Shown here piece by piece: positions 1 through 56,149 of a stretch of DNA of 56,149 bases (its first letter is position 1; every line of letters starts with the position of its first letter). Under the pieces are notes generated by a model. The model saw only the letters and a program-made list of their open reading frames with translations, did no database searches and was not told where the DNA came from. Made by a program: the position numbers and the translations under genes. This DNA comes from Candidatus Omnitrophota bacterium (GTDB lineage: Bacteria > Omnitrophota > Gorgyraeia > Aquiviventales > Aquiviventaceae). The stretch lies in NCBI GenBank assembly GCA_016209275.1, contig JACQWM010000004.1, positions 106,243 through 162,391 of the forward strand. Reading direction: 5' to 3'.

Positions 1-1
1 G

Positions 2-523
2 CGAATCATCGGAGCGCTCAAGGCCTTTGACGTGGATCTTCACGCGGAGTTCATGGGGGACAGCCCCCTGCCGGACCCCCGCATTATTGATGAGGTCATC
101 GGCTATTATCTGAAGCACGCCGAGCAGTATGATTATGTCTCGAATGCCTTAACGATCACGTACCCCCCGGGCATCGATCTGTATGTGTATCCAACGCGCG
201 TCCTGGTGGATGCCGAGCGCTATGTGACCGACCCGGCTCAGCGGGCCAATGTGGATCTCCATATTGCGCATCATCCCGAACGGTACCGATTGCGCAATCT
301 GGAAGCCCCAGCGTGGTTTCGCCGTCCTGATCTCCATCTTGAAGTCGATGCGGCTGAGGATTTCGAGGTGATCTCGGCGATCTTTGAGCACTTTTACCCC
401 AAGCATCCGGGGTTTGGGTTGGCTCAGATCATCGAATTTCTGGATGCGCATCCAGCGCTCGCCGAGCGCAACCGCCATGTGCCTCGACGGTGGGTTGCCG
501 AACGAAAAGTGGACATTGGCTAA
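2..523 (+). CDS. SpsF-like cytidylyltransferase, C-terminal part (5' truncated by window)
   Basis: The frame is open from base 2, so the N-terminal nucleotide-binding part lies outside the window. The visible ~173 residues match the C-terminal half of SpsF / acylneuraminate cytidylyltransferase-type proteins: an HPERYRLRNLEAP segment followed by a hydrophobic strand and LEVDAAEDFEVI, the usual 'D..eDf' metal-binding region. Such enzymes activate a sugar as a CMP derivative for surface glycan synthesis. The stop TAA shares one base with the ATG of the following oxidoreductase (TAATG), so the two are translationally coupled. The family call is fairly secure. The sugar substrate cannot be told. 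Confidence 0.75.
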   Translation, partial: RIIGALKAFDVDLHAEFMGDSPLPDPRIIDEVIGYYLKHAEQYDYVSNALTITYPPGIDLYVYPTRVLVDAERYVTDPAQRANVDLHIAHHPERYRLRNLEAPAWFRRPDLHLEVDAAEDFEVISAIFEHFYPKHPGFGLAQIIEFLDAHPALAERNRHVPRRWVAERKVDIG

Positions 524-1518
524 TGGCGCAGCGGTGGAGCGTGGGGATTATTGGGTGCGGCAGAATGGCCGGCACCTACGATGCGCCGGGCAGTAGCGCG
601 CCGATCGAGAGCCATGCGCAGGCGTACGCGCAACATCCGCGCTTCCGCCTCATCGCCGCGATGGATCCCAACGAGCAGCGGCTGCAGCGGTTTCAGCGTG
701 CCTGGGATGTGCCGCGAGGCTATGCCTCGCTGGATGAGTTCTTGGCCATCGAATCGTGCGAGGTCATCAGCGTCTGCAGCCCGACGCCATGCCATGTTCC
801 GCAGGCGATGCAGATCATGGAGGCGGCGCATCGCCCTCGGGTCCTCTTCGTTGAGAAACCGCTGTGCGGCCACCCTGACGAAATGCGGCAGCTGCGCGAT
901 CGCGCCGAAGCCACCGGCGTGCGGGTTTTGGTGAATCATACACGGCGGTTTGATCCGATCCACCAGGAGCTTGCGTCCCTGATTTGTTCCGGCGCGCTCG
1001 GGGCGCTGCTGGGCGGACGCTGCACCTATTACGGCGGCTGGCTGAACAATGGCACCCACGTGGTGGATACGGTGCGTCTGTTGTTTGACTCTCCCATTGA
1101 GGTGGCGTCATCCGCCGTAGTCGCAGGAGGCAGAGAAGGCGATGAGAACTTGACGGTGCGCGCGCGGTGCGCAGGCGCGACGCTTGTTCTTGAGGCGATC
1201 GAAGAAACTCACTACAAACTGCTGGAATTCGAGTTTCGTTTTGAGCAAGGCCGCGCGCGCCTACTCGATGCCGGAGAACGGATTATCGTGGATCGCGTGC
1301 AGGTCAACCGGTACGGGGAGCGCGTGCTCGTGCCCGCCGAGGGATTTCCGCGGCTCGGCTTGATGAACCCGCTGGCGCATGCGGTGGATGCGATCGCCGC
1401 CATATTGGGCGGTGAAGACCGCGGGCGAGCCCTTGGCGTTGATCTGGCCGCGGCGTCAGAGACCATGGCGTTGGTGTGGCAAGCGCAGGAGCTGGCCATG
1501 CCTCAGGTGGCGGGATGA
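523..1518 (+). CDS. Gfo/Idh/MocA-family NAD(P)-dependent sugar oxidoreductase
   Basis: 331 aa from the ATG fused to the upstream stop; this start places the Rossmann glycine motif GCGRMAG at residues 11-17, as in the family. EKP (111-113) carries the conserved lysine, and NNGTHVVD (175-182) matches the catalytic His/Asp region. Family members oxidise a ring carbon of a (nucleotide-)sugar, often to a 3-keto sugar that a DegT aminotransferase then aminates. Exactly such an aminotransferase follows with an ATGA overlap. The pairing resembles WbpB/WbpE of the diacetamido-uronate pathway, but this protein could equally act on another sugar. It is cytoplasmic with no signal peptide. Confidence 0.88.
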   Translation: MAQRWSVGIIGCGRMAGTYDAPGSSAPIESHAQAYAQHPRFRLIAAMDPNEQRLQRFQRAWDVPRGYASLDEFLAIESCEVISVCSPTPCHVPQAMQIMEAAHRPRVLFVEKPLCGHPDEMRQLRDRAEATGVRVLVNHTRRFDPIHQELASLICSGALGALLGGRCTYYGGWLNNGTHVVDTVRLLFDSPIEVASSAVVAGGREGDENLTVRARCAGATLVLEAIEETHYKLLEFEFRFEQGRARLLDAGERIIVDRVQVNRYGERVLVPAEGFPRLGLMNPLAHAVDAIAAILGGEDRGRALGVDLAAASETMALVWQAQELAMPQVAG

Positions 1519-2813
1519 CAGAGCTCATGCACCATTCACCAGTCAGGACCAAGCCATGGCTGGATAACATCACCACCGGCCCAGAAGAGCTAGATGCGGT
1601 CAAGGCGGTGATGCGTGACGGCTATCTCTCATTATTCGAGGGCTCGCACGCGCCTGAGCCGCCGTTTAGTTTCTGGGGCGGGCCGAGGGTGCAAGAGCTT
1701 GAGCGGCAATGGGCTGCTGCCTACGGCGCTCGCCACGCCGTGAGCATGAACAGCGCCACGTCCGGTTTACTGGCGGCGATCGGCGCCTTAGGGCTAGGGT
1801 TCGGCGATGAGGTGATCGTCTCGCCGCTGACCATGACCGCGGCGGCGAGCTGCCCGCTGTTCTACGGGGCGATTCCCATTTTCGCGGACGTGCGGCGCGA
1901 GACGGGAAGTGTGGATCCGGAATCGATTGTCGCGCGCATCACCCCGCGGACCCGGGCGGTGATCGTGGTCCACCAGTTCGGCATTCCGGCGGACATGGAC
2001 CCGATTCTCGCCATCGCCAAACGACATGGCTTGAGGGTCGTGGAAGACTGCGCCCAGGCCCATGGGGCCCTCTATAGAGGAAGGCCGGTTGGAACCCTGG
2101 GAGATATTGGCGTGTTCAGCCTCAACGTGAATAAGACGATCCAGGCCGGGGAGGGCGGCGTGTGTCTGACCAACGACGATGATCTGCGGTATCGGCTGGC
2201 GTTGATCCGCAATCATGGCGAGGCGGTCGTCGGCCCTGCCGGCTATGAGGCCATCACGAACATCATCGGCCTGAACCTGCGGCTCACCGAGCTGCCGGCG
2301 GCCATCGCCAGTGAGCAACTGAAGAAATTGGCGGGTCTCAATGCGGCGCGCTTATGTCTCGTCGAAGCTCTCAGCCGAGCGCTCGCACCTCACGGATTTT
2401 TGATTCCTCCTCCGGCGTGCAGCCATGCGGCGTTCGGCCAGGCCGGCTCGTGCGGCTGCCGCAGCACGTATTACCTGTATCCGGTCCGGCTGCGGCGTGA
2501 GGCGCTGGAGATGCCGCGCGCCGAGTTTGCCCGGCTCATGCGTGCCGAGGGGATCATCTGGCACGAAGGCTACACCCGGCCGCTCTATCTTCAGCCGCTC
2601 TACCAGCGGCGGATCGCCTTCAAGCGCGGATATCCGTTCGCCGCGCCTGAAAATCAGTCGATTCAGACGAATTATTATGCCGGGGCGTGCCCCGCGGCCG
2701 AGTCATTGTCCTTCGAGGAGCTGTTGGTTAATGAGCATGTGCGTCCGCCGCATACCCTGGATGACGTGATGGACATCGCGCGGGCGGTTGAACGCGTCTC
2801 CCGTAGAGGATAA
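1515..2813 (+). CDS. DegT/DnrJ/EryC1/StrS aminotransferase
   Basis: 432 aa, PLP-dependent sugar aminotransferase. The start ATG overlaps the preceding stop (ATGA). The fold-type-I landmarks are present: MNSATSGL (78-85) for phosphate binding, EDCAQAHGA (177-185) with the Asp that contacts the pyridine nitrogen, and the Schiff-base lysine in NKTIQAGEGG (K207). It would transfer an amino group, usually from glutamate, to a keto sugar, most likely the product of the Gfo/Idh/MocA enzyme upstream. A Cys-containing insertion near residues 310-322 (around GSCGC) is unusual. The next gene starts directly after its stop codon. Confidence 0.93.
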   Translation: MTELMHHSPVRTKPWLDNITTGPEELDAVKAVMRDGYLSLFEGSHAPEPPFSFWGGPRVQELERQWAAAYGARHAVSMNSATSGLLAAIGALGLGFGDEVIVSPLTMTAAASCPLFYGAIPIFADVRRETGSVDPESIVARITPRTRAVIVVHQFGIPADMDPILAIAKRHGLRVVEDCAQAHGALYRGRPVGTLGDIGVFSLNVNKTIQAGEGGVCLTNDDDLRYRLALIRNHGEAVVGPAGYEAITNIIGLNLRLTELPAAIASEQLKKLAGLNAARLCLVEALSRALAPHGFLIPPPACSHAAFGQAGSCGCRSTYYLYPVRLRREALEMPRAEFARLMRAEGIIWHEGYTRPLYLQPLYQRRIAFKRGYPFAAPENQSIQTNYYAGACPAAESLSFEELLVNEHVRPPHTLDDVMDIARAVERVSRRG

Positions 2814-3998
2814 ATGGCAACGCCCGGGAAGCCCTTATACGATGGGGTGCTGAACTATTGCACCCGCTGCTGCATGCCCGAGACGCTTGAGGGCGTGAGC
2901 TTCGATGAGCTGGGTATCTGCACCGCCTGCCGATCTTCTGAAGATAAGATGCACATCGATTGGGCGGCGCGCGAGCAAGAGCTTCGCAAGCTCTTGGCGT
3001 TCCACAAGAGCCGCTCCGGCAGCAATTACGATTGCATCGCGCCGATTTCCGGAGGCAAAGACAGCACATTCCAGCTCCATGTGCTGGTGAAGCGCTACGG
3101 GATGAAGCCGCTGGCGGTGACCTTCAACCACAACTGGTACACGCAGACCGGCCTGGACAATCTGCACAACGCCCTGGAGACCTTCCAGGTGGACCACATC
3201 ATGTTCACGCCCCACCGCAGCCTCATCAACGCGCTGGCCAAAAAATCGCTGCCGATGATCGGAGATGCCTGCTGGCACTGCCATATGGGTGTGGGGGCGT
3301 TTCCGTTGCAGATCGCGGTGAAGTTTAAGATTCCCCTGCTGATTTGGGGAGAATCGCTCTCGGAAAACGACGGGCGCGCGACCTACTTCGAAGGAGTCAC
3401 GCGCTATGACCGGGATTATTTCACCAAGGTCTCGGCTCGGGTGGAGGCCGACGGCATGGTGGATGAGACCATCACGCCAAAGGACATCCATCCGTTTCAA
3501 CTGCCTTCTGTGGAGGAGATTGAGCGCGCCGGGGTCGTAGGTATACATCTGGGCGACTATATGTTCTGGGATGATGAGCGCCAGATGGAGTTCGTCAAGC
3601 GGGTGTACGGCTGGCGGGAAGACGTCGTGGAGGGGACGTACAAGGGATACAAGAGCGTTGAATGCATCATGGCCGGCGTCCACGACTACGCCAAGTTTAT
3701 CAAGCGCGGCTTCGGCCGCGGCAGCGATCATGCCAGCGCGGATGCGCGTGCTGGCCTGCTGACGCGCGAGGAAGCGTTTGAGCTGGCGAAGCGCGCCGAT
3801 TCGGCGCGGCCGCGTGCCCTGGATTACTACTTGCAGATCACCGGTATGACCGAGCGCGAGTTTATCGACACGTTGGTGGCCCTTCGGCAAGGCAAGGCGA
3901 AAGCATTGCCGACGGACTACACGACGAAAAACCCTTCCGATGCGACCCGGCCGCTGCGTCCGGCCATCGTGGAGCGGCTTGAGCGTGGCGGCGGATGA
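2814..3998 (+). CDS. N-acetyl sugar amidotransferase (WbpG/PseA/LegA-like PP-loop ATPase)
   Basis: 394 aa. The PP-loop ATP-pyrophosphatase signature SGGKDST lies at residues 79-85. It is preceded by a cysteine cluster (C16, C19, C20, C36, C39) and followed by GDACWHC (C153, C156), consistent with the zinc-binding N-acetyl-sugar amidotransferase family. Known members (WbpG, PseA, PtmG) convert an acetamido group on a sugar into an acetamidino group, using ammonia made by a HisH-type glutaminase and passed through a HisF homologue. No hisH or hisF copy is present in this window. Instead an amidase follows with an ATGA overlap. Family identity is strong; the sugar is inferred only from context. 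Confidence 0.9.
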   Translation: MATPGKPLYDGVLNYCTRCCMPETLEGVSFDELGICTACRSSEDKMHIDWAAREQELRKLLAFHKSRSGSNYDCIAPISGGKDSTFQLHVLVKRYGMKPLAVTFNHNWYTQTGLDNLHNALETFQVDHIMFTPHRSLINALAKKSLPMIGDACWHCHMGVGAFPLQIAVKFKIPLLIWGESLSENDGRATYFEGVTRYDRDYFTKVSARVEADGMVDETITPKDIHPFQLPSVEEIERAGVVGIHLGDYMFWDDERQMEFVKRVYGWREDVVEGTYKGYKSVECIMAGVHDYAKFIKRGFGRGSDHASADARAGLLTREEAFELAKRADSARPRALDYYLQITGMTEREFIDTLVALRQGKAKALPTDYTTKNPSDATRPLRPAIVERLERGGG

Positions 3999-5389
3999 GC
4001 GCCCGTGAGCCGTATCTGCTCAGCGCCACCGACGCTATCGGCCAGATCAGGGCAGGCGAACTGACGGCGAAAGAGCTGGTGGCTTCGTGTATCAGCCGCA
4101 TCGAACGGCTTGACCCGTCGCTCAAGGCCTGGGCGTTCCTGGCTCCGGAGCTGGCGAAACGCGCGGCGGCGGCGGTCGATGGCGTCATTCACGAGGGGGG
4201 CGATGCAGGACTGCTCGGCGGTATTCCCATCGGTATCAAAGACATCTTCAATACCTATGACATGCCCACCGGCATGGGCAGCCCGTTGTGGAGCGGCTAC
4301 ACCCCGGGGAATGACGCTCGCGTCGTTTCTGCCATACGGTTGGCTGGCGGCATCGTGATGGGAAAAACCGTGACCGCAGAATTTGCGGTGCATCATCCAG
4401 GGCCAACGGTCAATCCCTATGATGGTGAACGCACGCCGGGCACCTCATCAAGCGGATCTGCGGTGGCCGTCGCCGCATCAATGGTTCCGCTCGCCCTTGG
4501 CTCGCAGACTGCTGGGTCTACCATCCGGCCAGCCAGCTACTGTGGGGTCTACGGATGTAAGCCATCATTTGGATTGCTGCCGCGGACAGGCAGCCTCAAA
4601 ACGACGGATACGCTGGATACGGTATCATGGTTCGCGCGAACCATCGACGATATCGCATTGCTGTTTGACGTTCTTCGGGTCCAGGGCACAGATTATCCCT
4701 TCAGCGGCGAGGTGGAACAAGCCTTTGCCATGCGAGGAAATGCCACCCCATGGCGAATCGGTCTGGTCCGTGGGCCGACATGGCAGGACGCGGAATCGTA
4801 TGCTAGGACCGCGCTGTTGGCGTATGCCGAGCAACTCGCCGGCGATCACGACATCGTCGTGGAAGACGCCGCATTGCCGCCAGACTTCGATGAGGCGTAT
4901 GCGGCGCATGAAACGATTTATGACAAGGCGCTCTCGTATTACTTCAAGCAGGAATATGGCCAGCGCGAGCATCTGAGCTGGCGGCTGCAGGCGATGATTC
5001 GGCATGGCCAGCAGATCACGCTCGACCAATATCACGGTGCGCTTGCCCGACAGGCAGCGCTGACACAGGCGTTTGATCAGTGGATGCAGGCTCGGCGGTT
5101 GGATGCGCTTCTGACCCTATCCACCGGCGGGGAAGCGATGCGCGGCCTTGAGGCGCCGGATCGGCCGGATACGTGTTTGATCTGGACCTTGTGCGGCGCG
5201 CCGGTGATCAGCGCGCCGGTGTTCCACGGCCCCTCCGGTCTGCCGTTTGGCGCTCAATTCGTGGCGCGCCGTTACGCCGACGCGGTCCTCTTGCGGTTGT
5301 GCCGGCTCTTGTCTGAGCGGGCGCTGATTCCTGAAGCGATGGCTGCCGAGCTGAGCGCCTATCTGCCCACAGGAATCAACGCGCAATGA
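3995..5389 (+). CDS. Amidase-signature family hydrolase
   Basis: 464 aa, full length for the family. The Ser-cisSer-Lys triad is visible: K82 in GIPIGIKDI, the cis-Ser within GTSSSGSA (about S152), and the nucleophile S175 in GSQTAGSTIRPA. Amidase-signature enzymes hydrolyse amides or act as GatA-type transamidases. Its ATGA overlap with the sugar amidotransferase gene suggests it works in the same pathway, perhaps supplying ammonia or trimming an amide. That role is inference. The motif reads GSQT where many GatA-like members have GSDT, so it is not an ordinary GatA. No signal peptide is apparent, so it is probably cytoplasmic. Confidence 0.88.
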   Translation: MSAREPYLLSATDAIGQIRAGELTAKELVASCISRIERLDPSLKAWAFLAPELAKRAAAAVDGVIHEGGDAGLLGGIPIGIKDIFNTYDMPTGMGSPLWSGYTPGNDARVVSAIRLAGGIVMGKTVTAEFAVHHPGPTVNPYDGERTPGTSSSGSAVAVAASMVPLALGSQTAGSTIRPASYCGVYGCKPSFGLLPRTGSLKTTDTLDTVSWFARTIDDIALLFDVLRVQGTDYPFSGEVEQAFAMRGNATPWRIGLVRGPTWQDAESYARTALLAYAEQLAGDHDIVVEDAALPPDFDEAYAAHETIYDKALSYYFKQEYGQREHLSWRLQAMIRHGQQITLDQYHGALARQAALTQAFDQWMQARRLDALLTLSTGGEAMRGLEAPDRPDTCLIWTLCGAPVISAPVFHGPSGLPFGAQFVARRYADAVLLRLCRLLSERALIPEAMAAELSAYLPTGINAQ

Positions 5390-5931
5390 AACGCCACCCT
5401 TTTCTCATCGGATCGCGCATCATCCTCCGTCCGCTGACCGAGGCGGATTGCGCAGGCCGGTATCCTCAGTGGCTGAATGATGCCGAGGTCTGCCGGCACA
5501 ATGGGCACCATGTGGTGCCGTATTCGGCCGAGGCGGCGCGCGCGTATGTCAGGAGCGTCTCACGCTCGCCGAGCGATCTGGTGCTGGCGATCGTCGCCAA
5601 ACGAGCCAATCGCCATATCGGCAACATCGCGCTTCAACAGATCGACATGGTCAACCGGTCGGCCGAGCTGGCCATTCTCGTTGGAGAGAAAGCGTATTGG
5701 GGCAAGGGCTACGCGACCGAGGCCTGCCGGTTGCTGCTCGAGCATGCGTTTGGGACCATGAATCTTCATCGGGTCGGCTGCGGCACGAGCCAGCACCATA
5801 CCGCGATGCAGCGGCTCGCCGAGACAGTAGGTATGCGCCCGGAGGGCCGCCGGCGCCGAGCGCTCTTCAAGCAGCATTGCTACATCGATCTCATCGAGTA
5901 CGGGGTGCTCCAGGAGGAGTATCGGCGATGA
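5386..5931 (+). CDS. GNAT-family acetyltransferase (RimJ/RimL-like)
   Basis: 181 aa, starting at ATGA over the preceding stop. The order of motifs is typical of Acetyltransf_3/RimJ-type GNATs: an N-terminal LRPLTEADC strand, a central antiparallel sheet (HIGNIALQQID ... AELAILVGEKAYWGKGYATEA) and the acetyl-CoA loop YWGKGYATE at about residues 103-111, followed by LHRVGCG. It would transfer an acetyl group from acetyl-CoA to an amine. In this neighbourhood the natural guess is the amino group made by the DegT enzyme upstream, as in pseudaminic or legionaminic acid pathways (inferred). It is unlike the left-handed beta-helix WbpD type. Confidence 0.85.
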   Translation: MKRHPFLIGSRIILRPLTEADCAGRYPQWLNDAEVCRHNGHHVVPYSAEAARAYVRSVSRSPSDLVLAIVAKRANRHIGNIALQQIDMVNRSAELAILVGEKAYWGKGYATEACRLLLEHAFGTMNLHRVGCGTSQHHTAMQRLAETVGMRPEGRRRRALFKQHCYIDLIEYGVLQEEYRR

Positions 5932-7814
5932 CGCGTCTCATACTGCTCGATGAATATCCGCCAGGTTTTGCGCCTGAACCCGGCGATCATGTGGTGTCCT
6001 TGACCGCGCAGGCCAGCTACTGGCTCGACCGGGCCGGCCAGCCCTACGCCATTGCGCCTGACGCGGGAACGGAGCAGGCGTTGCGGCAGCGCGAGGAGCG
6101 CTATTGGCAGGAGCAGCTGGCGTGGTTCGATGACATCGATGTCCATCTGCAAGAACGGTTGGAAGCGCTGCGCGCGCGAAACATCCGCCCGACCATGCTG
6201 TATGGCCACTATTGGAAAATCATGCTCGATCAGCTGTTTGTCCGCGGCCTTGAGAGTTCCCTGGTGCTGAATCAGCGATCGTACGATCGCGTCGTCTTGT
6301 GGACCAGGCCCCAGCCGCCAGGAGGGCTTGACCAGTTCGTCTTGCCCATGAAGCGGCACGGTCTTCGCGGCGGGGTGTGGTCCCGCGTGTGGCCTGTGTT
6401 GTGCGCGGCGCGGGGGATTCCGTTCGAAGAGCAGATCGCGCCGAATGAGCCGGCCGTCAACGGCAACCATGGACCTGCTCAAGCGCGTCACGAACGCAGC
6501 AGGGAGTGGGCATGGCGGATGTTGGGCTGGCTTTCGAGCCTGCGTCCTTCGGCTGGGAGTCCCCTGGTCTTGTTGTTTCTCGAAACCAATCGCGACCTGC
6601 GAGGGTTGCTGCGGCATGCGCTGAGCGAGGGGCATCGTTGCTTGCTGAGCCGGGGGCAGCGGGTGATTGATCTCTCGCACGGCGGGCGCTGCCTGCTGAC
6701 ATTGCATGAGGTTGAGGAAGGGGCGGCATCGCTTCGCGCGCGCTGGCACGCGGCGGCCCAGGAGCTCTGCGCTCCTGCCAGCCCGCTGTGGCGATGGCCT
6801 GATAGCTGGTTTGGTGTTCCGATGAGACCGCTGCTTGCCGATCACCTGACGTCATGGATGGCCTCTGAGCTGTATCCCATGATCTCGCTGGCGGATCAGT
6901 TTCATGCGCTCTACGCGCAGGCTGGCGTCGATTTCGTCGTCACATCCTGCGTGAATCACCGGACGCTCTCCGCCGCCGTCGCCGCATGTCATCGACCAAA
7001 CAGCCGCGCCCGCAGCGTGCTCATGGCGCATGGAGACGGTCCTGATGAGGCCCCGGCGTGGGATCTGATCGAGCTCTTTCCTTACCAGCATTACGTCGTA
7101 CCTCATGTCGAGTTCGCGGACTACTTCCGCGCGCGCCGCGCGCTCTACCCCGGCCGAGCCGTGGCCCAGGTGCATGTGGGCAGCTACCGTTGGCCGCGGC
7201 TGGCCGGACTCAGGCGCGATGAGGCAGGGCTGGGGCTGCGTCGCCCTCCGATGAAACTCTCCTCTGCACGGCCCGTGGTGGTGTATGTGGTCGGTCGGCC
7301 TGAGGACGCCTTTCGCTATCTGAATAAGCCGGACTATTCTGAAACGGCCTATTATCGATTGGAAACAGCGCTGCTGCGGCTCTTCGCCCGCCGCAGCGAC
7401 TACACGTTCGTCATTCAGCTGTTTCCTGGCGCGGCGACCCGGCCCACGGCCGTGGAACGATTCGTGCATGATCTGGGGGCCTCGCATCTTTCCATCTCGC
7501 GCGCGCCCTTCACGCAGTGGCTTTCCTGGGCCGACCGAGTCATCATGGATACGCCCTCCACCCCCTTGTATGAAACCGCACTGGCCGGCGTGCCGTTTCG
7601 CCTGCTCGTCCCTCGGGGATGGGCGCTGCGGCCCACGGCCGTGAGCCAATTCGCGGCTTCACTCTCGCGTTTTACGGCCCCGGAGGAAGCTGTGGCCATC
7701 GTGGATCAGTACTTGGATCAGCCGGTGAGCCACCGTCCGCTGGCGGCCCCGGCCCAGGCGGATCTGCTACAGACATTCGCCGCGTTGCGAGATGAAGCGT
7801 CCGTGACGCCATGA
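5928..7814 (+). CDS. Large surface-carbohydrate biosynthesis protein, GT-B-like
   Basis: 628 aa from the ATGA start. I do not recognise a precise family. The C-terminal third looks like a GT-B glycosyltransferase fold: a VVVYVVGRPEDA strand near residue 445, FVIQLFPG, and then DRVIMDTPSTPLYETALAGVPF around 534-555, which resembles the donor-site 'ST..EA...G.P' segment of capsule and CDP-glycerol-type transferases. The middle holds VLMAHGDGPDEAPAW, and no membrane segment is evident. It resembles in size and layout the protein at 17603-19441, and both recall the large 'surface carbohydrate biosynthesis protein' families of spirochaete O-antigen loci. It sits between the GNAT and the flippase with ATGA overlaps on both sides. 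Confidence 0.6.
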   Translation: MTRLILLDEYPPGFAPEPGDHVVSLTAQASYWLDRAGQPYAIAPDAGTEQALRQREERYWQEQLAWFDDIDVHLQERLEALRARNIRPTMLYGHYWKIMLDQLFVRGLESSLVLNQRSYDRVVLWTRPQPPGGLDQFVLPMKRHGLRGGVWSRVWPVLCAARGIPFEEQIAPNEPAVNGNHGPAQARHERSREWAWRMLGWLSSLRPSAGSPLVLLFLETNRDLRGLLRHALSEGHRCLLSRGQRVIDLSHGGRCLLTLHEVEEGAASLRARWHAAAQELCAPASPLWRWPDSWFGVPMRPLLADHLTSWMASELYPMISLADQFHALYAQAGVDFVVTSCVNHRTLSAAVAACHRPNSRARSVLMAHGDGPDEAPAWDLIELFPYQHYVVPHVEFADYFRARRALYPGRAVAQVHVGSYRWPRLAGLRRDEAGLGLRRPPMKLSSARPVVVYVVGRPEDAFRYLNKPDYSETAYYRLETALLRLFARRSDYTFVIQLFPGAATRPTAVERFVHDLGASHLSISRAPFTQWLSWADRVIMDTPSTPLYETALAGVPFRLLVPRGWALRPTAVSQFAASLSRFTAPEEAVAIVDQYLDQPVSHRPLAAPAQADLLQTFAALRDEASVTP

Positions 7815-9268
7815 GCCTGAAGAAAATTCTCCATGATTCGCTCCACCTCGCCGGCCGGCGCGTGTGGAGCCTCATCCTCTCCATTGTGACGAGCTATGTG
7901 GTGGCGCGAGCGTTGGGCCCGAGCCAATATGGGGCGCTGGCGATCTGGACGTTGATCCCCTCGCTCGCCTTATTCGGCGGGGTCGGATGGGATCAGGCCG
8001 CCAGACGCGAACTCTCCCACCTTCGGGGGCGCGGAGACCTGGAAGCGGCTCGGCGAGTTCGCAACACGGTGTACGTCGCTGAGTTGGCGTTGGCCTCGTG
8101 TTGGGCCGTTGTGGCCATCGTGGTCGCGGTCATCGTGCCGCGCTGGTCCATGCGATGTGGCGTGCTGGTGAGCGCTGCCGGCATGATCATCGCGAAACTG
8201 AATCAGCTCTATGTGCTGGACGCCTTCGTCGAGAAGAACTTTCCTCTCCAGGCTAAGGTAGAAGCGACGGTAGCCACGGTGGGGGCGGCATTGAAGATGG
8301 CTGCGGCGGCGTTCTTCGGGGCGCTGGGAACATTGACGAGCACGGTGCTCGCGACGCTCTTCGGCGTGTGGCTCTATTCGCGATCGCAGCGGCTGTGTTT
8401 GACCCCGTCCATCGACTGGGCTGAATTGAAGCGGCTCACACGGATTGGATGGCCGCTCGCCCTGGCCACGCTGCTGTCCAGCACCAGCGGATTGATGATC
8501 TATCTGCAGCGCAGCCTCATCGGAAGCCTGGGGGGAATGGAGATGCTCGGGTTGGTCGTCTTCGCGAGCAGCCTCGTCACCATGCTGATTTCCTTCCTCG
8601 GAGATTGTCTCCAGGCGTACCAACCCCATTTGCTTGAAGCGTTGGGCAAGACGCCAAGCCGCGAGGAGATCGTCGCGTGGATGGTCAAGCCCTCAGTGGC
8701 CCTGGCCTACGGGACGGCGATCGTCGGATCCTGTCTGCTCGCCCTCCTTCCGGGGCTGATCACGCTGTGCTTGCCCCGCTACGCCGCGCTCATCCCATGG
8801 CTGCCGCTCTTTTTCATGGAGGCATTTTTGTGGTGCGTGGCCACGCTGCCGGCTACGTTCCTCGCCTCGGCATTTGCGAACCAGCAGTGGTATTACATGA
8901 GGATCTGGGCGGTGGCGGTGGCTCTCTTCGGGGCCGCGCTCTGGGTCATGCTGCGACGCGGATGGGGCCTGGCCGCCGCCCCTGTTGCCGGCATCGTGGC
9001 CGCGCTGGCCGTGGCGGCCTTGACCGTATGGAAAGCGTATGCGTATTACATCGATGATTGGCGCATCGCGCTGGCCCATCTGACGGAGCAGCTGCTGCCG
9101 CTGCTCTATGTGCTCGCGGTTCATGCCGGGGCTTATGGACTGATGGCCGCGGGGCGGCTCACGGTGTGGTGGCTGATCCCGCTGACGGTGGCCGTCTCCT
9201 GCGCGCCGCTGCTGTGGCTTGCCGAGCGGCGCTTCCAACTTCGTCAACGCGTGCTGGTCTCGTCATGA
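7811..9268 (+). CDS. Wzx-type polysaccharide/oligosaccharide flippase
   Basis: 485 aa, highly hydrophobic, with about 12-14 predicted membrane spans. It opens with an amphipathic N-terminus followed by SLILSIVTSYVVARALGPSQYG, the hallmark 'r.LGp..yG' entry of the MATE/Wzx polysaccharide-transport superfamily. It would flip undecaprenyl-diphosphate-linked glycan units across the inner membrane. This makes the locus a Wzx-dependent rather than an ABC-transporter system; no Wzm/Wzt pair is present in the window. The ATGA start overlaps the upstream gene, and its own stop overlaps the radical SAM start. An internal duplication cannot be judged by eye. Confidence 0.88.
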   Translation: MSLKKILHDSLHLAGRRVWSLILSIVTSYVVARALGPSQYGALAIWTLIPSLALFGGVGWDQAARRELSHLRGRGDLEAARRVRNTVYVAELALASCWAVVAIVVAVIVPRWSMRCGVLVSAAGMIIAKLNQLYVLDAFVEKNFPLQAKVEATVATVGAALKMAAAAFFGALGTLTSTVLATLFGVWLYSRSQRLCLTPSIDWAELKRLTRIGWPLALATLLSSTSGLMIYLQRSLIGSLGGMEMLGLVVFASSLVTMLISFLGDCLQAYQPHLLEALGKTPSREEIVAWMVKPSVALAYGTAIVGSCLLALLPGLITLCLPRYAALIPWLPLFFMEAFLWCVATLPATFLASAFANQQWYYMRIWAVAVALFGAALWVMLRRGWGLAAAPVAGIVAALAVAALTVWKAYAYYIDDWRIALAHLTEQLLPLLYVLAVHAGAYGLMAAGRLTVWWLIPLTVAVSCAPLLWLAERRFQLRQRVLVSS

Positions 9269-10416
9269 CGATGGCCGCCCCGGTCTACACGAAGGCCAAC
9301 AGTTTTGCGGACATCCGCGTGCGCACCACTCCGGAAGATATGCTGAAGCGCATTCAACAGATTCCCCTGCGACTTGAGGCAACGGCGATGTCGGAGGCGG
9401 CCAAGGCGGTGGTGCGCCAGGCGTGCCAGGAGCTGCTGGAGCCGGCTGAGGCCGCAGGGCCGGCATTGTTTCGGCTCCATCCCTACATCGTGGATGAAAT
9501 CGGCCGGTTGAGCGATGAGGAGTTACCACGGTACGTGCACTACCGCTACCGGTACGAGTGCTATCCCCAACGGAAGATTCTCGATGAGTTTCCGCCATGC
9601 CTGCAGGTCGAGCCGACGTCGATGTGCAATTACCGCTGCGCCTTTTGCTACCAGACGGATGCCGCATTCACCCAGGCGCGGGCCGGCCACATGGGGCGGA
9701 TGCCACTGGAGCTCTTCACGCAGATCGTGGATCAAGCCGTAGGGTGCTGCGAGGCCGTCACCTTGGCCTCGCGCGGCGAGCCATCATTGTGCCGCGAGCT
9801 GCCGGCCATGCTGGACTATGCGCGCGGCAAATTCTTAGCGTTGAAACTGAACACCAACGCCTCGCGATTGGATGAGCGGTTATGCCACGCCATCCTGTCG
9901 GCGGATGTGCGCGTCGTGGTCTTTTCTGTGGATGCGGCCTCTGAGCCGGCCTACCGTCAACTGCGCGTGGGGGGAACACTTGCGCCGGTCGTGGCCAACA
10001 TCCGGCGGTTTCGCGAGATTCAGCAGCGGCACTATCCCAAGGCCCGGACCATCTCGCGCATCTCAGGGGTTCGCGTCGATGCGGCCTCATCCATGAGCGA
10101 GATGGAAGCCTTCTGGGGCGGTGTGGTCGATCAGGTGGCGTTCGTCACGTACAATCCGTGGGAGAACACCTATGAGCGGCCGCTGAATGAGGTGGCCACC
10201 CCGTGCTCCGACTTATGGCGCCGGATGTTCGTGTGGTGGGATGGCACGGTCAATCCGTGCGATGTGGATTATCGGTCGACGTTGGCGGTGGGCAAGGTGC
10301 AGGAGCATCGATTAAGCGAGCTTTGGGGCGGGGCGTCGTATGCGGCCTTACGGACCGCCCATCTTCAACAAGCGCGCCGGGGCGTGGCTCCCTGCAACCG
10401 GTGCACGGTGGTCTGA
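9265..10416 (+). CDS. Radical SAM protein with SPASM-like C-terminal cysteines
   Basis: 383 aa from the ATGA start; a second ATG lies two codons later. The [4Fe-4S]/SAM motif CNYRCAFC occupies C121, C125 and C128, preceded by LQVEPTSM as in SPASM-type enzymes. The C-terminus has ATPCSDLW, DGTVNPCDVDY and a terminal CNRC, a reduced SPASM arrangement that probably binds an auxiliary cluster. The N-terminal 110 residues are a helical extension of unknown function. Radical SAM enzymes in polysaccharide loci catalyse sugar epimerisation, dehydration or peptide-linked modification; which one applies here cannot be told. Its TGA shares one base with the start of the pyruvate-kinase homologue. Confidence 0.88.
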   Translation: MTMAAPVYTKANSFADIRVRTTPEDMLKRIQQIPLRLEATAMSEAAKAVVRQACQELLEPAEAAGPALFRLHPYIVDEIGRLSDEELPRYVHYRYRYECYPQRKILDEFPPCLQVEPTSMCNYRCAFCYQTDAAFTQARAGHMGRMPLELFTQIVDQAVGCCEAVTLASRGEPSLCRELPAMLDYARGKFLALKLNTNASRLDERLCHAILSADVRVVVFSVDAASEPAYRQLRVGGTLAPVVANIRRFREIQQRHYPKARTISRISGVRVDAASSMSEMEAFWGGVVDQVAFVTYNPWENTYERPLNEVATPCSDLWRRMFVWWDGTVNPCDVDYRSTLAVGKVQEHRLSELWGGASYAALRTAHLQQARRGVAPCNRCTVV

Positions 10417-11840
10417 TGAGCCGCGTCAAGATTGTGGTCACCCTTGGGCCACGGACCGACACGAACACGACGATCCGCGCGCTGGCCGAGGCCGGGGCGG
10501 ATGTGGCACGGCTCAACGGTTCTCATGGCAGCTTGACGTGGCATGCGGCGGCGATCGCGCACATTAGGGCGGCCGCGCCCCAGATGCCGATTCTCTTCGA
10601 TCTTCCCGGCGGCAAGATCCGCACCGGGGCGCTGGAGCATGAGCCGACGTTTTGCGTCGGCGACCAGCTCGTCCTGACCGGCGATGAACGTCACGATGGC
10701 CGCGTCAAAGTTCCGGTGTCGCATCCTCAGCTGCACGAAGCCTTGGCCTCCGGGGCCACGATTCTGGCGGATGATGGGCAGCTGCGATTCACGGTGCAGC
10801 GTATTCAGGGAGAGGACATCATCTGCCGTGCGGAAACCGCAGGCACGTTGCGCAGCCACAAAGGCATCCACGTCTCCACCCTGGAACCGACGGCGATGCC
10901 TGTCACACCGCGCGACCGCGCGATGCTGCAGTTTGCGAAGGAGCAGGCCGTTGATTTTGTGGGTGTGAGCTTTGTGGAACGCGCCGAGCAGATCGAAGCG
11001 ATCCGGTCGTTGATCGGGGGAGCGAGCCCGCGGATCATCGCCAAGATTGAGACGCAGCGCGCCCTGGAGCAGTTGACGAGCCTCCTGGACTTTTCGGATG
11101 GCCTCATGATCGACCGCGGCGACCTGTCCATCGATGCGGGTCTGCATCACGTGGCCATCCTCCAGAAGCAGATGCTCAAGGCGGCGCGCCAGGCCGGCCG
11201 GCCGGCCATTGTCGCGACCGAGATGCTGCACTCGATGATCAGCAGCCCCACACCGACCAAAGCGGAAGTGAGCGATATCAGCAATGCGGTGCTCGATGGC
11301 GCGGCGGCGGTCATGCTCTCAGGAGAAACCGCGATCGGCAAGTTTCCGGTCGAGGCCGTGGCGACCATGCGCCGCATCGCCGATACCGCCTCGTCGCATC
11401 TGCAATCCCTGCTCGATGATGATGCGGCCCAGGAGCCCTGCAGCATTCCCCAAGCGATTGAGGATGCCATCGCCCTGATCTGCCGCCGATTGCCGGTGAC
11501 GAAGATCGTCGCGGTCACCGCCAAGGGGTACGCCGCGCGCGTGGTCGCGGCGCGCAGCCCCAGGCAACCCATCTTGGCGGTAAGCCATGATCCGGCGACG
11601 GCGCGCAGCTTCCAGCTGTTGCCGGGAACCGAGGGTATCGCCGTGGATATTCCGTTTTCCAGGACGAGCGTCGATCATATCCCGAAATGCTTGGAGGCGT
11701 TGTGGCGCTGCGGCAAGCTGAAGGATGAGGACCTCGTCCTGGTCACGGCGGTCGGCTACCCGCGCTCCGGCAATCGGATGAACCTGATTCAAACGCATCA
11801 CATCGCGGACCTGCGAGACAGCCTAGGGTGGACTCGATAA
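10416..11840 (+). CDS. pyk: Divergent pyruvate kinase homologue in the glycan locus
   Basis: 474 aa, the full length of a bacterial pyruvate kinase, with all three domains. Conserved active-site residues are visible: R32, N34 and S36 in ARLNGSHG, D62, K210/E212 in AKIETQ, R234-D236 in RGDL, and T268 in VATEML. The loop normally reading DTKGPEIR reads DLPGGKIR (62-69), losing the Thr and Lys. Its Lys corresponds to rabbit E117, a position where Lys marks potassium-independent enzymes. IDRGDLS replaces the usual VARGDLG. It may be a specialised PEP-handling enzyme serving the locus or a diverged ordinary Pyk; its cytoplasmic location is clear. It overlaps the upstream radical SAM gene by one base. 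Confidence 0.85.
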   Translation: MSRVKIVVTLGPRTDTNTTIRALAEAGADVARLNGSHGSLTWHAAAIAHIRAAAPQMPILFDLPGGKIRTGALEHEPTFCVGDQLVLTGDERHDGRVKVPVSHPQLHEALASGATILADDGQLRFTVQRIQGEDIICRAETAGTLRSHKGIHVSTLEPTAMPVTPRDRAMLQFAKEQAVDFVGVSFVERAEQIEAIRSLIGGASPRIIAKIETQRALEQLTSLLDFSDGLMIDRGDLSIDAGLHHVAILQKQMLKAARQAGRPAIVATEMLHSMISSPTPTKAEVSDISNAVLDGAAAVMLSGETAIGKFPVEAVATMRRIADTASSHLQSLLDDDAAQEPCSIPQAIEDAIALICRRLPVTKIVAVTAKGYAARVVAARSPRQPILAVSHDPATARSFQLLPGTEGIAVDIPFSRTSVDHIPKCLEALWRCGKLKDEDLVLVTAVGYPRSGNRMNLIQTHHIADLRDSLGWTR

Positions 11841-11841
11841 G

Positions 11842-12753
11842 ATGCCGCTCATGACGTTCGTGCGCAGACTGATGCCAGCGGCATTGCGCCGCCTGCTGGC
11901 CCCGCCGTATCGCGCCGCCCGCGGCCTCGCGGAGCAGATCGCGGTGAGCGCCTATTACCGCCCTCGCTATCGCTGGCCCCACCCGGTGCTGGTCGTCATC
12001 GGCCCGCCGCGATCCGGCACGCAACTGATGGCGCACTTGCTCGCCGGCATTCCCGGCTATCGGCTGCGCGATCCCAATGACCCTGATCGTTGCACGGAGC
12101 GCCACGATGTCTGCGAGGCCGTCTTCGCCCGACTGCCGCGGACGCGCTATTCTGTGCTGAAGCTGCACACCGCCGCCTCGCCGTCGAACCTGGCGGTGCT
12201 CGACGCGTATCGGCTGCCGGCGGTCGTCATGATCCGGGATTTCCGGGATGAGTGCGTCTCGCGCTATTTCGCCGTGCTGCATTATCCCCGACACCGGCAC
12301 CATCAGCACTACCACAGCGTGCCGAAGGCGGTCGGCCTCTCCCATTGCCTTGACGTCGTCCTGCAGGAGTATGTGCCATGGGTCCGCGCGTGGCTACCCA
12401 TTGCGCAGTGCGAGCCGCAGCGGTTTTGTCTGGTGCGGTTCGAGGAGCTGCGGCCGGATCCCGGCGCGGCTTTGACGCGGGTGCTGAACTGGTATGGATT
12501 TCGGCCCTCGGACGCCAGCATCCAGCGGATCATCGCGAAGGAGAAGGCGCAGACGCGGTTTGATCTCAAGGCCAACGTTCGCGATGGGCGGCCGACCGTG
12601 CGCAAAGGCATCGTAGGGGACTGGCGGAATCACTTGACCGAGGAGCATATCCAGCGCTTCAAAGAAGGCTGCGGAGAGTTTCTCATTGAGCTGGGCTACG
12701 AGCGGGATTTCGATTGGACCGGGCACGAGGCGCAGGAGCGCGTTTCCGCATGA
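11842..12753 (+). CDS. PAPS-dependent sulfotransferase
   Basis: 303 aa. The 5'-phosphosulfate loop is GPPRSGTQ (54-61). The 3'-phosphate-binding segment is MIRDFRDECVSRYF with R132 and S140. The C-terminal motif RKGIVGDWRNHLT matches the RKGxxGDWK cofactor motif of cytosolic and Golgi-type sulfotransferases. It would transfer sulfate from 3'-phosphoadenylyl sulfate to a sugar hydroxyl, so the surface glycan is probably sulfated. KLHTAAS (107-113) may carry the catalytic His. No PAPS synthesis genes are in the window. The gene begins one base after the upstream stop, and its TGA overlaps the start of the CMP-sugar synthetase. Confidence 0.9.
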   Translation: MPLMTFVRRLMPAALRRLLAPPYRAARGLAEQIAVSAYYRPRYRWPHPVLVVIGPPRSGTQLMAHLLAGIPGYRLRDPNDPDRCTERHDVCEAVFARLPRTRYSVLKLHTAASPSNLAVLDAYRLPAVVMIRDFRDECVSRYFAVLHYPRHRHHQHYHSVPKAVGLSHCLDVVLQEYVPWVRAWLPIAQCEPQRFCLVRFEELRPDPGAALTRVLNWYGFRPSDASIQRIIAKEKAQTRFDLKANVRDGRPTVRKGIVGDWRNHLTEEHIQRFKEGCGEFLIELGYERDFDWTGHEAQERVSA

Positions 12754-13511
12754 CGGTGGCGGCATTGCTGCTGGGTCGGGGGGGAAGCCAAGGCTTCCCA
12801 GGGAAAAATCTTCATTCGGTGTTGGGCCGCCCACTCATGGCGTATCCGCTGTTGGCAGCGCAGGCCAGCCGGTACGTGGGTTCCGTGCATGTCTCGACAG
12901 ACGATGAGGAGATCATGGCGGTGGGACGGCAGCACGAGGCGCAGATCATCGTGCGCCCGGATTCGCTCTGCACGCCTGCGGCGCTGGGCGAGGACGCGTT
13001 TGCGCATGGGTATCGGGTCATTCAAGAGCAGTTAGCCGCCGCCGGGCAGACGGTGGAACTCATGGTCCTCCTCTTCGCCAACGCGGCGACCGTCACCGGC
13101 GAACTGATCGATGCCGGCATTGAGGCGCTGCGCGCCGATCCATTGCTGGATTCGGCGGTGTCCGTCTCGCGCTACAACATGTGGAGCCCGTTGCGAGCGC
13201 GAAAGGTCGGGCCGGATGGATTGCTGCATCCGTTCGTGCCGTTTGAAACATTCGGCGATCCTCGGACCATGAGTTGCGACCGCGACTCGCAGGGCGACGT
13301 GTATTTCGCCGATATGTCGGTGTCGGTCGTACGGCCGCGCTGCCTGGAGCATCTGCCTGAAGGGCTGCTGCCGCAGCGGTGGATGGGGCGGCGGATCCAT
13401 CCGCTCATCCAATGGGGCGGCTGCGATGTGGATTATCCGTGGCAGATTCCGCAAGTGGAGTATTGGTTGCGAGCTCATGGGTTTTCAGATGTGTGCGCGA
13501 TTAACCGATAA
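12750..13511 (+). CDS. NeuA-like CMP-sugar (acylneuraminate) cytidylyltransferase
   Basis: 253 aa from the ATGA start. The nucleotide-binding loop LLGRGGSQGFPGKN (7-20) is the NeuA/KdsB-type signature, and a conserved STDDEEI follows around residue 50. NeuA enzymes join CTP and a nonulosonic acid such as sialic, legionaminic or pseudaminic acid. Here the usual Lys of RGGSKG is Gln, while the second Lys (PGKN) is kept. The C-terminal IDVDYPWQI-type segment of the family appears as CDVDYPWQIPQVEYW. An SDR gene follows with overlap, an arrangement like ptmB-ptmA in Campylobacter legionaminic acid loci. No NeuB-type synthase is visible in the window. Confidence 0.85.
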   Translation: MTVAALLLGRGGSQGFPGKNLHSVLGRPLMAYPLLAAQASRYVGSVHVSTDDEEIMAVGRQHEAQIIVRPDSLCTPAALGEDAFAHGYRVIQEQLAAAGQTVELMVLLFANAATVTGELIDAGIEALRADPLLDSAVSVSRYNMWSPLRARKVGPDGLLHPFVPFETFGDPRTMSCDRDSQGDVYFADMSVSVVRPRCLEHLPEGLLPQRWMGRRIHPLIQWGGCDVDYPWQIPQVEYWLRAHGFSDVCAINR

Positions 13512-14238
13512 ACGCGTGTTGATCACCGGGGCCAGCGGAGGCATCGGCGCTGCGATGGCCGCGCTCTTCGCCTCTTCGGGCGCTGCGGTGGGTCTGCACT
13601 ACCACCGCGGACGCCGCGCGGCGTTTTCGCTGCATCGGCAGATCCTCCGGCGCGGGGGCATCGCCGAATGCTTTCAAGCCGACCTCGCAGCACCCGGCGC
13701 AGCGCAGGCGCTGATGCAGGCGTTTCTTCATCGGTTTCATCGCATCGACGTTCTGATCAACAACGCGGGCGCAGTGATTGACCCGCAGGGGTTCACAGAA
13801 CTGACCGAAGCCGGGTGGGATCAGACCCTCGCACTGAACGCCAAAGCCCCCTGCTTTCTCGCACAAGCGGCGTTTCGCGCGATGAAGCGGCAGCGCGGCG
13901 GCAAAATCATCAACATCAGCTCCATCGCGGCCAAGTACGGCGGCTCGGCGGCAACACTGCACTACGGGGCGGCGAAGGCGGCGTTAGACGCGCTTACCAT
14001 CGGGATGGCCAGAGTTGGAGCGCCGTACAACATCTTGGTCAACTCCATCCGTCCTGGGGTGATCCAGACGGCCTTCCACAGAAAAATAGGCCGGACGTCT
14101 CTGTCGCGAAGAGTCGCGCTCACCCCGTTGCGACGCGCCGGCGCGCCGCTTGATGTGGCTCGCGCAGCGCTCTTCCTCGCCTCTGAGGCCGGAGACTATA
14201 TCACCGGGGTGATGCTTCCCGTGGCAGGAGGGGATTAG
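13489..14238 (+). CDS. Short-chain dehydrogenase/reductase
   Basis: 249 aa, a classical-SDR length. The cofactor motif TGASGGIG is at 13-20, NNAG at 91-94, and the catalytic Ser-Tyr-Lys set is S144/S145, Y159 and K163 (YGAAK). RPG follows at the usual place. I chose the ATG at 13489 (protein MCARLTDK) because it puts the Rossmann motif near the N-terminus; an ATG at 13477 is also possible. Either start overlaps the CMP-sugar synthetase gene by more than 20 bp. The substrate is probably a sugar or nucleotide sugar of this locus. PtmA, an SDR next to a CMP-legionaminate synthetase, is the closest analogue by context only. Confidence 0.88.
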   Translation: MCARLTDKRVLITGASGGIGAAMAALFASSGAAVGLHYHRGRRAAFSLHRQILRRGGIAECFQADLAAPGAAQALMQAFLHRFHRIDVLINNAGAVIDPQGFTELTEAGWDQTLALNAKAPCFLAQAAFRAMKRQRGGKIINISSIAAKYGGSAATLHYGAAKAALDALTIGMARVGAPYNILVNSIRPGVIQTAFHRKIGRTSLSRRVALTPLRRAGAPLDVARAALFLASEAGDYITGVMLPVAGGD

Positions 14239-14240
14239 CC

Positions 14241-15269
14241 ATGCCGGTGGCGTTGAACGAAGCCGAGGTTCGTCCGGAAGCCTTATTTGATGAATTCCTG
14301 CGCTTAGCGAAGGCGGATATACCGCGCTTTTTTCTCGAAGCACCCCACCAGCGCATCGCGTGTCCTGCGTGCGGAGGGCGCGCCACGCGCGCCGCCTTTG
14401 AGAAGGATGCCTTCGCCTTTGAGGTCTGTTCAGACTGCGCCACGCTCTTTGCGAACCCTCGGGCCGAGGCGGCGGCATTCAAACGGTATTACCAGGAGGC
14501 GCCATCGATTGCGTTTTTGTCCAACCAGTTCTATCGACAAACAGAAACCGCTCGGCGGGCAGCGATCATCAAGCCGCGCGCGGCGATGGTGCTCGAAACA
14601 CTCGCCCGATGCACCACGGCCAAGCCCGAGGCGGCGTCCGGCGGATGGGTGGCGGACATCGGGGCCGGCTACGGGGTGTTGTGTGAGGAGATGCGGGCAC
14701 TGGCGCCTCAAGGGTGGGATGTGATTGCCATTGAGCCCTCTGCTGAAGGCTTGCGCATCTGCCGCGAGAAAGGACTGACCGTCGTGCCCCGCTTCATCGA
14801 GGAGATGACGCGTCAGGACCTGCCGGTGGCCTCAACGCGCCCGGGCGCGCTCGTGAGTTTCGAGCTCCTGGAGCACGTTCAGAATCCTGAACAGTTTTTG
14901 GCCTCAGCCCGCGCACTCCTGCAACCCGGAGATCTGTTGATCATGACGACGCTCAACGGGCTCGGGTTGGATATCCAAGTGCTGTGGGAGCGATCGAAGA
15001 GCGTGCAGCCGCCGCACCACATCAATTTCTTCAATCCGCGATCGATCCGACTTCTGCTTGAACGGTCGGGGTTCCGTGTGCTCGAGGTGACCACTCCTGG
15101 GCAGCTCGACGTGAGCATCTTGGAGCATAGCCTGGGGAAACTCTTGCGCGACCGGTTCTGGACCACGTTCCTCACGCAGCTGGGGGCGGAGGGCAGGGTT
15201 GAGTTTCAGGGATTTCTTCAGGCGCGCGGCCTGAGCTCGCATATGAGAGTGGTGGCCCAATCGGTGTAA
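14241..15269 (+). CDS. Zinc-ribbon class I SAM methyltransferase
   Basis: 342 aa with a strong Shine-Dalgarno (AGGAGGGG, 14226-14233) inside the end of the SDR gene. The N-terminus carries a four-cysteine zinc ribbon (CPACGG ... CSDC). Then comes a Methyltransf_23-type domain with motif I VADIGAGYGVL, an acidic IAIEPS strand and the FELLEHVQNPEQFL segment. Such two-part proteins methylate sugars or act as C-methyltransferases in deoxysugar and polysaccharide loci. The PPHHINFFNPRSIRLLLERSGF stretch, typical of the family, is present. The exact methyl acceptor is unknown. The gene is probably cotranscribed with its neighbours. Confidence 0.85.
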   Translation: MPVALNEAEVRPEALFDEFLRLAKADIPRFFLEAPHQRIACPACGGRATRAAFEKDAFAFEVCSDCATLFANPRAEAAAFKRYYQEAPSIAFLSNQFYRQTETARRAAIIKPRAAMVLETLARCTTAKPEAASGGWVADIGAGYGVLCEEMRALAPQGWDVIAIEPSAEGLRICREKGLTVVPRFIEEMTRQDLPVASTRPGALVSFELLEHVQNPEQFLASARALLQPGDLLIMTTLNGLGLDIQVLWERSKSVQPPHHINFFNPRSIRLLLERSGFRVLEVTTPGQLDVSILEHSLGKLLRDRFWTTFLTQLGAEGRVEFQGFLQARGLSSHMRVVAQSV

Positions 15270-15288
15270 TCACGCATAGGAGAGCCTC

Positions 15289-16164
15289 ATGAAAACGATC
15301 GTGTGCGGCGGTTCGGGGTTTCTTGGCAGCCATCTCGCAGATTTGCTCACCGAATGCGGCCACGAGGTGACCATTCTTGATCGACGCCCATCCACCTACG
15401 CCACACCGTCCCAGAGGATGGTGGTCGCAGATATTTTGGACCGCGACGCCGTGGCTGAGGCGCTGCGCGGCACCGATGCGGTCTATCATCTCGCCGGCAT
15501 TGTGGACCTTGAGGAGGCGGCTGCGAGCCCCTTGGACACGGTTGAGCAGAACGTGCGCGGCACCGTGGGGCTGCTCGAGGCGGCCGTGGCGGCCGGGGTG
15601 AAGCGGTTCATCTATGCCAGCACCGTCTACGTGTATAGCCAGCTCGGCGGATTCTACCGGTGCAGCAAGCAGGCCTCGGAGCTGTATATCGAGGAGTACG
15701 AGCGGCGGCATGGGCTGCCGTATACCATCTTGCGCTACGGCACCCTCTACGGCCCGCGGGCGGATGCGCGCAACAGTGTGTGGCGATATCTGCACCAAGG
15801 ACTCACCCAGGGCAAGATTCTCTTTACCGGCACTGGAGAGGAGATCCGCGAGTATGTGCATGTGCGCGATGCGGCGCGCTTGAGTGTAGACATCTTGGCC
15901 AAGGAGTATGCCAACCAGCACATCCTTATCACAGGGTATCAGCCGATGAAGACGCGCGACATGCTGCGCATGATTCAGGAAATGCTGCAAGGCCGCGTGA
16001 CCATCGAGTACGCCGAGCCCCTCGACAATGCGCATTACACGCTCACCCCGTATTCATTTGTCCCGAAGATCGGCAGAAAACTCGTCGGGACCTCCTATAT
16101 CGACATGGGCCAAGGGTTGCTCGAGTGCTTGCATGACATCCCGGCCGCGCATGATGCCGCGTAG
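15289..16164 (+). CDS. NAD-dependent epimerase/dehydratase (extended SDR)
   Basis: 291 aa with its own Shine-Dalgarno (GGAGAG, 15279-15284) in a 19-bp gap, one of the few real gaps in this half of the locus. The NAD motif is GGSGFLGSHLAD (residues 7-18). The active site ASTVYVYSQLGGFYRCSKQ keeps the YxxxK pair. The spacing between the Ser-rich strand and the Tyr is much shorter than in GalE-type enzymes, so the substrate loop is reduced. It probably epimerises, reduces or dehydrates a nucleotide sugar. A HAD hydrolase gene overlaps its 3' end by 14 bp. Confidence 0.85.
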   Translation: MKTIVCGGSGFLGSHLADLLTECGHEVTILDRRPSTYATPSQRMVVADILDRDAVAEALRGTDAVYHLAGIVDLEEAAASPLDTVEQNVRGTVGLLEAAVAAGVKRFIYASTVYVYSQLGGFYRCSKQASELYIEEYERRHGLPYTILRYGTLYGPRADARNSVWRYLHQGLTQGKILFTGTGEEIREYVHVRDAARLSVDILAKEYANQHILITGYQPMKTRDMLRMIQEMLQGRVTIEYAEPLDNAHYTLTPYSFVPKIGRKLVGTSYIDMGQGLLECLHDIPAAHDAA

Positions 16165-16840
16165 CGGAGCGGGCTCGCCGGCGGTGCGCGCGGTGGTCTT
16201 TGATTGCGACGGCGTCTTGATCGAATCCGGCGAGATCAAAACCGAGGCCGTTCGCCTGTTGTGGGCGCCTGAAGGATCAGCCGTGGCGGAGGCCGCGGTG
16301 GCGTATCACCGAGCGCACGGCGGAGTCTCTCGCGTGGAGAAGATCCGGTATGTCTATGATCGTCTCCTGCGCCGTCCCTTATCGGCGGAGCGCTTGCAGG
16401 CCCTGAGCGAGCGATTCCAACAGCTGGTGTTCACACGGGTGCTGCGCGCCCCATGGGTTCCTGGCGCGCGTGAGGCCCTGTCCCAACTGCACGGTTGCTA
16501 CGACTTGTTCGTCCTCTCTGGAACGCCGACGGATGAGTTGCGCGCCATCCTGGAGGAGCGCCAGGTCTTGCGGTGCTTTCGGGGCGTGTATGGATCTCCG
16601 CCAGGCAAGACCGAGCACCTCAGACGCCTTGGCGAGACCCATGGCTTGCGAGGCGAGGAGATCCTGATGGTCGGCGACTCCTCAACGGATTATGACGCGG
16701 CTCAGATGGCGGGGACGCGCTTCATCGCCCGTGCGAGCCTAGGGGATGCCGCAGCTTGGGAGGCGTTGGGGGTTCGGGTGATTTCGGATTTGCATCCATT
16801 GACGGATCTGGTGAATGGAACAGCTGTTTTATCAACGTGA
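16151..16840 (+). CDS. HAD-superfamily sugar phosphatase
   Basis: 229 aa; paired ATG codons at 16151 and 16154 both overlap the epimerase gene. HAD motifs are in order: motif I DCDGVL with nucleophile D18 and D20, motif II LSGTP, motif III lysine in PGKTEHL, and motif IV GDSSTDYDAA. A helical cap sits between motifs I and II, as in phosphoglycolate phosphatase and beta-phosphoglucomutase-like members. It would dephosphorylate a sugar phosphate intermediate, analogous to the phosphatase step that precedes CMP activation or heptose assembly. This role is inferred from neighbours. It overlaps the next methyltransferase by 26 bp. Confidence 0.87.
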   Translation: MMPRSGAGSPAVRAVVFDCDGVLIESGEIKTEAVRLLWAPEGSAVAEAAVAYHRAHGGVSRVEKIRYVYDRLLRRPLSAERLQALSERFQQLVFTRVLRAPWVPGAREALSQLHGCYDLFVLSGTPTDELRAILEERQVLRCFRGVYGSPPGKTEHLRRLGETHGLRGEEILMVGDSSTDYDAAQMAGTRFIARASLGDAAAWEALGVRVISDLHPLTDLVNGTAVLST

Positions 16841-17606
16841 GTGGCAGGGCATTGCCTTTAAGGAGCTTCCCGGCGTCGACTGGTCGGCGTGCGCCGCCCG
16901 AGGGTTTTATGCGGCCTTTTATGAGCAATTGCTCTCCCGCAGCTTCCAACCAGCGCCCGAGTGGGTGGAGAGCAAGCGCCGGATCGGTGCCTGGCTCGCC
17001 TCGACGATTCGCGCTCGGGCGGCTCGGGGTGTTGCACCCCGCATTCTTTCTGTCGGGGCCGGCTTAGGGATCGTGGAACGGGTGTTGGACGAGGCGCGCT
17101 ATCATGTGGATGTGTTGGAATGCGAGCCGCATTCGCTGAAGCACCTGCAGTCGCATCTTCCGGGTGCCGGCGTAATACTAGGCGATGCGCGGCACATCCC
17201 ATGTCGGACGGGAAGCTACGATGCCGTGTACATGTCAAACGTCGACTATTGCTTTGATCGATCCGGCTACACGCAGGTCTGGCGGGAGATGGGGCGCATC
17301 CTGCGGCCCGGCGGTCTCGCGGTCTGTGTTTCATCGTCCAATCTTTCCGTGCGGGCGGTCGCGCGCGGGATTCGACGACGATGGCTCAGAAGGTCGGTTC
17401 GTGGTCCGAGTCATCTCGTCTGGGGGTATCGGCGGACCGTGGGCGAGCATGTGCGCGCCGGCCGCCAGGCTGCGTTGGTGTGTGATGCGGTGTATGTGTT
17501 TGATCATGAGTTCAATCCTCGAGCCATCCGGCCAGCCGCGTCTGTGCGGCTCGGATGGCCAACATGGGCGGACGCAGAGATTGCGGTCGTGTGTGTGAAG
17601 CGATGA
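16815..17606 (+). CDS. Class I SAM-dependent methyltransferase
   Basis: 263 aa. Motif I is ILSVGAGLGIVERVLD near residue 77, followed by an acidic strand (VDVLECEP), a GDARHIP segment and the DAVYMSNVDYCF motif-IV strand. RILRPGGLAV is the typical Methyltransf_11 signature. The C-terminal part is rich in Arg and may bind phosphorylated or lipid-linked substrate. It lacks the zinc ribbon of the other methyltransferase of this locus, so the two probably methylate different positions. Start ATG at 16815 overlaps the HAD gene; the ATGA at its end couples it to the next gene. Confidence 0.83.
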   Translation: MEQLFYQREWQGIAFKELPGVDWSACAARGFYAAFYEQLLSRSFQPAPEWVESKRRIGAWLASTIRARAARGVAPRILSVGAGLGIVERVLDEARYHVDVLECEPHSLKHLQSHLPGAGVILGDARHIPCRTGSYDAVYMSNVDYCFDRSGYTQVWREMGRILRPGGLAVCVSSSNLSVRAVARGIRRRWLRRSVRGPSHLVWGYRRTVGEHVRAGRQAALVCDAVYVFDHEFNPRAIRPAASVRLGWPTWADAEIAVVCVKR

Positions 17607-19441
17607 TCGTCATTGCGGCGCACCAGGTGAAAAAGCGGTTGGTCCAATCGGCCAAGATTTCTTCCTGGTGTTATTTAGGGACCGATCTAGCGACCCGGAC
17701 GCGGATCAGCGCGCTGATCCCCCAGGCCGTTTCGGTCAGCATTGGCGAGCCATTGAACGACATCGCGCTCGAGCTGAAATCTTCATTCGTGGACTGGATT
17801 GCCGCGATCGGAGACGCGCAGCGCCTGTCGCCCCGCTGGTGGGGATCCAAGATGGCTTCGAAAGTTCCCGTGCAGACCGATCTGTTTCTCCTTGTCTGTT
17901 ACAGCCAACTCATCCGCGCGTGGGGATGCGGTGAACGCGTGGCACCGGCTGAGCTGATCGTGGTGGAAGACCCCTGGCTGTTCGGCCTCTTGCGACGCCA
18001 CGCCGCGATGGCTCCACGCCTTGAGTTTCGCGGCGGCGCAGGCACGCTGCGTGTCGTGCTCGATGCGCTGTATTGGCTGGCCAAGATCCCATGGAGCGCG
18101 GCCTTTACCGTGCGGTGGGCGCTCCAAGCCATGATGATGACTCGCGCATCCTGGCGCGGGGCCAAGAGGCCAAAGGCCCCCTGCGGAGGCGAGCGCGGCA
18201 TTTTCCTCTATACCTGGATCGAGCCGCGCAGTTTCACATCGGATGGCACGTTGCATGACCCCTATACCGGTCGGCTCATGGAGCTCCTCACGCGTCAGGG
18301 GGAACGCGTCAGACGCCTCACCCCGATCAAAGTTCCGCAACGGTTGCTCGCCCGGCTTCGTCGCGATGCGCCGCAGACCGTGCTGACCGCGCGGTATCTG
18401 CGCCTCAGTGATGTGCTGTTGGCGGGGATGACGTGTGTGCGCATCCGCGGAGTGTCGCGGCACGCGATCTTCCGCCAGCTGAATTACACCGCGCTGCTGC
18501 ATCGTGAGCTGCTGAGGGAATGGGGAGATCCATCATTTGCGTATACCTGGCTCTTCTACCGGGCGATGCGACGGCTTGCGCGCGAATGGAAGGATGCGGT
18601 GAAGTGTGTCATCTACCCCTTTGAGAACCAGCCGTGGGAAAAGCTGCTCTGCCTGGCGTTTCGGCAAGAAGCGAGCTCCGTGCGGCTCATCGGGTACCAG
18701 CATGCGTTGATCCAGCCGCTGTGGCTGAGCTATTTTCCTGGAAAGACCGAGTTCGCCGGGGCCCCGATGCCGGATCGCGTCGTCACCAACGGCCCTGTCA
18801 GCTTTCAGCTGCTCCGAGCCGCAGGCTATCCGGCCAAGCAGCTCGTGGACGGCGGGGCGCTGCGGTATGAGCATCTGTTTTCCGCCTCCTCTGCGCCTCG
18901 TGGCGATGCGTTGCGCTCCCCAGACACGCTGTCGGTGCTGGTCGCGTTGCCAATTTCCCAGGGGCAGGCTCGCGCGCTGCTGCACGATTTGCTCGAGCTT
19001 TTTTCTGCACCATGGATGGATGAACGGCGCGCCAGTATGGTGCGGTTCATCGTCAAGCCGCATCCAGATACGCCGATCGCTCAGGTCATGGGTCGAGCGA
19101 CGTTCCCGGCGTGGTTCACCCTGTCGGAGGAGCCGCTGACATCGCTGCTGGCGCATACGGATGTCTATCTCGCCGCGACCTCCTCCAGCGCCCGCTGGGA
19201 GGCGCATGCGCTGGGGCTGCCGGTGTTGAAATACACGGATGAGTTCATCGATCTTGATCGTTTAGAATTGCCGAATCTGCCGCGAGAGATTCGCTGTTCC
19301 CGGCAGACGATGAAATCCGCATTGGCATCCCTCCACCGAGATCGTGTGTCGCGCCCAAGGGTTCGTCCCCCATCGAGACAGATGCTGGAGCAACTCTTCT
19401 CCCCGGTGAACGCCGATGTCTGGAGCGCCGTCGTTGCCTAA
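17603..19441 (+). CDS. Large surface-carbohydrate biosynthesis protein, GT-B-like (second copy type)
   Basis: 612 aa from the ATGA start. The family is not certain. It resembles the uncharacterised surface-carbohydrate biosynthesis proteins of roughly 600 residues found in spirochaete O-antigen clusters (a TIGR04326-like call, which would need an HMM test). GT-B-like landmarks occur late in the protein: YQHALIQP, then IVKPHPDTPI near residue 480 and YLAATSSSARWEAHALGLPV near 517-536, like the donor-site region of capsule glycosyltransferases. No membrane segment is obvious. A comparable protein of 628 aa lies at 5928-7814. It ends within the next aminotransferase gene (26-bp overlap). Confidence 0.6.
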   Translation: MIVIAAHQVKKRLVQSAKISSWCYLGTDLATRTRISALIPQAVSVSIGEPLNDIALELKSSFVDWIAAIGDAQRLSPRWWGSKMASKVPVQTDLFLLVCYSQLIRAWGCGERVAPAELIVVEDPWLFGLLRRHAAMAPRLEFRGGAGTLRVVLDALYWLAKIPWSAAFTVRWALQAMMMTRASWRGAKRPKAPCGGERGIFLYTWIEPRSFTSDGTLHDPYTGRLMELLTRQGERVRRLTPIKVPQRLLARLRRDAPQTVLTARYLRLSDVLLAGMTCVRIRGVSRHAIFRQLNYTALLHRELLREWGDPSFAYTWLFYRAMRRLAREWKDAVKCVIYPFENQPWEKLLCLAFRQEASSVRLIGYQHALIQPLWLSYFPGKTEFAGAPMPDRVVTNGPVSFQLLRAAGYPAKQLVDGGALRYEHLFSASSAPRGDALRSPDTLSVLVALPISQGQARALLHDLLELFSAPWMDERRASMVRFIVKPHPDTPIAQVMGRATFPAWFTLSEEPLTSLLAHTDVYLAATSSSARWEAHALGLPVLKYTDEFIDLDRLELPNLPREIRCSRQTMKSALASLHRDRVSRPRVRPPSRQMLEQLFSPVNADVWSAVVA

Positions 19442-20741
19442 ACCCTTGCGTGGAGTCCGGCGCCTTCTCAACGAATGGCAGGAGGTGGTTCTCCGCCGCG
19501 GATGGTTCCGCTATGATTTTTTCGACGGAACGAACCGCCCCGGACTGATACTCCGCTACCTCGCAAGAGCGTGGCGCCAGGATTGGGTCGCCGCGTATGA
19601 GCAGTCCCTCGGTCGCACGTTCGACACCCCGCCGGCGATCACCTTTGGAGCGGGACGGATGGCCTTGTACGCGATCTTAGAGGCGCTCGATATCGGGCCG
19701 GGCGATGAGGTGATCCTCCCGGGGTACACCTGTGTGGTGGTGCCGAATGCGGTTCTGTACCGGGGCGCGACGCCGGTCTATGTGGATCTGGCCCCGGACT
19801 CGTTTAATCTCGACCCGGAGGCTGTTGAAGCAGCGATCACCCCGCGCACCAAGGCCGTGCTTGCGCAACATACCTTTGGCCAGCCCTGTGACATCGAGGC
19901 GATTGCGGATCTTGGCCGGCGGCACCGTCTTGCCGTGATTGAAGATTGCGCCCATGCCGTGGGGGCGTCATGGAACGGCCGGAGGGTGGGGACGTTTGGT
20001 GATGTCGCCTTCGGATCGACCGACCACACGAAGATGTTTTCAACCGTGGTGGGCGGATTCGCCTGCACGTCATCGGCCGCACTGGCCGCTCGCCTTCGGG
20101 CCATTCAGCGGCGCGCGATGCCGCTGCCGTGGTTTTGTCAGATACAGATGATGCTGCAATATGTTGTGCTCGCGGTGCTGTACCATCCCCATGTGTATTG
20201 GGCGGCGCGTCCCGCAATCGAGCTGCTTGAGCGTTTTCGGGTGCTGTTTGCGTTCCGCGACGAACTCGCCACACGGCGTCCGGCACGGTATCCGGTGACG
20301 CTCTCGAACGTTCAAGCGTTCCTCGGCGCCCAGGAGCTCCAAGTCCTCGAAGCGAATCTCCAGCACCGCCGAGCGCTCGCAAGCCGCTATCGCGATATCC
20401 TGGATCCCGGATTACCCATCTCCCCGGAGGGAGCCTGGTTGCGGTATAGCCGGCTGGTGGCCTCGCCTCAGGAGTGGGAAACGCGTCTTGGGAAATATTT
20501 CGTCGTCGGCCGCTGGTTTTCCTCCATCGCCAACGGCCGAACGCGCGACTGGTCTGCGATCGGATATGTTCCAGGCCGGTGTCCGCGAGCGGAATACGTG
20601 GCCGACCATATCGTGAATTTTCCGACGCATCCGCGCATCGACGAGCAGGCCATACAGCGCTTTCGTCGTCTGGTCGCCCGCTCCGGATTGTCCGTGTCCC
20701 CGACGATCGCACTGCACACAGCCGTTGAGGCGCCGTCATGA
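19416..20741 (+). CDS. DegT/DnrJ/EryC1-type aminotransferase, atypical
   Basis: 441 aa. The N-terminal 60 residues are an Arg/Trp-rich extension absent from usual family members. The core has FGAGRMAL for phosphate binding, VILPGYTC, EDCAHAVGA and a candidate PLP lysine in DHTKMFSTVVGG. That last segment lacks the usual GEGG ending, which is noteworthy. The middle holds hydrophobic and Trp-rich stretches (QIQMMLQYVVLAVLYHPHVYW) that are also unusual. It may be an aminotransferase, or a family member with dehydratase-like or altered chemistry. It overlaps the upstream gene by 26 bp and the next, more typical DegT gene by ATGA. Confidence 0.8.
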   Translation: MSGAPSLPKPLRGVRRLLNEWQEVVLRRGWFRYDFFDGTNRPGLILRYLARAWRQDWVAAYEQSLGRTFDTPPAITFGAGRMALYAILEALDIGPGDEVILPGYTCVVVPNAVLYRGATPVYVDLAPDSFNLDPEAVEAAITPRTKAVLAQHTFGQPCDIEAIADLGRRHRLAVIEDCAHAVGASWNGRRVGTFGDVAFGSTDHTKMFSTVVGGFACTSSAALAARLRAIQRRAMPLPWFCQIQMMLQYVVLAVLYHPHVYWAARPAIELLERFRVLFAFRDELATRRPARYPVTLSNVQAFLGAQELQVLEANLQHRRALASRYRDILDPGLPISPEGAWLRYSRLVASPQEWETRLGKYFVVGRWFSSIANGRTRDWSAIGYVPGRCPRAEYVADHIVNFPTHPRIDEQAIQRFRRLVARSGLSVSPTIALHTAVEAPS

Positions 20742-21898
20742 TCCCTGTGAGCCGTCCGTCCATAGGAGCCCAAGAACTGGCCGCGGTCCGCGAGGTGTTT
20801 GACACCGGGTGGCTCGGGTTAGGGGCCACCACCGCTGCCTTTGAAGGCGCACTCTCGCAGCGTTTCGCCGGCCGCCAGGTGGTGGCTGTCAACACCGGCT
20901 CATCCGCGCTGCATGTCGCGCTCGCCGCCTCCGGCATTGGCCCGGGGGACGAGGTCATGGTGCCGTCGCTGACCTTTGCGGCGTCGGTGCAGGCGATCGT
21001 GGCCACAGGGGCGACACCGGTGTTTTGCGAAAGCCATGAAGAGACCTTGCTGATGGATATCGATGATACCATCAGCCGCCTGACCCCCAACACGAAGGCC
21101 ATCATGCCGGTGCACTACTGCGGCCAAGCCTGTGACATGGATCGGCTGCTCGCCCTGGCCGGCGAGCGTGGTCTTCTCATCGTGGAGGATGCGGCCCACG
21201 CGTTTGGGTCAACGTGCCGCGGACGCCCCATCGGCAGCTTCGGGCATCTGACGTGCTTTAGCTTCGACCCGATCAAGACGATCACCTGCGGCGAAGGCGG
21301 CGCGGTCGTGGTTGAGGATGGCCGAGTCGCGGATCGGATGCGCCGCATGCGCCTGTTGGGGATCGATCGGGATGCCTGGCAGCGGTCGAAGGGCGCGAAG
21401 AGCTGGTCGTACGAAGTGACAGATCCTGGGTTTCGCTACCATATGCCGAATTTCTGCGCGGCCATCGGATTGACGCAGCTGGACCGTCTTGAGGAGATCG
21501 TGGCCAAGCGGCGCGGCATCTGCCGCCGGTATGATGAGGCCTTCCACCGCCTGCGCGTGGTGCGCCTGCTGAAGGTGGACTATGCCGCCGCGGCTCCGCA
21601 GCTCTACATCGTCAAGGTCCCAGGAGACGCGCGCGATGGCTTCATGGCGTTTTTGCAGGCGCGCGGGGTCGGGACCGGGGTGCATTACCTCGCCAATCAT
21701 CGCCAACCCTTCTTCGCCCCGTTTGCCAGGGGACCGCTGCCGCGCGCGGAGCAGGTGGCGGAGCAGATCGTGAGCCTGCCCTTGTTTACCGACATGACCG
21801 ATGAGGAGGTGTGCGCGGTGATTTGCGCCGTGACCGCCTGGGATCAGCAGGCGGCAGATTCGCCGGCCGCTTGGCACCAGATGGGGCGCGTGGCATGA
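20738..21898 (+). CDS. DegT/DnrJ/EryC1/StrS aminotransferase
   Basis: 386 aa, a textbook family member. It begins MIPVSRPSIG, has VNTGSSALHVAL for PLP phosphate binding, VEDAAHAFGS with the ring-nitrogen Asp, and the Schiff-base lysine in FDPIKTITCGEGG. The C-terminal GVGTGVHY motif matches enzymes that aminate C3 or C4 of nucleotide sugars. It starts with an ATGA on the previous aminotransferase gene, so two members of the family are translated in tandem. The product would be an amino sugar of the surface glycan. Which keto sugar feeds it is not visible. Confidence 0.93.
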   Translation: MIPVSRPSIGAQELAAVREVFDTGWLGLGATTAAFEGALSQRFAGRQVVAVNTGSSALHVALAASGIGPGDEVMVPSLTFAASVQAIVATGATPVFCESHEETLLMDIDDTISRLTPNTKAIMPVHYCGQACDMDRLLALAGERGLLIVEDAAHAFGSTCRGRPIGSFGHLTCFSFDPIKTITCGEGGAVVVEDGRVADRMRRMRLLGIDRDAWQRSKGAKSWSYEVTDPGFRYHMPNFCAAIGLTQLDRLEEIVAKRRGICRRYDEAFHRLRVVRLLKVDYAAAAPQLYIVKVPGDARDGFMAFLQARGVGTGVHYLANHRQPFFAPFARGPLPRAEQVAEQIVSLPLFTDMTDEEVCAVICAVTAWDQQAADSPAAWHQMGRVA

Positions 21899-22821
21899 GC
21901 CGCCTCAGCGTGAACCTTTGTTGCTATAATTCGGAGCGCTTCCTGGAGGAAACGCTGCGGAGCATTGTCACGCAGACCTATCAGGATTGGGAGTTGGTGA
22001 TCATCAATGACGGTTCGACCGATCGCACCGAGGCGATCATTCAGACGTTCATCGCGGAAGGCTGGCCCATCATCTATCACGCGCAGGAGCACCAGGGGCT
22101 GCCGCAGGCGCGCAATGAGGCCTTGCGGCGCTCCTCCGGTGAGCTGATCGCGTTCACCGACCATGACGACGTCTGGTATCCGCAAAAATTAGCCCGCCAG
22201 GTGCCAGTCTTCGAGCAGGACGAACGGATCGGCCTGGTCTACAGCGATTGCCTGAATTGCTTGGATGATGGGTTTACGTTCCGGCAATACCAGAAATTGC
22301 GGCCGGCGACCGGCGACGCCTATCGCGCGCTGCTGAGCCGATATTTTCTGAGCCTCCAAACGGTGGTCATCCACCGCCGCGTGTTGCGCGACGGCGGCGA
22401 ATGGTTTGATCCCGAGTTTCAGCTCTTGGAGGATGCGGAGTTTTTCCTCAGAGTGGCCTCCCGGTGGCGGCTCGCCTACGTGCCGGAGTCGTTGGCGCGG
22501 ATCCGGATGCATGCGCAGAGTGCGACGCGCACGCAGCCTCGGCGGATCCTCGATGAGATGCACGCCTTGCTCGAGAAACAGCGGACGCTGCATCCCCGGT
22601 TTGATCAGGAGTTTTCGCGGGAGATCCGCGCCTTCCGGCTGGATCTGGCTCGAGCGGAAGCGCGATGGGCCTGGGCCCGCCATCAGCGCGACCAAGCCAT
22701 CGCCTACCTGAAGCCGTATCGTTATCGGCATCTGGCGGCGTGGAAGGATGCCGCCCTCATGCGGTGGCTGTCGCTTCCGCAGTACGAGCGGCTCCGGTTG
22801 TTGGTAGGGCGGGGCGGCTGA
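21895..22821 (+). CDS. Family 2 glycosyltransferase
   Basis: 308 aa from the ATGA start. The GT-A fold begins SVNLCCYNSERFLEETLRSI, with DGSTD for nucleotide binding near residue 41 and DHDDVWYP containing the metal-binding DxD-like site near 87. LLEDAEFFLRVA carries the putative catalytic base ED. The remaining ~100 residues form a helical Arg-rich tail. It would add a sugar from a nucleotide donor to the growing lipid-linked glycan at the cytoplasmic membrane face. The acceptor and sugar are unknown. Confidence 0.9.
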   Translation: MSRLSVNLCCYNSERFLEETLRSIVTQTYQDWELVIINDGSTDRTEAIIQTFIAEGWPIIYHAQEHQGLPQARNEALRRSSGELIAFTDHDDVWYPQKLARQVPVFEQDERIGLVYSDCLNCLDDGFTFRQYQKLRPATGDAYRALLSRYFLSLQTVVIHRRVLRDGGEWFDPEFQLLEDAEFFLRVASRWRLAYVPESLARIRMHAQSATRTQPRRILDEMHALLEKQRTLHPRFDQEFSREIRAFRLDLARAEARWAWARHQRDQAIAYLKPYRYRHLAAWKDAALMRWLSLPQYERLRLLVGRGG

Positions 22822-22824
22822 CCG

Positions 22825-23784
22825 ATGCCGTTTCGCGCGCCCACCCGCGTCATGATCACCGGAGCCACGGGATTCGTGGGACGCCATCTCGCGGAGGCGC
22901 TGATCCGGCAGGGTGCTGAGGTCGTAGGCTTGAGTCGACGACGCACAACGGATAAGTTGTCCTTAGGACCAGACCGGCCGCGATGGGTATGCGGAGATCT
23001 TCACGATGAGGCATGGCTCAGCGAGGTGCTGCGCGCGGCGCGGCCCACGCACGTCTTTCATTTGGCCGGCGTTTTGCCTGGGGCCCCGGGAGGCGCGGCG
23101 GCGCAATACGAGGCGAATGTCCTGCTGACGGTCCAATTGCTTGAGGCGATTCACCGCCTCTCGCTGAATCCCTGGATCATGGTGGCCAGCTCCAGCGCCG
23201 TGTATGGCGACATGGAGCCGAATGAGCCACCACTGAGCGAAGATCGGCCGTTTCAGCCGAGATCGCATTATGCCGTGAGCAAAGCCGCCCAAGAACTCGC
23301 CGCGCTTTCCTACACGCTGATGCACCGATTGCGCACGGTCCGCGTGCGATCCTTCAACCTCATCGGACCGGGGCAGCCGAACACGTTGCTCACCTCGCAT
23401 CTGGCGTATCAGGTCGCCCAGGCGCGCGCGGCGAACATGCCACGCGCCGTTCGCGTGGGCAATCTGTTTCCGCGTCGAGATTATGTGGATGTCCGCGATG
23501 CGGTCCGCGCCTATCAGTTGCTCGCCGAGCACGAAACAGAAGGCGTGTTCAACGTCTGCAGCGGCCGCAGCGTTTCGGTGCAGGAGTGCGTGGATCTGCT
23601 GGCGCGCTGCTGCGGCGAGCCGTTGCAGGTCCTGATTGATCAGGACCGGGTGCGGCCGCAGGAGATTTCGATTCAAGTGGGTGACCCGCAACGATTACAC
23701 CGCGCCACCGGATGGACGCCGGCCCGCTCCCTTGAGGAAAGCTTGCGAGATCTGCTCGCGTATTGGTCAAAGACTGGGCCATGA
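22825..23784 (+). CDS. NAD(P)-dependent epimerase/reductase (Rmd/GMD-like)
   Basis: 319 aa, three bases after the preceding stop. The Rossmann motif is TGATGFVGRHL, the Ser/Tyr/Lys set is in VASSSAVYG and HYAVSKAAQE, and RSFNLIGPGQ follows as in GDP-mannose 4,6-dehydratase and GDP-6-deoxy-4-keto-mannose reductase enzymes. The C-terminus contains FPRRDYVDVRDAV and VCSGRSVSVQE, also typical of that group. It probably makes or reduces a GDP- or CDP-linked deoxysugar (inference from similarity of motifs). The next gene starts within its stop codon. Confidence 0.87.
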   Translation: MPFRAPTRVMITGATGFVGRHLAEALIRQGAEVVGLSRRRTTDKLSLGPDRPRWVCGDLHDEAWLSEVLRAARPTHVFHLAGVLPGAPGGAAAQYEANVLLTVQLLEAIHRLSLNPWIMVASSSAVYGDMEPNEPPLSEDRPFQPRSHYAVSKAAQELAALSYTLMHRLRTVRVRSFNLIGPGQPNTLLTSHLAYQVAQARAANMPRAVRVGNLFPRRDYVDVRDAVRAYQLLAEHETEGVFNVCSGRSVSVQECVDLLARCCGEPLQVLIDQDRVRPQEISIQVGDPQRLHRATGWTPARSLEESLRDLLAYWSKTGP

Positions 23785-25544
23785 ATATCCTCGGCCTCTC
23801 CGCCTTAGATAAGGAAAGCACCGCGACGATTCTCCGAGACGGCGCGATCGTCGCCGCCGTCTCAGAAGAGCGGCTGACCCGGGTGAAGCAGCAAGGCGGC
23901 TTTCCGTATCAGGCGGTGGCGTCCGCCTTGGCCCTCTCCGGCTTGACCGCGCGCGAGATCGATGTGGTCGCCTATCCATTTTTTCACGCGCATGAAGAGC
24001 TCGCATTGCTCGGGGGTGCCGCGCTGCGAGATTTGTCCCGGTGGACGGCCAAAGTGCGTTATCGCGGGCTTCGTCATACGCTGCGGCATTACGGGGCGTT
24101 TGGCAAGGCGCTAGGGACCGCCTTTCCCAGCAAACTATTGACCTGTGATCGCCAATTGGCTGAGGGCCTCAAGGCCTTGGGGATTCGGGGGCGACGGCGG
24201 CGCTACGATCACCAGTATTGCCACGCGGTCAGCGCTTATTACACGTCGCAATTCGACCGAGCCCTGGTGGCCACCCTGGATTGGTACGGCAGCGGAAAAG
24301 CCGGAGCCATCTACCTGGCCGAAGGGGGGCGTTTGCGGCTGATCAAGACGATCCATTTTCCGGATTCGCTTGGCGTCATGTACGCTGGGGTGACCTCAGC
24401 GCTTGGGTTTATCCCGGACCGGCATGAGGGCAAGGTGGTGGGTCTGGCCGCGTATGGCGATCCATCGCGATTGGCCCCGGGCGTGCTGCAGCGATTCGCC
24501 GCGCGCGCCACCGGCGATGAATTTCTCGATGCGCTTGACCTCTCGGCGATTCGAACGCTTGTGGCCTCACACACGCGAGAAGATGTGGCGGCGGCCCACC
24601 AGCACGCGCTGGAAACCGTCGTCCTCAAACAGCTCTCGTGTTATCTGCAGCGGTTTCGTGTCGATCATGTGGCGGTTGCCGGCGGGGTCTTTGCCAATGT
24701 GAAACTCAATGAGCGCATTGTGGAGCACCCCGGGGTCGCCTCACTGTTTGTCCATCCGGCGATGGGGGACATGGGCAGCGGCACCGGGGCGGCGTTGGCC
24801 GCGGCGCTTGAAGCCGGGGACCTCCGGGAGCCGGTGCCGATGGTCTCGGCGTTCCTCGGGCCAAGCGTTGATGAGCAGGCGATCGAAGCCGCGGTGACCC
24901 GCCTCGGCCTGCCGTATCGCCATGAGCCGGACATGCCGCGCCGCATCGCCGAGCTGCTCGCGCACGGCAAGATCGTGGGGCGGTGTATCGGGCGGATGGA
25001 GTACGGCCCGCGCGCGCTCGGGAACCGCTCCGTGCTGGCCAGCACGGTGGACGCGTCCGTGACCGAGCGGCTCAACCAGAAGCTGCGGCGCAATGATTTC
25101 ATGCCGTTTGCGCCGGCGACGCTGGCCTCGGCGGCTGGGCGGTGTTATGATCAGACGGAGAAAGTCCGTCACGCGGCGCAGTTCATGACGGTGTGCTTAT
25201 CGTGCACGCCGTGGATGCGGCAGGCCAGCCCGGCCGCGGTGCATGTGGATGGCACGGCGCGACCGCAGTTCGTGACCCCGGACTCCAATCCGGATTTGCA
25301 TCAGATCCTCATTGAGACGGAGCGTCTGACCGGCATTCCATCGGTGATCAACACGAGTTTTAACATTCATGAAGAGCCGATCGTGTGCTCGCCGGATGAT
25401 GCGGTGCGAGGCTTTCTTGAGGCAGGGCTCGACGCGCTGGCGATCGGCAATATCCTCGTGCGCCGCGCGCCCGCGACCGATGACAGAATGACAGATGGAC
25501 ACCATCATATCGCCGCTGCGACGACCGTCGATTCCAAGCGCTGA
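23781..25544 (+). CDS. NodU/TobZ-type carbamoyltransferase
   Basis: 587 aa. I chose ATG at 23781 (MNILGLSALD, ATGA with the upstream stop), which matches how family members begin. The Kae1-like domain has the metal-binding set in YDHQYCHAV (usually DHHxxHA), then VAVAGGVFANVKLN. The C-terminal YrdC-like carbamoyl half has GRMEYGPRALGNRSVLA and INTSFNIHEEPIV. These enzymes transfer carbamoyl phosphate via carbamoyl-AMP to a sugar hydroxyl, so the glycan is probably carbamoylated. The N-terminal motif usually reading HDS(A/S)A reads DKESTAT, losing the conserved His. It overlaps the next gene by 50 bp. Confidence 0.92.
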   Translation: MNILGLSALDKESTATILRDGAIVAAVSEERLTRVKQQGGFPYQAVASALALSGLTAREIDVVAYPFFHAHEELALLGGAALRDLSRWTAKVRYRGLRHTLRHYGAFGKALGTAFPSKLLTCDRQLAEGLKALGIRGRRRRYDHQYCHAVSAYYTSQFDRALVATLDWYGSGKAGAIYLAEGGRLRLIKTIHFPDSLGVMYAGVTSALGFIPDRHEGKVVGLAAYGDPSRLAPGVLQRFAARATGDEFLDALDLSAIRTLVASHTREDVAAAHQHALETVVLKQLSCYLQRFRVDHVAVAGGVFANVKLNERIVEHPGVASLFVHPAMGDMGSGTGAALAAALEAGDLREPVPMVSAFLGPSVDEQAIEAAVTRLGLPYRHEPDMPRRIAELLAHGKIVGRCIGRMEYGPRALGNRSVLASTVDASVTERLNQKLRRNDFMPFAPATLASAAGRCYDQTEKVRHAAQFMTVCLSCTPWMRQASPAAVHVDGTARPQFVTPDSNPDLHQILIETERLTGIPSVINTSFNIHEEPIVCSPDDAVRGFLEAGLDALAIGNILVRRAPATDDRMTDGHHHIAAATTVDSKR

Positions 25545-26748
25545 CGTTCCCGGGGAGCCGCACCAGGCGTCTCAGGCGCGATGGCGGATTCTCTTCGTCA
25601 TCGACTCCTCGCGCTTCGGCGGGGGAGAGGCGCTTGTGCTGTGGCTGCTCCGACGGCTGCCAGCGGATCGGTTTGAATGTTATGTCGCCTGTCCTGGATC
25701 CGGGCCGATGGTTGCGCGGTATTCCCGGCATGCTGCCGGGGTCTTCGCGCTGCCGTATCGCGCACTGCTCCATCCCATGGCGCTGTGGCGCATGGCTTGT
25801 TGGATCAGACAGCGGAACATCCACCTGGTGCACACGTTCCTCTACACCGGTGACGTGGCCGGCTGGCTCGCGGCGCGATTGGCCGGGGGGCCGAGGGTGA
25901 TCTCCCATGTCGTGGGGCACAATTTTTCCGCCACCGGGGAGCGAGGGCTTCGACGCCTTCGGCATCAATGGTACGCGCGATGCTACCGCCTGATCTACCG
26001 CGGCGCTGATCGCGTTGTGGCGGTGTGCGATGCGGTGGCAGAGGATCTGACACGGCGCGCCGGTGTGCGTGTCGCACCGGAGAAGATCCGTGTCCTGAGG
26101 CATAGCGTGATGCCTGAGGATCTTGCGGTGTCCCCGGAGACGCTCAGCGATGTTCAGGCCCAGTTGGGATGGCCGCCGTCCTCCGTGATCATCGCGGTCA
26201 TCGCCAGCCTCCTGCTGGGAAAAGGGCATCGGTATCTGCTTCAGGCGATGGCATGTTTGGCGCAGCGCGTTCCATCACTTCGCTGCGCCATCATCGGCGA
26301 CGGACCTGAGCGCGCGGCCTTAGAGGCGCTGGCGGTTCGTCTTGGGGTGGCGGATCGCGTGACGTTTACCGGGCCGCTTGAGGAATCACGAAAAAACGCG
26401 GTGATCCATCTGAGCCGGGCGATCATCTTGCCCTCCTTGGGGGAGGGATTGCCGGTGTCCATCCTTGAGGCCATGGCGCTTGGGATCCCTGTCATTGCCA
26501 CCGATGTGGGCGGCACGCGCGAGCTGGTGGACGATGGGGTCACCGGCTTCGTGGTGCCGCCAGGTGATCCGGGCGCGCTGGCCGCTGCGATGGCTCAACT
26601 CGCATCAGATGAGCCGCTCGCGCGCCGGTTGGGCAGCGCTGGCCAGGCTCGTCTGCGCGCCGAATTTTCTCCAGAGGATGCGACCGCGCGCCTCGTGGCG
26701 CTCTACACAGAGGTGTTGCCGCCAGCTCAGGGAGGCCGCGCCCCATGA
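25495..26748 (+). CDS. Family 4 glycosyltransferase (GT-B)
   Basis: 417 aa. The first ~30 residues are a variable leader encoded within the 3' end of the carbamoyltransferase gene; the GT-B fold begins at RILFVIDSSRFGGGE. The C-terminal donor-binding domain shows IGDGPERAALE, VTFTGPLEE, PSLGEGLPVSILEAMALG and VGGTRELVDDGVTGFVVPPGD, the E-x7-E retaining-GT4 signature. It transfers a sugar from a nucleotide donor to a lipid-linked acceptor at the inner membrane. The start is uncertain because of the 50-bp overlap; a downstream non-ATG start would remove mostly the leader. Confidence 0.92.
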   Translation: MDTIISPLRRPSIPSADVPGEPHQASQARWRILFVIDSSRFGGGEALVLWLLRRLPADRFECYVACPGSGPMVARYSRHAAGVFALPYRALLHPMALWRMACWIRQRNIHLVHTFLYTGDVAGWLAARLAGGPRVISHVVGHNFSATGERGLRRLRHQWYARCYRLIYRGADRVVAVCDAVAEDLTRRAGVRVAPEKIRVLRHSVMPEDLAVSPETLSDVQAQLGWPPSSVIIAVIASLLLGKGHRYLLQAMACLAQRVPSLRCAIIGDGPERAALEALAVRLGVADRVTFTGPLEESRKNAVIHLSRAIILPSLGEGLPVSILEAMALGIPVIATDVGGTRELVDDGVTGFVVPPGDPGALAAAMAQLASDEPLARRLGSAGQARLRAEFSPEDATARLVALYTEVLPPAQGGRAP

Positions 26749-27701
26749 TCGCTTCGCTCAAATCATGGCTGGCCTCGACGGCCATCCTCACCGGAGCGAC
26801 CGCGCGCGCGGCCCGGCGGCAGGGGCATCAGTTGCGCATTGTGATGTATCATGGCGTGCTGCCTCGCGTCGAGGGGCCGAGCGCGTTCGGGAATCTGTTC
26901 ATCAGCGCCGACCGCTTTGCGCGCCACATGCGCTACCTGCAGAAGAATTTTTGCGTCATATCTTGCTCAGAGGCCCTGGCCGCTAACGGCCGATTTCCAG
27001 AACGCGCCGTGATGGTCACCTTTGATGACGGATACCGCCACACCATCACGACCGCCTTGCCGATTCTCCGATCGCTCGGGCTGCCCTCGGCCGTGTTTAT
27101 CGTGCCCGGCCTCATCGACCGGCAAGAGGGGTTGTGGTTTGACGCGTTGCGGCTGGTGGTGGCTTCACGTCGCGTTCGAGATCCGCAGCGGCGATATCGG
27201 GACGAATTGTTTCGGCTGCGCGGGTTGTCATCCGAGGCGTTTGCCATGGCCCGCGATCAGGTGTTGGCGGGCTGCCGTCAGCACCCCTGGGTGCAGGAGC
27301 ATTCGGAGTTCGCGCTGGCGTCGTGGGATGAGTGGCGTCAGGCCGTGGCTGAGGGGAGTGTTACGATCGGGGCTCACGGATTGACGCATACGGATTTGAC
27401 GACGCTTTCGCCTGCAGCGCTTCGCCAGGAGCTCTCAGACGCCAAACGACGCATCGAAGAGGAGCTTGGGGTCAGTTGCCAGACGATCGCGTACCCGTAT
27501 GGCGCATGGAATGCGTCCGTGGCCGCGGCGGCGCGCGAGGCCGGCTATGCCTGCGCGGTCACCACGGAGGATGGGCTCAATACGGCGCAGACCGATCCGT
27601 TGCGCTGGCATCGCACCATGATCGGGGATCAGGGGAAGGTTTCGCTGTTTCGCGCGCGCGTCTCCGGCGCGTGGCAGGCTCTTCGGAGTGCTGGGGCCTG
27701 A
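26745..27701 (+). CDS. Polysaccharide deacetylase (NodB homology)
   Basis: 318 aa, with an ATGA start. After a helical N-terminus, MYHGVLP marks the usual beginning of the domain. TFDDGY carries the catalytic base and metal Asp, and GAHGLTHTDL supplies the HxxxH metal ligands. IAYPYGAWN is the conserved RYPY-like strand. It would remove N- or O-acetyl groups from a GlcNAc-type sugar of the glycan. The first residues are weakly hydrophobic (SWLASTAILTGATA) and could be a membrane anchor, so location is unclear. The sequence differs from the second deacetylase at 46219-46929. Confidence 0.9.
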   Translation: MIASLKSWLASTAILTGATARAARRQGHQLRIVMYHGVLPRVEGPSAFGNLFISADRFARHMRYLQKNFCVISCSEALAANGRFPERAVMVTFDDGYRHTITTALPILRSLGLPSAVFIVPGLIDRQEGLWFDALRLVVASRRVRDPQRRYRDELFRLRGLSSEAFAMARDQVLAGCRQHPWVQEHSEFALASWDEWRQAVAEGSVTIGAHGLTHTDLTTLSPAALRQELSDAKRRIEEELGVSCQTIAYPYGAWNASVAAAAREAGYACAVTTEDGLNTAQTDPLRWHRTMIGDQGKVSLFRARVSGAWQALRSAGA

Positions 27702-29548
27702 TGCTGCGCGGCCGCGACATCCTCTGCATCTCGACGATCGATTGGGACTTCATTTGGCAAGGGCACCAGGAGATCATGGCGACCCTGGCTGCGGCAGGCA
27801 ACCGCGTGCTGTTCATCGAAAACACCGGCGTGCGCGCGCCGGGGCTGCGGGACATCGGCCGGCTGAAACAGCGGTTGCGGAACTGGCAGCACAGCACCAA
27901 AGGTTTCCGCCAAGTGGCCGAGAACCTGTTCGTCTACTCCCCGGTGATTCTGCCATTTCCATATTCGCGCCTCGCGCGATGGATGAATCGGGGGCTGCTG
28001 CTGCGTGCGATCCAGCGATGGATGCACGCCGTCGGGTTCCGACGGCCGATCGTCTGGACATTCTTGCCCACCCCGTTGGCGCGCGAGATCATCCGCGCCG
28101 TCGATCCTCTGGTGACGATCTACTATTGCATCGACGATTTCGCCTCCAGCTCGCCGCAAGCCCGCCGCATCCGCGCGAGCGAAACCCAGCTGCTGCGGGA
28201 TGTCAATCTGGTGTTCGTCACCTCGGAGAAGCTGCGCGAGCGCGCCGCGCGCGACAATCCCCGCGTGCACGTCTTTCCCTTCGGGGTCAGTTTCGAGCAG
28301 TTTGAGCGCATCCGCGCGGCAGGCAACGGCGATGGAGCGCCGCGCGACCTGCAGGCGCTGCCGCGGCCGGTGGTCGGCTATGTCGGAGGCATCCATCAGT
28401 GGTTTGACCAAGAGCTGCTTGCCGCGGTGGCGCGCCGCCTGCCGCATGTGAGTTTCGCGCTCATCGGCCCGGCGCAAACCGATGTGTCCGCGCTCTCGGG
28501 TTGTCCGAATATCCATCTATTGAATGCCCGCCCGCATACGGACGTGCCGGCGTACATCAAAGGATTCGACGTCGGCATCATTTCGTACCGGCTGACCGAG
28601 TATACGGCGCATGTCTATCCCACCAAGCTCAATGAATACCTGGCGATGGGGATCCCGGTCGTCGCCACCGATCTGCCGGAGATCCGCCGCTTCAATGCGG
28701 AGCATGGCGAGTTGGTTGCGATCGGCCGCACGGCCGACGAATTCGCGGACGTGCTGCAGCGGTCGCTGCAGCGGCAGGAGCCTTCGGCGGTGCAGCGGCG
28801 CATCGCCGCCGCCCGGCGCAACAGCTGGCATGCGCGCATCGACGCGATGTCCGCGCTGATTGAGGAGCGGTTGCGCGCCAGCGACGCCTCAGCGCAGCGA
28901 TGGGACACGCTGCTGCGCCGCCTGTACCGGGCGGCCAAGCGCCGAGCAGCGGCAACCGCCCTGGCAGCCATCCTCGTGTACCTGGTACTGTTTCAGAGCC
29001 CATTCGTGTGGTGGACCGCCGAGCCGTTGCGCATGGAGCAAGCTCCCAGGAGGGCCGAGGCCATCGTCGTCTTCGCCGGCGGGGTGGGCGAATCAGGCAA
29101 AGCCGGCGGCGGCTACCAGGAGCGCGTCAAGCACGCGGTGGATTTGTACGCCCAAGGCTTAGCGCCTCGCATGATTTTCTCCTCAGGCTACACGTTCGTG
29201 TTCCGCGAGGCTGAAGTGATGCGAGATCTGGCCGTTACGCTTGGCGTGCCGGAGGAGGCGATCCTGCTGGAAACGCGCGCCGCGAACACGCACGAAAACG
29301 CCGCGTTCGTGTCGGCTATCCTGCGCGACCACGGCTGGCGCAGCGCCTTGCTGGTGAGCTCGCCGTACCACATGCGCCGAGCCATGCTGTCGCTGCGGCG
29401 GACAGCCCCCGAACTGGCGGTGACCCCCTCGCCGGTGCCTCACAGCCAGTTTTACGCGCATTCGAAGGGGGCGAGCCTTGAGCAGATCCGTGGCATTCTT
29501 CAAGAATACGCCTCCATCGTCTACTATGTGCTGCGAGGATGGATCTAG
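27701..29548 (+). CDS. Fusion: GT-B glycosyltransferase + membrane anchor + DUF218 (YdcF/ElyC) domain
   Basis: 615 aa. Residues 1-395 form a GT-B glycosyltransferase of the TuaH-like type: it begins DILCISTIDWDFIWQGHQEI, has CIDDFASSS and YVGGIHQWFD, and carries TKLNEYLAMGIPVVATDLPEI in the donor site. A hydrophobic segment (ALAAILVYLVLF, about 417-435) follows. Residues ~445-610 are a DUF218 domain with AEAIVVFAGGV, GLAPRMIFSSGY, TRAANTHENA and VSSPYHMRRA. YdcF, SanA and ElyC belong to DUF218; ElyC is linked to envelope lipid-carrier metabolism. Topology would put the GT in the cytoplasm and DUF218 in the periplasm. The start shares one base with the deacetylase stop. Confidence 0.88.
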   Translation: MLRGRDILCISTIDWDFIWQGHQEIMATLAAAGNRVLFIENTGVRAPGLRDIGRLKQRLRNWQHSTKGFRQVAENLFVYSPVILPFPYSRLARWMNRGLLLRAIQRWMHAVGFRRPIVWTFLPTPLAREIIRAVDPLVTIYYCIDDFASSSPQARRIRASETQLLRDVNLVFVTSEKLRERAARDNPRVHVFPFGVSFEQFERIRAAGNGDGAPRDLQALPRPVVGYVGGIHQWFDQELLAAVARRLPHVSFALIGPAQTDVSALSGCPNIHLLNARPHTDVPAYIKGFDVGIISYRLTEYTAHVYPTKLNEYLAMGIPVVATDLPEIRRFNAEHGELVAIGRTADEFADVLQRSLQRQEPSAVQRRIAAARRNSWHARIDAMSALIEERLRASDASAQRWDTLLRRLYRAAKRRAAATALAAILVYLVLFQSPFVWWTAEPLRMEQAPRRAEAIVVFAGGVGESGKAGGGYQERVKHAVDLYAQGLAPRMIFSSGYTFVFREAEVMRDLAVTLGVPEEAILLETRAANTHENAAFVSAILRDHGWRSALLVSSPYHMRRAMLSLRRTAPELAVTPSPVPHSQFYAHSKGASLEQIRGILQEYASIVYYVLRGWI

Positions 29549-29551
29549 CCA

Positions 29552-30310
29552 ATGCGGCCAAAGATCATTGCGGTGATGCCGGCGTATCATGCCGAGAGCA
29601 CATTGGAGAAGACGTGGGCGGAGATCCCAGCCGGCGCGGTCGATGAGGTGATTGTCGTCGATGACGCCAGCCGCGATCGGACGGTTGAGATCGCGCGCCG
29701 CCTTGGCTTGTCCGTGATCGAGCATCCTGTGAACCGCGGCTACGGCGGCAATCAAAAGACGTGCTATGACGAGGCGTTGCGGCGAGGGGCGGACATCGTG
29801 GTGATGATTCATCCCGATGACCAGTATGACAGCCGGTTGATTCCGCTGATGACCGGCTTCATCGAAACCGGGGTCTGCGATGTGATGCTGGGCAACCGCA
29901 TCCGGACACGCCGCGAAGCGCTGGCGTGCGGGATGCCGGTCTGGAAATACGCGGCCAACCGGGCGATGACGATCGCGGAAAACTTCCTGCTGGGGCAAAA
30001 CCTGGGCGAGTTCCATTCAGGCTTTCGCGCGTACTCTCGCCGCGTGCTGGAAATGATCCCGTATCACGAGAACTCGGATGATTTTGTCTTCGACCAGCAA
30101 TTCCTGCTGCAGGCGATCCATTTCGGATTCCGCCTCGGCGATATGCCAGTACCGGTGCGGTACATGCCGGAAGCCTCCTCGATTACGTTCCGCCGCAGCG
30201 TCACCTATGGCTTCCAGACGCTCGCGATGTTGTGTTGCTTGGGCATGCACCGGCTAGGTCTTCGGCGCGATCTCCGGTTTGTCCCACGGGTCACGGCTGA
30301 CACGATATGA
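29552..30310 (+). CDS. Family 2 glycosyltransferase (polyprenyl-phosphate type)
   Basis: 252 aa, three bases after the fusion gene. It opens [19 protein letters not shown], with [10 protein letters not shown] near residue 40, [10 protein letters not shown], and MIHPDDQYD holding the DxD-like site. [12 protein letters not shown] resembles the acceptor-side motif of dolichol-phosphate mannosyl- and undecaprenyl-phosphate glycosyltransferases. It lacks the C-terminal pair of membrane helices found in DPM1/ArnC. It may make a polyprenyl-phosphate sugar for the two GT-C enzymes that follow directly (ATGA overlap with the first), which is an inference from order. Confidence 0.88.
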
Positions 30311-31416
30311 CGCCTGGTCTCCTGGCGTTCGTGGCGGCGATCACCGCCGTGAAACTGCTCCTCGCTCCCTCATGGGGATGGACGAATGACATTCAATTGC
30401 TGCTCATCCAAGCCACGGGACACCCGGTGCCGTACCCGACGGGCAACTACGCATTTGCCGCGAATGCGCTGTGGCTCGCGCGGTCGATGGGCCTGCCATT
30501 TGTGTTCTGGATGAAGGTCCCCGCGATTCTCGCTGATGTCGTGGTGGCACTGGTGATGGGAACGATGGCGCGAGGCGGCCGTCGAGTCGTGCTGGCCTAC
30601 CTCCTCAGTCCAGTGAGCATCCTCCTCTCCGCCTACCATGGACAAGTTCATACTGTGGCGACCGCAGCCGCGGTCATTGCGCTCTGGGCCGCTGACCGAG
30701 AACGTCTCGGGCTCTCCGGCATCGCGCTGGCACTAGCCGTTGGCATCCGGCAACACTTTGGAATACTCATCATCCCGCTCGTGTTGCGGGCGAGGTCGCG
30801 ATGGCTGCCTCTCGCCGCAGGATTCACCCTGGCGTTTGCGTTCGTGGCTATCGCCGTGTGGGGCGGCTATTCGGGTCGATTGGTGAGCCCCCATATCGTG
30901 TACGGCGCTTGGGGCTACGGGATGCTGCTGCTTCAGGGTCCTCGGGTGCTTGAGCTCCTCGGTGTCCATGGGGCGATCCGCATGGCCGGCCCGGTCAATC
31001 GAGGGCTCGTGGCGTATGGGCCGCTTGTGTCGTGGATCTGGATAGTGGTGTTCATTATTTGGGTTTGGCGGCGACGATCGGCCCAGATCGACCTGTGGCG
31101 CGCAGCGCTGGTGTATCTCGTGGGCCAGTATGTGATCAGTCCTGGGTTTGGAGTGCAGTGGCTGATTTGGGCGCTGCCGTTGTGGCTGGTCGTGGATTGG
31201 CGCGGGGCCCTCATCTATAGCGGGTTGGCCGGAGCGTTTCTGGCCGGCTCGTATTGGCAGTGGAGCCTGAATGCGGCCTACGGGGTGGCCTCGATCACGG
31301 CGAATCTTTCGCTGCTTCGCCGCGCAGATCTGATCGGGGTGGTGCTCGTCGGATGCTGCGGGTTGCTGACGTGGGCGTATTGCGCGAGGAGCGCATGGCG
31401 ATTCGCGCGCGGATAG
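30307..31416 (+). CDS. GT-C-type multispanning membrane glycosyltransferase
   Basis: 369 aa, ATGA start, with about 9-10 hydrophobic spans. An acidic and aromatic loop after the first helix ([10 protein letters not shown]) resembles the catalytic Asp loop of GT-C polyprenyl-phosphate-sugar transferases such as GT87 or the PIG-M type. A second loop reads GIRQHFGIL. It probably uses a polyprenyl-phosphate sugar on the periplasmic side, perhaps made by the preceding GT2. No signal peptide is needed. Exact family membership is uncertain; the GT-C call rests on topology and the loop. Confidence 0.7.
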
Positions 31417-32645
31417 CTTCAGGGGTCCTGATCGTGTCGATGGCAGTGGCCGCGCGCCTCGTCCTGGCGGCCGCCGCAGGATTCCACCCGCCGAAGCCGC
31501 TGGAGTATTCGGTGATCGCCGAACATCTCAATGCCGGGCAAGGGTTCGCCTTTGAGCAATACGGTGTGACGTATCGCGCCTGGAAAGAGCCGCTCTACAT
31601 CTATATGCTGGCTGCCGTCATGCGCATGGCCCCTGGCAGCGGCACTGCGCTGTTGATGCTCCACGGAGCGTTCGGCGCGCTAGCAGCGCTCGGCGTGGCC
31701 TGGTTGGCTTGGCTGATCTATCAGGACCAACGCATCGCGACCCTCGCCGGCCTCATCGCAGCGCTCAACCCCTTTCTGGTCACCTATGACGCGCGCTGGG
31801 TGCATCCGCTGAGCCTGGATAGCCTGCTCTTTGTCCTTATGAGCGGCACGATCCTCTGGGCCGCGCAGCAGCCTCGAGGCGTGATGGGTCGAAGCGTGCT
31901 GGCCGGTCTCGTAGCCGGGATCGCGCTGTGGCAGCGCTCGACCTTGCTGATCGCCGGGCTCTCCGCCTGGATGGCGGCGGTCTGGCTGATGCGCGGCACT
32001 CGCGCGGCGATGCTGCGAGGCCTGGGGGTGTGGCTTGTGACAAGCCTGCTCATCATCTCGCCATGGCTGATCCGCAATTACGCGCTCTTCGATCGCGTCC
32101 TGATGACGACGGATGCGGCGCACGTGATGTGGCTGGGCAACAACCCTGCCTCCAACGGAACCTACTCGGATTCATCAGGACGCAGGGTGATCGAGTTTGC
32201 GGATGCGGCCCTCTCGCAGCAGCTGGCGTCCGCGTCAGAGATCGGGCAAGCCGATGCTTTTGCAGGGGCGGCGTTTCAGTTTATCGCGGACCACCCGGGG
32301 CGTTTCGCGCAGTTGACGCTGCGGCGGCTGTGGGCGTTCGTGTGGTTTTCTCCCAACGCAGGGGTCGACTATGCGCCCTGGCAGGATGCCATCTATCGGC
32401 TGACGTATCTGGCGTCTCTGGTGGCGGGGATTTGGGGAGGGAGCCTCTTCTGGAGGCGGGCCGGGGACGGTGCTCGTCGAGCCATCCTCATCCTCGTGGC
32501 GTCCGTCGCAGGCATCGCCGCGGTCCATGCCGTCACCGCGATCAACTTGAAGCACCGCGTGCCGCTGGAGCTGCTGCTGGCGGTATGTGCCGCGGAAAGC
32601 CTTCGGTGGTGTCTGCGGCGTGGATTTGCTAAAATACAAGTTTGA
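31395..32645 (+). CDS. GT39/ArnT-like membrane glycosyltransferase
   Basis: 416 aa from ATG 31395 ([10 protein letters not shown]), overlapping the upstream gene by 22 bp. A longer start is unlikely because the protein then has a non-hydrophobic tail of upstream sequence. About 10-12 membrane spans. The loop after helix 1, PLEYSVIAEHLNAGQG, and AWKEPLYIYMLA match the PMT_2/ArnT pattern of an acidic loop followed by a Pro-rich helix entry. ISPWLIRNYALF is another family landmark. It would transfer a sugar from a polyprenyl-phosphate donor in the periplasm. It is adjacent to a second GT-C gene, so two periplasmic additions are likely. Confidence 0.8.
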   Translation: MAIRARIASGVLIVSMAVAARLVLAAAAGFHPPKPLEYSVIAEHLNAGQGFAFEQYGVTYRAWKEPLYIYMLAAVMRMAPGSGTALLMLHGAFGALAALGVAWLAWLIYQDQRIATLAGLIAALNPFLVTYDARWVHPLSLDSLLFVLMSGTILWAAQQPRGVMGRSVLAGLVAGIALWQRSTLLIAGLSAWMAAVWLMRGTRAAMLRGLGVWLVTSLLIISPWLIRNYALFDRVLMTTDAAHVMWLGNNPASNGTYSDSSGRRVIEFADAALSQQLASASEIGQADAFAGAAFQFIADHPGRFAQLTLRRLWAFVWFSPNAGVDYAPWQDAIYRLTYLASLVAGIWGGSLFWRRAGDGARRAILILVASVAGIAAVHAVTAINLKHRVPLELLLAVCAAESLRWCLRRGFAKIQV

Positions 32646-32658
32646 AACACACGACCCG

Positions 32659-33885
32659 ATGCCCTCAAGCGTGACCATCGTGAGAATGCTGACCCGCCTG
32701 AATATCGGCGGGCCGGCCCTCCATGCGGCAGTCCTCTGCAACCGCCTGGATGCGCGCCGATATCGAACGTGCCTGGTGATCGGCCGACCCGATCCGAGCG
32801 AAGGCGATCTGCGCGGGCTGATTCATGATGCGGCAGCGCAGGTGGTGCAGATCGACTCGCTGCGGCGCGACATCCGTCTGTGGGCCGATCTGCGCTCATG
32901 GCTGCGCCTGGTCACGATCCTGCAGCGCACGCGGCCGGCCATCATCCATACCCACATGGCGAAGGCCGGCACGTTAGGCCGACTCGCAGGATGGTGGTAC
33001 AACCACTGGGGGGCCGGGCGGCGCAAGGCGCACCGCGCCATCCTCATCCATACGTTCCACGGCCATGTGCTGGAGGGATATTTTTCGCCGTGGAAGACGC
33101 GGCTGTTTTTGGCGATTGAGCGCTGGTTGGCGCGCCGGACGGATTGTTTGATCGCGGTCAGTCCGACGGTAAAGCGCGAGCTGCACGCGCTTGGCATTGG
33201 CTCGGCGGCGCAGTGGCGGGTCATCCCGGTCGGCTTGGCACTCTCCCATCTGGCCCAGATGCCGCTGCCCAATGGCGCGGCCGCGCTGCGCTTCGGACTG
33301 ATCGGCCGGCTCGTGCCGATCAAGCACCCCAGCTTATTTTTAGAGGTCATGGAGCGGCTGGCACGCCAGCCTTCGCTTGGGCAGGTCCAAGGGCTGATTG
33401 TCGGCGACGGCCCGCTGCGCCGTTCGCTTGAGGAGGAGTCGCAACGTCGAGGTCTCGCCCCGATGGTGCGCTTTACCGGATGGCAGCGCGATTTGCCTTC
33501 GGTGTACGGCGGCATTGAAGTCGCGTGCTTGACATCTCAGAATGAAGGTACGCCCGTGGCGCTCATCGAAGCGATGGCGGCCGGGCGCGCGGTCGTGGCC
33601 ACCCGGGTCGGGGGTGTGCCGGACCTGTTGGAGGAGGATCCGGAATCCGACGGCGAGGTGGCTCCGGGAACGTGCCGTGTGACGCCGCGCGGCATCCTGG
33701 TGGGGCCGGGAGACGCCGAAGGGTTTGCCCGAGCGCTGACGATGCTCGTGGAAGACGCGCCATTGCGGCGGCGGCTTGGCGAATCGGCCCGGGCCTATGT
33801 GGCGCAGCGGTTTGATCAGGACCGGCTGGTGCGCGATATCGAAGCGCTCTATGAGGAGCTGCTGAAAGGAACGCGTGACACATGA
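32659..33885 (+). CDS. Family 4 glycosyltransferase (GT-B)
   Basis: 408 aa from ATG 32659, chosen because the following VTIVRMLTRLNIGGPALH is the GT4 N-terminal strand and glycine loop. HTHMAKAGTLGR and FHGHVLEGYF are N-domain motifs of the WcaL/PelF-like group. The C-domain has IGRLVPIKHP, VGDGPLR, VRFTGWQRDL and NEGTPVALIEAMAAGRAVVATRVGGVPDLL. It transfers a sugar to the lipid-linked intermediate in the cytoplasm. A 13-bp gap separates it from each neighbour. The donor is not identifiable from sequence. Confidence 0.92.
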   Translation: MPSSVTIVRMLTRLNIGGPALHAAVLCNRLDARRYRTCLVIGRPDPSEGDLRGLIHDAAAQVVQIDSLRRDIRLWADLRSWLRLVTILQRTRPAIIHTHMAKAGTLGRLAGWWYNHWGAGRRKAHRAILIHTFHGHVLEGYFSPWKTRLFLAIERWLARRTDCLIAVSPTVKRELHALGIGSAAQWRVIPVGLALSHLAQMPLPNGAAALRFGLIGRLVPIKHPSLFLEVMERLARQPSLGQVQGLIVGDGPLRRSLEEESQRRGLAPMVRFTGWQRDLPSVYGGIEVACLTSQNEGTPVALIEAMAAGRAVVATRVGGVPDLLEEDPESDGEVAPGTCRVTPRGILVGPGDAEGFARALTMLVEDAPLRRRLGESARAYVAQRFDQDRLVRDIEALYEELLKGTRDT

Positions 33886-33898
33886 CGAGCGTCTCTGA

Positions 33899-34885
33899 AT
33901 GAAAGCGCTGATTACAGGCGGGGCGGGGTTCATCGGATCGCATCTGGCCGAGGTGCTGCACAGCCAGGGCCATGCGGTGACCGTGCTGGACAATCTTTCG
34001 ACAGGCAAATACGTGAACGTCGCCCACCTCGACGGGCAGCCCAACTTCCAGATCGTCACCGGCAGCATCCTCAACGAAACGCTGGTGGATAAGTTCGTCG
34101 AGCGCTGCGACGTGATCTACCACTTGGCCGCCGCGGTGGGGGTGGAGCTGATCATTAAGCGCCCGCTGGAATCGCTCATGACCAACATTCGCGGCAGCGA
34201 GGTCATCTTTGAGATGGCGCATCGGTACCGCAAAAAAGTTCTCATCGCTTCCACATCGGAGATTTACGGGAAAAACATCCAAGGCCCGCTGCGCGAGGAT
34301 ACCGATCGCGTGCTGGGCTCGCCGCTGAAGAGTCGTTGGAGTTATTCCACCTCCAAGGCGGTCGACGAAATTCTGGCGCACGTCTACTGGAAAGAGAAGG
34401 GCGTGCCGACGATCATCGTGCGGCTGTTCAACACGGTCGGGCCTCGGCAAAGCGGCGCGTACGGCATGGTGATTCCACGCTTCGTGAGCCAAGCGCTTGC
34501 GGGCAAACCGTTGCTAGTGCACGGCGATGGCAAGCAGTCCCGATGTTTCCTGCATGTCCGCGATGTCATCGGAGCGCTGGTGACGCTGATGGAGCATCCC
34601 GCCGCCGTCGGCGAGGTGTTTAACGTGGGGAGCCAGGAAGAGGTGACCATCGAGGATCTGGCCCGGCGCGTGATCCGTCTGGCGAACAGCGCCTCGGTCG
34701 TGGCGTACGTGCCCTACGAAGAAGCGTATGAAGAGGGGTTTGAGGATATGCCGCGGCGCGTGCCGGATATCAGCAAGGTCCAAGCGCTCATCGGCTTTCG
34801 CCCCACCATGAATCTTGATCAGATCATCGCGAGCGTGATTGACACGAGGCAGCCCGCTGGGGTGGCGACCGCGAAGCATGCGTGA
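33899..34885 (+). CDS. NAD-dependent nucleotide-sugar epimerase/decarboxylase-like
   Basis: 328 aa. Rossmann motif TGGAGFIGSHLAE (7-19), VLDNLSTGK as in GalE and UDP-glucuronate decarboxylase, STSEIYG for the Ser strand and YSTSKAVDE for the catalytic Tyr-Lys. LFNTVGPRQSGAYGMVIPRF and FLHVRDV follow as in UXS/ArnA-type enzymes. It probably epimerises or decarboxylates a UDP-sugar that feeds the glycan, and it sits immediately upstream of the initiating transferase, which overlaps it by 8 bp. GalE versus UXS function cannot be decided from motifs alone. Confidence 0.88.
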   Translation: MKALITGGAGFIGSHLAEVLHSQGHAVTVLDNLSTGKYVNVAHLDGQPNFQIVTGSILNETLVDKFVERCDVIYHLAAAVGVELIIKRPLESLMTNIRGSEVIFEMAHRYRKKVLIASTSEIYGKNIQGPLREDTDRVLGSPLKSRWSYSTSKAVDEILAHVYWKEKGVPTIIVRLFNTVGPRQSGAYGMVIPRFVSQALAGKPLLVHGDGKQSRCFLHVRDVIGALVTLMEHPAAVGEVFNVGSQEEVTIEDLARRVIRLANSASVVAYVPYEEAYEEGFEDMPRRVPDISKVQALIGFRPTMNLDQIIASVIDTRQPAGVATAKHA

Positions 34886-36704
34886 AACATTCGGGCACGT
34901 GGGCACGGCCATCGCCGCCGCCGCAACGGCCTTCGCCTTGACGTATCTGCTCACCCCGCTGGTCCGCGCGCTGGCCGTCAACTGCGGATGGGTCGCCAGA
35001 CCGGTGCACGATCGGTGGGGGCGCCGGGTGATCGGCCGGCTTGGGGGGGCGGCGATGTTCGTGAGTTTCATCGCGGCCGTGCTCTGCTGGGTCCGCGTCG
35101 ACCCGGGCATGGCGGTGCTCTTGGTCGGGACCTCCCTCGTATTTCTCCTCGGACTCGTGGATGATCTGCGGCGGATGCCGCCGTATACGAAGCTCATCGC
35201 GCAGATGCTGATCGGCTGTGTCGTGGTCGTCGGCGGCATCCGGCTGCCGCTGATTGACTGGATCTGGCTGTCGATTCCGCTGTCGATTTTGTGGTTCGTC
35301 TTCGTGATGAACGCCTTCAACTTGCTGGATAACATGGATGGCTTGGCGGCGGGTGTGGGGGCCATCGCCGCGGCGTTTTGCGCGCTCCACACCGGATTAG
35401 CCGGCCAGTGGATGCTGGCGGTGGCCGCGTCCATCGTCTGCGGGGTGTGTCTTGGCTTTCTGTGCTACAACTTTCCGCCGGCCAAGATTTTCATGGGAGA
35501 CTCCGGCAGCCACTTGCTGGGCTTCAGCCTCGCCGCACTAGCCGTCATGGGGAATTGGCACCGCTCAACCCAGCTTGTCAGCGTCTTGGCCGTGCCGATG
35601 CTCGTGCTGGCCGTGCCGATCTTTGACACTTGTTTTGTCACGCTGCAGCGGCTCGCGCACCGGCAGCATCCGTTCACCGGCGGCACGGATCATGTCTCGC
35701 ATCGGCTCGCCGTCCTCGGGTTGACTGAGCGGCAGACGGTGACCGCGCTCTACGGGGCGAGCGTGGGTCTCGGGTTGCTCAGCCTCATCTCCCGGGACCT
35801 GAAACCCCTGACCGCAGTGACGATGTGGTCGCTGGTGCTGGCGGTCCTCGTGCTCTGCGGATGTTACCTGGCCCGCGTCAAGGTCTATCGGCTGCACGCG
35901 GCGTCCGACGATCCGGGTGCCTCCTCCGCGCCTTCCCCGGCACCCGCCACGCCCATCGCCACGATGCTGATGCACAAGCGCCGCCTGTTGGAAATCCTCG
36001 TGGACTTCGCCGTGGTCAGCAGCGCGTACGTGTGCGCATACTTCCTGCGGTTCGAAGGGACCCTCAGCGCCGAGTTTCAGGTCCGCATCATGCAGTCGCT
36101 GCCGCTCATCCTCTTCATCAAGCTCGCCTGTTTCGCCGGCGGCGGCTTGTATCGGGGCGTCTGGCGGTACTTGAGCGTGTCGGACATCATCACGATCTTC
36201 AAGGCGGTGACGCTCGGATCGATCCTCTCGTCGATGGCGCTGCTGTACCTGTGGCGCTTCGAAGGCTATTCGCGCTCCGTGCTCGTGATTGACGGCCTGC
36301 TGACGTTCCTGGGTGTCGGGGGCTCGCGCGTCGTCGAGCGGCTCTTGGATGAATGGGTTCGCGGCGCGGCCGCCTCAGGGCTGCCGACGGTGATCATCGG
36401 CGCGGGGGACACCGGGGCGCGCGTGCTGCGCTGGCTGAAGTATGAAACCCAATCGCGGCATCGCGTGATCGGATTTTTGGACGATGACGCGCGGAAGGTT
36501 GGCGATCGCATCTACGGGACCCCGGTGCTCGGCACGCGCGAGCTGCTGCCGAGGCTGATTGAGGCCCACCGGGTTCAGCACGTGCTGGTGGCGATCACCG
36601 ATCCACCAGGCCTCCTACTGCAGCACGTCCGGGCGGTGTGCGAGCCCCACAGCGTGTCGTGGCGGGTCGTCACGGCCGAAGTGACCGATGCGCTGAAATC
36701 ATGA
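34878..36704 (+). CDS. Fusion: WecA/MraY-type polyprenyl glycosylphosphotransferase + CapD/FlaA1-like N-terminal module
   Basis: 608 aa. Residues 1-345 are a multispanning WecA-type UDP-HexNAc:polyprenyl-phosphate transferase: VDDLRRMPPYTK (Asp pair), NAFNLLDNMDGLAAG, GDSGSHLLGF and the HRQHPFTGGTDH loop are all present. After a Pro/Ala-rich linker (~345-360) the C-terminal part has further membrane helices and a Rossmann-like domain with VIIGAGDTGARVLRWL near residue 500 and GFLDDDARKVG. This is the N-terminal half of CapD/FlaA1/PglF dehydratases; the catalytic SDR domain is missing. The first half would start glycan synthesis on undecaprenyl phosphate. Confidence 0.9.
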   Translation: MRETFGHVGTAIAAAATAFALTYLLTPLVRALAVNCGWVARPVHDRWGRRVIGRLGGAAMFVSFIAAVLCWVRVDPGMAVLLVGTSLVFLLGLVDDLRRMPPYTKLIAQMLIGCVVVVGGIRLPLIDWIWLSIPLSILWFVFVMNAFNLLDNMDGLAAGVGAIAAAFCALHTGLAGQWMLAVAASIVCGVCLGFLCYNFPPAKIFMGDSGSHLLGFSLAALAVMGNWHRSTQLVSVLAVPMLVLAVPIFDTCFVTLQRLAHRQHPFTGGTDHVSHRLAVLGLTERQTVTALYGASVGLGLLSLISRDLKPLTAVTMWSLVLAVLVLCGCYLARVKVYRLHAASDDPGASSAPSPAPATPIATMLMHKRRLLEILVDFAVVSSAYVCAYFLRFEGTLSAEFQVRIMQSLPLILFIKLACFAGGGLYRGVWRYLSVSDIITIFKAVTLGSILSSMALLYLWRFEGYSRSVLVIDGLLTFLGVGGSRVVERLLDEWVRGAAASGLPTVIIGAGDTGARVLRWLKYETQSRHRVIGFLDDDARKVGDRIYGTPVLGTRELLPRLIEAHRVQHVLVAITDPPGLLLQHVRAVCEPHSVSWRVVTAEVTDALKS

Positions 36705-37924
36705 CGGGCCTGCGCGCGGCAGTCCGCTGGCTGCAAGAGGCCAGCCTCTACCTGTTGATTCTTCTGCTCCCATTCTCGAAAGCCTCTATTGAGCTGACCT
36801 TCGCAGGCCTGTTCTTCGGGTGGCTCTTCGCGCGCCTTGATCCGGCGACACGCCGCGACAGCCTCTGGCACCGGCCGGCGCTTCGCACGCTGCTGGCGGT
36901 GCTGACTGGCTACCTGGCGGTCTGCGCGCTCTCGATCGCCGTCAGCCGCTATCCCGGCACCAGCCTGAAAGGTTTCGTGGGCAAGTGGCTCCAATATCTG
37001 CTCTTTACGGTCGTCATCGCGGATGTGGCCCTGCACCCTGCCGTGGTCAAGCGCAGCCTCCGGGTGTTTGCGGCCGCAGCGCTCTTCGTGGTCTTCGAAG
37101 CGGTGACGCAGGAGCGATACGGCAACGGATTTTTTCGGAATTTCCGCCTCGATTTTTACTTCAGGATGACCGGCCCATATGAGAATCCGATCGACCTGGC
37201 CACCTATCTGATGGTCGTCATTCCCATCCTTCTGGCGGTGGTGTTGACGCGCGCCTGGCGCGCTCGATGGCCGCTGCTCGCCCTGCTGGCTGCGCTGGTG
37301 GTCTGCTTGGTGCGGACGGAATCGCTGGGCGCTTGGCTGGGGCTGGGCATCGGACTACTCATGATGAGCGTGATGAGCCGCGCGGTCAGGCGCTATGGGG
37401 TGCTGCTACTGGTGGCGGCCAGCCTGATCGGCGCTGGATCGCTCATCCGCCGTCATCGGCTCGCGAAGGTCGCCTCCTGGTCGGAAATCGGCAAGACCGA
37501 CCGCATCGCCATGTGGACATCCGCCCTGCGCATGATTCAGGACCGCCCGATCCTCGGCCATGGTGTGAACACGTTCATGGCGAACTATCTCTCGTACTGG
37601 GTGGGCGGAGAGCAGCAGCCGCGGTATGCGCATAACTGCTACCTGCAGGTCGCCGCGGAAACCGGGCTGATCGGCCTAGCGCTGTTTGCGTGGCTCCTGG
37701 GGCTGCTGTTCTATCACCTGTATGCCGCGTGCCACCGTCTTGGGTCCAAGGAGCGGCTCATTCTGCTCGGGCTCTTCGGAGGCTTGCTGGCCTTCGCCGC
37801 GCAGGCCGCGCTGGATACCAACTTTTACGCGATGCGGCAAGCGGCGCTGTTTTGGATGGTCGCCGGGCTGGCGTTAGGGATCAGCCAGTGGAAGCCAAAC
37901 AGCTCGTTGTCGGCCAACCGGTAA
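36701..37924 (+). CDS. O-antigen ligase/polymerase (WaaL/Wzy superfamily)
   Basis: 407 aa from the ATGA start, with about 10-12 membrane spans. The periplasmic loop of the ligase family is clear: KTDRIAMWTSALRMIQDRPILGHGVNTF followed by AHNCYLQVAAETGLIG. The conserved Arg and His correspond to catalytic residues in WaaL (read here across two stretches). WaaL joins undecaprenyl-linked glycan to lipid A core, and Wzy polymerises repeat units; the superfamily does not separate them by motif. With a flippase and an initiating transferase in the same locus, either is plausible. I lean to ligase because only one member is seen. Confidence 0.87.
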   Translation: MTGLRAAVRWLQEASLYLLILLLPFSKASIELTFAGLFFGWLFARLDPATRRDSLWHRPALRTLLAVLTGYLAVCALSIAVSRYPGTSLKGFVGKWLQYLLFTVVIADVALHPAVVKRSLRVFAAAALFVVFEAVTQERYGNGFFRNFRLDFYFRMTGPYENPIDLATYLMVVIPILLAVVLTRAWRARWPLLALLAALVVCLVRTESLGAWLGLGIGLLMMSVMSRAVRRYGVLLLVAASLIGAGSLIRRHRLAKVASWSEIGKTDRIAMWTSALRMIQDRPILGHGVNTFMANYLSYWVGGEQQPRYAHNCYLQVAAETGLIGLALFAWLLGLLFYHLYAACHRLGSKERLILLGLFGGLLAFAAQAALDTNFYAMRQAALFWMVAGLALGISQWKPNSSLSANR

Positions 37925-37938
37925 TTTCTCCCGCCATC

Positions 37939-38928
37939 ATGCGCCGAATTCTCTTCATCCGAACCGATCGCTTGGGAGAGACGGTGTTGAATCTTCCCGC
38001 GGTCGCCGCCTTAAAGGTGTTGGAGCCTGAGTCGCAGGTCACGTGGCTGGCTGATGCCGCCCTCGTCCCCTTGCTGCAGCTGGCCCAGTCGGTCGATGAG
38101 GTTCTGGCGGTGCGGGCTGACGCCGGCTCAGGATGGTGGCTGCAGGCAGCACAGGTGGCAGCGTTCCTGCGCCCTCGGCGATTCGATGTCGCGATCGTGT
38201 CGAATCCGGCCAAGGCCTGGCATCTGGCGGTGTGGCTGGCCGGCATTCCCATACGAGTAGGCTACAACCGGAAGTGGGGAGGATTGCTGACCCACCGCCT
38301 GGCCGATCGCAAGTCGATCGGCGACCGCCATGAAGTCGAGTATAATGTCGAGTTGATCCGGCGGCTGGGTGGCGCCCAAACATCCCGGGAAGCCGTCTCG
38401 GGCGAGGTGCAGTGGCGGCAGCCGCGACTTGACGCCGAGCGGCAAGCCCTCCAGCCGCTGCTGACCCGTCAAGGCCTTCAGCTCGCCGAGCCGTTCATCG
38501 CCATTCATCCTTGGACCTCGAACCCAGTCAAGCAGTGGCCGCTCGATCGGTGCCGGGCGTTGTTGCAGGCCCTGGGGGCGTCACCTGGCCCACAGCTTGC
38601 CGTCATCGGCGGCCCTGAGCAGCGCCGCGACGCGGCCTCAGTCATTCCTCAAGGTGTTGCGGCGGCTGATCTGGTCGGGCGCTTGACGCTGCCGCAGCTT
38701 GCCGCGTTCCTGCAGCAGGCCCGGCTGCTGGTGTCCAACGATAGCGGCCCGGTGCACCTTGCCGCCGCCGTCAACACCAAGACCATCGTCCTCTTCGGCT
38801 CATCACACTCGGCGAATGGGCCTAGACGATGGGGCCCATGGGGCGCAGGGCATACCGTGATCACCAAGCCCTCGATGGATCTGATCACCGTCGAGGAGGT
38901 TGTCGAAGCCATTCGTCATCATCTATGA
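37939..38928 (+). CDS. Family 9 glycosyltransferase (heptosyltransferase-like)
   Basis: 329 aa from ATG 37939, chosen because MRRILFIRTDRLGETVLNLPAV is the GT9 N-terminus with its Gly-Asp/Glu loop. The donor-site signature VSNDSGPVHLAAAV and a central IAIHPWTSNPVKQWP (the K-x-WP motif) are present. GT9 enzymes add ADP-heptose or related residues to lipopolysaccharide core. Its Asp in the N-terminal loop is replaced (RTDRLGE rather than the common R.GD.v). It is paired with a second GT9 gene through an ATGA overlap, so a core-like region with two such residues is likely. Confidence 0.9.
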   Translation: MRRILFIRTDRLGETVLNLPAVAALKVLEPESQVTWLADAALVPLLQLAQSVDEVLAVRADAGSGWWLQAAQVAAFLRPRRFDVAIVSNPAKAWHLAVWLAGIPIRVGYNRKWGGLLTHRLADRKSIGDRHEVEYNVELIRRLGGAQTSREAVSGEVQWRQPRLDAERQALQPLLTRQGLQLAEPFIAIHPWTSNPVKQWPLDRCRALLQALGASPGPQLAVIGGPEQRRDAASVIPQGVAAADLVGRLTLPQLAAFLQQARLLVSNDSGPVHLAAAVNTKTIVLFGSSHSANGPRRWGPWGAGHTVITKPSMDLITVEEVVEAIRHHL

Positions 38929-40046
38929 AAATCCTCATCATCAATCCCTTCGGCATCGGCGATGTGCTCTTCAGCATGCCGTTGATTCGAGCGATTCGCC
39001 AAGCGTTTCCGGAGAGCTGGATCGGCTACCTGTGCAACCGCCGCACCGAATGGATTCTCGAATCCAGTCCCCATCTGAACGAGTTGTTTGTCTATGAAAA
39101 AGACGACCTGATCGGGTTGTGGCGCCGCTCATGGCTTCAGGGTCTGGGGTATCTCGCGAGCCTGGTCAAGCGCATCCGAGGCCGCCGATTCGACTTGGTG
39201 ATTGATCTGTCCCTGGGCGAGCGGTATGGGCTGATGACCAAACTCGTGGGCATCCCGCGGCGCGTCGGCTTCGATTACCGAGGCCGAGGGCGGTTCTTGA
39301 AGGAGCGGCTGGCGATTGACGGCTATCACGACGAGCACATCGTGACGTATTACCGCCGGCTGCTGCAATTTCTTGGCATCACGATGGTGGAAGATCGGTT
39401 GGAGTTGCCGGTGCGCGCGGAGGATGCGGCGTGGGCAGCGCAGTGGTTGGCCGCTCAAGGATTCATGGACGGCCGCACCCTGGTTGGCATCGTGCCGGCG
39501 GGCGGGGTGAGCTGGGGCAAAGACGCCCCGTTTCGCCGCTGGAGCCTGGCGGGTTTTGCCGCAGCGGCCGATGCGCTCATCGAACGGTGCCGCGCGCAGG
39601 TGATCCTCTTCGGAGAAGCCAGCGACCGCGACGCCTGCCGAGAAGTGGCCCACCGCATGGCGCAGCCGGCCATCGATGTCAGCGGGCAGACCACGTTGGG
39701 GCAATTTGTGGCGCTCTTAGCCCGGTTGGATCTGGTCATGTGCAACGACGGCGGCCCGCTGCACTTGGCCGTCAGCCAGGGGGTGAAGACCGTGTCGATT
39801 TTCGGGCCGGTCGACCCGCACGTGTACGGGCCGTACACGGCGGGCCGCGGGGGCCACGTGGTCATTGCTGAGGAGACCTTGCCGTGCCGGCCATGCTATC
39901 ATCGGTTTCGGCTGCCGCCATGCCCCTATGAGCGCGCATGCCTGACGATGATTCGCGTCGATGACGTCGTGGCGGCATGCTCAGCGGCGCTGCGGTCGAC
40001 GGAGGGAGTGCGTGGTGATGCGCCCGCTCATTCTCTCGCTCGTTGA
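38925..40046 (+). CDS. Family 9 glycosyltransferase (heptosyltransferase II-like)
   Basis: 373 aa, ATGA start. The GT9 N-terminus is NPFGIGDVLFSMPLIRAI and the donor site CNDGGPLHLAVSQGVKTVSIFGPVDP. IVPAGGVSWGKDAPFRRW supplies the conserved Lys. Near the C-terminus a cysteine group, CRPCYHRFRLPPCPYERAC, followed by an I..VDDV segment, matches the C-rich tail of WaaF/RfaF-like enzymes. It is predicted to transfer a heptose-type residue to the core or glycan base. A small unknown gene overlaps its last 29 bp. Confidence 0.9.
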   Translation: MKILIINPFGIGDVLFSMPLIRAIRQAFPESWIGYLCNRRTEWILESSPHLNELFVYEKDDLIGLWRRSWLQGLGYLASLVKRIRGRRFDLVIDLSLGERYGLMTKLVGIPRRVGFDYRGRGRFLKERLAIDGYHDEHIVTYYRRLLQFLGITMVEDRLELPVRAEDAAWAAQWLAAQGFMDGRTLVGIVPAGGVSWGKDAPFRRWSLAGFAAAADALIERCRAQVILFGEASDRDACREVAHRMAQPAIDVSGQTTLGQFVALLARLDLVMCNDGGPLHLAVSQGVKTVSIFGPVDPHVYGPYTAGRGGHVVIAEETLPCRPCYHRFRLPPCPYERACLTMIRVDDVVAACSAALRSTEGVRGDAPAHSLAR

Positions 40047-40365
40047 ACGGGGCTGGCGCGATGCCCGGATGCGCGCGCTTGAGCTGCCCCAGGACATGGT
40101 GGTCGTCCACCTGGTGAAAGGGCGCTTGCCGCGGTCCGTCCGCGCGCTGATCGGCGGAACGCATCCAGTGCGAATGATCGGCACTCCTCGCATGGCGTTC
40201 TGGCCGCTGGCATGGGCCTGGTGCGTCGGCGCATGGATGACCGGACGCCTTCAGGCCGTGTGGGTCGATCATCCCCGCTCCTATGAACGCCTGGCACGGC
40301 TCGCACACCGCTTCGGTGTGGAGATCGTGCTGATCACCCATGATGCGTATCGCGCTGTTGTTTAA
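40018..40365 (+). CDS. Small protein of unknown function between glycosyltransferase genes
   Basis: 115 aa from ATG 40018; GTG at 40015 is also possible. A strong Shine-Dalgarno, GGAGGGAG (40001-40008), supports real translation, and overlaps of 29 and 26 bp with the neighbours keep it inside the operon. I do not recognise a family. The sequence is basic and aromatic with a moderately hydrophobic centre (FWPLAWAWCVGAWM), then an alpha/beta-looking stretch ending VEIVLITHDAYRAVV. It resembles the N-terminal half of a GT-B domain and could be a partner or separated domain of the glycosyltransferase that follows. Confidence 0.55.
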   Translation: MRPLILSLVERGWRDARMRALELPQDMVVVHLVKGRLPRSVRALIGGTHPVRMIGTPRMAFWPLAWAWCVGAWMTGRLQAVWVDHPRSYERLARLAHRFGVEIVLITHDAYRAVV

Positions 40366-41242
40366 CGGGTCTCGGGCTGACACCGTTGGCTACTACTTTC
40401 TCCGGGCCTGCCGGCAGCTGGGGATCGCGGCCGATCATTGGCAGGTCACCGAGGGGCCGCCCGCACCACCGGGATATGAGTTGTATCTTCGGGTCGACCA
40501 CGGCGATGACTACCTCGCGCCGCTTCCGGCGCACGTCCGCCCGCGGGTTTTCGTGGTCAGCGACACCCATCTGCCGCGCAGCTGGAAAAAAATCCAGCGG
40601 ATGGCGCCGCACTATGACATGATGTTCTGCGCGCAGTCCGTGGCCTCAGGAGCGCTTCCGAACGGGGCCTGGCTGCCGTTTGGGTGCGACTCGGCACTGC
40701 ACGCTCCGAGGGCCGGACCGCAGACGTGGGACCTGGCGTTTGTCGGCACGGAGGGGGCCGCACCCAGAAAATTCATTCTCCAAGCGCTCCGGGAGCGGTA
40801 TCCCAACAGCTACCTGAGCACCGCACGGCATGACGAGATGGCCTCGATCTACAGCCGGGCGCGTCTGGGGTTTAACTTTTCGATCGCGAATGAGATCAAC
40901 ATGCGCGTTTTTGAAGTCCTGGCCACGAGAACCTGTTTAGTGACGAATGCGCTCCCCGCCATTGAGCTCTCGCGCCTTGGCCTGAGGCCCGGCGAGCATT
41001 TCATGATGTATCACGGGCTTGAGCAATTGTTCCCCGCCATTGATGCGCTCTTGGCGGACCCGGCTCGGCGCGGCCAGCTGGCGAGCGCGGGCTTCGAGGC
41101 GGTAACCGCGCGCCACACCTATGTCCACCGGATTCGGCAACTCCTGGAGGAGTCAGCCCGCCGCGGGCTGATCAACTTTCCAGCTATCGAACGTCCAACA
41201 TCAATCATCAATCATCAATCGTCAATCGAAAATCCGTCATGA
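40340..41242 (+). CDS. CgeB-like glycosyltransferase
   Basis: 300 aa; ATG codons at 40340 and 40343 are both possible. It begins RIALLFNGSRADTVG, and the C-terminal half has DLAFVGTEG, YSRARLGFNFSIANEINMRVFEVLATRTCLVTN and FEAVTARHTYVHRI, the CgeB/Glyco_trans_1_2 pattern of GT-B proteins that bind nucleotide sugars. The last ~15 residues (about PTSIINHQSSIENPS) come from a tandem heptamer repeat that runs into the start of the next gene. That tail is unlikely to be functional. The start overlaps the small unknown gene by 26 bp. Confidence 0.85.
   Translation: MMRIALLFNGSRADTVGYYFLRACRQLGIAADHWQVTEGPPAPPGYELYLRVDHGDDYLAPLPAHVRPRVFVVSDTHLPRSWKKIQRMAPHYDMMFCAQSVASGALPNGAWLPFGCDSALHAPRAGPQTWDLAFVGTEGAAPRKFILQALRERYPNSYLSTARHDEMASIYSRARLGFNFSIANEINMRVFEVLATRTCLVTNALPAIELSRLGLRPGEHFMMYHGLEQLFPAIDALLADPARRGQLASAGFEAVTARHTYVHRIRQLLEESARRGLINFPAIERPTSIINHQSSIENPS
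41200..41227 (+). repeat. Tandem heptamer repeat inside a coding 3' end
   Basis: Four 7-bp units in register, ATCAATC three times and then GTCAATC. They lie in frame in the last codons of the CgeB-like gene, 12 bp before the next start codon. No inverted partner is seen here. It fits the series of short-unit repeats that appear at gene ends elsewhere in this window. Confidence 0.85.
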
Positions 41243-42351
41243 GAATTTTAGTCACCGGAGGCGCTGGTTTCATCGGTTCCCATCTTGTCGATGCCTTAGT
41301 CCGAGAAGGCCATGCGGTGCGGGTCTTGGATAATTTCGAGCCGCAGGTCCATGGCGCGCAGCGCCCGGACTACCTCAATGCAGCAGCGGAGTATGTGGCA
41401 GGCGACGTCCGCGACCGGGCGATCCTTCGGAAGGAGCTGCGGGCGAACGTTGTGGTCTTCCATGAGGCAGCGCTGTTGGGGGTGGGGCAGTCGATGTACG
41501 ACATCGAGCGGTATGTCTCGATCAACGCGCTGGGAACCGCGACACTGCTCGATGTCATCGTGAATGACCGCCTGCCGCTGAAGAAGCTGATCGTGGCCAG
41601 CTCGATGAGCATCTACGGGGAAGGGCAGTACCGGTGTCAAGGGTGCGGGCCGATCGCCCCGTCGCTTCGGGACGACGCGCAGCTGCGAGCTCATGCGTGG
41701 GAGATGCGGTGCCCCTCCTGCGGGCAGCCGGCCGAGCCGTCGCCAACACCGGAGCGCAAACCGTTGATGCCCACGTCGGTCTATGCGGTCTCAAAACGCG
41801 ACCAGGAGGAGCTGTGCCTGTCGGTGGGCCGCAGCTATCATGTGCCGACGGTGGCCTTGCGGTACTTCAATGTGTACGGCAGCCGGCAGGCGCTCTCCAA
41901 TCCCTACACCGGGGTGGCCGCGATCTTCTCGGCTCGCATCAAAAACCGCCACCGCCCGCTGATGTTCGAGGATGGGAACCAGACGCGCGATTTCATCCAC
42001 GTCCGCGACATCGTCCAGGCGAACCTGCTGGTTATGCGCGAGGCGCGCGCGGATCACCAGGTGTTCAATGTCGGCACAGGGCAGCCGGTGTCCATCGGGC
42101 AGGTCGCGCGGCAATTGGCCGCGCAGTACCGTATTCCGGTCGAGCCGGAGACCACGCTCAAGTTCCGCGCCGGCGATATCCGCCACTGCTACGCGGATAT
42201 TGCCTCCCTGTCGGCGTTGGGTTTTCGTCCGACGGTGACGTTTGACGAGGGGTTGCGCGAGCTCGTCGCGTGGGGCGCTCAGGTTGCGGCGGAGGATCGC
42301 GTGGAGCACGCCGCGCAGGAGTTGACCGCGCGAGGATTGACTCAAGGTTAA
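41239..42351 (+). CDS. dTDP-L-rhamnose 4-epimerase-like enzyme with zinc-binding insertion
   Basis: 370 aa, ATGA start. Extended-SDR features: TGGAGFIGSHLVD (6-18), SSMSIYG and YAVSKRDQE (Y182, K186). Between the Ser strand and the catalytic Tyr there is an insertion with CxxC pairs C133/C136 and C158/C161, followed by KPLMPTSVYA. That insertion is characteristic of dTDP-L-rhamnose 4-epimerase (WbiB type), which interconverts dTDP-L-rhamnose and dTDP-6-deoxy-L-talose; I make the call on this feature. A GT2 follows after a hairpin. No rml genes are in the window, so the donor must come from elsewhere. Confidence 0.82.
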   Translation: MRILVTGGAGFIGSHLVDALVREGHAVRVLDNFEPQVHGAQRPDYLNAAAEYVAGDVRDRAILRKELRANVVVFHEAALLGVGQSMYDIERYVSINALGTATLLDVIVNDRLPLKKLIVASSMSIYGEGQYRCQGCGPIAPSLRDDAQLRAHAWEMRCPSCGQPAEPSPTPERKPLMPTSVYAVSKRDQEELCLSVGRSYHVPTVALRYFNVYGSRQALSNPYTGVAAIFSARIKNRHRPLMFEDGNQTRDFIHVRDIVQANLLVMREARADHQVFNVGTGQPVSIGQVARQLAAQYRIPVEPETTLKFRAGDIRHCYADIASLSALGFRPTVTFDEGLRELVAWGAQVAAEDRVEHAAQELTARGLTQG

Positions 42352-42360
42352 AAGCAAAGG

Positions 42361-42394
42361 CGATATCAGATATCGATTTCGATATCTGATATCG
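42361..42394. repeat. Perfect 15-bp inverted repeat built of GATATC-type heptamers
   Basis: Two arms of 15 bp (42361-42375 and 42380-42394) are exact reverse complements, separated by 4 nt. Each arm is itself two 7-bp units (GATATC plus one base). It occupies most of the 51-bp gap, the longest inside the glycan locus. There is no T-run after it, so it is a poor intrinsic terminator, but the RNA would form a stable stem-loop. The downstream Shine-Dalgarno-like GAGG is outside the stem. Confidence 0.88.
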
Positions 42395-42405
42395 GTTGTG
42401 AGGTG

Positions 42406-43539
42406 ATGAATCAACCAGTCTGCGATTTAGTGCTATGCAGTTGGAACCATCTCGAGGAAACGAAGCCGTGCCTTGAGAGCCTGCTCGAGGCCACGCGCGT
42501 GCCGTCCCGCCTCTTCATCGTGGATAACGGCAGCGAGCCGGATGTCCGCGCCTTTTTGGCGGCGGTTCAACCCCGCGGGGCGATCAAGGAGATTGTGGTG
42601 ATTCAGAATGAAATGAATGAAGGGTTCCCGCGAGCCATGAACCGGGGACTCAAGGCCTCCGCCGCTCCCTTTGTCGTCATTTTGAATAACGATTTGCGTT
42701 TTACCGTCGGCTGGCTACAGGAGATGATCGAGGTGGCGACAGCGAATCCGCACCTTGGCGTGATCAATCCGGCCAGCAATACCCTTGGGAACGTTCCATC
42801 GAAAGGCGTCTCGCTGCAGGCACATGCCGATCGCTTGCGCCAGAGCCGAGCCGGGCAGTACACCGAAGTCGGGATGTGCATCGGCTTTTGCATGTTGGTG
42901 AAGCGCGAGCTGTTCGAGAAAATCGGAGGCTTCAACGAGCAGGTGGAGCGGATTTTCTTCGAGGATGAAGATTTTTGCATGCGAGCCGCTCAGGCCGGCT
43001 CCCTGTGCGTTGTGGCCGAAGGGGCGTATGTCTATCATGCGGAGCATCAGACGGTGCGAAAGATGCCGGAGCGGGAAGCCCTCTTCGCCCGCAACCGGGA
43101 GTGGTGCCGGGCGCAATGGGGACGCCGATTGCGATTGGCCTGGCCGCGGTTTTCCCCTCTCGTCCCAGGCTCGCCGGAGCTGAAGCAGTGGTTGGAGGAG
43201 ATGATTGCCTGGGCGCGGCACCGCACCTACGTCTATGCCTATTGTCCCATCCCCTCGGGCGTGACGACACGCGCGATCTTTGAGTCGGTGGGGCTCATCC
43301 CGCATGCGGACATCCACTGGCGCGCGATTCCGGCCAGGCTGGCTCCTGCGGCCGCGGCGGTGTGGATTTTACGGCGGTCAAAGAAGCGATTTGACATGAT
43401 CGCCGCTCCCTCAAGGGGATGGAGCCGGCTCATGCAGGCGGCCCACTGGTGGCATCGCGCGGCCGTGATCCCAGCAGAAGACCCCGCCCAATTGAAAACC
43501 GCATGGAAAACAAAATCCCGCTCTCCGTGGTCGTTCTAG
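42406..43539 (+). CDS. Family 2 glycosyltransferase (rhamnosyltransferase-like)
   Basis: 377 aa from ATG 42406; a GTG directly before it (42403) is the other option. GT-A features: LVLCSWNHLEETKPCLESL, IVDNGS, NEGFPRAMNRGL, and VVILNNDLRF with the NDD-like metal site. IGFCMLVKRELFEKIGGFNE and FFEDEDFCMRA carry the acceptor and base region. This is the WbbL/RfbF rhamnosyltransferase-type layout, apt for a gene next to a dTDP-rhamnose 4-epimerase. The C-terminal 130 residues are a basic, Trp-rich extension. It probably works at the cytoplasmic membrane face. Confidence 0.88.
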   Translation: MNQPVCDLVLCSWNHLEETKPCLESLLEATRVPSRLFIVDNGSEPDVRAFLAAVQPRGAIKEIVVIQNEMNEGFPRAMNRGLKASAAPFVVILNNDLRFTVGWLQEMIEVATANPHLGVINPASNTLGNVPSKGVSLQAHADRLRQSRAGQYTEVGMCIGFCMLVKRELFEKIGGFNEQVERIFFEDEDFCMRAAQAGSLCVVAEGAYVYHAEHQTVRKMPEREALFARNREWCRAQWGRRLRLAWPRFSPLVPGSPELKQWLEEMIAWARHRTYVYAYCPIPSGVTTRAIFESVGLIPHADIHWRAIPARLAPAAAAVWILRRSKKRFDMIAAPSRGWSRLMQAAHWWHRAAVIPAEDPAQLKTAWKTKSRSPWSF

Positions 43540-44315
43540 CGAAAAACGAGTCCGCTCGGATCCGCGACTGCCTCCGGAGTGTCGACTGGGCCGATGAGGT
43601 CTTGGTGGTCGATGATCACAGCACGGATGACACCGCGCGGACCGCGGAGGCGATGGGCGCGCGCGTCGTGCGCCGGGCAATGGACATCGAAGGCCGGCAC
43701 CGCAACTGGGCCCATGCCCAAGCCAAGCATGAGTGGATTTTCAGCGTGGATGCGGATGAGCGCGTGACACCCGAGCTGGCCCAGGAGATCATCGCGCTCT
43801 TCCGCTCTACACCGGCGCATGAGCTCTATGCGATTCCTCGCCGCAATTATCTCGGAACCTTCTGGATCCGCCACGGCGGCTGGTATCCCAGCCCGCAACT
43901 GAAGCTCTTCAAGAAATCGGTGTTTCGGTGGGAGGAAACCACGGTGCATCCCCGGGCGTTCTCGGATCGTCCAGCCGGGCAGCTGACCCAGGATCTGATC
44001 CACTACTCCTACCGCGACCGAGGCGATTTTTTGCGCAAGCTCGATCGGCAAACCACGCTCGAAGCCGAAAAATGGGCGGCCGATGGCCGGCGCATGAGCC
44101 TTGGAAAAGCGCTCTGGAGAGCCATCGATCGCGTGGCGCGCTCCTACGTGTTGAAGCGAGGCTATCGGGATGGGGCGGTGGGCTGGTTTGTGGCCAGGAT
44201 GGCGGGACGCTACCAATGGGTCAGCTACTGGAAGTACGTCCGGATGACGTCTGATGTGCGCGCTGCCGCAGCAGCGCGGCTGAAAGTGCCACACTCATCC
44301 GCGGCCGCACGATGA
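43503..44315 (+). CDS. WaaE/KdtX-like family 2 glycosyltransferase
   Basis: 270 aa from ATG 43503 (MENKIPLSVVVLAKNE), 37 bp inside the previous gene. AKNESARIRDCLRS, VVDDHSTDDT and FSVDADERVTPELAQEI are the markers of the WaaE/HyaD lipopolysaccharide beta-glucosyltransferase group. HGGWYPSPQLKLFKK and the tail SYVLKRGYRDG ... complete the family layout. It would add a glucose or heptose-linked sugar on the core. The same module occurs twice more, in part and whole, in the fused gene that follows with ATGA. Confidence 0.9.
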   Translation: MENKIPLSVVVLAKNESARIRDCLRSVDWADEVLVVDDHSTDDTARTAEAMGARVVRRAMDIEGRHRNWAHAQAKHEWIFSVDADERVTPELAQEIIALFRSTPAHELYAIPRRNYLGTFWIRHGGWYPSPQLKLFKKSVFRWEETTVHPRAFSDRPAGQLTQDLIHYSYRDRGDFLRKLDRQTTLEAEKWAADGRRMSLGKALWRAIDRVARSYVLKRGYRDGAVGWFVARMAGRYQWVSYWKYVRMTSDVRAAAAARLKVPHSSAAAR

Positions 44316-46222
44316 AGACAGCGAATCAGCAAGATGAGGGCAAGCACGATCAGGGCGAGCCGTTCCATCAGCAGGACGGTATTCTCCCATACCTGTCGGT
44401 CGTGATTCCTGTGTTCAACGGGCAGCGGTATCTGCCCGCGACCCTAGCACACCTCGTCGAGTTCTTAAGCCCGCGCGGCGCGTTTGAAATCGTGGTGGTT
44501 GACGACGGCAGCGCGGATCAGACGGCGGAGCTGGCCCAGGCCTGCAGCGCGCGCGATTCGCGCATACGCCTGGTCCGTCTGGCGGAGAACCGAGGCAAGG
44601 GCGCTGCGGTCCGTGAGGGTATGCGCCGGGCCCGAGGCGCCTTCAGAATCTTCTGCGATGCGGACTTGCCCATCAGCGTTGAGACGCTTGAGCGGCCGCT
44701 GGCATTGCTGCGCAACGGCTGCGACATCGCCATCGCCTCCCGGGCGCTGCGTGAATCCGCCGTGGCCGTGCCGCCGACGCTGCTGCGGCAGGTCGTTAGC
44801 CCCTGCTTTAACCGGCTCATCCGCGCGCTCTTTCGCCTGCCGTATCAGGATACCCAATGCGGGCTGAAAGGATTTACCCAGCAGGCGGCCGAAGATCTCT
44901 TTGCCCAGGCAGGGATCGACGGGTTTGCGTTCGATGTCGAGCTGCTGGTGCTGGCCCGCCTGCTCGGCTATCGCGTGGGCGAGTTCCCGGTTCGCGTCGA
45001 AAATACCGCCGAGAGCAGTGTCAGCGTCGTGGGCCACACCGGCGCGATCGGCCGCGATGTCTGGCGCATTCTCCGCAACCTCCGCTCAGGACGCTATCGC
45101 GCTCCGGGGGCGGATCAACCCTCTCGGAGCCTGGCGGAGCGCATCGAGCGCTCGATCGCGGAAGCTCGCGGCGAGGCGCAGCACCCCAGCGGCCCTTCGC
45201 GGTCACCTACCTGCATCGCCGTGGTCAGGCGGCTGGTGGCGCGTCCGCTTCGGATGTTTGCGGCCTCCTATGTCAGCCGCCGGGGCAGCCAGGAGCTGGA
45301 CCGCCTGATGAACGCCGGTGTTGTGGCATGGGGCGAGTTTTTGAAGGGTGCCGCGTTCTGGGAGCTGACGATTCGATCTTCACTGCCGCAGGCGGCTAAG
45401 CGCTGGGAGCTAGAAGCTCCTGAGAGCGTCCCCCAGCATTCAGCTCCTAGCTCTCAGCCACGAGAAACATTGGCCGTCGTGATCCTCACGAAGAATGAGG
45501 AAGCGCGGATCGCCCGCGCCCTGGCCAGCGTGGCCTGGGCCGATGAAGTGATCGTGGTCGATGGAGGAAGCACCGACCGGACGGTTGAGATCTGCCGCCG
45601 CTTCGGGGCTGCCGTCATCGTTCATGCGTTTGACGGAAGTTTCGCGATGGATCGGAATGTCGGCAGCGAGCGCGCGGCATCCGACTGGGTGCTGCAGATG
45701 GATGCGGATGACGTCGTCACACCGGGTTTCCGCCACGCCATGGAGCAGATCCTCCGCGAGGGGACGCCGCATGCCGGGCTGAAGTTTTATCGCCGCAGCG
45801 TGCTGCTGGGGCGCGTGATGCGCTTCGGCGGCTGGCATTACATGGTGCCGAACTTAGCGCGCCGCACGCGCGTGCGCTATGAGGGATTAGTCCACGAGCG
45901 ATCCGTCATCGACGGCACCGTGGGCGAGCTGCCCGCGGATATCGAGCACCATCCGTGCGAGGATCTGATGACGTTTGCGGCGCGGCAGCACCGGTATACC
46001 ACGCTGCAGGCGGAGGAATGGTTCGCGGCTGAAGGGGCCGGCGCTGCGCTGGACATCCGCCGGCGATTGTGGAGGCGGCCGTGGAAAATCTTCTGGAAGA
46101 GCTACGTGAAAAAGCAGGGATACCGGGAAGGGTGGCACGGGCTGGTGTTCGCCGAGCTCTTCGCCGGGGTCGAGTTTTTGAAGTGGGCGAAGTGCTGGGA
46201 GCTGGCTCGACGGTCGCGATGA
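44312..46222 (+). CDS. Fusion of two family 2 glycosyltransferases (Alg5-like + WaaE-like)
   Basis: 636 aa. Residues ~28-270 form a dolichyl-phosphate glucosyltransferase-like GT2 (VIPVFNGQRY, DDGSADQT, NRGKGAAVREGM, FCDADLP, DTQCGLKGF). Residues ~300-357 do not belong to it: RRLVARPLRMF..SYVSRRG ... EFLKGAAFWEL closely parallels the C-terminal tail of the second domain (RRLWRRPWKIF..SYVKKQG ... EFLKWAKCWEL). A short linker (~365-385), encoded by an inverted repeat of intergenic type, leads into a WaaE-like GT2 (VVILTKNEEARIA, VVDGGSTDRT, MDADDVVTP). It looks like genes merged through deletion and loss of stops. Confidence 0.9.
   Translation: MKTANQQDEGKHDQGEPFHQQDGILPYLSVVIPVFNGQRYLPATLAHLVEFLSPRGAFEIVVVDDGSADQTAELAQACSARDSRIRLVRLAENRGKGAAVREGMRRARGAFRIFCDADLPISVETLERPLALLRNGCDIAIASRALRESAVAVPPTLLRQVVSPCFNRLIRALFRLPYQDTQCGLKGFTQQAAEDLFAQAGIDGFAFDVELLVLARLLGYRVGEFPVRVENTAESSVSVVGHTGAIGRDVWRILRNLRSGRYRAPGADQPSRSLAERIERSIAEARGEAQHPSGPSRSPTCIAVVRRLVARPLRMFAASYVSRRGSQELDRLMNAGVVAWGEFLKGAAFWELTIRSSLPQAAKRWELEAPESVPQHSAPSSQPRETLAVVILTKNEEARIARALASVAWADEVIVVDGGSTDRTVEICRRFGAAVIVHAFDGSFAMDRNVGSERAASDWVLQMDADDVVTPGFRHAMEQILREGTPHAGLKFYRRSVLLGRVMRFGGWHYMVPNLARRTRVRYEGLVHERSVIDGTVGELPADIEHHPCEDLMTFAARQHRYTTLQAEEWFAAEGAGAALDIRRRLWRRPWKIFWKSYVKKQGYREGWHGLVFAELFAGVEFLKWAKCWELARRSR
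45402..45458. repeat. Coding inverted repeat made of GCT-leading heptamers
   Basis: Left arm 45402-45418 and right arm 45442-45458 agree as reverse complements at 15 of 17 positions. Each arm is two 7-bp units plus a partial one (GCTGGGA/GCTAGAA; AGCTCCT/AGCTCTC). It lies in frame at the junction of the two glycosyltransferase parts of the fused gene. It has the same form as the intergenic heptamer hairpins elsewhere in the window. Confidence 0.8.
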
Positions 46223-46929
46223 GACGCTGGTCCTATCATCTGCCCATTTTAGGCTACCATCGCGTGGGGGCCTTTCGCGGCGACCATGTGCCGACGGTCT
46301 CGCCACAGGCCTTTGAGCGGCAAATGATGTGCCTCGCCCGGTGGAAATTCCATGTGGTTGGGTTGGAGGAGCTGTTGCGCACGCCGGCGGGCCGCGAGGC
46401 TCTGCCGCGGCGCAGCGTCGTGATCACCTTTGACGATGGCTATGAGGAGACGTGCACGGTGGCGTGGCCGATCCTCAAGCGGTTCGGATTTTCCGCAACC
46501 GTCTTTGTGGCGACTGAAGAAATTGGAGGTCCTGGGTTCGCGACGTGGGAGCAGCTCGCCGCGATGGCTGATGGCGGCCTGACGATCGGCAGCCACACCG
46601 CGCATCATTGTTATTTGCCGGATGCCCAGCCGTCCCAGGTGACGGAAGAGATCGTGCGTTCCAAGCAAGCCCTTGAGGCGCGGCTCGGCCAGCCGGTTGA
46701 TTTTCTCAGCTATCCGATCGGCGGCTTCACGCCGCACGCGCAGCAGGCGGCCAGCCTCGCTGGGTACCGCGCCGCAGTCACCACCAATCGGTATTCACGC
46801 GATGCGGCGATGGCGCCCTTCGCGCTGCGCCGCATCAAAGTCACGGAGCGCGATCGATGGCCCTGGCTGTTTTGGGCCAAGGTCTCCGGCTACTATGACG
46901 CGTTTCGAAAACTCAAACCCCCTGGATAA
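46219..46929 (+). CDS. Polysaccharide deacetylase (NodB homology), compact
   Basis: 236 aa from ATG 46219, the ATGA at the end of the fused glycosyltransferase gene. LPILGYHRVG is the usual domain start, TFDDGYEET gives the catalytic Asp pair, GSHTAHH the metal-binding HxxxH, and LSYPIGG the conserved strand. There is almost no sequence outside the NodB core, so it is probably cytoplasmic. It would deacetylate an N-acetylated sugar, perhaps on a glycolipid or core precursor. Neighbours are a GT2 and an MGDG-synthase-like GT. Confidence 0.9.
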   Translation: MRRWSYHLPILGYHRVGAFRGDHVPTVSPQAFERQMMCLARWKFHVVGLEELLRTPAGREALPRRSVVITFDDGYEETCTVAWPILKRFGFSATVFVATEEIGGPGFATWEQLAAMADGGLTIGSHTAHHCYLPDAQPSQVTEEIVRSKQALEARLGQPVDFLSYPIGGFTPHAQQAASLAGYRAAVTTNRYSRDAAMAPFALRRIKVTERDRWPWLFWAKVSGYYDAFRKLKPPG

Positions 46930-46941
46930 CGTTCCACCTCC

Positions 46942-48114
46942 GTGTCGACCTCCGCGCCGCGCATGCTTGTCAGTTACACCACAGCAGGAGCCGGGCATCG
47001 CCGAGCCGCCGAAGCGATGGCGCAGGCCTTAGCGCGTTTAATACCGGACGCCGACATTGTCTGCCACGACGCGTTAAAGTGCACCCCGCTGTGGTGGCGC
47101 TGGAGCTATCCGCGCACGTACTATTATTTAGTGCGAGCGACAGCCTGGCTGTGGGCGCTCGCGTTTCGTTGCCTGGATCACCCCATCGGCTATGCGATCT
47201 GGCAGCCCATCAGGCGACAGGGGAATCTCATCATGGCCTGGCGGTGGCTGCGAGAGCTTCAGCAGCATCCGCCGCAGCTCATCGTCGTGACGCATTTTTT
47301 CCCCTGCGATGTCATCAGCACGGCAAAGCGCGCCGGGTGGCTGCGCGCTCCGCTCGTCGTGGTGGTCACGGATTTCCACCCCCACGCGTTTTGGCTCTCC
47401 CGCGAGGCCGAGGCCTACATCTGCTCAACCGAGCAGGGGGCGCGCACGCTGGTGGCTCGCGGCATTCCGGCCGACCGGATCCATGTGCTCGGGATTCCCA
47501 TTGATCGCCGCTTCGCCGAGATCCGCGACCGCGAGGCGATCCGGCGGCAGGTGGGGCTCTCCGGCGGCCGGCGCACGATCCTCATCACGAGCGGGGGAGC
47601 TACCGTCGGGCCGTTTGAGGCGGTCGTCCGCGCGCTCACGGCGCTTGAGCGCTGCTGGCCGGGCCGCATTCAGCTGCTCGTCGTCTGCGGCGAAAACACG
47701 AAAACGGCAGCGCGGCTGCGCGCCGCCGCGCGCCAAACATCCATGCCGGTGAAAGTCTTCGAATTTGTGGAGACGATGCCTGAGCTGATGGCGGCCAGCG
47801 ACCTGATCGTCGCGAAGGCCGGCGGGCTGACCGTGACCGAAGCGATGGCCGCAGGCCTGCCGATGCTCATGTATCATGTCATTCCAGGTCAGGAGCAAGC
47901 GAATGCCCGCGCGCTCATCAACGCCGGAGCCGCCGTGCTCATCCGCGATCCGAAGCGCGTGGCGGAGACGGTTCGCCGGCTGTGCGAGGACCCCGGTCGG
48001 ATGGCCGCGCTGCGCCAGGCGGCGCAGCGGCTGAGCCACCCGCATGCGGCCGATGACATCGTCGAGCAGGTGATCAAACCCTTGTTACAATCACCAATGA
48101 CCAAATTCCAATGA
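46942..48114 (+). CDS. MGDG-synthase/MurG-like glycosyltransferase (GT28)
   Basis: 390 aa from GTG 46942; ATG 46963 (MLVSYTTAGAGHRRAAEAM) is an equally good start. The N-domain begins SYTTAGAGHRRAA, the glycine-rich loop of processive diacylglycerol glucosyltransferases and monogalactosyldiacylglycerol synthases. VTDFHPHAFW, ITSGGATVGPFEAVV and KAGGLTVTEAMAAGLPMLMYHVIPGQEQANA are the other landmarks. It probably glycosylates a lipid at the inner membrane. Its last seven codons lie in a heptamer repeat array, and the stop codon is part of that repeat. Confidence 0.88.
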   Translation: MSTSAPRMLVSYTTAGAGHRRAAEAMAQALARLIPDADIVCHDALKCTPLWWRWSYPRTYYYLVRATAWLWALAFRCLDHPIGYAIWQPIRRQGNLIMAWRWLRELQQHPPQLIVVTHFFPCDVISTAKRAGWLRAPLVVVVTDFHPHAFWLSREAEAYICSTEQGARTLVARGIPADRIHVLGIPIDRRFAEIRDREAIRRQVGLSGGRRTILITSGGATVGPFEAVVRALTALERCWPGRIQLLVVCGENTKTAARLRAAARQTSMPVKVFEFVETMPELMAASDLIVAKAGGLTVTEAMAAGLPMLMYHVIPGQEQANARALINAGAAVLIRDPKRVAETVRRLCEDPGRMAALRQAAQRLSHPHAADDIVEQVIKPLLQSPMTKFQ

Positions 48115-48229
48115 CCAAACAATCACCAATGACCGAATCACCAATGACCAAACAGACAGACTATTTGGTTATTCGGTCATTGGAACATTGGTTATTGTTT
48201 GGTTATTGGTGCTTGGTTATTGGTCATTG
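48088..48229. repeat. Large inverted heptamer array between the glycan locus and udg
   Basis: The left half (about 48089-48152) is built of CAATCAC, CAATGAC and variants, mostly in 7-bp steps. The right half (about 48163-48229) is built of GGTTATT and GGTCATT units, the reverse-complement family. Together they could form an imperfect hairpin of over 60 bp per arm. The array covers the 3' end of the GT28 gene and nearly all of the 124-bp gap before the uracil-DNA glycosylase gene. I see no promoter inside it and nothing else in the gap. Confidence 0.88.
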
Positions 48230-48238
48230 CTCAAGATC

Positions 48239-48895
48239 ATGAGTGAACTTTCCCAGATGGCACGGCGGCTTCGGCAACATCTGGAAGGATTATCCGCCTT
48301 TGGGCTCAGGGAGATCCCAGCAGTTCGCGCCAACGAACGCTCCAAACAGGATGAGTTATCAGCACTGACTCAGGACGTCCTGCGCTGCCGCCGATGTCCC
48401 TTGTATCGCACCCGGACCCATGCCGTCATCAGCGACGGCAGCCCGCAGGCCGAGCTGGTGTTCGTGGGAGAAGCCCCGGGACGCGATGAAGATCTGCAGG
48501 GCAAACCGTTTGTGGGGGCCGCAGGACAGCTGCTGACGAAGATGATCGAGGCGATGGGGCTGCGGCGCGCGGACGTCTATATCTGCAATGTGCTGAAGGA
48601 TCGCCCTCCTGGCAACCGCACGCCGCTGCCGGAGGAGGTGGACGCCTGCCGGCCGTTTTTGGAGCGGCAGCTCGCCATCATCCAACCGAAGGTGATTTGC
48701 GTGCTGGGGGCTGTGGCGGCCAAGGCGCTGTTAGGGCCGCACGTGGCGATCACCAAAATCCGCGGGCAGGTGCGCGACTATCAGGGGATCCCGCTGGTGC
48801 CCACGTTTCATCCGGCGTATCTGCTGCGCAATCCCCCCGCGAAGACGTTTGCCTGGACGGATCTCAAGCTCGTTAGAAAACTCCTTGTCCTCTGA
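48239..48895 (+). CDS. udg: Family 4 uracil-DNA glycosylase
   Basis: 218 aa from ATG 48239, directly after the repeat. Family-4 motifs are clear: GEAPGRDED (motif 1), FVGAAGQLL, RPPGNRTPLPEEVDACRPFL and HPAYLLRN (motif with the catalytic-site His). It would excise uracil arising from cytosine deamination. The Fe-S cysteines C50, C53 and C137 are present, but the residue expected in VKCRPPGNR is Asp121; another Cys, C116, sits five residues earlier. The first 40 residues are a non-conserved helical extension. The priA start lies one base after its stop. Confidence 0.9.
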   Translation: MSELSQMARRLRQHLEGLSAFGLREIPAVRANERSKQDELSALTQDVLRCRRCPLYRTRTHAVISDGSPQAELVFVGEAPGRDEDLQGKPFVGAAGQLLTKMIEAMGLRRADVYICNVLKDRPPGNRTPLPEEVDACRPFLERQLAIIQPKVICVLGAVAAKALLGPHVAITKIRGQVRDYQGIPLVPTFHPAYLLRNPPAKTFAWTDLKLVRKLLVL

Positions 48896-48896
48896 G

Positions 48897-50894
48897 ATGA
48901 TTGCTGAAGTCGCCTTCAATTTGCCGCTGGACAAGACGTTCCACTACCTGATCCCCCCCTCGATGGATGCGGCAGCGCAGCCCGGCGCGCGCGTGGCCGC
49001 GCCATTCGGCCCGCGCTGGCTGGTGGGCTGCATCATCGCGCGCGTTGGCCAGAGTCCGATCGCTCACCTGAAGCCGATCCGCCGCGTGATCGATCCGATC
49101 CCGGTCATCGGCGATGAACGGTGGGAGTTGGCGCGCTGGCTGAGCCGGACCTACTACTGCAGCCTCGGCGAAGCGCTGGCGGCGATGGTGCCCAGTCAGC
49201 TGAGGATTCGCGCGCCCATAAGCTCGACCGATTCAGGGGGGCCGCCTGAGGCGGCGCGTGAGCCGCCAAAGCCTTTGACACCGGCTCAACAGCAGGCGTG
49301 GCAGACGATCGCCGGGGCACTTGCCGAGCGATCCGCCGCAGGTCCCCGGCCTCCGGTTGTGCTGTTGCATGGCGTGACCGGCTCAGGAAAAACCGAGCTC
49401 TATCTGCACGCCATCGCCAGCGTCATTGCCCAAGCCCAGGCCGCCATCTACGTGATTCCTGAGATTGCGCTCACCCCGCAGACAATCGCCCGTGTGCAGG
49501 GCCGTTTTGGCAGCCAGGTCGCAGTCTGGCATAGCCGGCTGACGTCTCGGCAGCGAGCCATCGCGTGGCAGCGCCTGGCGGCGGGGCGCGCGCGGATCGT
49601 CATCGGGGCGCGCTCCGCGGTGTTCGCCCCGGTGCCATCGTTGGGGCTGATCATCATCGATGAAGAGCAGGAGACGACGTACAAACAGCAGGACGTGCCC
49701 CGGTACCACACGCGGGAGGTCGCCGTGGCCCGCGCTCGATGCGTGAAGGCGGCCGTGCTGCTGGGTAGTGCTACGCCCTCGCTTGAAAGCTTCTTTGCGG
49801 CGACCCAAGGCCGCTACCGCTTGGCCACGCTGCCCGAGCGCATCGAGGGCCGCCCGCTGCCGCGCGTTGCGGTCGTCGATTTGCGAGAGGAGATGGCGAG
49901 CCGCCGCCGCATCGGCCCCTTCTCGCGCTTGCTGGCGCTTGCGCTCCAGGGGACGGTGGAGCGCGGCGAGCAGGCGATGCTGCTGCTCAATCGCCGCGGC
50001 TTCGCCCGGACGATTCAATGCCAGGCGTGCGGGGAGGTGGTGCGCTGTTCGCGTTGCGCTATCCCGGTTATTTACCACGCCTCCGCCGGAGTGCTGCGCT
50101 GCCATTACTGCAATGCGCATTACCCGCCCCCGGAGGCGTGCCCGGCCTGCCGAAAAGGCTCGTTGAGATTCCGAGGGTCAGGGACCGAGCGGGTCGAATC
50201 GGAATTGCACCGGCTTTTTCCCATGGCGTCCATCGCCCGGATGGATCGCGACACCACCGCAGCCCGCGACAGCCACCAGCGGATTTTTGAGGCGATCAGC
50301 CAAGAGCATGTGGGCGTGGTCGTTGGCACGCAAATGATCGCGAAGGGCCATGATTTTCCCTCGGTGACGCTCGTCGGCGTCATCTCAGCGGATACCTCGC
50401 TGAACCTGCCGGATTTTCGAGCGGGCGAGCGGACGTTCGATCTGCTCACGCAGATGGCCGGCCGGGCAGGGCGCAGCAGCCGCCCAGGCCAGGTGGTGAT
50501 TCAGACGTATTGCCCGACGCATTACGCGATTCACGCGGCCTCCGCCCACGACTACGGGCAGTTTTATCGCGAGGAGCTAGCGATGAGGCGCCGGCTGGCC
50601 TTGCCGCCGTTTTCGCGCCTGGCACAGCTGACGGTCCTCGCGAGCACGCGCGCTCGCGCGGAGGAGACGGCTGAGCGGTTAGCCGCCGCTCTGCGCCAGG
50701 CGGCGAAACGCCGGCGAATCACCATGATCGGCCCGGCTCCCCATCGGGTGGCTCGCCTGCGCCGCACGTACCGCATGTGTGTCTTGCTCAAGGGGACGAC
50801 GACGGACGCGCTGACGGATGTGCTGCGGAAGGTGCTGCAGCCAGGGAGGAAATTCGGCGGGCTGCCGGTGCTTGTGGATGTGGATCCGCTGTAA
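48897..50894 (+). CDS. priA: Primosomal protein N' (PriA), replication-restart helicase
   Basis: 665 aa from ATG 48897 (MIAEVAFNLPLDKTFHY, the usual PriA N-terminal DNA-binding domain). Walker A is GVTGSGKTE (~158), Walker B is DEEQ rather than the common DEEH (~254). The zinc cluster supplies eight cysteines: CQAC, CSRC, CHYC, CPAC. GTQMIAKGHDFP and QMAGRAGRSSRPG are helicase motifs V and VI. PriA loads the replisome at stalled forks. Gene order udg-priA-(TPR)-def-fmt follows the common bacterial priA-def-fmt neighbourhood. The length is within the usual range. Confidence 0.96.
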   Translation: MIAEVAFNLPLDKTFHYLIPPSMDAAAQPGARVAAPFGPRWLVGCIIARVGQSPIAHLKPIRRVIDPIPVIGDERWELARWLSRTYYCSLGEALAAMVPSQLRIRAPISSTDSGGPPEAAREPPKPLTPAQQQAWQTIAGALAERSAAGPRPPVVLLHGVTGSGKTELYLHAIASVIAQAQAAIYVIPEIALTPQTIARVQGRFGSQVAVWHSRLTSRQRAIAWQRLAAGRARIVIGARSAVFAPVPSLGLIIIDEEQETTYKQQDVPRYHTREVAVARARCVKAAVLLGSATPSLESFFAATQGRYRLATLPERIEGRPLPRVAVVDLREEMASRRRIGPFSRLLALALQGTVERGEQAMLLLNRRGFARTIQCQACGEVVRCSRCAIPVIYHASAGVLRCHYCNAHYPPPEACPACRKGSLRFRGSGTERVESELHRLFPMASIARMDRDTTAARDSHQRIFEAISQEHVGVVVGTQMIAKGHDFPSVTLVGVISADTSLNLPDFRAGERTFDLLTQMAGRAGRSSRPGQVVIQTYCPTHYAIHAASAHDYGQFYREELAMRRRLALPPFSRLAQLTVLASTRARAEETAERLAAALRQAAKRRRITMIGPAPHRVARLRRTYRMCVLLKGTTTDALTDVLRKVLQPGRKFGGLPVLVDVDPL

Positions 50895-50898
50895 AAGC

Positions 50899-50952
50899 AG
50901 CAAATAGCAAATAGCACATAGCAGATAGCGAACGGCCTTTTCTATCTGCTAT
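50899..50952. repeat. AGCAAAT-type heptamer array with inverted arm between convergent genes
   Basis: Four tandem 7-bp units (AGCAAAT twice, AGCACAT, AGCAGAT) occupy 50899-50926. The segment 50918-50928 is an exact 11-bp reverse complement of 50942-50952. It lies between the convergent priA and TPR genes, so the hairpin could help end both transcripts, but no clear T-run follows on either side. The remaining few bases of the gap hold nothing else visible. Confidence 0.85.
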
Positions 50953-50961
50953 ATGCTGGAG

Positions 50962-51558
50962 TTAGGCCGCAAACCCCTTCTTGATCGTCCCTAACGCGTC
51001 GAGATTGCGGAGGCTTTGCTGCGCTTCAAGATCGCCGGGATGCAGCTGCAGGATTCGTTCAAAACAGGTGCGCGCTTTCGCGTCATCGGCCCGCTTCATC
51101 GCGAGCCGTGCGAGTTTTCTCAAGGCGCCCAGATGATTCGGATCGAGCGACAGCAGTTCTTCGTAGGTTTGCAGCGAGGCGTCTTCAAGCCCGGTGCGGC
51201 TCAGGGCTTGGGCGAGCGCCATCAGCAGCGATCGCGAGCGGGGATTCAGCCGCAGTTCCCATTCATACAGGCCGATCGCTTGCCGGTACTTGCCTTGGGC
51301 CTGGACGAGCCAGGCCCACGCGCGCAGCGGCAGCGTCAGCAGGGTCATCGAGAGCTGCCACAGCCAGGAGGGCGGATGCTGGTTCGCGTGCTTTTGAATG
51401 GCGAGCCGAAGGTAGCGCCGCGCTTCGGTCGCATCCGGGGCATTCTTGACGACAAACGAGAGCAAATCGGCCGCGTATTCGTAGCTGCCTTGCGTGTAGG
51501 CTTGGATGCCTTTGTCAAAATAGGGCTGCAGATCTGTCGGAACCGCGGCCAGCGCCAT
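50962..51558 (-). CDS. TPR-repeat protein
   Basis: 198 aa, the only clear - strand gene. Helical pairs of TPR type occur at residues ~10-45 and, more clearly, at ~90-190: QAIGLYEWELRLNPRS, ASLQTYEELLSLDPNHLGALRKLARLAMKR and ARTCFERILQLHPGDLEAQQSL show the usual Ala/Gly/Pro spacing. A hydrophobic stretch (LSMTLLTLPLRAWAW) lies between them. TPRs mediate protein contacts; the partner is unknown. It is divergent from def across 59 bp. Its start (ATG at 51558) has no good Shine-Dalgarno. Confidence 0.8.
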   Translation of the reverse strand: MALAAVPTDLQPYFDKGIQAYTQGSYEYAADLLSFVVKNAPDATEARRYLRLAIQKHANQHPPSWLWQLSMTLLTLPLRAWAWLVQAQGKYRQAIGLYEWELRLNPRSRSLLMALAQALSRTGLEDASLQTYEELLSLDPNHLGALRKLARLAMKRADDAKARTCFERILQLHPGDLEAQQSLRNLDALGTIKKGFAA

Positions 51559-51580
51559 GCGCCTATCATACCATAGGTGG

Positions 51581-51609
51581 TTGCAATTTTTCTCCGAGGC
51601 ATTACAATA
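51581..51609 (+). promoter_or_regulatory. Sigma-70-type promoter for def (leaderless transcript likely)
   Basis: TTGCAA (51581-51586), a 17-bp spacer and TACAAT (51604-51609) closely match the -35/-10 consensus. The def ATG begins at 51618, only 8 bp past the -10 box, so transcription would start at about the start codon. No Shine-Dalgarno is present, which agrees with leaderless translation. Confidence 0.65.
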
Positions 51610-51617
51610 CCACCAAT

Positions 51618-52100
51618 ATGCCGGTGCGCCCGTTATGCCTTGAGCCGCAACCGGTGTTGCGCGCCGCCGCCTGCCGCGTGAGGGCCTTCACCGATGATGT
51701 GCGGCGTCTCGTTGACGATTTGATTGAGACGATGTACGCTAATGATGGCATTGGGCTGGCCGCTCCGCAAATCGGACGCGACGCGCAAGTCTTCGTGGCG
51801 AATCCCTCCCGCCATCCGGGCCAGGAGCTCGTGATGGTGAATCCCGCGCTCGAGTGGTCTGCCGGGCGCGCGGGGATTGTGGAAGGGTGCCTCAGCGTGC
51901 CCGATGTGTGGGCCAAAATCCGGCGGGCCGCGAGGGTTCGAATGCACGGATGCGATGCGGCCGGTGCGGCATACACGGTGACCGCCGAGGGGCTCTTGGC
52001 GATTGTCTTGCAGCACGAATTTGATCATTTGCAGGGCCGGCTCTTTATTGATCGCCTGCCGTGGTGGCGCCGTTTAACGACGAGAAGACCGACGAGGTGA
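51618..52100 (+). CDS. def: Peptide deformylase
   Basis: 160 aa, normal length. The three motifs are intact: GIGLAAPQIG (43-52), EGCLSVPDV with the metal-binding Cys, and QHEFDHLQG with HExxH. It removes the formyl group from nascent N-terminal methionine, so it pairs functionally with the Fmt gene downstream. The final codons are Arg-rich (RRLTTRRPTR). Its TGA stop lies inside the first unit of an octamer repeat. The promoter above is the likeliest start of this transcription unit. Confidence 0.96.
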   Translation: MPVRPLCLEPQPVLRAAACRVRAFTDDVRRLVDDLIETMYANDGIGLAAPQIGRDAQVFVANPSRHPGQELVMVNPALEWSAGRAGIVEGCLSVPDVWAKIRRAARVRMHGCDAAGAAYTVTAEGLLAIVLQHEFDHLQGRLFIDRLPWWRRLTTRRPTR

Positions 52101-52189
52101 TTGAGTGATTGAGGGATTAAGTGATTACGAGAGATCGCTCAGGGTTTCATATCTTTGAATCACCCAATCACCCAATCACTTAATCACAC
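52099..52189. repeat. Octamer array with inverted copy between def and fmt
   Basis: Left array 52099-52130: GATTGAGT, GATTGAGG, GATTAAGT, GATTACGA. Right array 52158-52189: AATCACCC twice, AATCACTT, AATCACAC, the reverse-complement family. The two arms could pair over about 30 bp with a ~27-nt loop. It overlaps the def stop codon and ends 7 bp before the fmt start, filling essentially the whole gap. Unit size is 8 rather than 7. Confidence 0.88.
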
Positions 52190-52196
52190 ATGATGG

Positions 52197-53117
52197 ATGC
52201 GCGTGATATTCTTCGGCACGGCGGAGTTTGCGGTGCCGAGCCTGACGGCGGTGGCCGCCGCAGGACATGAGATCGCCCTGTGCGTCACACAGCCTGATCG
52301 ACCGAAAGGACGCGGATTGCGCACGGAATCATCGCCGGTCAAGCGCGCAGCCGTCCACTTAGGTCTTCCCGTGGCGCAGCCCGAACGACCCACCGCAGCG
52401 CTCCTGCAGCCGTTTCATCCCGAGCTGGGGATTGTGATCGCCTACGGGCGGCTGATTCCGCGCGAGGTGCTGGCCGCCGCGACCCAAGGCATGCTGGGCG
52501 TGCATCCCTCGCTGCTGCCGGCCTATCGAGGCGCGGCTCCGGTCGCGCGGGCGATCTTGCAGGGCGAGACGACCACCGGGGTGACGATCTTCCGATTGAC
52601 TGAGCGCTTAGATGCCGGCGCCATCATCCGCCAGCGCTCGGTGCCGATTGAGCGGGAGGAGCCCGCGGATCGGCTCACGGAGCGGCTGGCACACGTGGGT
52701 GCTGCGGAATTGGTGCAGGCGATTGGCGAGCTGGCGAAAGGGCAGGCGAGCGAAACGCCGCAGAGCGACGCCGAAGCGACCTTTGCCCCGAAGCTGACCA
52801 AGGCCGACGGCTGGATTGATTGGGCGCAGCCGGCCCACCTGATTGTCCGGCGGATTCGCGCGGTCAATCCCTGGCCCGGCGCGATGACCCAATGGAGGGG
52901 CGGCGCGCTGAAAGTGACGGCGGCCGCGGCGCGAGCATCCTCGGCGAGCCAGGCGGCTGCCGGCACCATTGTCGAAGCGGTGCCGTACCGGATGGTGGTG
53001 GCCACCGGCGAGGGGATCGTGGACATCACCGAAGTGCAACCGGCGAATCGGCGGCGCATGAGCGTCCGCGAGTTCCTGGCCGGTCATGCGATTCGAGTCG
53101 GAGACACACTCGGTTAA
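52197..53117 (+). CDS. fmt: Methionyl-tRNA formyltransferase
   Basis: 306 aa from ATG 52197 (MRVIFFGTAEFAVPSL, the family N-terminus). The formyl-transfer domain has HPSLLPAYRGAAPV (103-116) and ERLDAGA with the catalytic Asp (D139); the C-terminal OB-like domain has TKADGWIDW and IRAVNPWPGA. It formylates initiator Met-tRNA from 10-formyl-THF. The Asn that normally lies two residues before the active-site His (INVH) is Gly101 here. All other motifs argue for a real Fmt. The next gene starts right after its TAA. Confidence 0.94.
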   Translation: MRVIFFGTAEFAVPSLTAVAAAGHEIALCVTQPDRPKGRGLRTESSPVKRAAVHLGLPVAQPERPTAALLQPFHPELGIVIAYGRLIPREVLAAATQGMLGVHPSLLPAYRGAAPVARAILQGETTTGVTIFRLTERLDAGAIIRQRSVPIEREEPADRLTERLAHVGAAELVQAIGELAKGQASETPQSDAEATFAPKLTKADGWIDWAQPAHLIVRRIRAVNPWPGAMTQWRGGALKVTAAAARASSASQAAAGTIVEAVPYRMVVATGEGIVDITEVQPANRRRMSVREFLAGHAIRVGDTLG

Positions 53118-54149
53118 ATGCCTGAACTCAGAAAAGATCCTCTCATCGGTCGGTGGGTGATCATCGCCACGGAGCGGGCCAAGCGCCCGGTGGATTTTCT
53201 GACACCGCACGCCGATCCCGCCTCGAAGGACGAGTGCCCCTTCTGCGAGGGCAAGGAGTCAAAAACGCCGCCCGAGATCATGGCCGTGCGCGGCAACGGC
53301 AGCGCGGCGAATCAGCCTGGGTGGAGCGTTCGGGTCGTCCCCAACATCAGGCCGGTGCTGAGGATCGAAGGCGAGCTCAACCGGCGGGGCAAGGGCATGT
53401 ATGATCTGATGGACGGCATCGGCGCCCATGAGCTCATCATCGAAAGCCCGCAGCATATCGCCAATGCGGCGGATCTTCCCGCGGCCCAAGTGCATAGCTC
53501 GCTGAAGGCCGCGGCCGACCGGATGAAGGATCTGGAGCGCGATCCGCGGTTTCGGTACGTGCTCTGGTTTAAGAATTACGGCACGGTCAGCGGAGCCGGG
53601 CCCATTCAACACAGCCGATCCCAGCTCATTGCCACCCCGGTCACGCCGCTGCGAGTGAAAGAGGAGCTCGTCTGCGCGCGCCGGTATTTCGAGGATAAGG
53701 AGCGCTGCCTGATCTGCGATATCATTGCGCAGGAGCGCGAGATGCAAGCGCGCGTGGTCCTCGAGACCTCCTCCGTGATGGCGCTGTGCCCCTTCGCGTC
53801 GCGGTTCCCGTTTGAGCTGTGGATCGTGCCGAAGCGCCACGGCAGCGACTTTGTCAGGGCGACCAACGAGGAAATCACGGAGGCCTCGCAGGTGCTTCGG
53901 GAGGTGCTCATGCGGCTGAAAAGCGTGCTGGATGATCCGCCCTATAACGCCCTGCTGCACACCGCGCCCTTCCGGCATGGGCGCGGCAAGGTCGGCCACT
54001 GGAAGACCATCGAGGAAGACTATCACTGGCACATCGAGCTGATTCCTCGCCTGACGCGCGTGGCGGGCTTCGAGTGGGGCAGCGGCTTCTACATCAATCC
54101 CACGCCGCCTGAAGAGTCGGCCAAATACTTGCGGGAGGCGCATGTCTGA
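53118..54149 (+). CDS. GalT-like protein lacking the nucleophile histidine (degenerate paralogue)
   Basis: 343 aa. It follows the galactose-1-phosphate uridylyltransferase layout: LRKDPLIGRWVIIA at the start, zinc ligands C40/C43 (CPFC) and H113, a second CxxC (CLIC), and DYHWHIELIPR near the end. The active-site HxHxQ, however, reads H165-S-R167-S-Q169, so the uridylylated histidine is Arg. The codon is CGA, two changes from any His codon, so this is unlikely to be a single read error. It may be a regulatory or binding partner of the intact GalT that follows with an 8-bp overlap. Confidence 0.85.
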   Translation: MPELRKDPLIGRWVIIATERAKRPVDFLTPHADPASKDECPFCEGKESKTPPEIMAVRGNGSAANQPGWSVRVVPNIRPVLRIEGELNRRGKGMYDLMDGIGAHELIIESPQHIANAADLPAAQVHSSLKAAADRMKDLERDPRFRYVLWFKNYGTVSGAGPIQHSRSQLIATPVTPLRVKEELVCARRYFEDKERCLICDIIAQEREMQARVVLETSSVMALCPFASRFPFELWIVPKRHGSDFVRATNEEITEASQVLREVLMRLKSVLDDPPYNALLHTAPFRHGRGKVGHWKTIEEDYHWHIELIPRLTRVAGFEWGSGFYINPTPPEESAKYLREAHV

Positions 54150-55146
54150 GCTGCGGCGGGATCCGGTGATCGGGCGGTGGAATATTGTGGAGACGGAATC
54201 GCCGTCCGGCCCGGCGGATTTTGACGTGGAGCATCAGGCCATCGGCGGAACGAAATGTCCGTTCTGCTACGGCAATGAAAGCATGACGCCTCCGGAGATC
54301 CATGTGCTTCGGCCCTCCGGCACCGCGCCGAATGCGAGCGGCTGGACGCTTCGCGTCGTCTCGAATAAGTTTCCGGCGCTCAAGATCGAGGGCGACCTGG
54401 CCCGCCGCGGGCTGGGGGTGTTCGATCTGTGCAATGGCGTGGGGGCGCATGAAGTCATTGTCGAATCCCCGGATCACCATCGGCAAATGTCGGACCTCAG
54501 CGTGCCCGAGCTGACCGAGGTGATCAAGGCGTTTAAGATCCGGTCGCTGGATCTGCGGGGGGATGCCCGGCTGAAGTACACGCTGATCTTCAAAAACTTC
54601 GGACTGGCGGCGGGGGCGTCGCTGGAGCATTCGCACTGCCAGCTCATTGCGCTGCCCATTGTGCCGAAGCGCGTGCAGGAAGAGCTGCGCGGCTGCGAGA
54701 AATATTTCGAGTTCCGCGATCGCTGCCCGTATTGCGACATGATCGCCCAGGAGCTCCAAGAGCCCGAGCGGCTGGTCTGCGAAAACCGCTCCTTCATCGC
54801 GCATTGCCCGTTCATGTCCGGGTTTCCCTTCGAAGTCTGGATTCTGCCGAAGCAGCACCGCGCCGATTTCGCTCAGATCACCCCCGAGGCCACGAGCGAT
54901 TTTGCTCGGATTCTCCGCGAGGTGCTCCTGCGCCTGCGGGTGGTGCTCTCCGACCCGCCCTACAACTTTATCATCCATACCTCGCCCATTGAGTCGCGGG
55001 AGCGGGACGAATACCACTGGCATCTGGAGCTGATCCCGAAGCTGGTCAAAATCGCCGGCTTCGAGTGGGGCACAGGCTTCTATATCAATCCCACGCCGCC
55101 GGAACTGGCGGCCAAAGCGCTGCGCGAGGCGACCCTGCCGGTGTAG
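54142..55146 (+). CDS. galT: Galactose-1-phosphate uridylyltransferase
   Basis: 334 aa, closely related to the upstream paralogue. Zinc ligands C39/C42 and H112 are present, and the active-site motif is intact: H163-S-H165-C-Q167, with H165 as the expected nucleophile. CPYCDM and YHWHLELIPK complete the set. GalT exchanges UMP between UDP-glucose and galactose-1-phosphate in the Leloir pathway, and so may supply UDP-galactose for the glycan locus. Related enzymes act on other hexose phosphates, so the substrate is probable but not certain. Confidence 0.88.
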   Translation: MSELRRDPVIGRWNIVETESPSGPADFDVEHQAIGGTKCPFCYGNESMTPPEIHVLRPSGTAPNASGWTLRVVSNKFPALKIEGDLARRGLGVFDLCNGVGAHEVIVESPDHHRQMSDLSVPELTEVIKAFKIRSLDLRGDARLKYTLIFKNFGLAAGASLEHSHCQLIALPIVPKRVQEELRGCEKYFEFRDRCPYCDMIAQELQEPERLVCENRSFIAHCPFMSGFPFEVWILPKQHRADFAQITPEATSDFARILREVLLRLRVVLSDPPYNFIIHTSPIESRERDEYHWHLELIPKLVKIAGFEWGTGFYINPTPPELAAKALREATLPV

Positions 55147-55149
55147 CCA

Positions 55150-55178
55150 TTGCGATTTCCCTCGAATCAGCGTAAAAT
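55150..55178 (+). promoter_or_regulatory. Sigma-70-type promoter for gap
   Basis: TTGCGA (55150-55155), 17-bp spacer, TAAAAT (55173-55178), a close match to the consensus and the same spacing as the def promoter. The predicted transcript would start near 55185 and carry a leader of about 33 nt. It occupies the galT-gap intergenic region. Confidence 0.6.
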
Positions 55179-55204
55179 TTATGGACTTACATTCGAGGCA
55201 GACC

Positions 55205-55211
55205 AAGGAGG
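55205..55211 (+). promoter_or_regulatory. Strong Shine-Dalgarno for gap
   Basis: AAGGAGG, 6 nt before the ATG at 55218. It is one of the best ribosome sites in the window and contrasts with the absence of any for def. Confidence 0.85.
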
Positions 55212-55217
55212 ATTCCC

Positions 55218-56033
55218 ATGGCAGTCCGCATTGGCATTAACGGATTCGGACGGATCGGCCGCAACGTGTTCCGAGCCGGGTTCAACCGTCCAGGATTGGA
55301 ATTTGTGGCGATCAACGATCTGCCCACGCCGACCGCCACCTTGGCCCACCTGTTGAAATACGACTCCATCCTCGGCATGTTCAACGCCGAGGTCTCGGCG
55401 GCTGAAGACGGGGTCGTGGTCAACGGCAAGAAGCTGAAGATGTTCACGTCGAAGCAGCCTGCCGAGATCCCGTGGGGCGAGCTGGGGGTGGATATCGTGG
55501 TGGAATCCACCGGGGCGTTCACCGACAAGGAGAAGGCGTCCGGCCATCTGGCGGCCAAGGGGGTCAAGAAAGTCATCATCACAGCGCCGGCCAAAGGGGA
55601 GGATCTCACCATCGTGATGGGGGTCAACGACGCGCGGTATGACCCGGCCACGCACCACGTCATCTCCAACGCGTCCTGCACGACCAATTGCGTGGTCCCT
55701 ATCGCTAAGCTGATCCACGAGCGCTTCACCATCCAGCGCGGCTACATGACGACGATCCACTCCTACACCAACGATCAGCGGCTGCTGGATCTCACCCACA
55801 AAGATTTGCGGCGCGCTCGCGCCGCCGCCTTGTCCATGATTCCCAGCACGACCGGGGCCGCGAAGACCGTCGGGGTGGTGTTTCCTGAGCTGAAGGGCAA
55901 GATCGACGGCATGTCCATGCGGGTGCCCACGCCGAACGTCTCCATCGTCGACCTCTCCTGCCAGGTGGCGAAAGACACCTCCGTCGAGGAGGTGAACGCG
56001 GTGTTTAAGGCGGCGGCGGAGGGCCCGATGTAG
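55218..56033 (+). CDS. gap: Glyceraldehyde-3-phosphate dehydrogenase, cut short by an in-frame amber codon
   Basis: The frame from ATG 55218 gives 271 aa and ends with TAG at 56031-56033. It has INGFGRIGR for [12 protein letters not shown] with the catalytic Cys (~153), TIHSYTNDQ with the His partner, and [19 protein letters not shown] for phosphate binding. GAPDH normally runs to ~330 aa. Directly after the stop, the same frame reads on as normal GAPDH (next entry). The stop replaces the usual Lys in 'EGP(L/M)KGIL', a one-base change from AAG. It catalyses the NAD-linked oxidation step of glycolysis. Confidence 0.9.

Positions 56034-56149
<116 letters not shown>

Follow-up and report, generated by a model that had tools for sequence, protein, structure and literature searches.

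In-frame heptamer palindromes in a fusion-prone glycosyltransferase locus of Omnitrophota, read as a repeat invasion comparable to the Rickettsia palindromic elements

The window, which is the whole 56,149-nt stretch of an Omnitrophota contig that was analysed, contains two adjoining glycosyltransferase genes on the forward strand. The first gene (E0, 43503-44315) is a stand-alone WaaE-like GT2 gene with a match to Pfam PF00535 and orthologues in relatives. The second gene (44312-46222) begins within the first, overlapping the E0 stop (44315), and is an open reading frame of 636 aa in which two GT2 domains are joined through a tail and a linker. An Alg5-like domain followed by a WaaE-like domain had been proposed for this frame, which is borne out by two matches to PF00535 and one to PF13704. 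The genome (G000) has a size of 1.8 Mb. The relatives compared belong to the same family and to other genera than that of the window organism. The order of the locus in the family is GT9 - GT4 - epimerase - GT2 - E0 - variable fusion - deacetylase - MGDG-synthase-like, and E0 orthologues (62-71% identity) are located upstream of the fusion locus in most relatives.

The N-terminal GT2 domain of the fused gene (residues 25-265, 44384-45106, forward strand) has a DxD-type motif and matches the Alg5/DPM-like (polyprenyl-phosphate type) class in sequence and fold. Its best PF00535 stretch covers residues 29-197, and its PDB matches include DPM synthase (5mlz), GtrB (5eke/5ekp) and ArnC (9bhc). In the AlphaFold model of the full protein this domain has mostly high pLDDT and the tail region has a pLDDT of about 40; the fold matches are interpreted for the N-terminal domain alone, the rest of the model being of low use. 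No transmembrane segment was identified in the protein, unlike in the DPM synthase/ArnC/GtrB comparison set. The domain may make a polyprenyl-phosphate sugar or a related lipid-linked sugar.

The C-terminal part (E2, residues 386-636, 45467-46219, forward strand) is a WaaE-like GT2 domain that is complete and has a tail of its own. It contains the PF13704 match (residues 394-469) and the second PF00535 stretch, has a GT2 fold with a C-terminal helical tail and has orthologues throughout the family at 51-70% identity. The tail (residues 557-635) scores 109.5 bits with a profile of 72 WaaE-like tails, 70 from relatives and two from the E0 and E2 of the window itself. No curated WaaE model matched E2, and "WaaE-like" is a label from the initial sequence reading. 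The second GT2 domain may extend an acceptor, and the tails may anchor both GT2 domains at the membrane.

The segment between the two domains contains an orphan tail (residues 296-358, 45197-45385, forward strand). The earlier note had described this segment as a repeat of the C-terminal tail of WaaE-like proteins, and the comparison agrees. The isolated tail scores 21.8 bits with the profile of 72 tails, versus 14.1 bits for the best of 2000 shuffles, and its DNA is 71% identical to that of the E2 tail over 68 nt (45300-45367 vs 46137-46204). The tail is modelled as two helices resembling the E2 tail; this prediction is weak because the pLDDT is about 40. With clade-specific tail profiles the scores are 34.4 bits for E1 (a profile built from three sequences), 23.7 for E2, 21.2 for E3 and 1.9 for E0. 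The earlier note had suggested aligning the three WaaE-like tails; that of the 43503-44315 gene comes from the least similar clade, and a tail shared with E0 was rejected on this score. A compensated frameshift was also considered for the odd middle of the tail and was rejected, as the DNA alignment with E1 leaves a net difference of one codon only.

The variable part of the locus includes E2 in all loci compared, but its partners vary. E1 is the partner in G019 and G021, the latter also with a GT2 domain and E1 in front. A further WaaE-like domain, E3, is found behind E2 in six relatives (G018, G020, G013, G014, G002 and G024), and a DPM-like domain stands in front in five (G018 with 52% identity, G017, G013, G020 and G007). 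The partner domain of G002 resembles a sulfotransferase, as judged by eye. E2 is alone or in a separate ORF in G016, G001, G011 and G006; E1 is also separate in G016, and a DPM1-type gene and E2 are overlapping ORFs in G006. The parts thus occur both fused and separate among the relatives, and fusions at this locus are frequent.

The nearest relatives of the window's E2 suggest where the orphan tail came from. In a whole-domain tree the E2 domains of G019 and G021 are sister to that of the window (SH-aLRT 99); E1 is represented by three domains, which group in a single clade (SH-aLRT 98). In both genomes E1 stands directly before E2 in a single open frame of 548 and 928 aa (stop-to-stop frames, with the starts of long ones not proven). 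A full E1 is absent from the window genome in a full-length search (genome 96.7% complete), where E0 and E2 are the sole strong WaaE-like matches. The tail has an affinity to E1, E1-E2 frames exist in G019 and G021 and no other strong WaaE-like match is present; most simply, then, the E1 core of an E1-E2 protein was lost and its place is now taken by a DPM-like domain. These comparisons support the orphan tail as a relic of a WaaE-like domain minus its catalytic part, in line with the loss that had been suggested from the sequence alone, and E1 and E2 were probably one protein already before that loss. The closest DPM domain, in G018, is joined to E2 with no tail between, which counts against this order of events.

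It is quite unlikely that the orphan tail arose by partial duplication of the E2 tail in the same protein, or was converted by it, and is not a relic of E1. The two tails have the CGAGTTTTTGAAG run in common in addition to the 71% DNA identity, and the end of the orphan tail is nearest in DNA to the own E2 tail (63/88 identical), which counts against an E1 origin. The single-sequence protein scores separate E1 (93) from E2 (85) by a narrow gap. However, the E1 clade profile is 10 bits above that of E2 for the orphan tail, and in the sister lineages E1 occupies exactly the position of the orphan tail. Another explanation, unlikely in our judgement, makes the tail a free-standing module of membrane or partner-binding type which was kept or added for a function of its own in several GT proteins and is not mere debris. 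Core-less extra tails do follow related E domains at the C-terminus in G007 and G026, and half an E domain lies behind E2 in G022. However, the conserved G-x-x-(D/E)-G motif is no longer present in the window's tail, and decay of a fused domain is also a possible reading of each core-less tail. With the tail read as a relic, the tails of G007 and G026 and the half domain of G022 suggest that core loss with tail survival was not a single event.

The linker between the orphan tail and E2 is encoded by an in-frame heptamer palindrome of 66 nt, or 22 codons (45394-45459, forward strand), whose outer bounds were set by eye from the GGCT...AGCC ends. An inverted repeat of heptamers had been noted here, and the arms (45402-45418 and 45442-45458) are indeed 88% complementary over 17 nt. 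The folding z-score of the linker is -2.2, and it is more stable than 195 of 200 shuffles. The pattern AGCTnnnAGCT occurs five times in the window versus 0.65 expected, and two of these occurrences are within the linker. The peptides encoded by two-armed copies are alike, for instance RWELEAP...HSAPSSQP in this linker and RSWKLEAGS...QLPAPSSQLP in Ddl. The peptides encoded by the element include APSSQPRETLAV in the GT fusion and LAPSSQLPAK in LysS.

The element belongs to an AGCTYYY/AGCTRRR family, which is both palindromic and repeated in the genome. The pattern AGCTCNNAGCTCNNAGC has 13 occurrences in the genome and its reversed control has none; looser patterns give about 15 sites in the 1.8 Mb, a list that comes from pattern searches and may be incomplete. 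In-frame copies are found in Ddl (D-Ala-D-Ala ligase), YggS, PheT, MiaB and LysS (NCBIfam ids), in an intein and in the GT fusion. Other sites precede metK and the conserved portions of GlyS and PurL, or are located between or near other ORFs. One site (C27:17157, L134) is probably a chance match, and the nature of the ORFs that contain two others (L129 and L131) is uncertain. Of 285 genomes drawn from the phylum, 21 have the array in its AGCT version.

Several of these sites have features of their own. The intein is part of a protein of at least 1666 aa with a response-regulator domain and carries a two-armed AGCT element (L132:1497-1553, G000 C14); a nested GC-rich hairpin is common to this element and the PheT copy. 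At L129, around 2600-2662, a stretch coding for LRQGFGGQAS lies beside a short AGCT array and looks like a different repeat family. Other heptamers also occur in the window. In the GT gene at 40340-41242, the C-terminus SIINHQSSIENPS is encoded in frame by four CATCAAT heptamers (41199-41227). A 141-bp intergenic palindrome (48088-48229), flanked by the MGDG-synthase-like gene and the following ORF, consists of CAATGAC-type heptamers with 55-nt arms that are 80% complementary, a second heptamer family. More palindromes of tandem 7- or 8-mers lie between ORFs at 52097-52187 and 50899-50957.

Copies in conserved genes can be compared with orthologues that lack them. The Ddl insert is absent in all 19 family relatives aligned, and none of the 19 has a period-7 peak at that loop. 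In LysS the lag-7 self-match has its gene-wide maximum at one loop, just before (I/V)DE.F.EALEYGMPP, in G000 and in most relatives (loci L182-L199); five (L188, L191, L194, L197 and L198) show no clear insert or peak. MiaB (L162-L176) follows the same pattern, with a period-7 insert after EIQEKRQ that several relatives lack. Since a lag of seven is not a codon multiple, codon structure does not yield this signal. The loop inserts differ by genus (GSRLKAQG...LQPSAFSLQ, SEIRNQ...TSDVRHLTSE, SVQR...LNAER, QLPAPSSQ). PDB alignments place the LysS insert in a variable loop and the MiaB insert in a variable stretch; those of Ddl and PheT do not resolve the insert position. A second MiaB loop (L162-L176), just before (V/I)R(V/I/L)RFTTSHPFD, is highly variable and has long inserts in some genera. 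The loop repeats may result from repeated insertions, or from one old insertion followed by sequence turnover.

The heptamer build may help to explain how such DNA is tolerated. Whichever of the three frames is read, a tandem 7-mer encodes one and the same peptide of seven residues, which for AGCTCCC is SSQLPAP. A tandem heptamer would therefore do little harm in any frame if it is stop-free, and the only further need is an element length that is a multiple of three, as the GT-fusion element has with its 66 nt by the chosen bounds. Units ending in T, such as AGCTCCT, contain TAG in one phase, and the coding copies use the other frames. On this arithmetic, frame tolerance may be a route of spread. 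We hold it possible, just short of probable, that mobile or self-renewing heptamer palindromes across the family repeatedly occupy the same LysS and MiaB surface loops with genome-specific sequence, and that loops and linkers are hot spots of coding-repeat turnover which shape the fusions.

The intragenic copies bear directly on the origin of the linker. The earlier note had supposed three genes, with stop codons lost and the gap between two of them left as coding sequence. Heptamer repeats sit in frame inside unrelated genes, which contradicts the view that such a repeat is the mark of a former gap, and an origin of the linker from a gap opened by stop loss is not supported; intergenic DNA need not be the source of a linker that a repeat encodes. 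It is very improbable that three separate genes lost the stops between a degraded E1 gene and E2 and kept an intergenic heptamer repeat as linker. Such an origin would agree with other heptamer palindromes of the window that are intergenic (48088-48229), with some AGCT elements upstream of metK or beside a Y1-transposase-like gene, and with G016, where E1 and E2 are separate. However, in the nearest E2 relatives, G019 and G021, E1 and E2 already share a frame, and each genome has its own linker: that of G021 has tandem TTCAGCG heptamers, that of G019 has none, and neither contains the AGCT repeat. The hairpin is a copy of a genome-wide family that is also intragenic. Relatives with the parts as separate genes do exist (G016 and, as overlapping ORFs, G006), but none was seen among the family loci compared with separate parts and a heptamer repeat between them. 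Since the linkers are variable, the insertion in the GT fusion is less clean than that in Ddl.

The preferred reading, which we consider likely as a whole, is a GT2 fusion from a fusion-prone locus with an E1-tail relic and a later in-frame AGCT insertion. The ancestor would have been a WaaE-like E1-E2 tandem sharing one frame, a state that G019 and G021 retain. An Alg5/DPM-like domain may have replaced the E1 catalytic core, or may have come to stand before E1, whose core was deleted afterwards. What remained between the domains would be the E1 tail, probably a pair of amphipathic helices with the role of holding such enzymes at the membrane, and the 66-nt linker hairpin would be a separate, later in-frame insertion of an AGCTYYY/AGCTRRR element. 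The protein would then be a bifunctional or scaffolded GT2 fusion of a polysaccharide or glycolipid locus. On this reading the glycosyltransferase fusions document a stepwise domain loss in which a membrane-type tail outlasts the catalytic core.

The fusion differs from its known structural counterparts. The N-terminal domain resembles DPM synthase, ArnC and GtrB in its GT2 fold and sequence; here it is followed by a tail of WaaE-like type and by another GT2 domain.

The repeats resemble three kinds of known elements in part. In REP/RAYT systems, REPs are found inside genes in several species and are associated with RAYT transposases (PMC3733652). The AGCT elements are likewise short palindromes, some of them intragenic, and one lies beside a Y1-transposase-like gene (L136). 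They differ in being heptamer-built, and the GTAG foot is not present in the AGCT element sequences examined by eye. The Y1-transposase-like ORF (L136:2504-2646, G000 C42) is weak and appears to lack the usual histidine motif; immediately upstream of it lie three GTGCCWGGCAC palindromes together with one AGCT element. Mobilisation by RAYT was rejected as a general explanation, since the element adjoins one of the three Y1_Tnp genes of the genome and the other two have no AGCT element nearby. Heptamer arrays are known from Beggiatoaceae, where the unit is for example TAACTGA, and from cyanobacteria, and the repeating peptide that such arrays would encode has been mentioned (PMC4679880). The Beggiatoaceae arrays are also tandem 7-mers scattered in the genome, but most of them are direct repeats between genes whose translation contains stops, whereas the AGCT elements are palindromic, stop-free in frame and intragenic.

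The Rickettsia palindromic elements are palindromes of about 150 bp in conserved families that lie in frame inside unrelated metabolic genes (Ogata et al. 2000, reviewed in PMC10969869). The AGCT elements too form a family of palindromes repeated in the genome and sit in frame in metabolic genes that are unrelated to one another. However, their arms are tandem heptamers (AGCTYYY/AGCTRRR) with about 20-70 nt in total, their units differ by genus, and the same protein loops are reused. Judged by size and build alone, they do not have the conserved family sequence of about 150 bp that defines the Rickettsia elements proper. No description of heptamer-built palindromes reused at the same protein loops in several genera was found in the literature searched, with most subscription papers outside its coverage. 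We read the present case as an in-frame repeat invasion comparable to that in Rickettsia, in a fusion-prone glycosyltransferase locus.

Rickettsia and a small number of REP-rich genomes account for most descriptions of in-frame palindromes in essential genes. The Omnitrophota, an unrelated phylum, show the same outcome as the Rickettsia palindromes with heptamer-built elements, at the same LysS and MiaB loops in many genera. This raises the question of where in a protein an insertion of coding DNA is accepted and by what route such DNA spreads.
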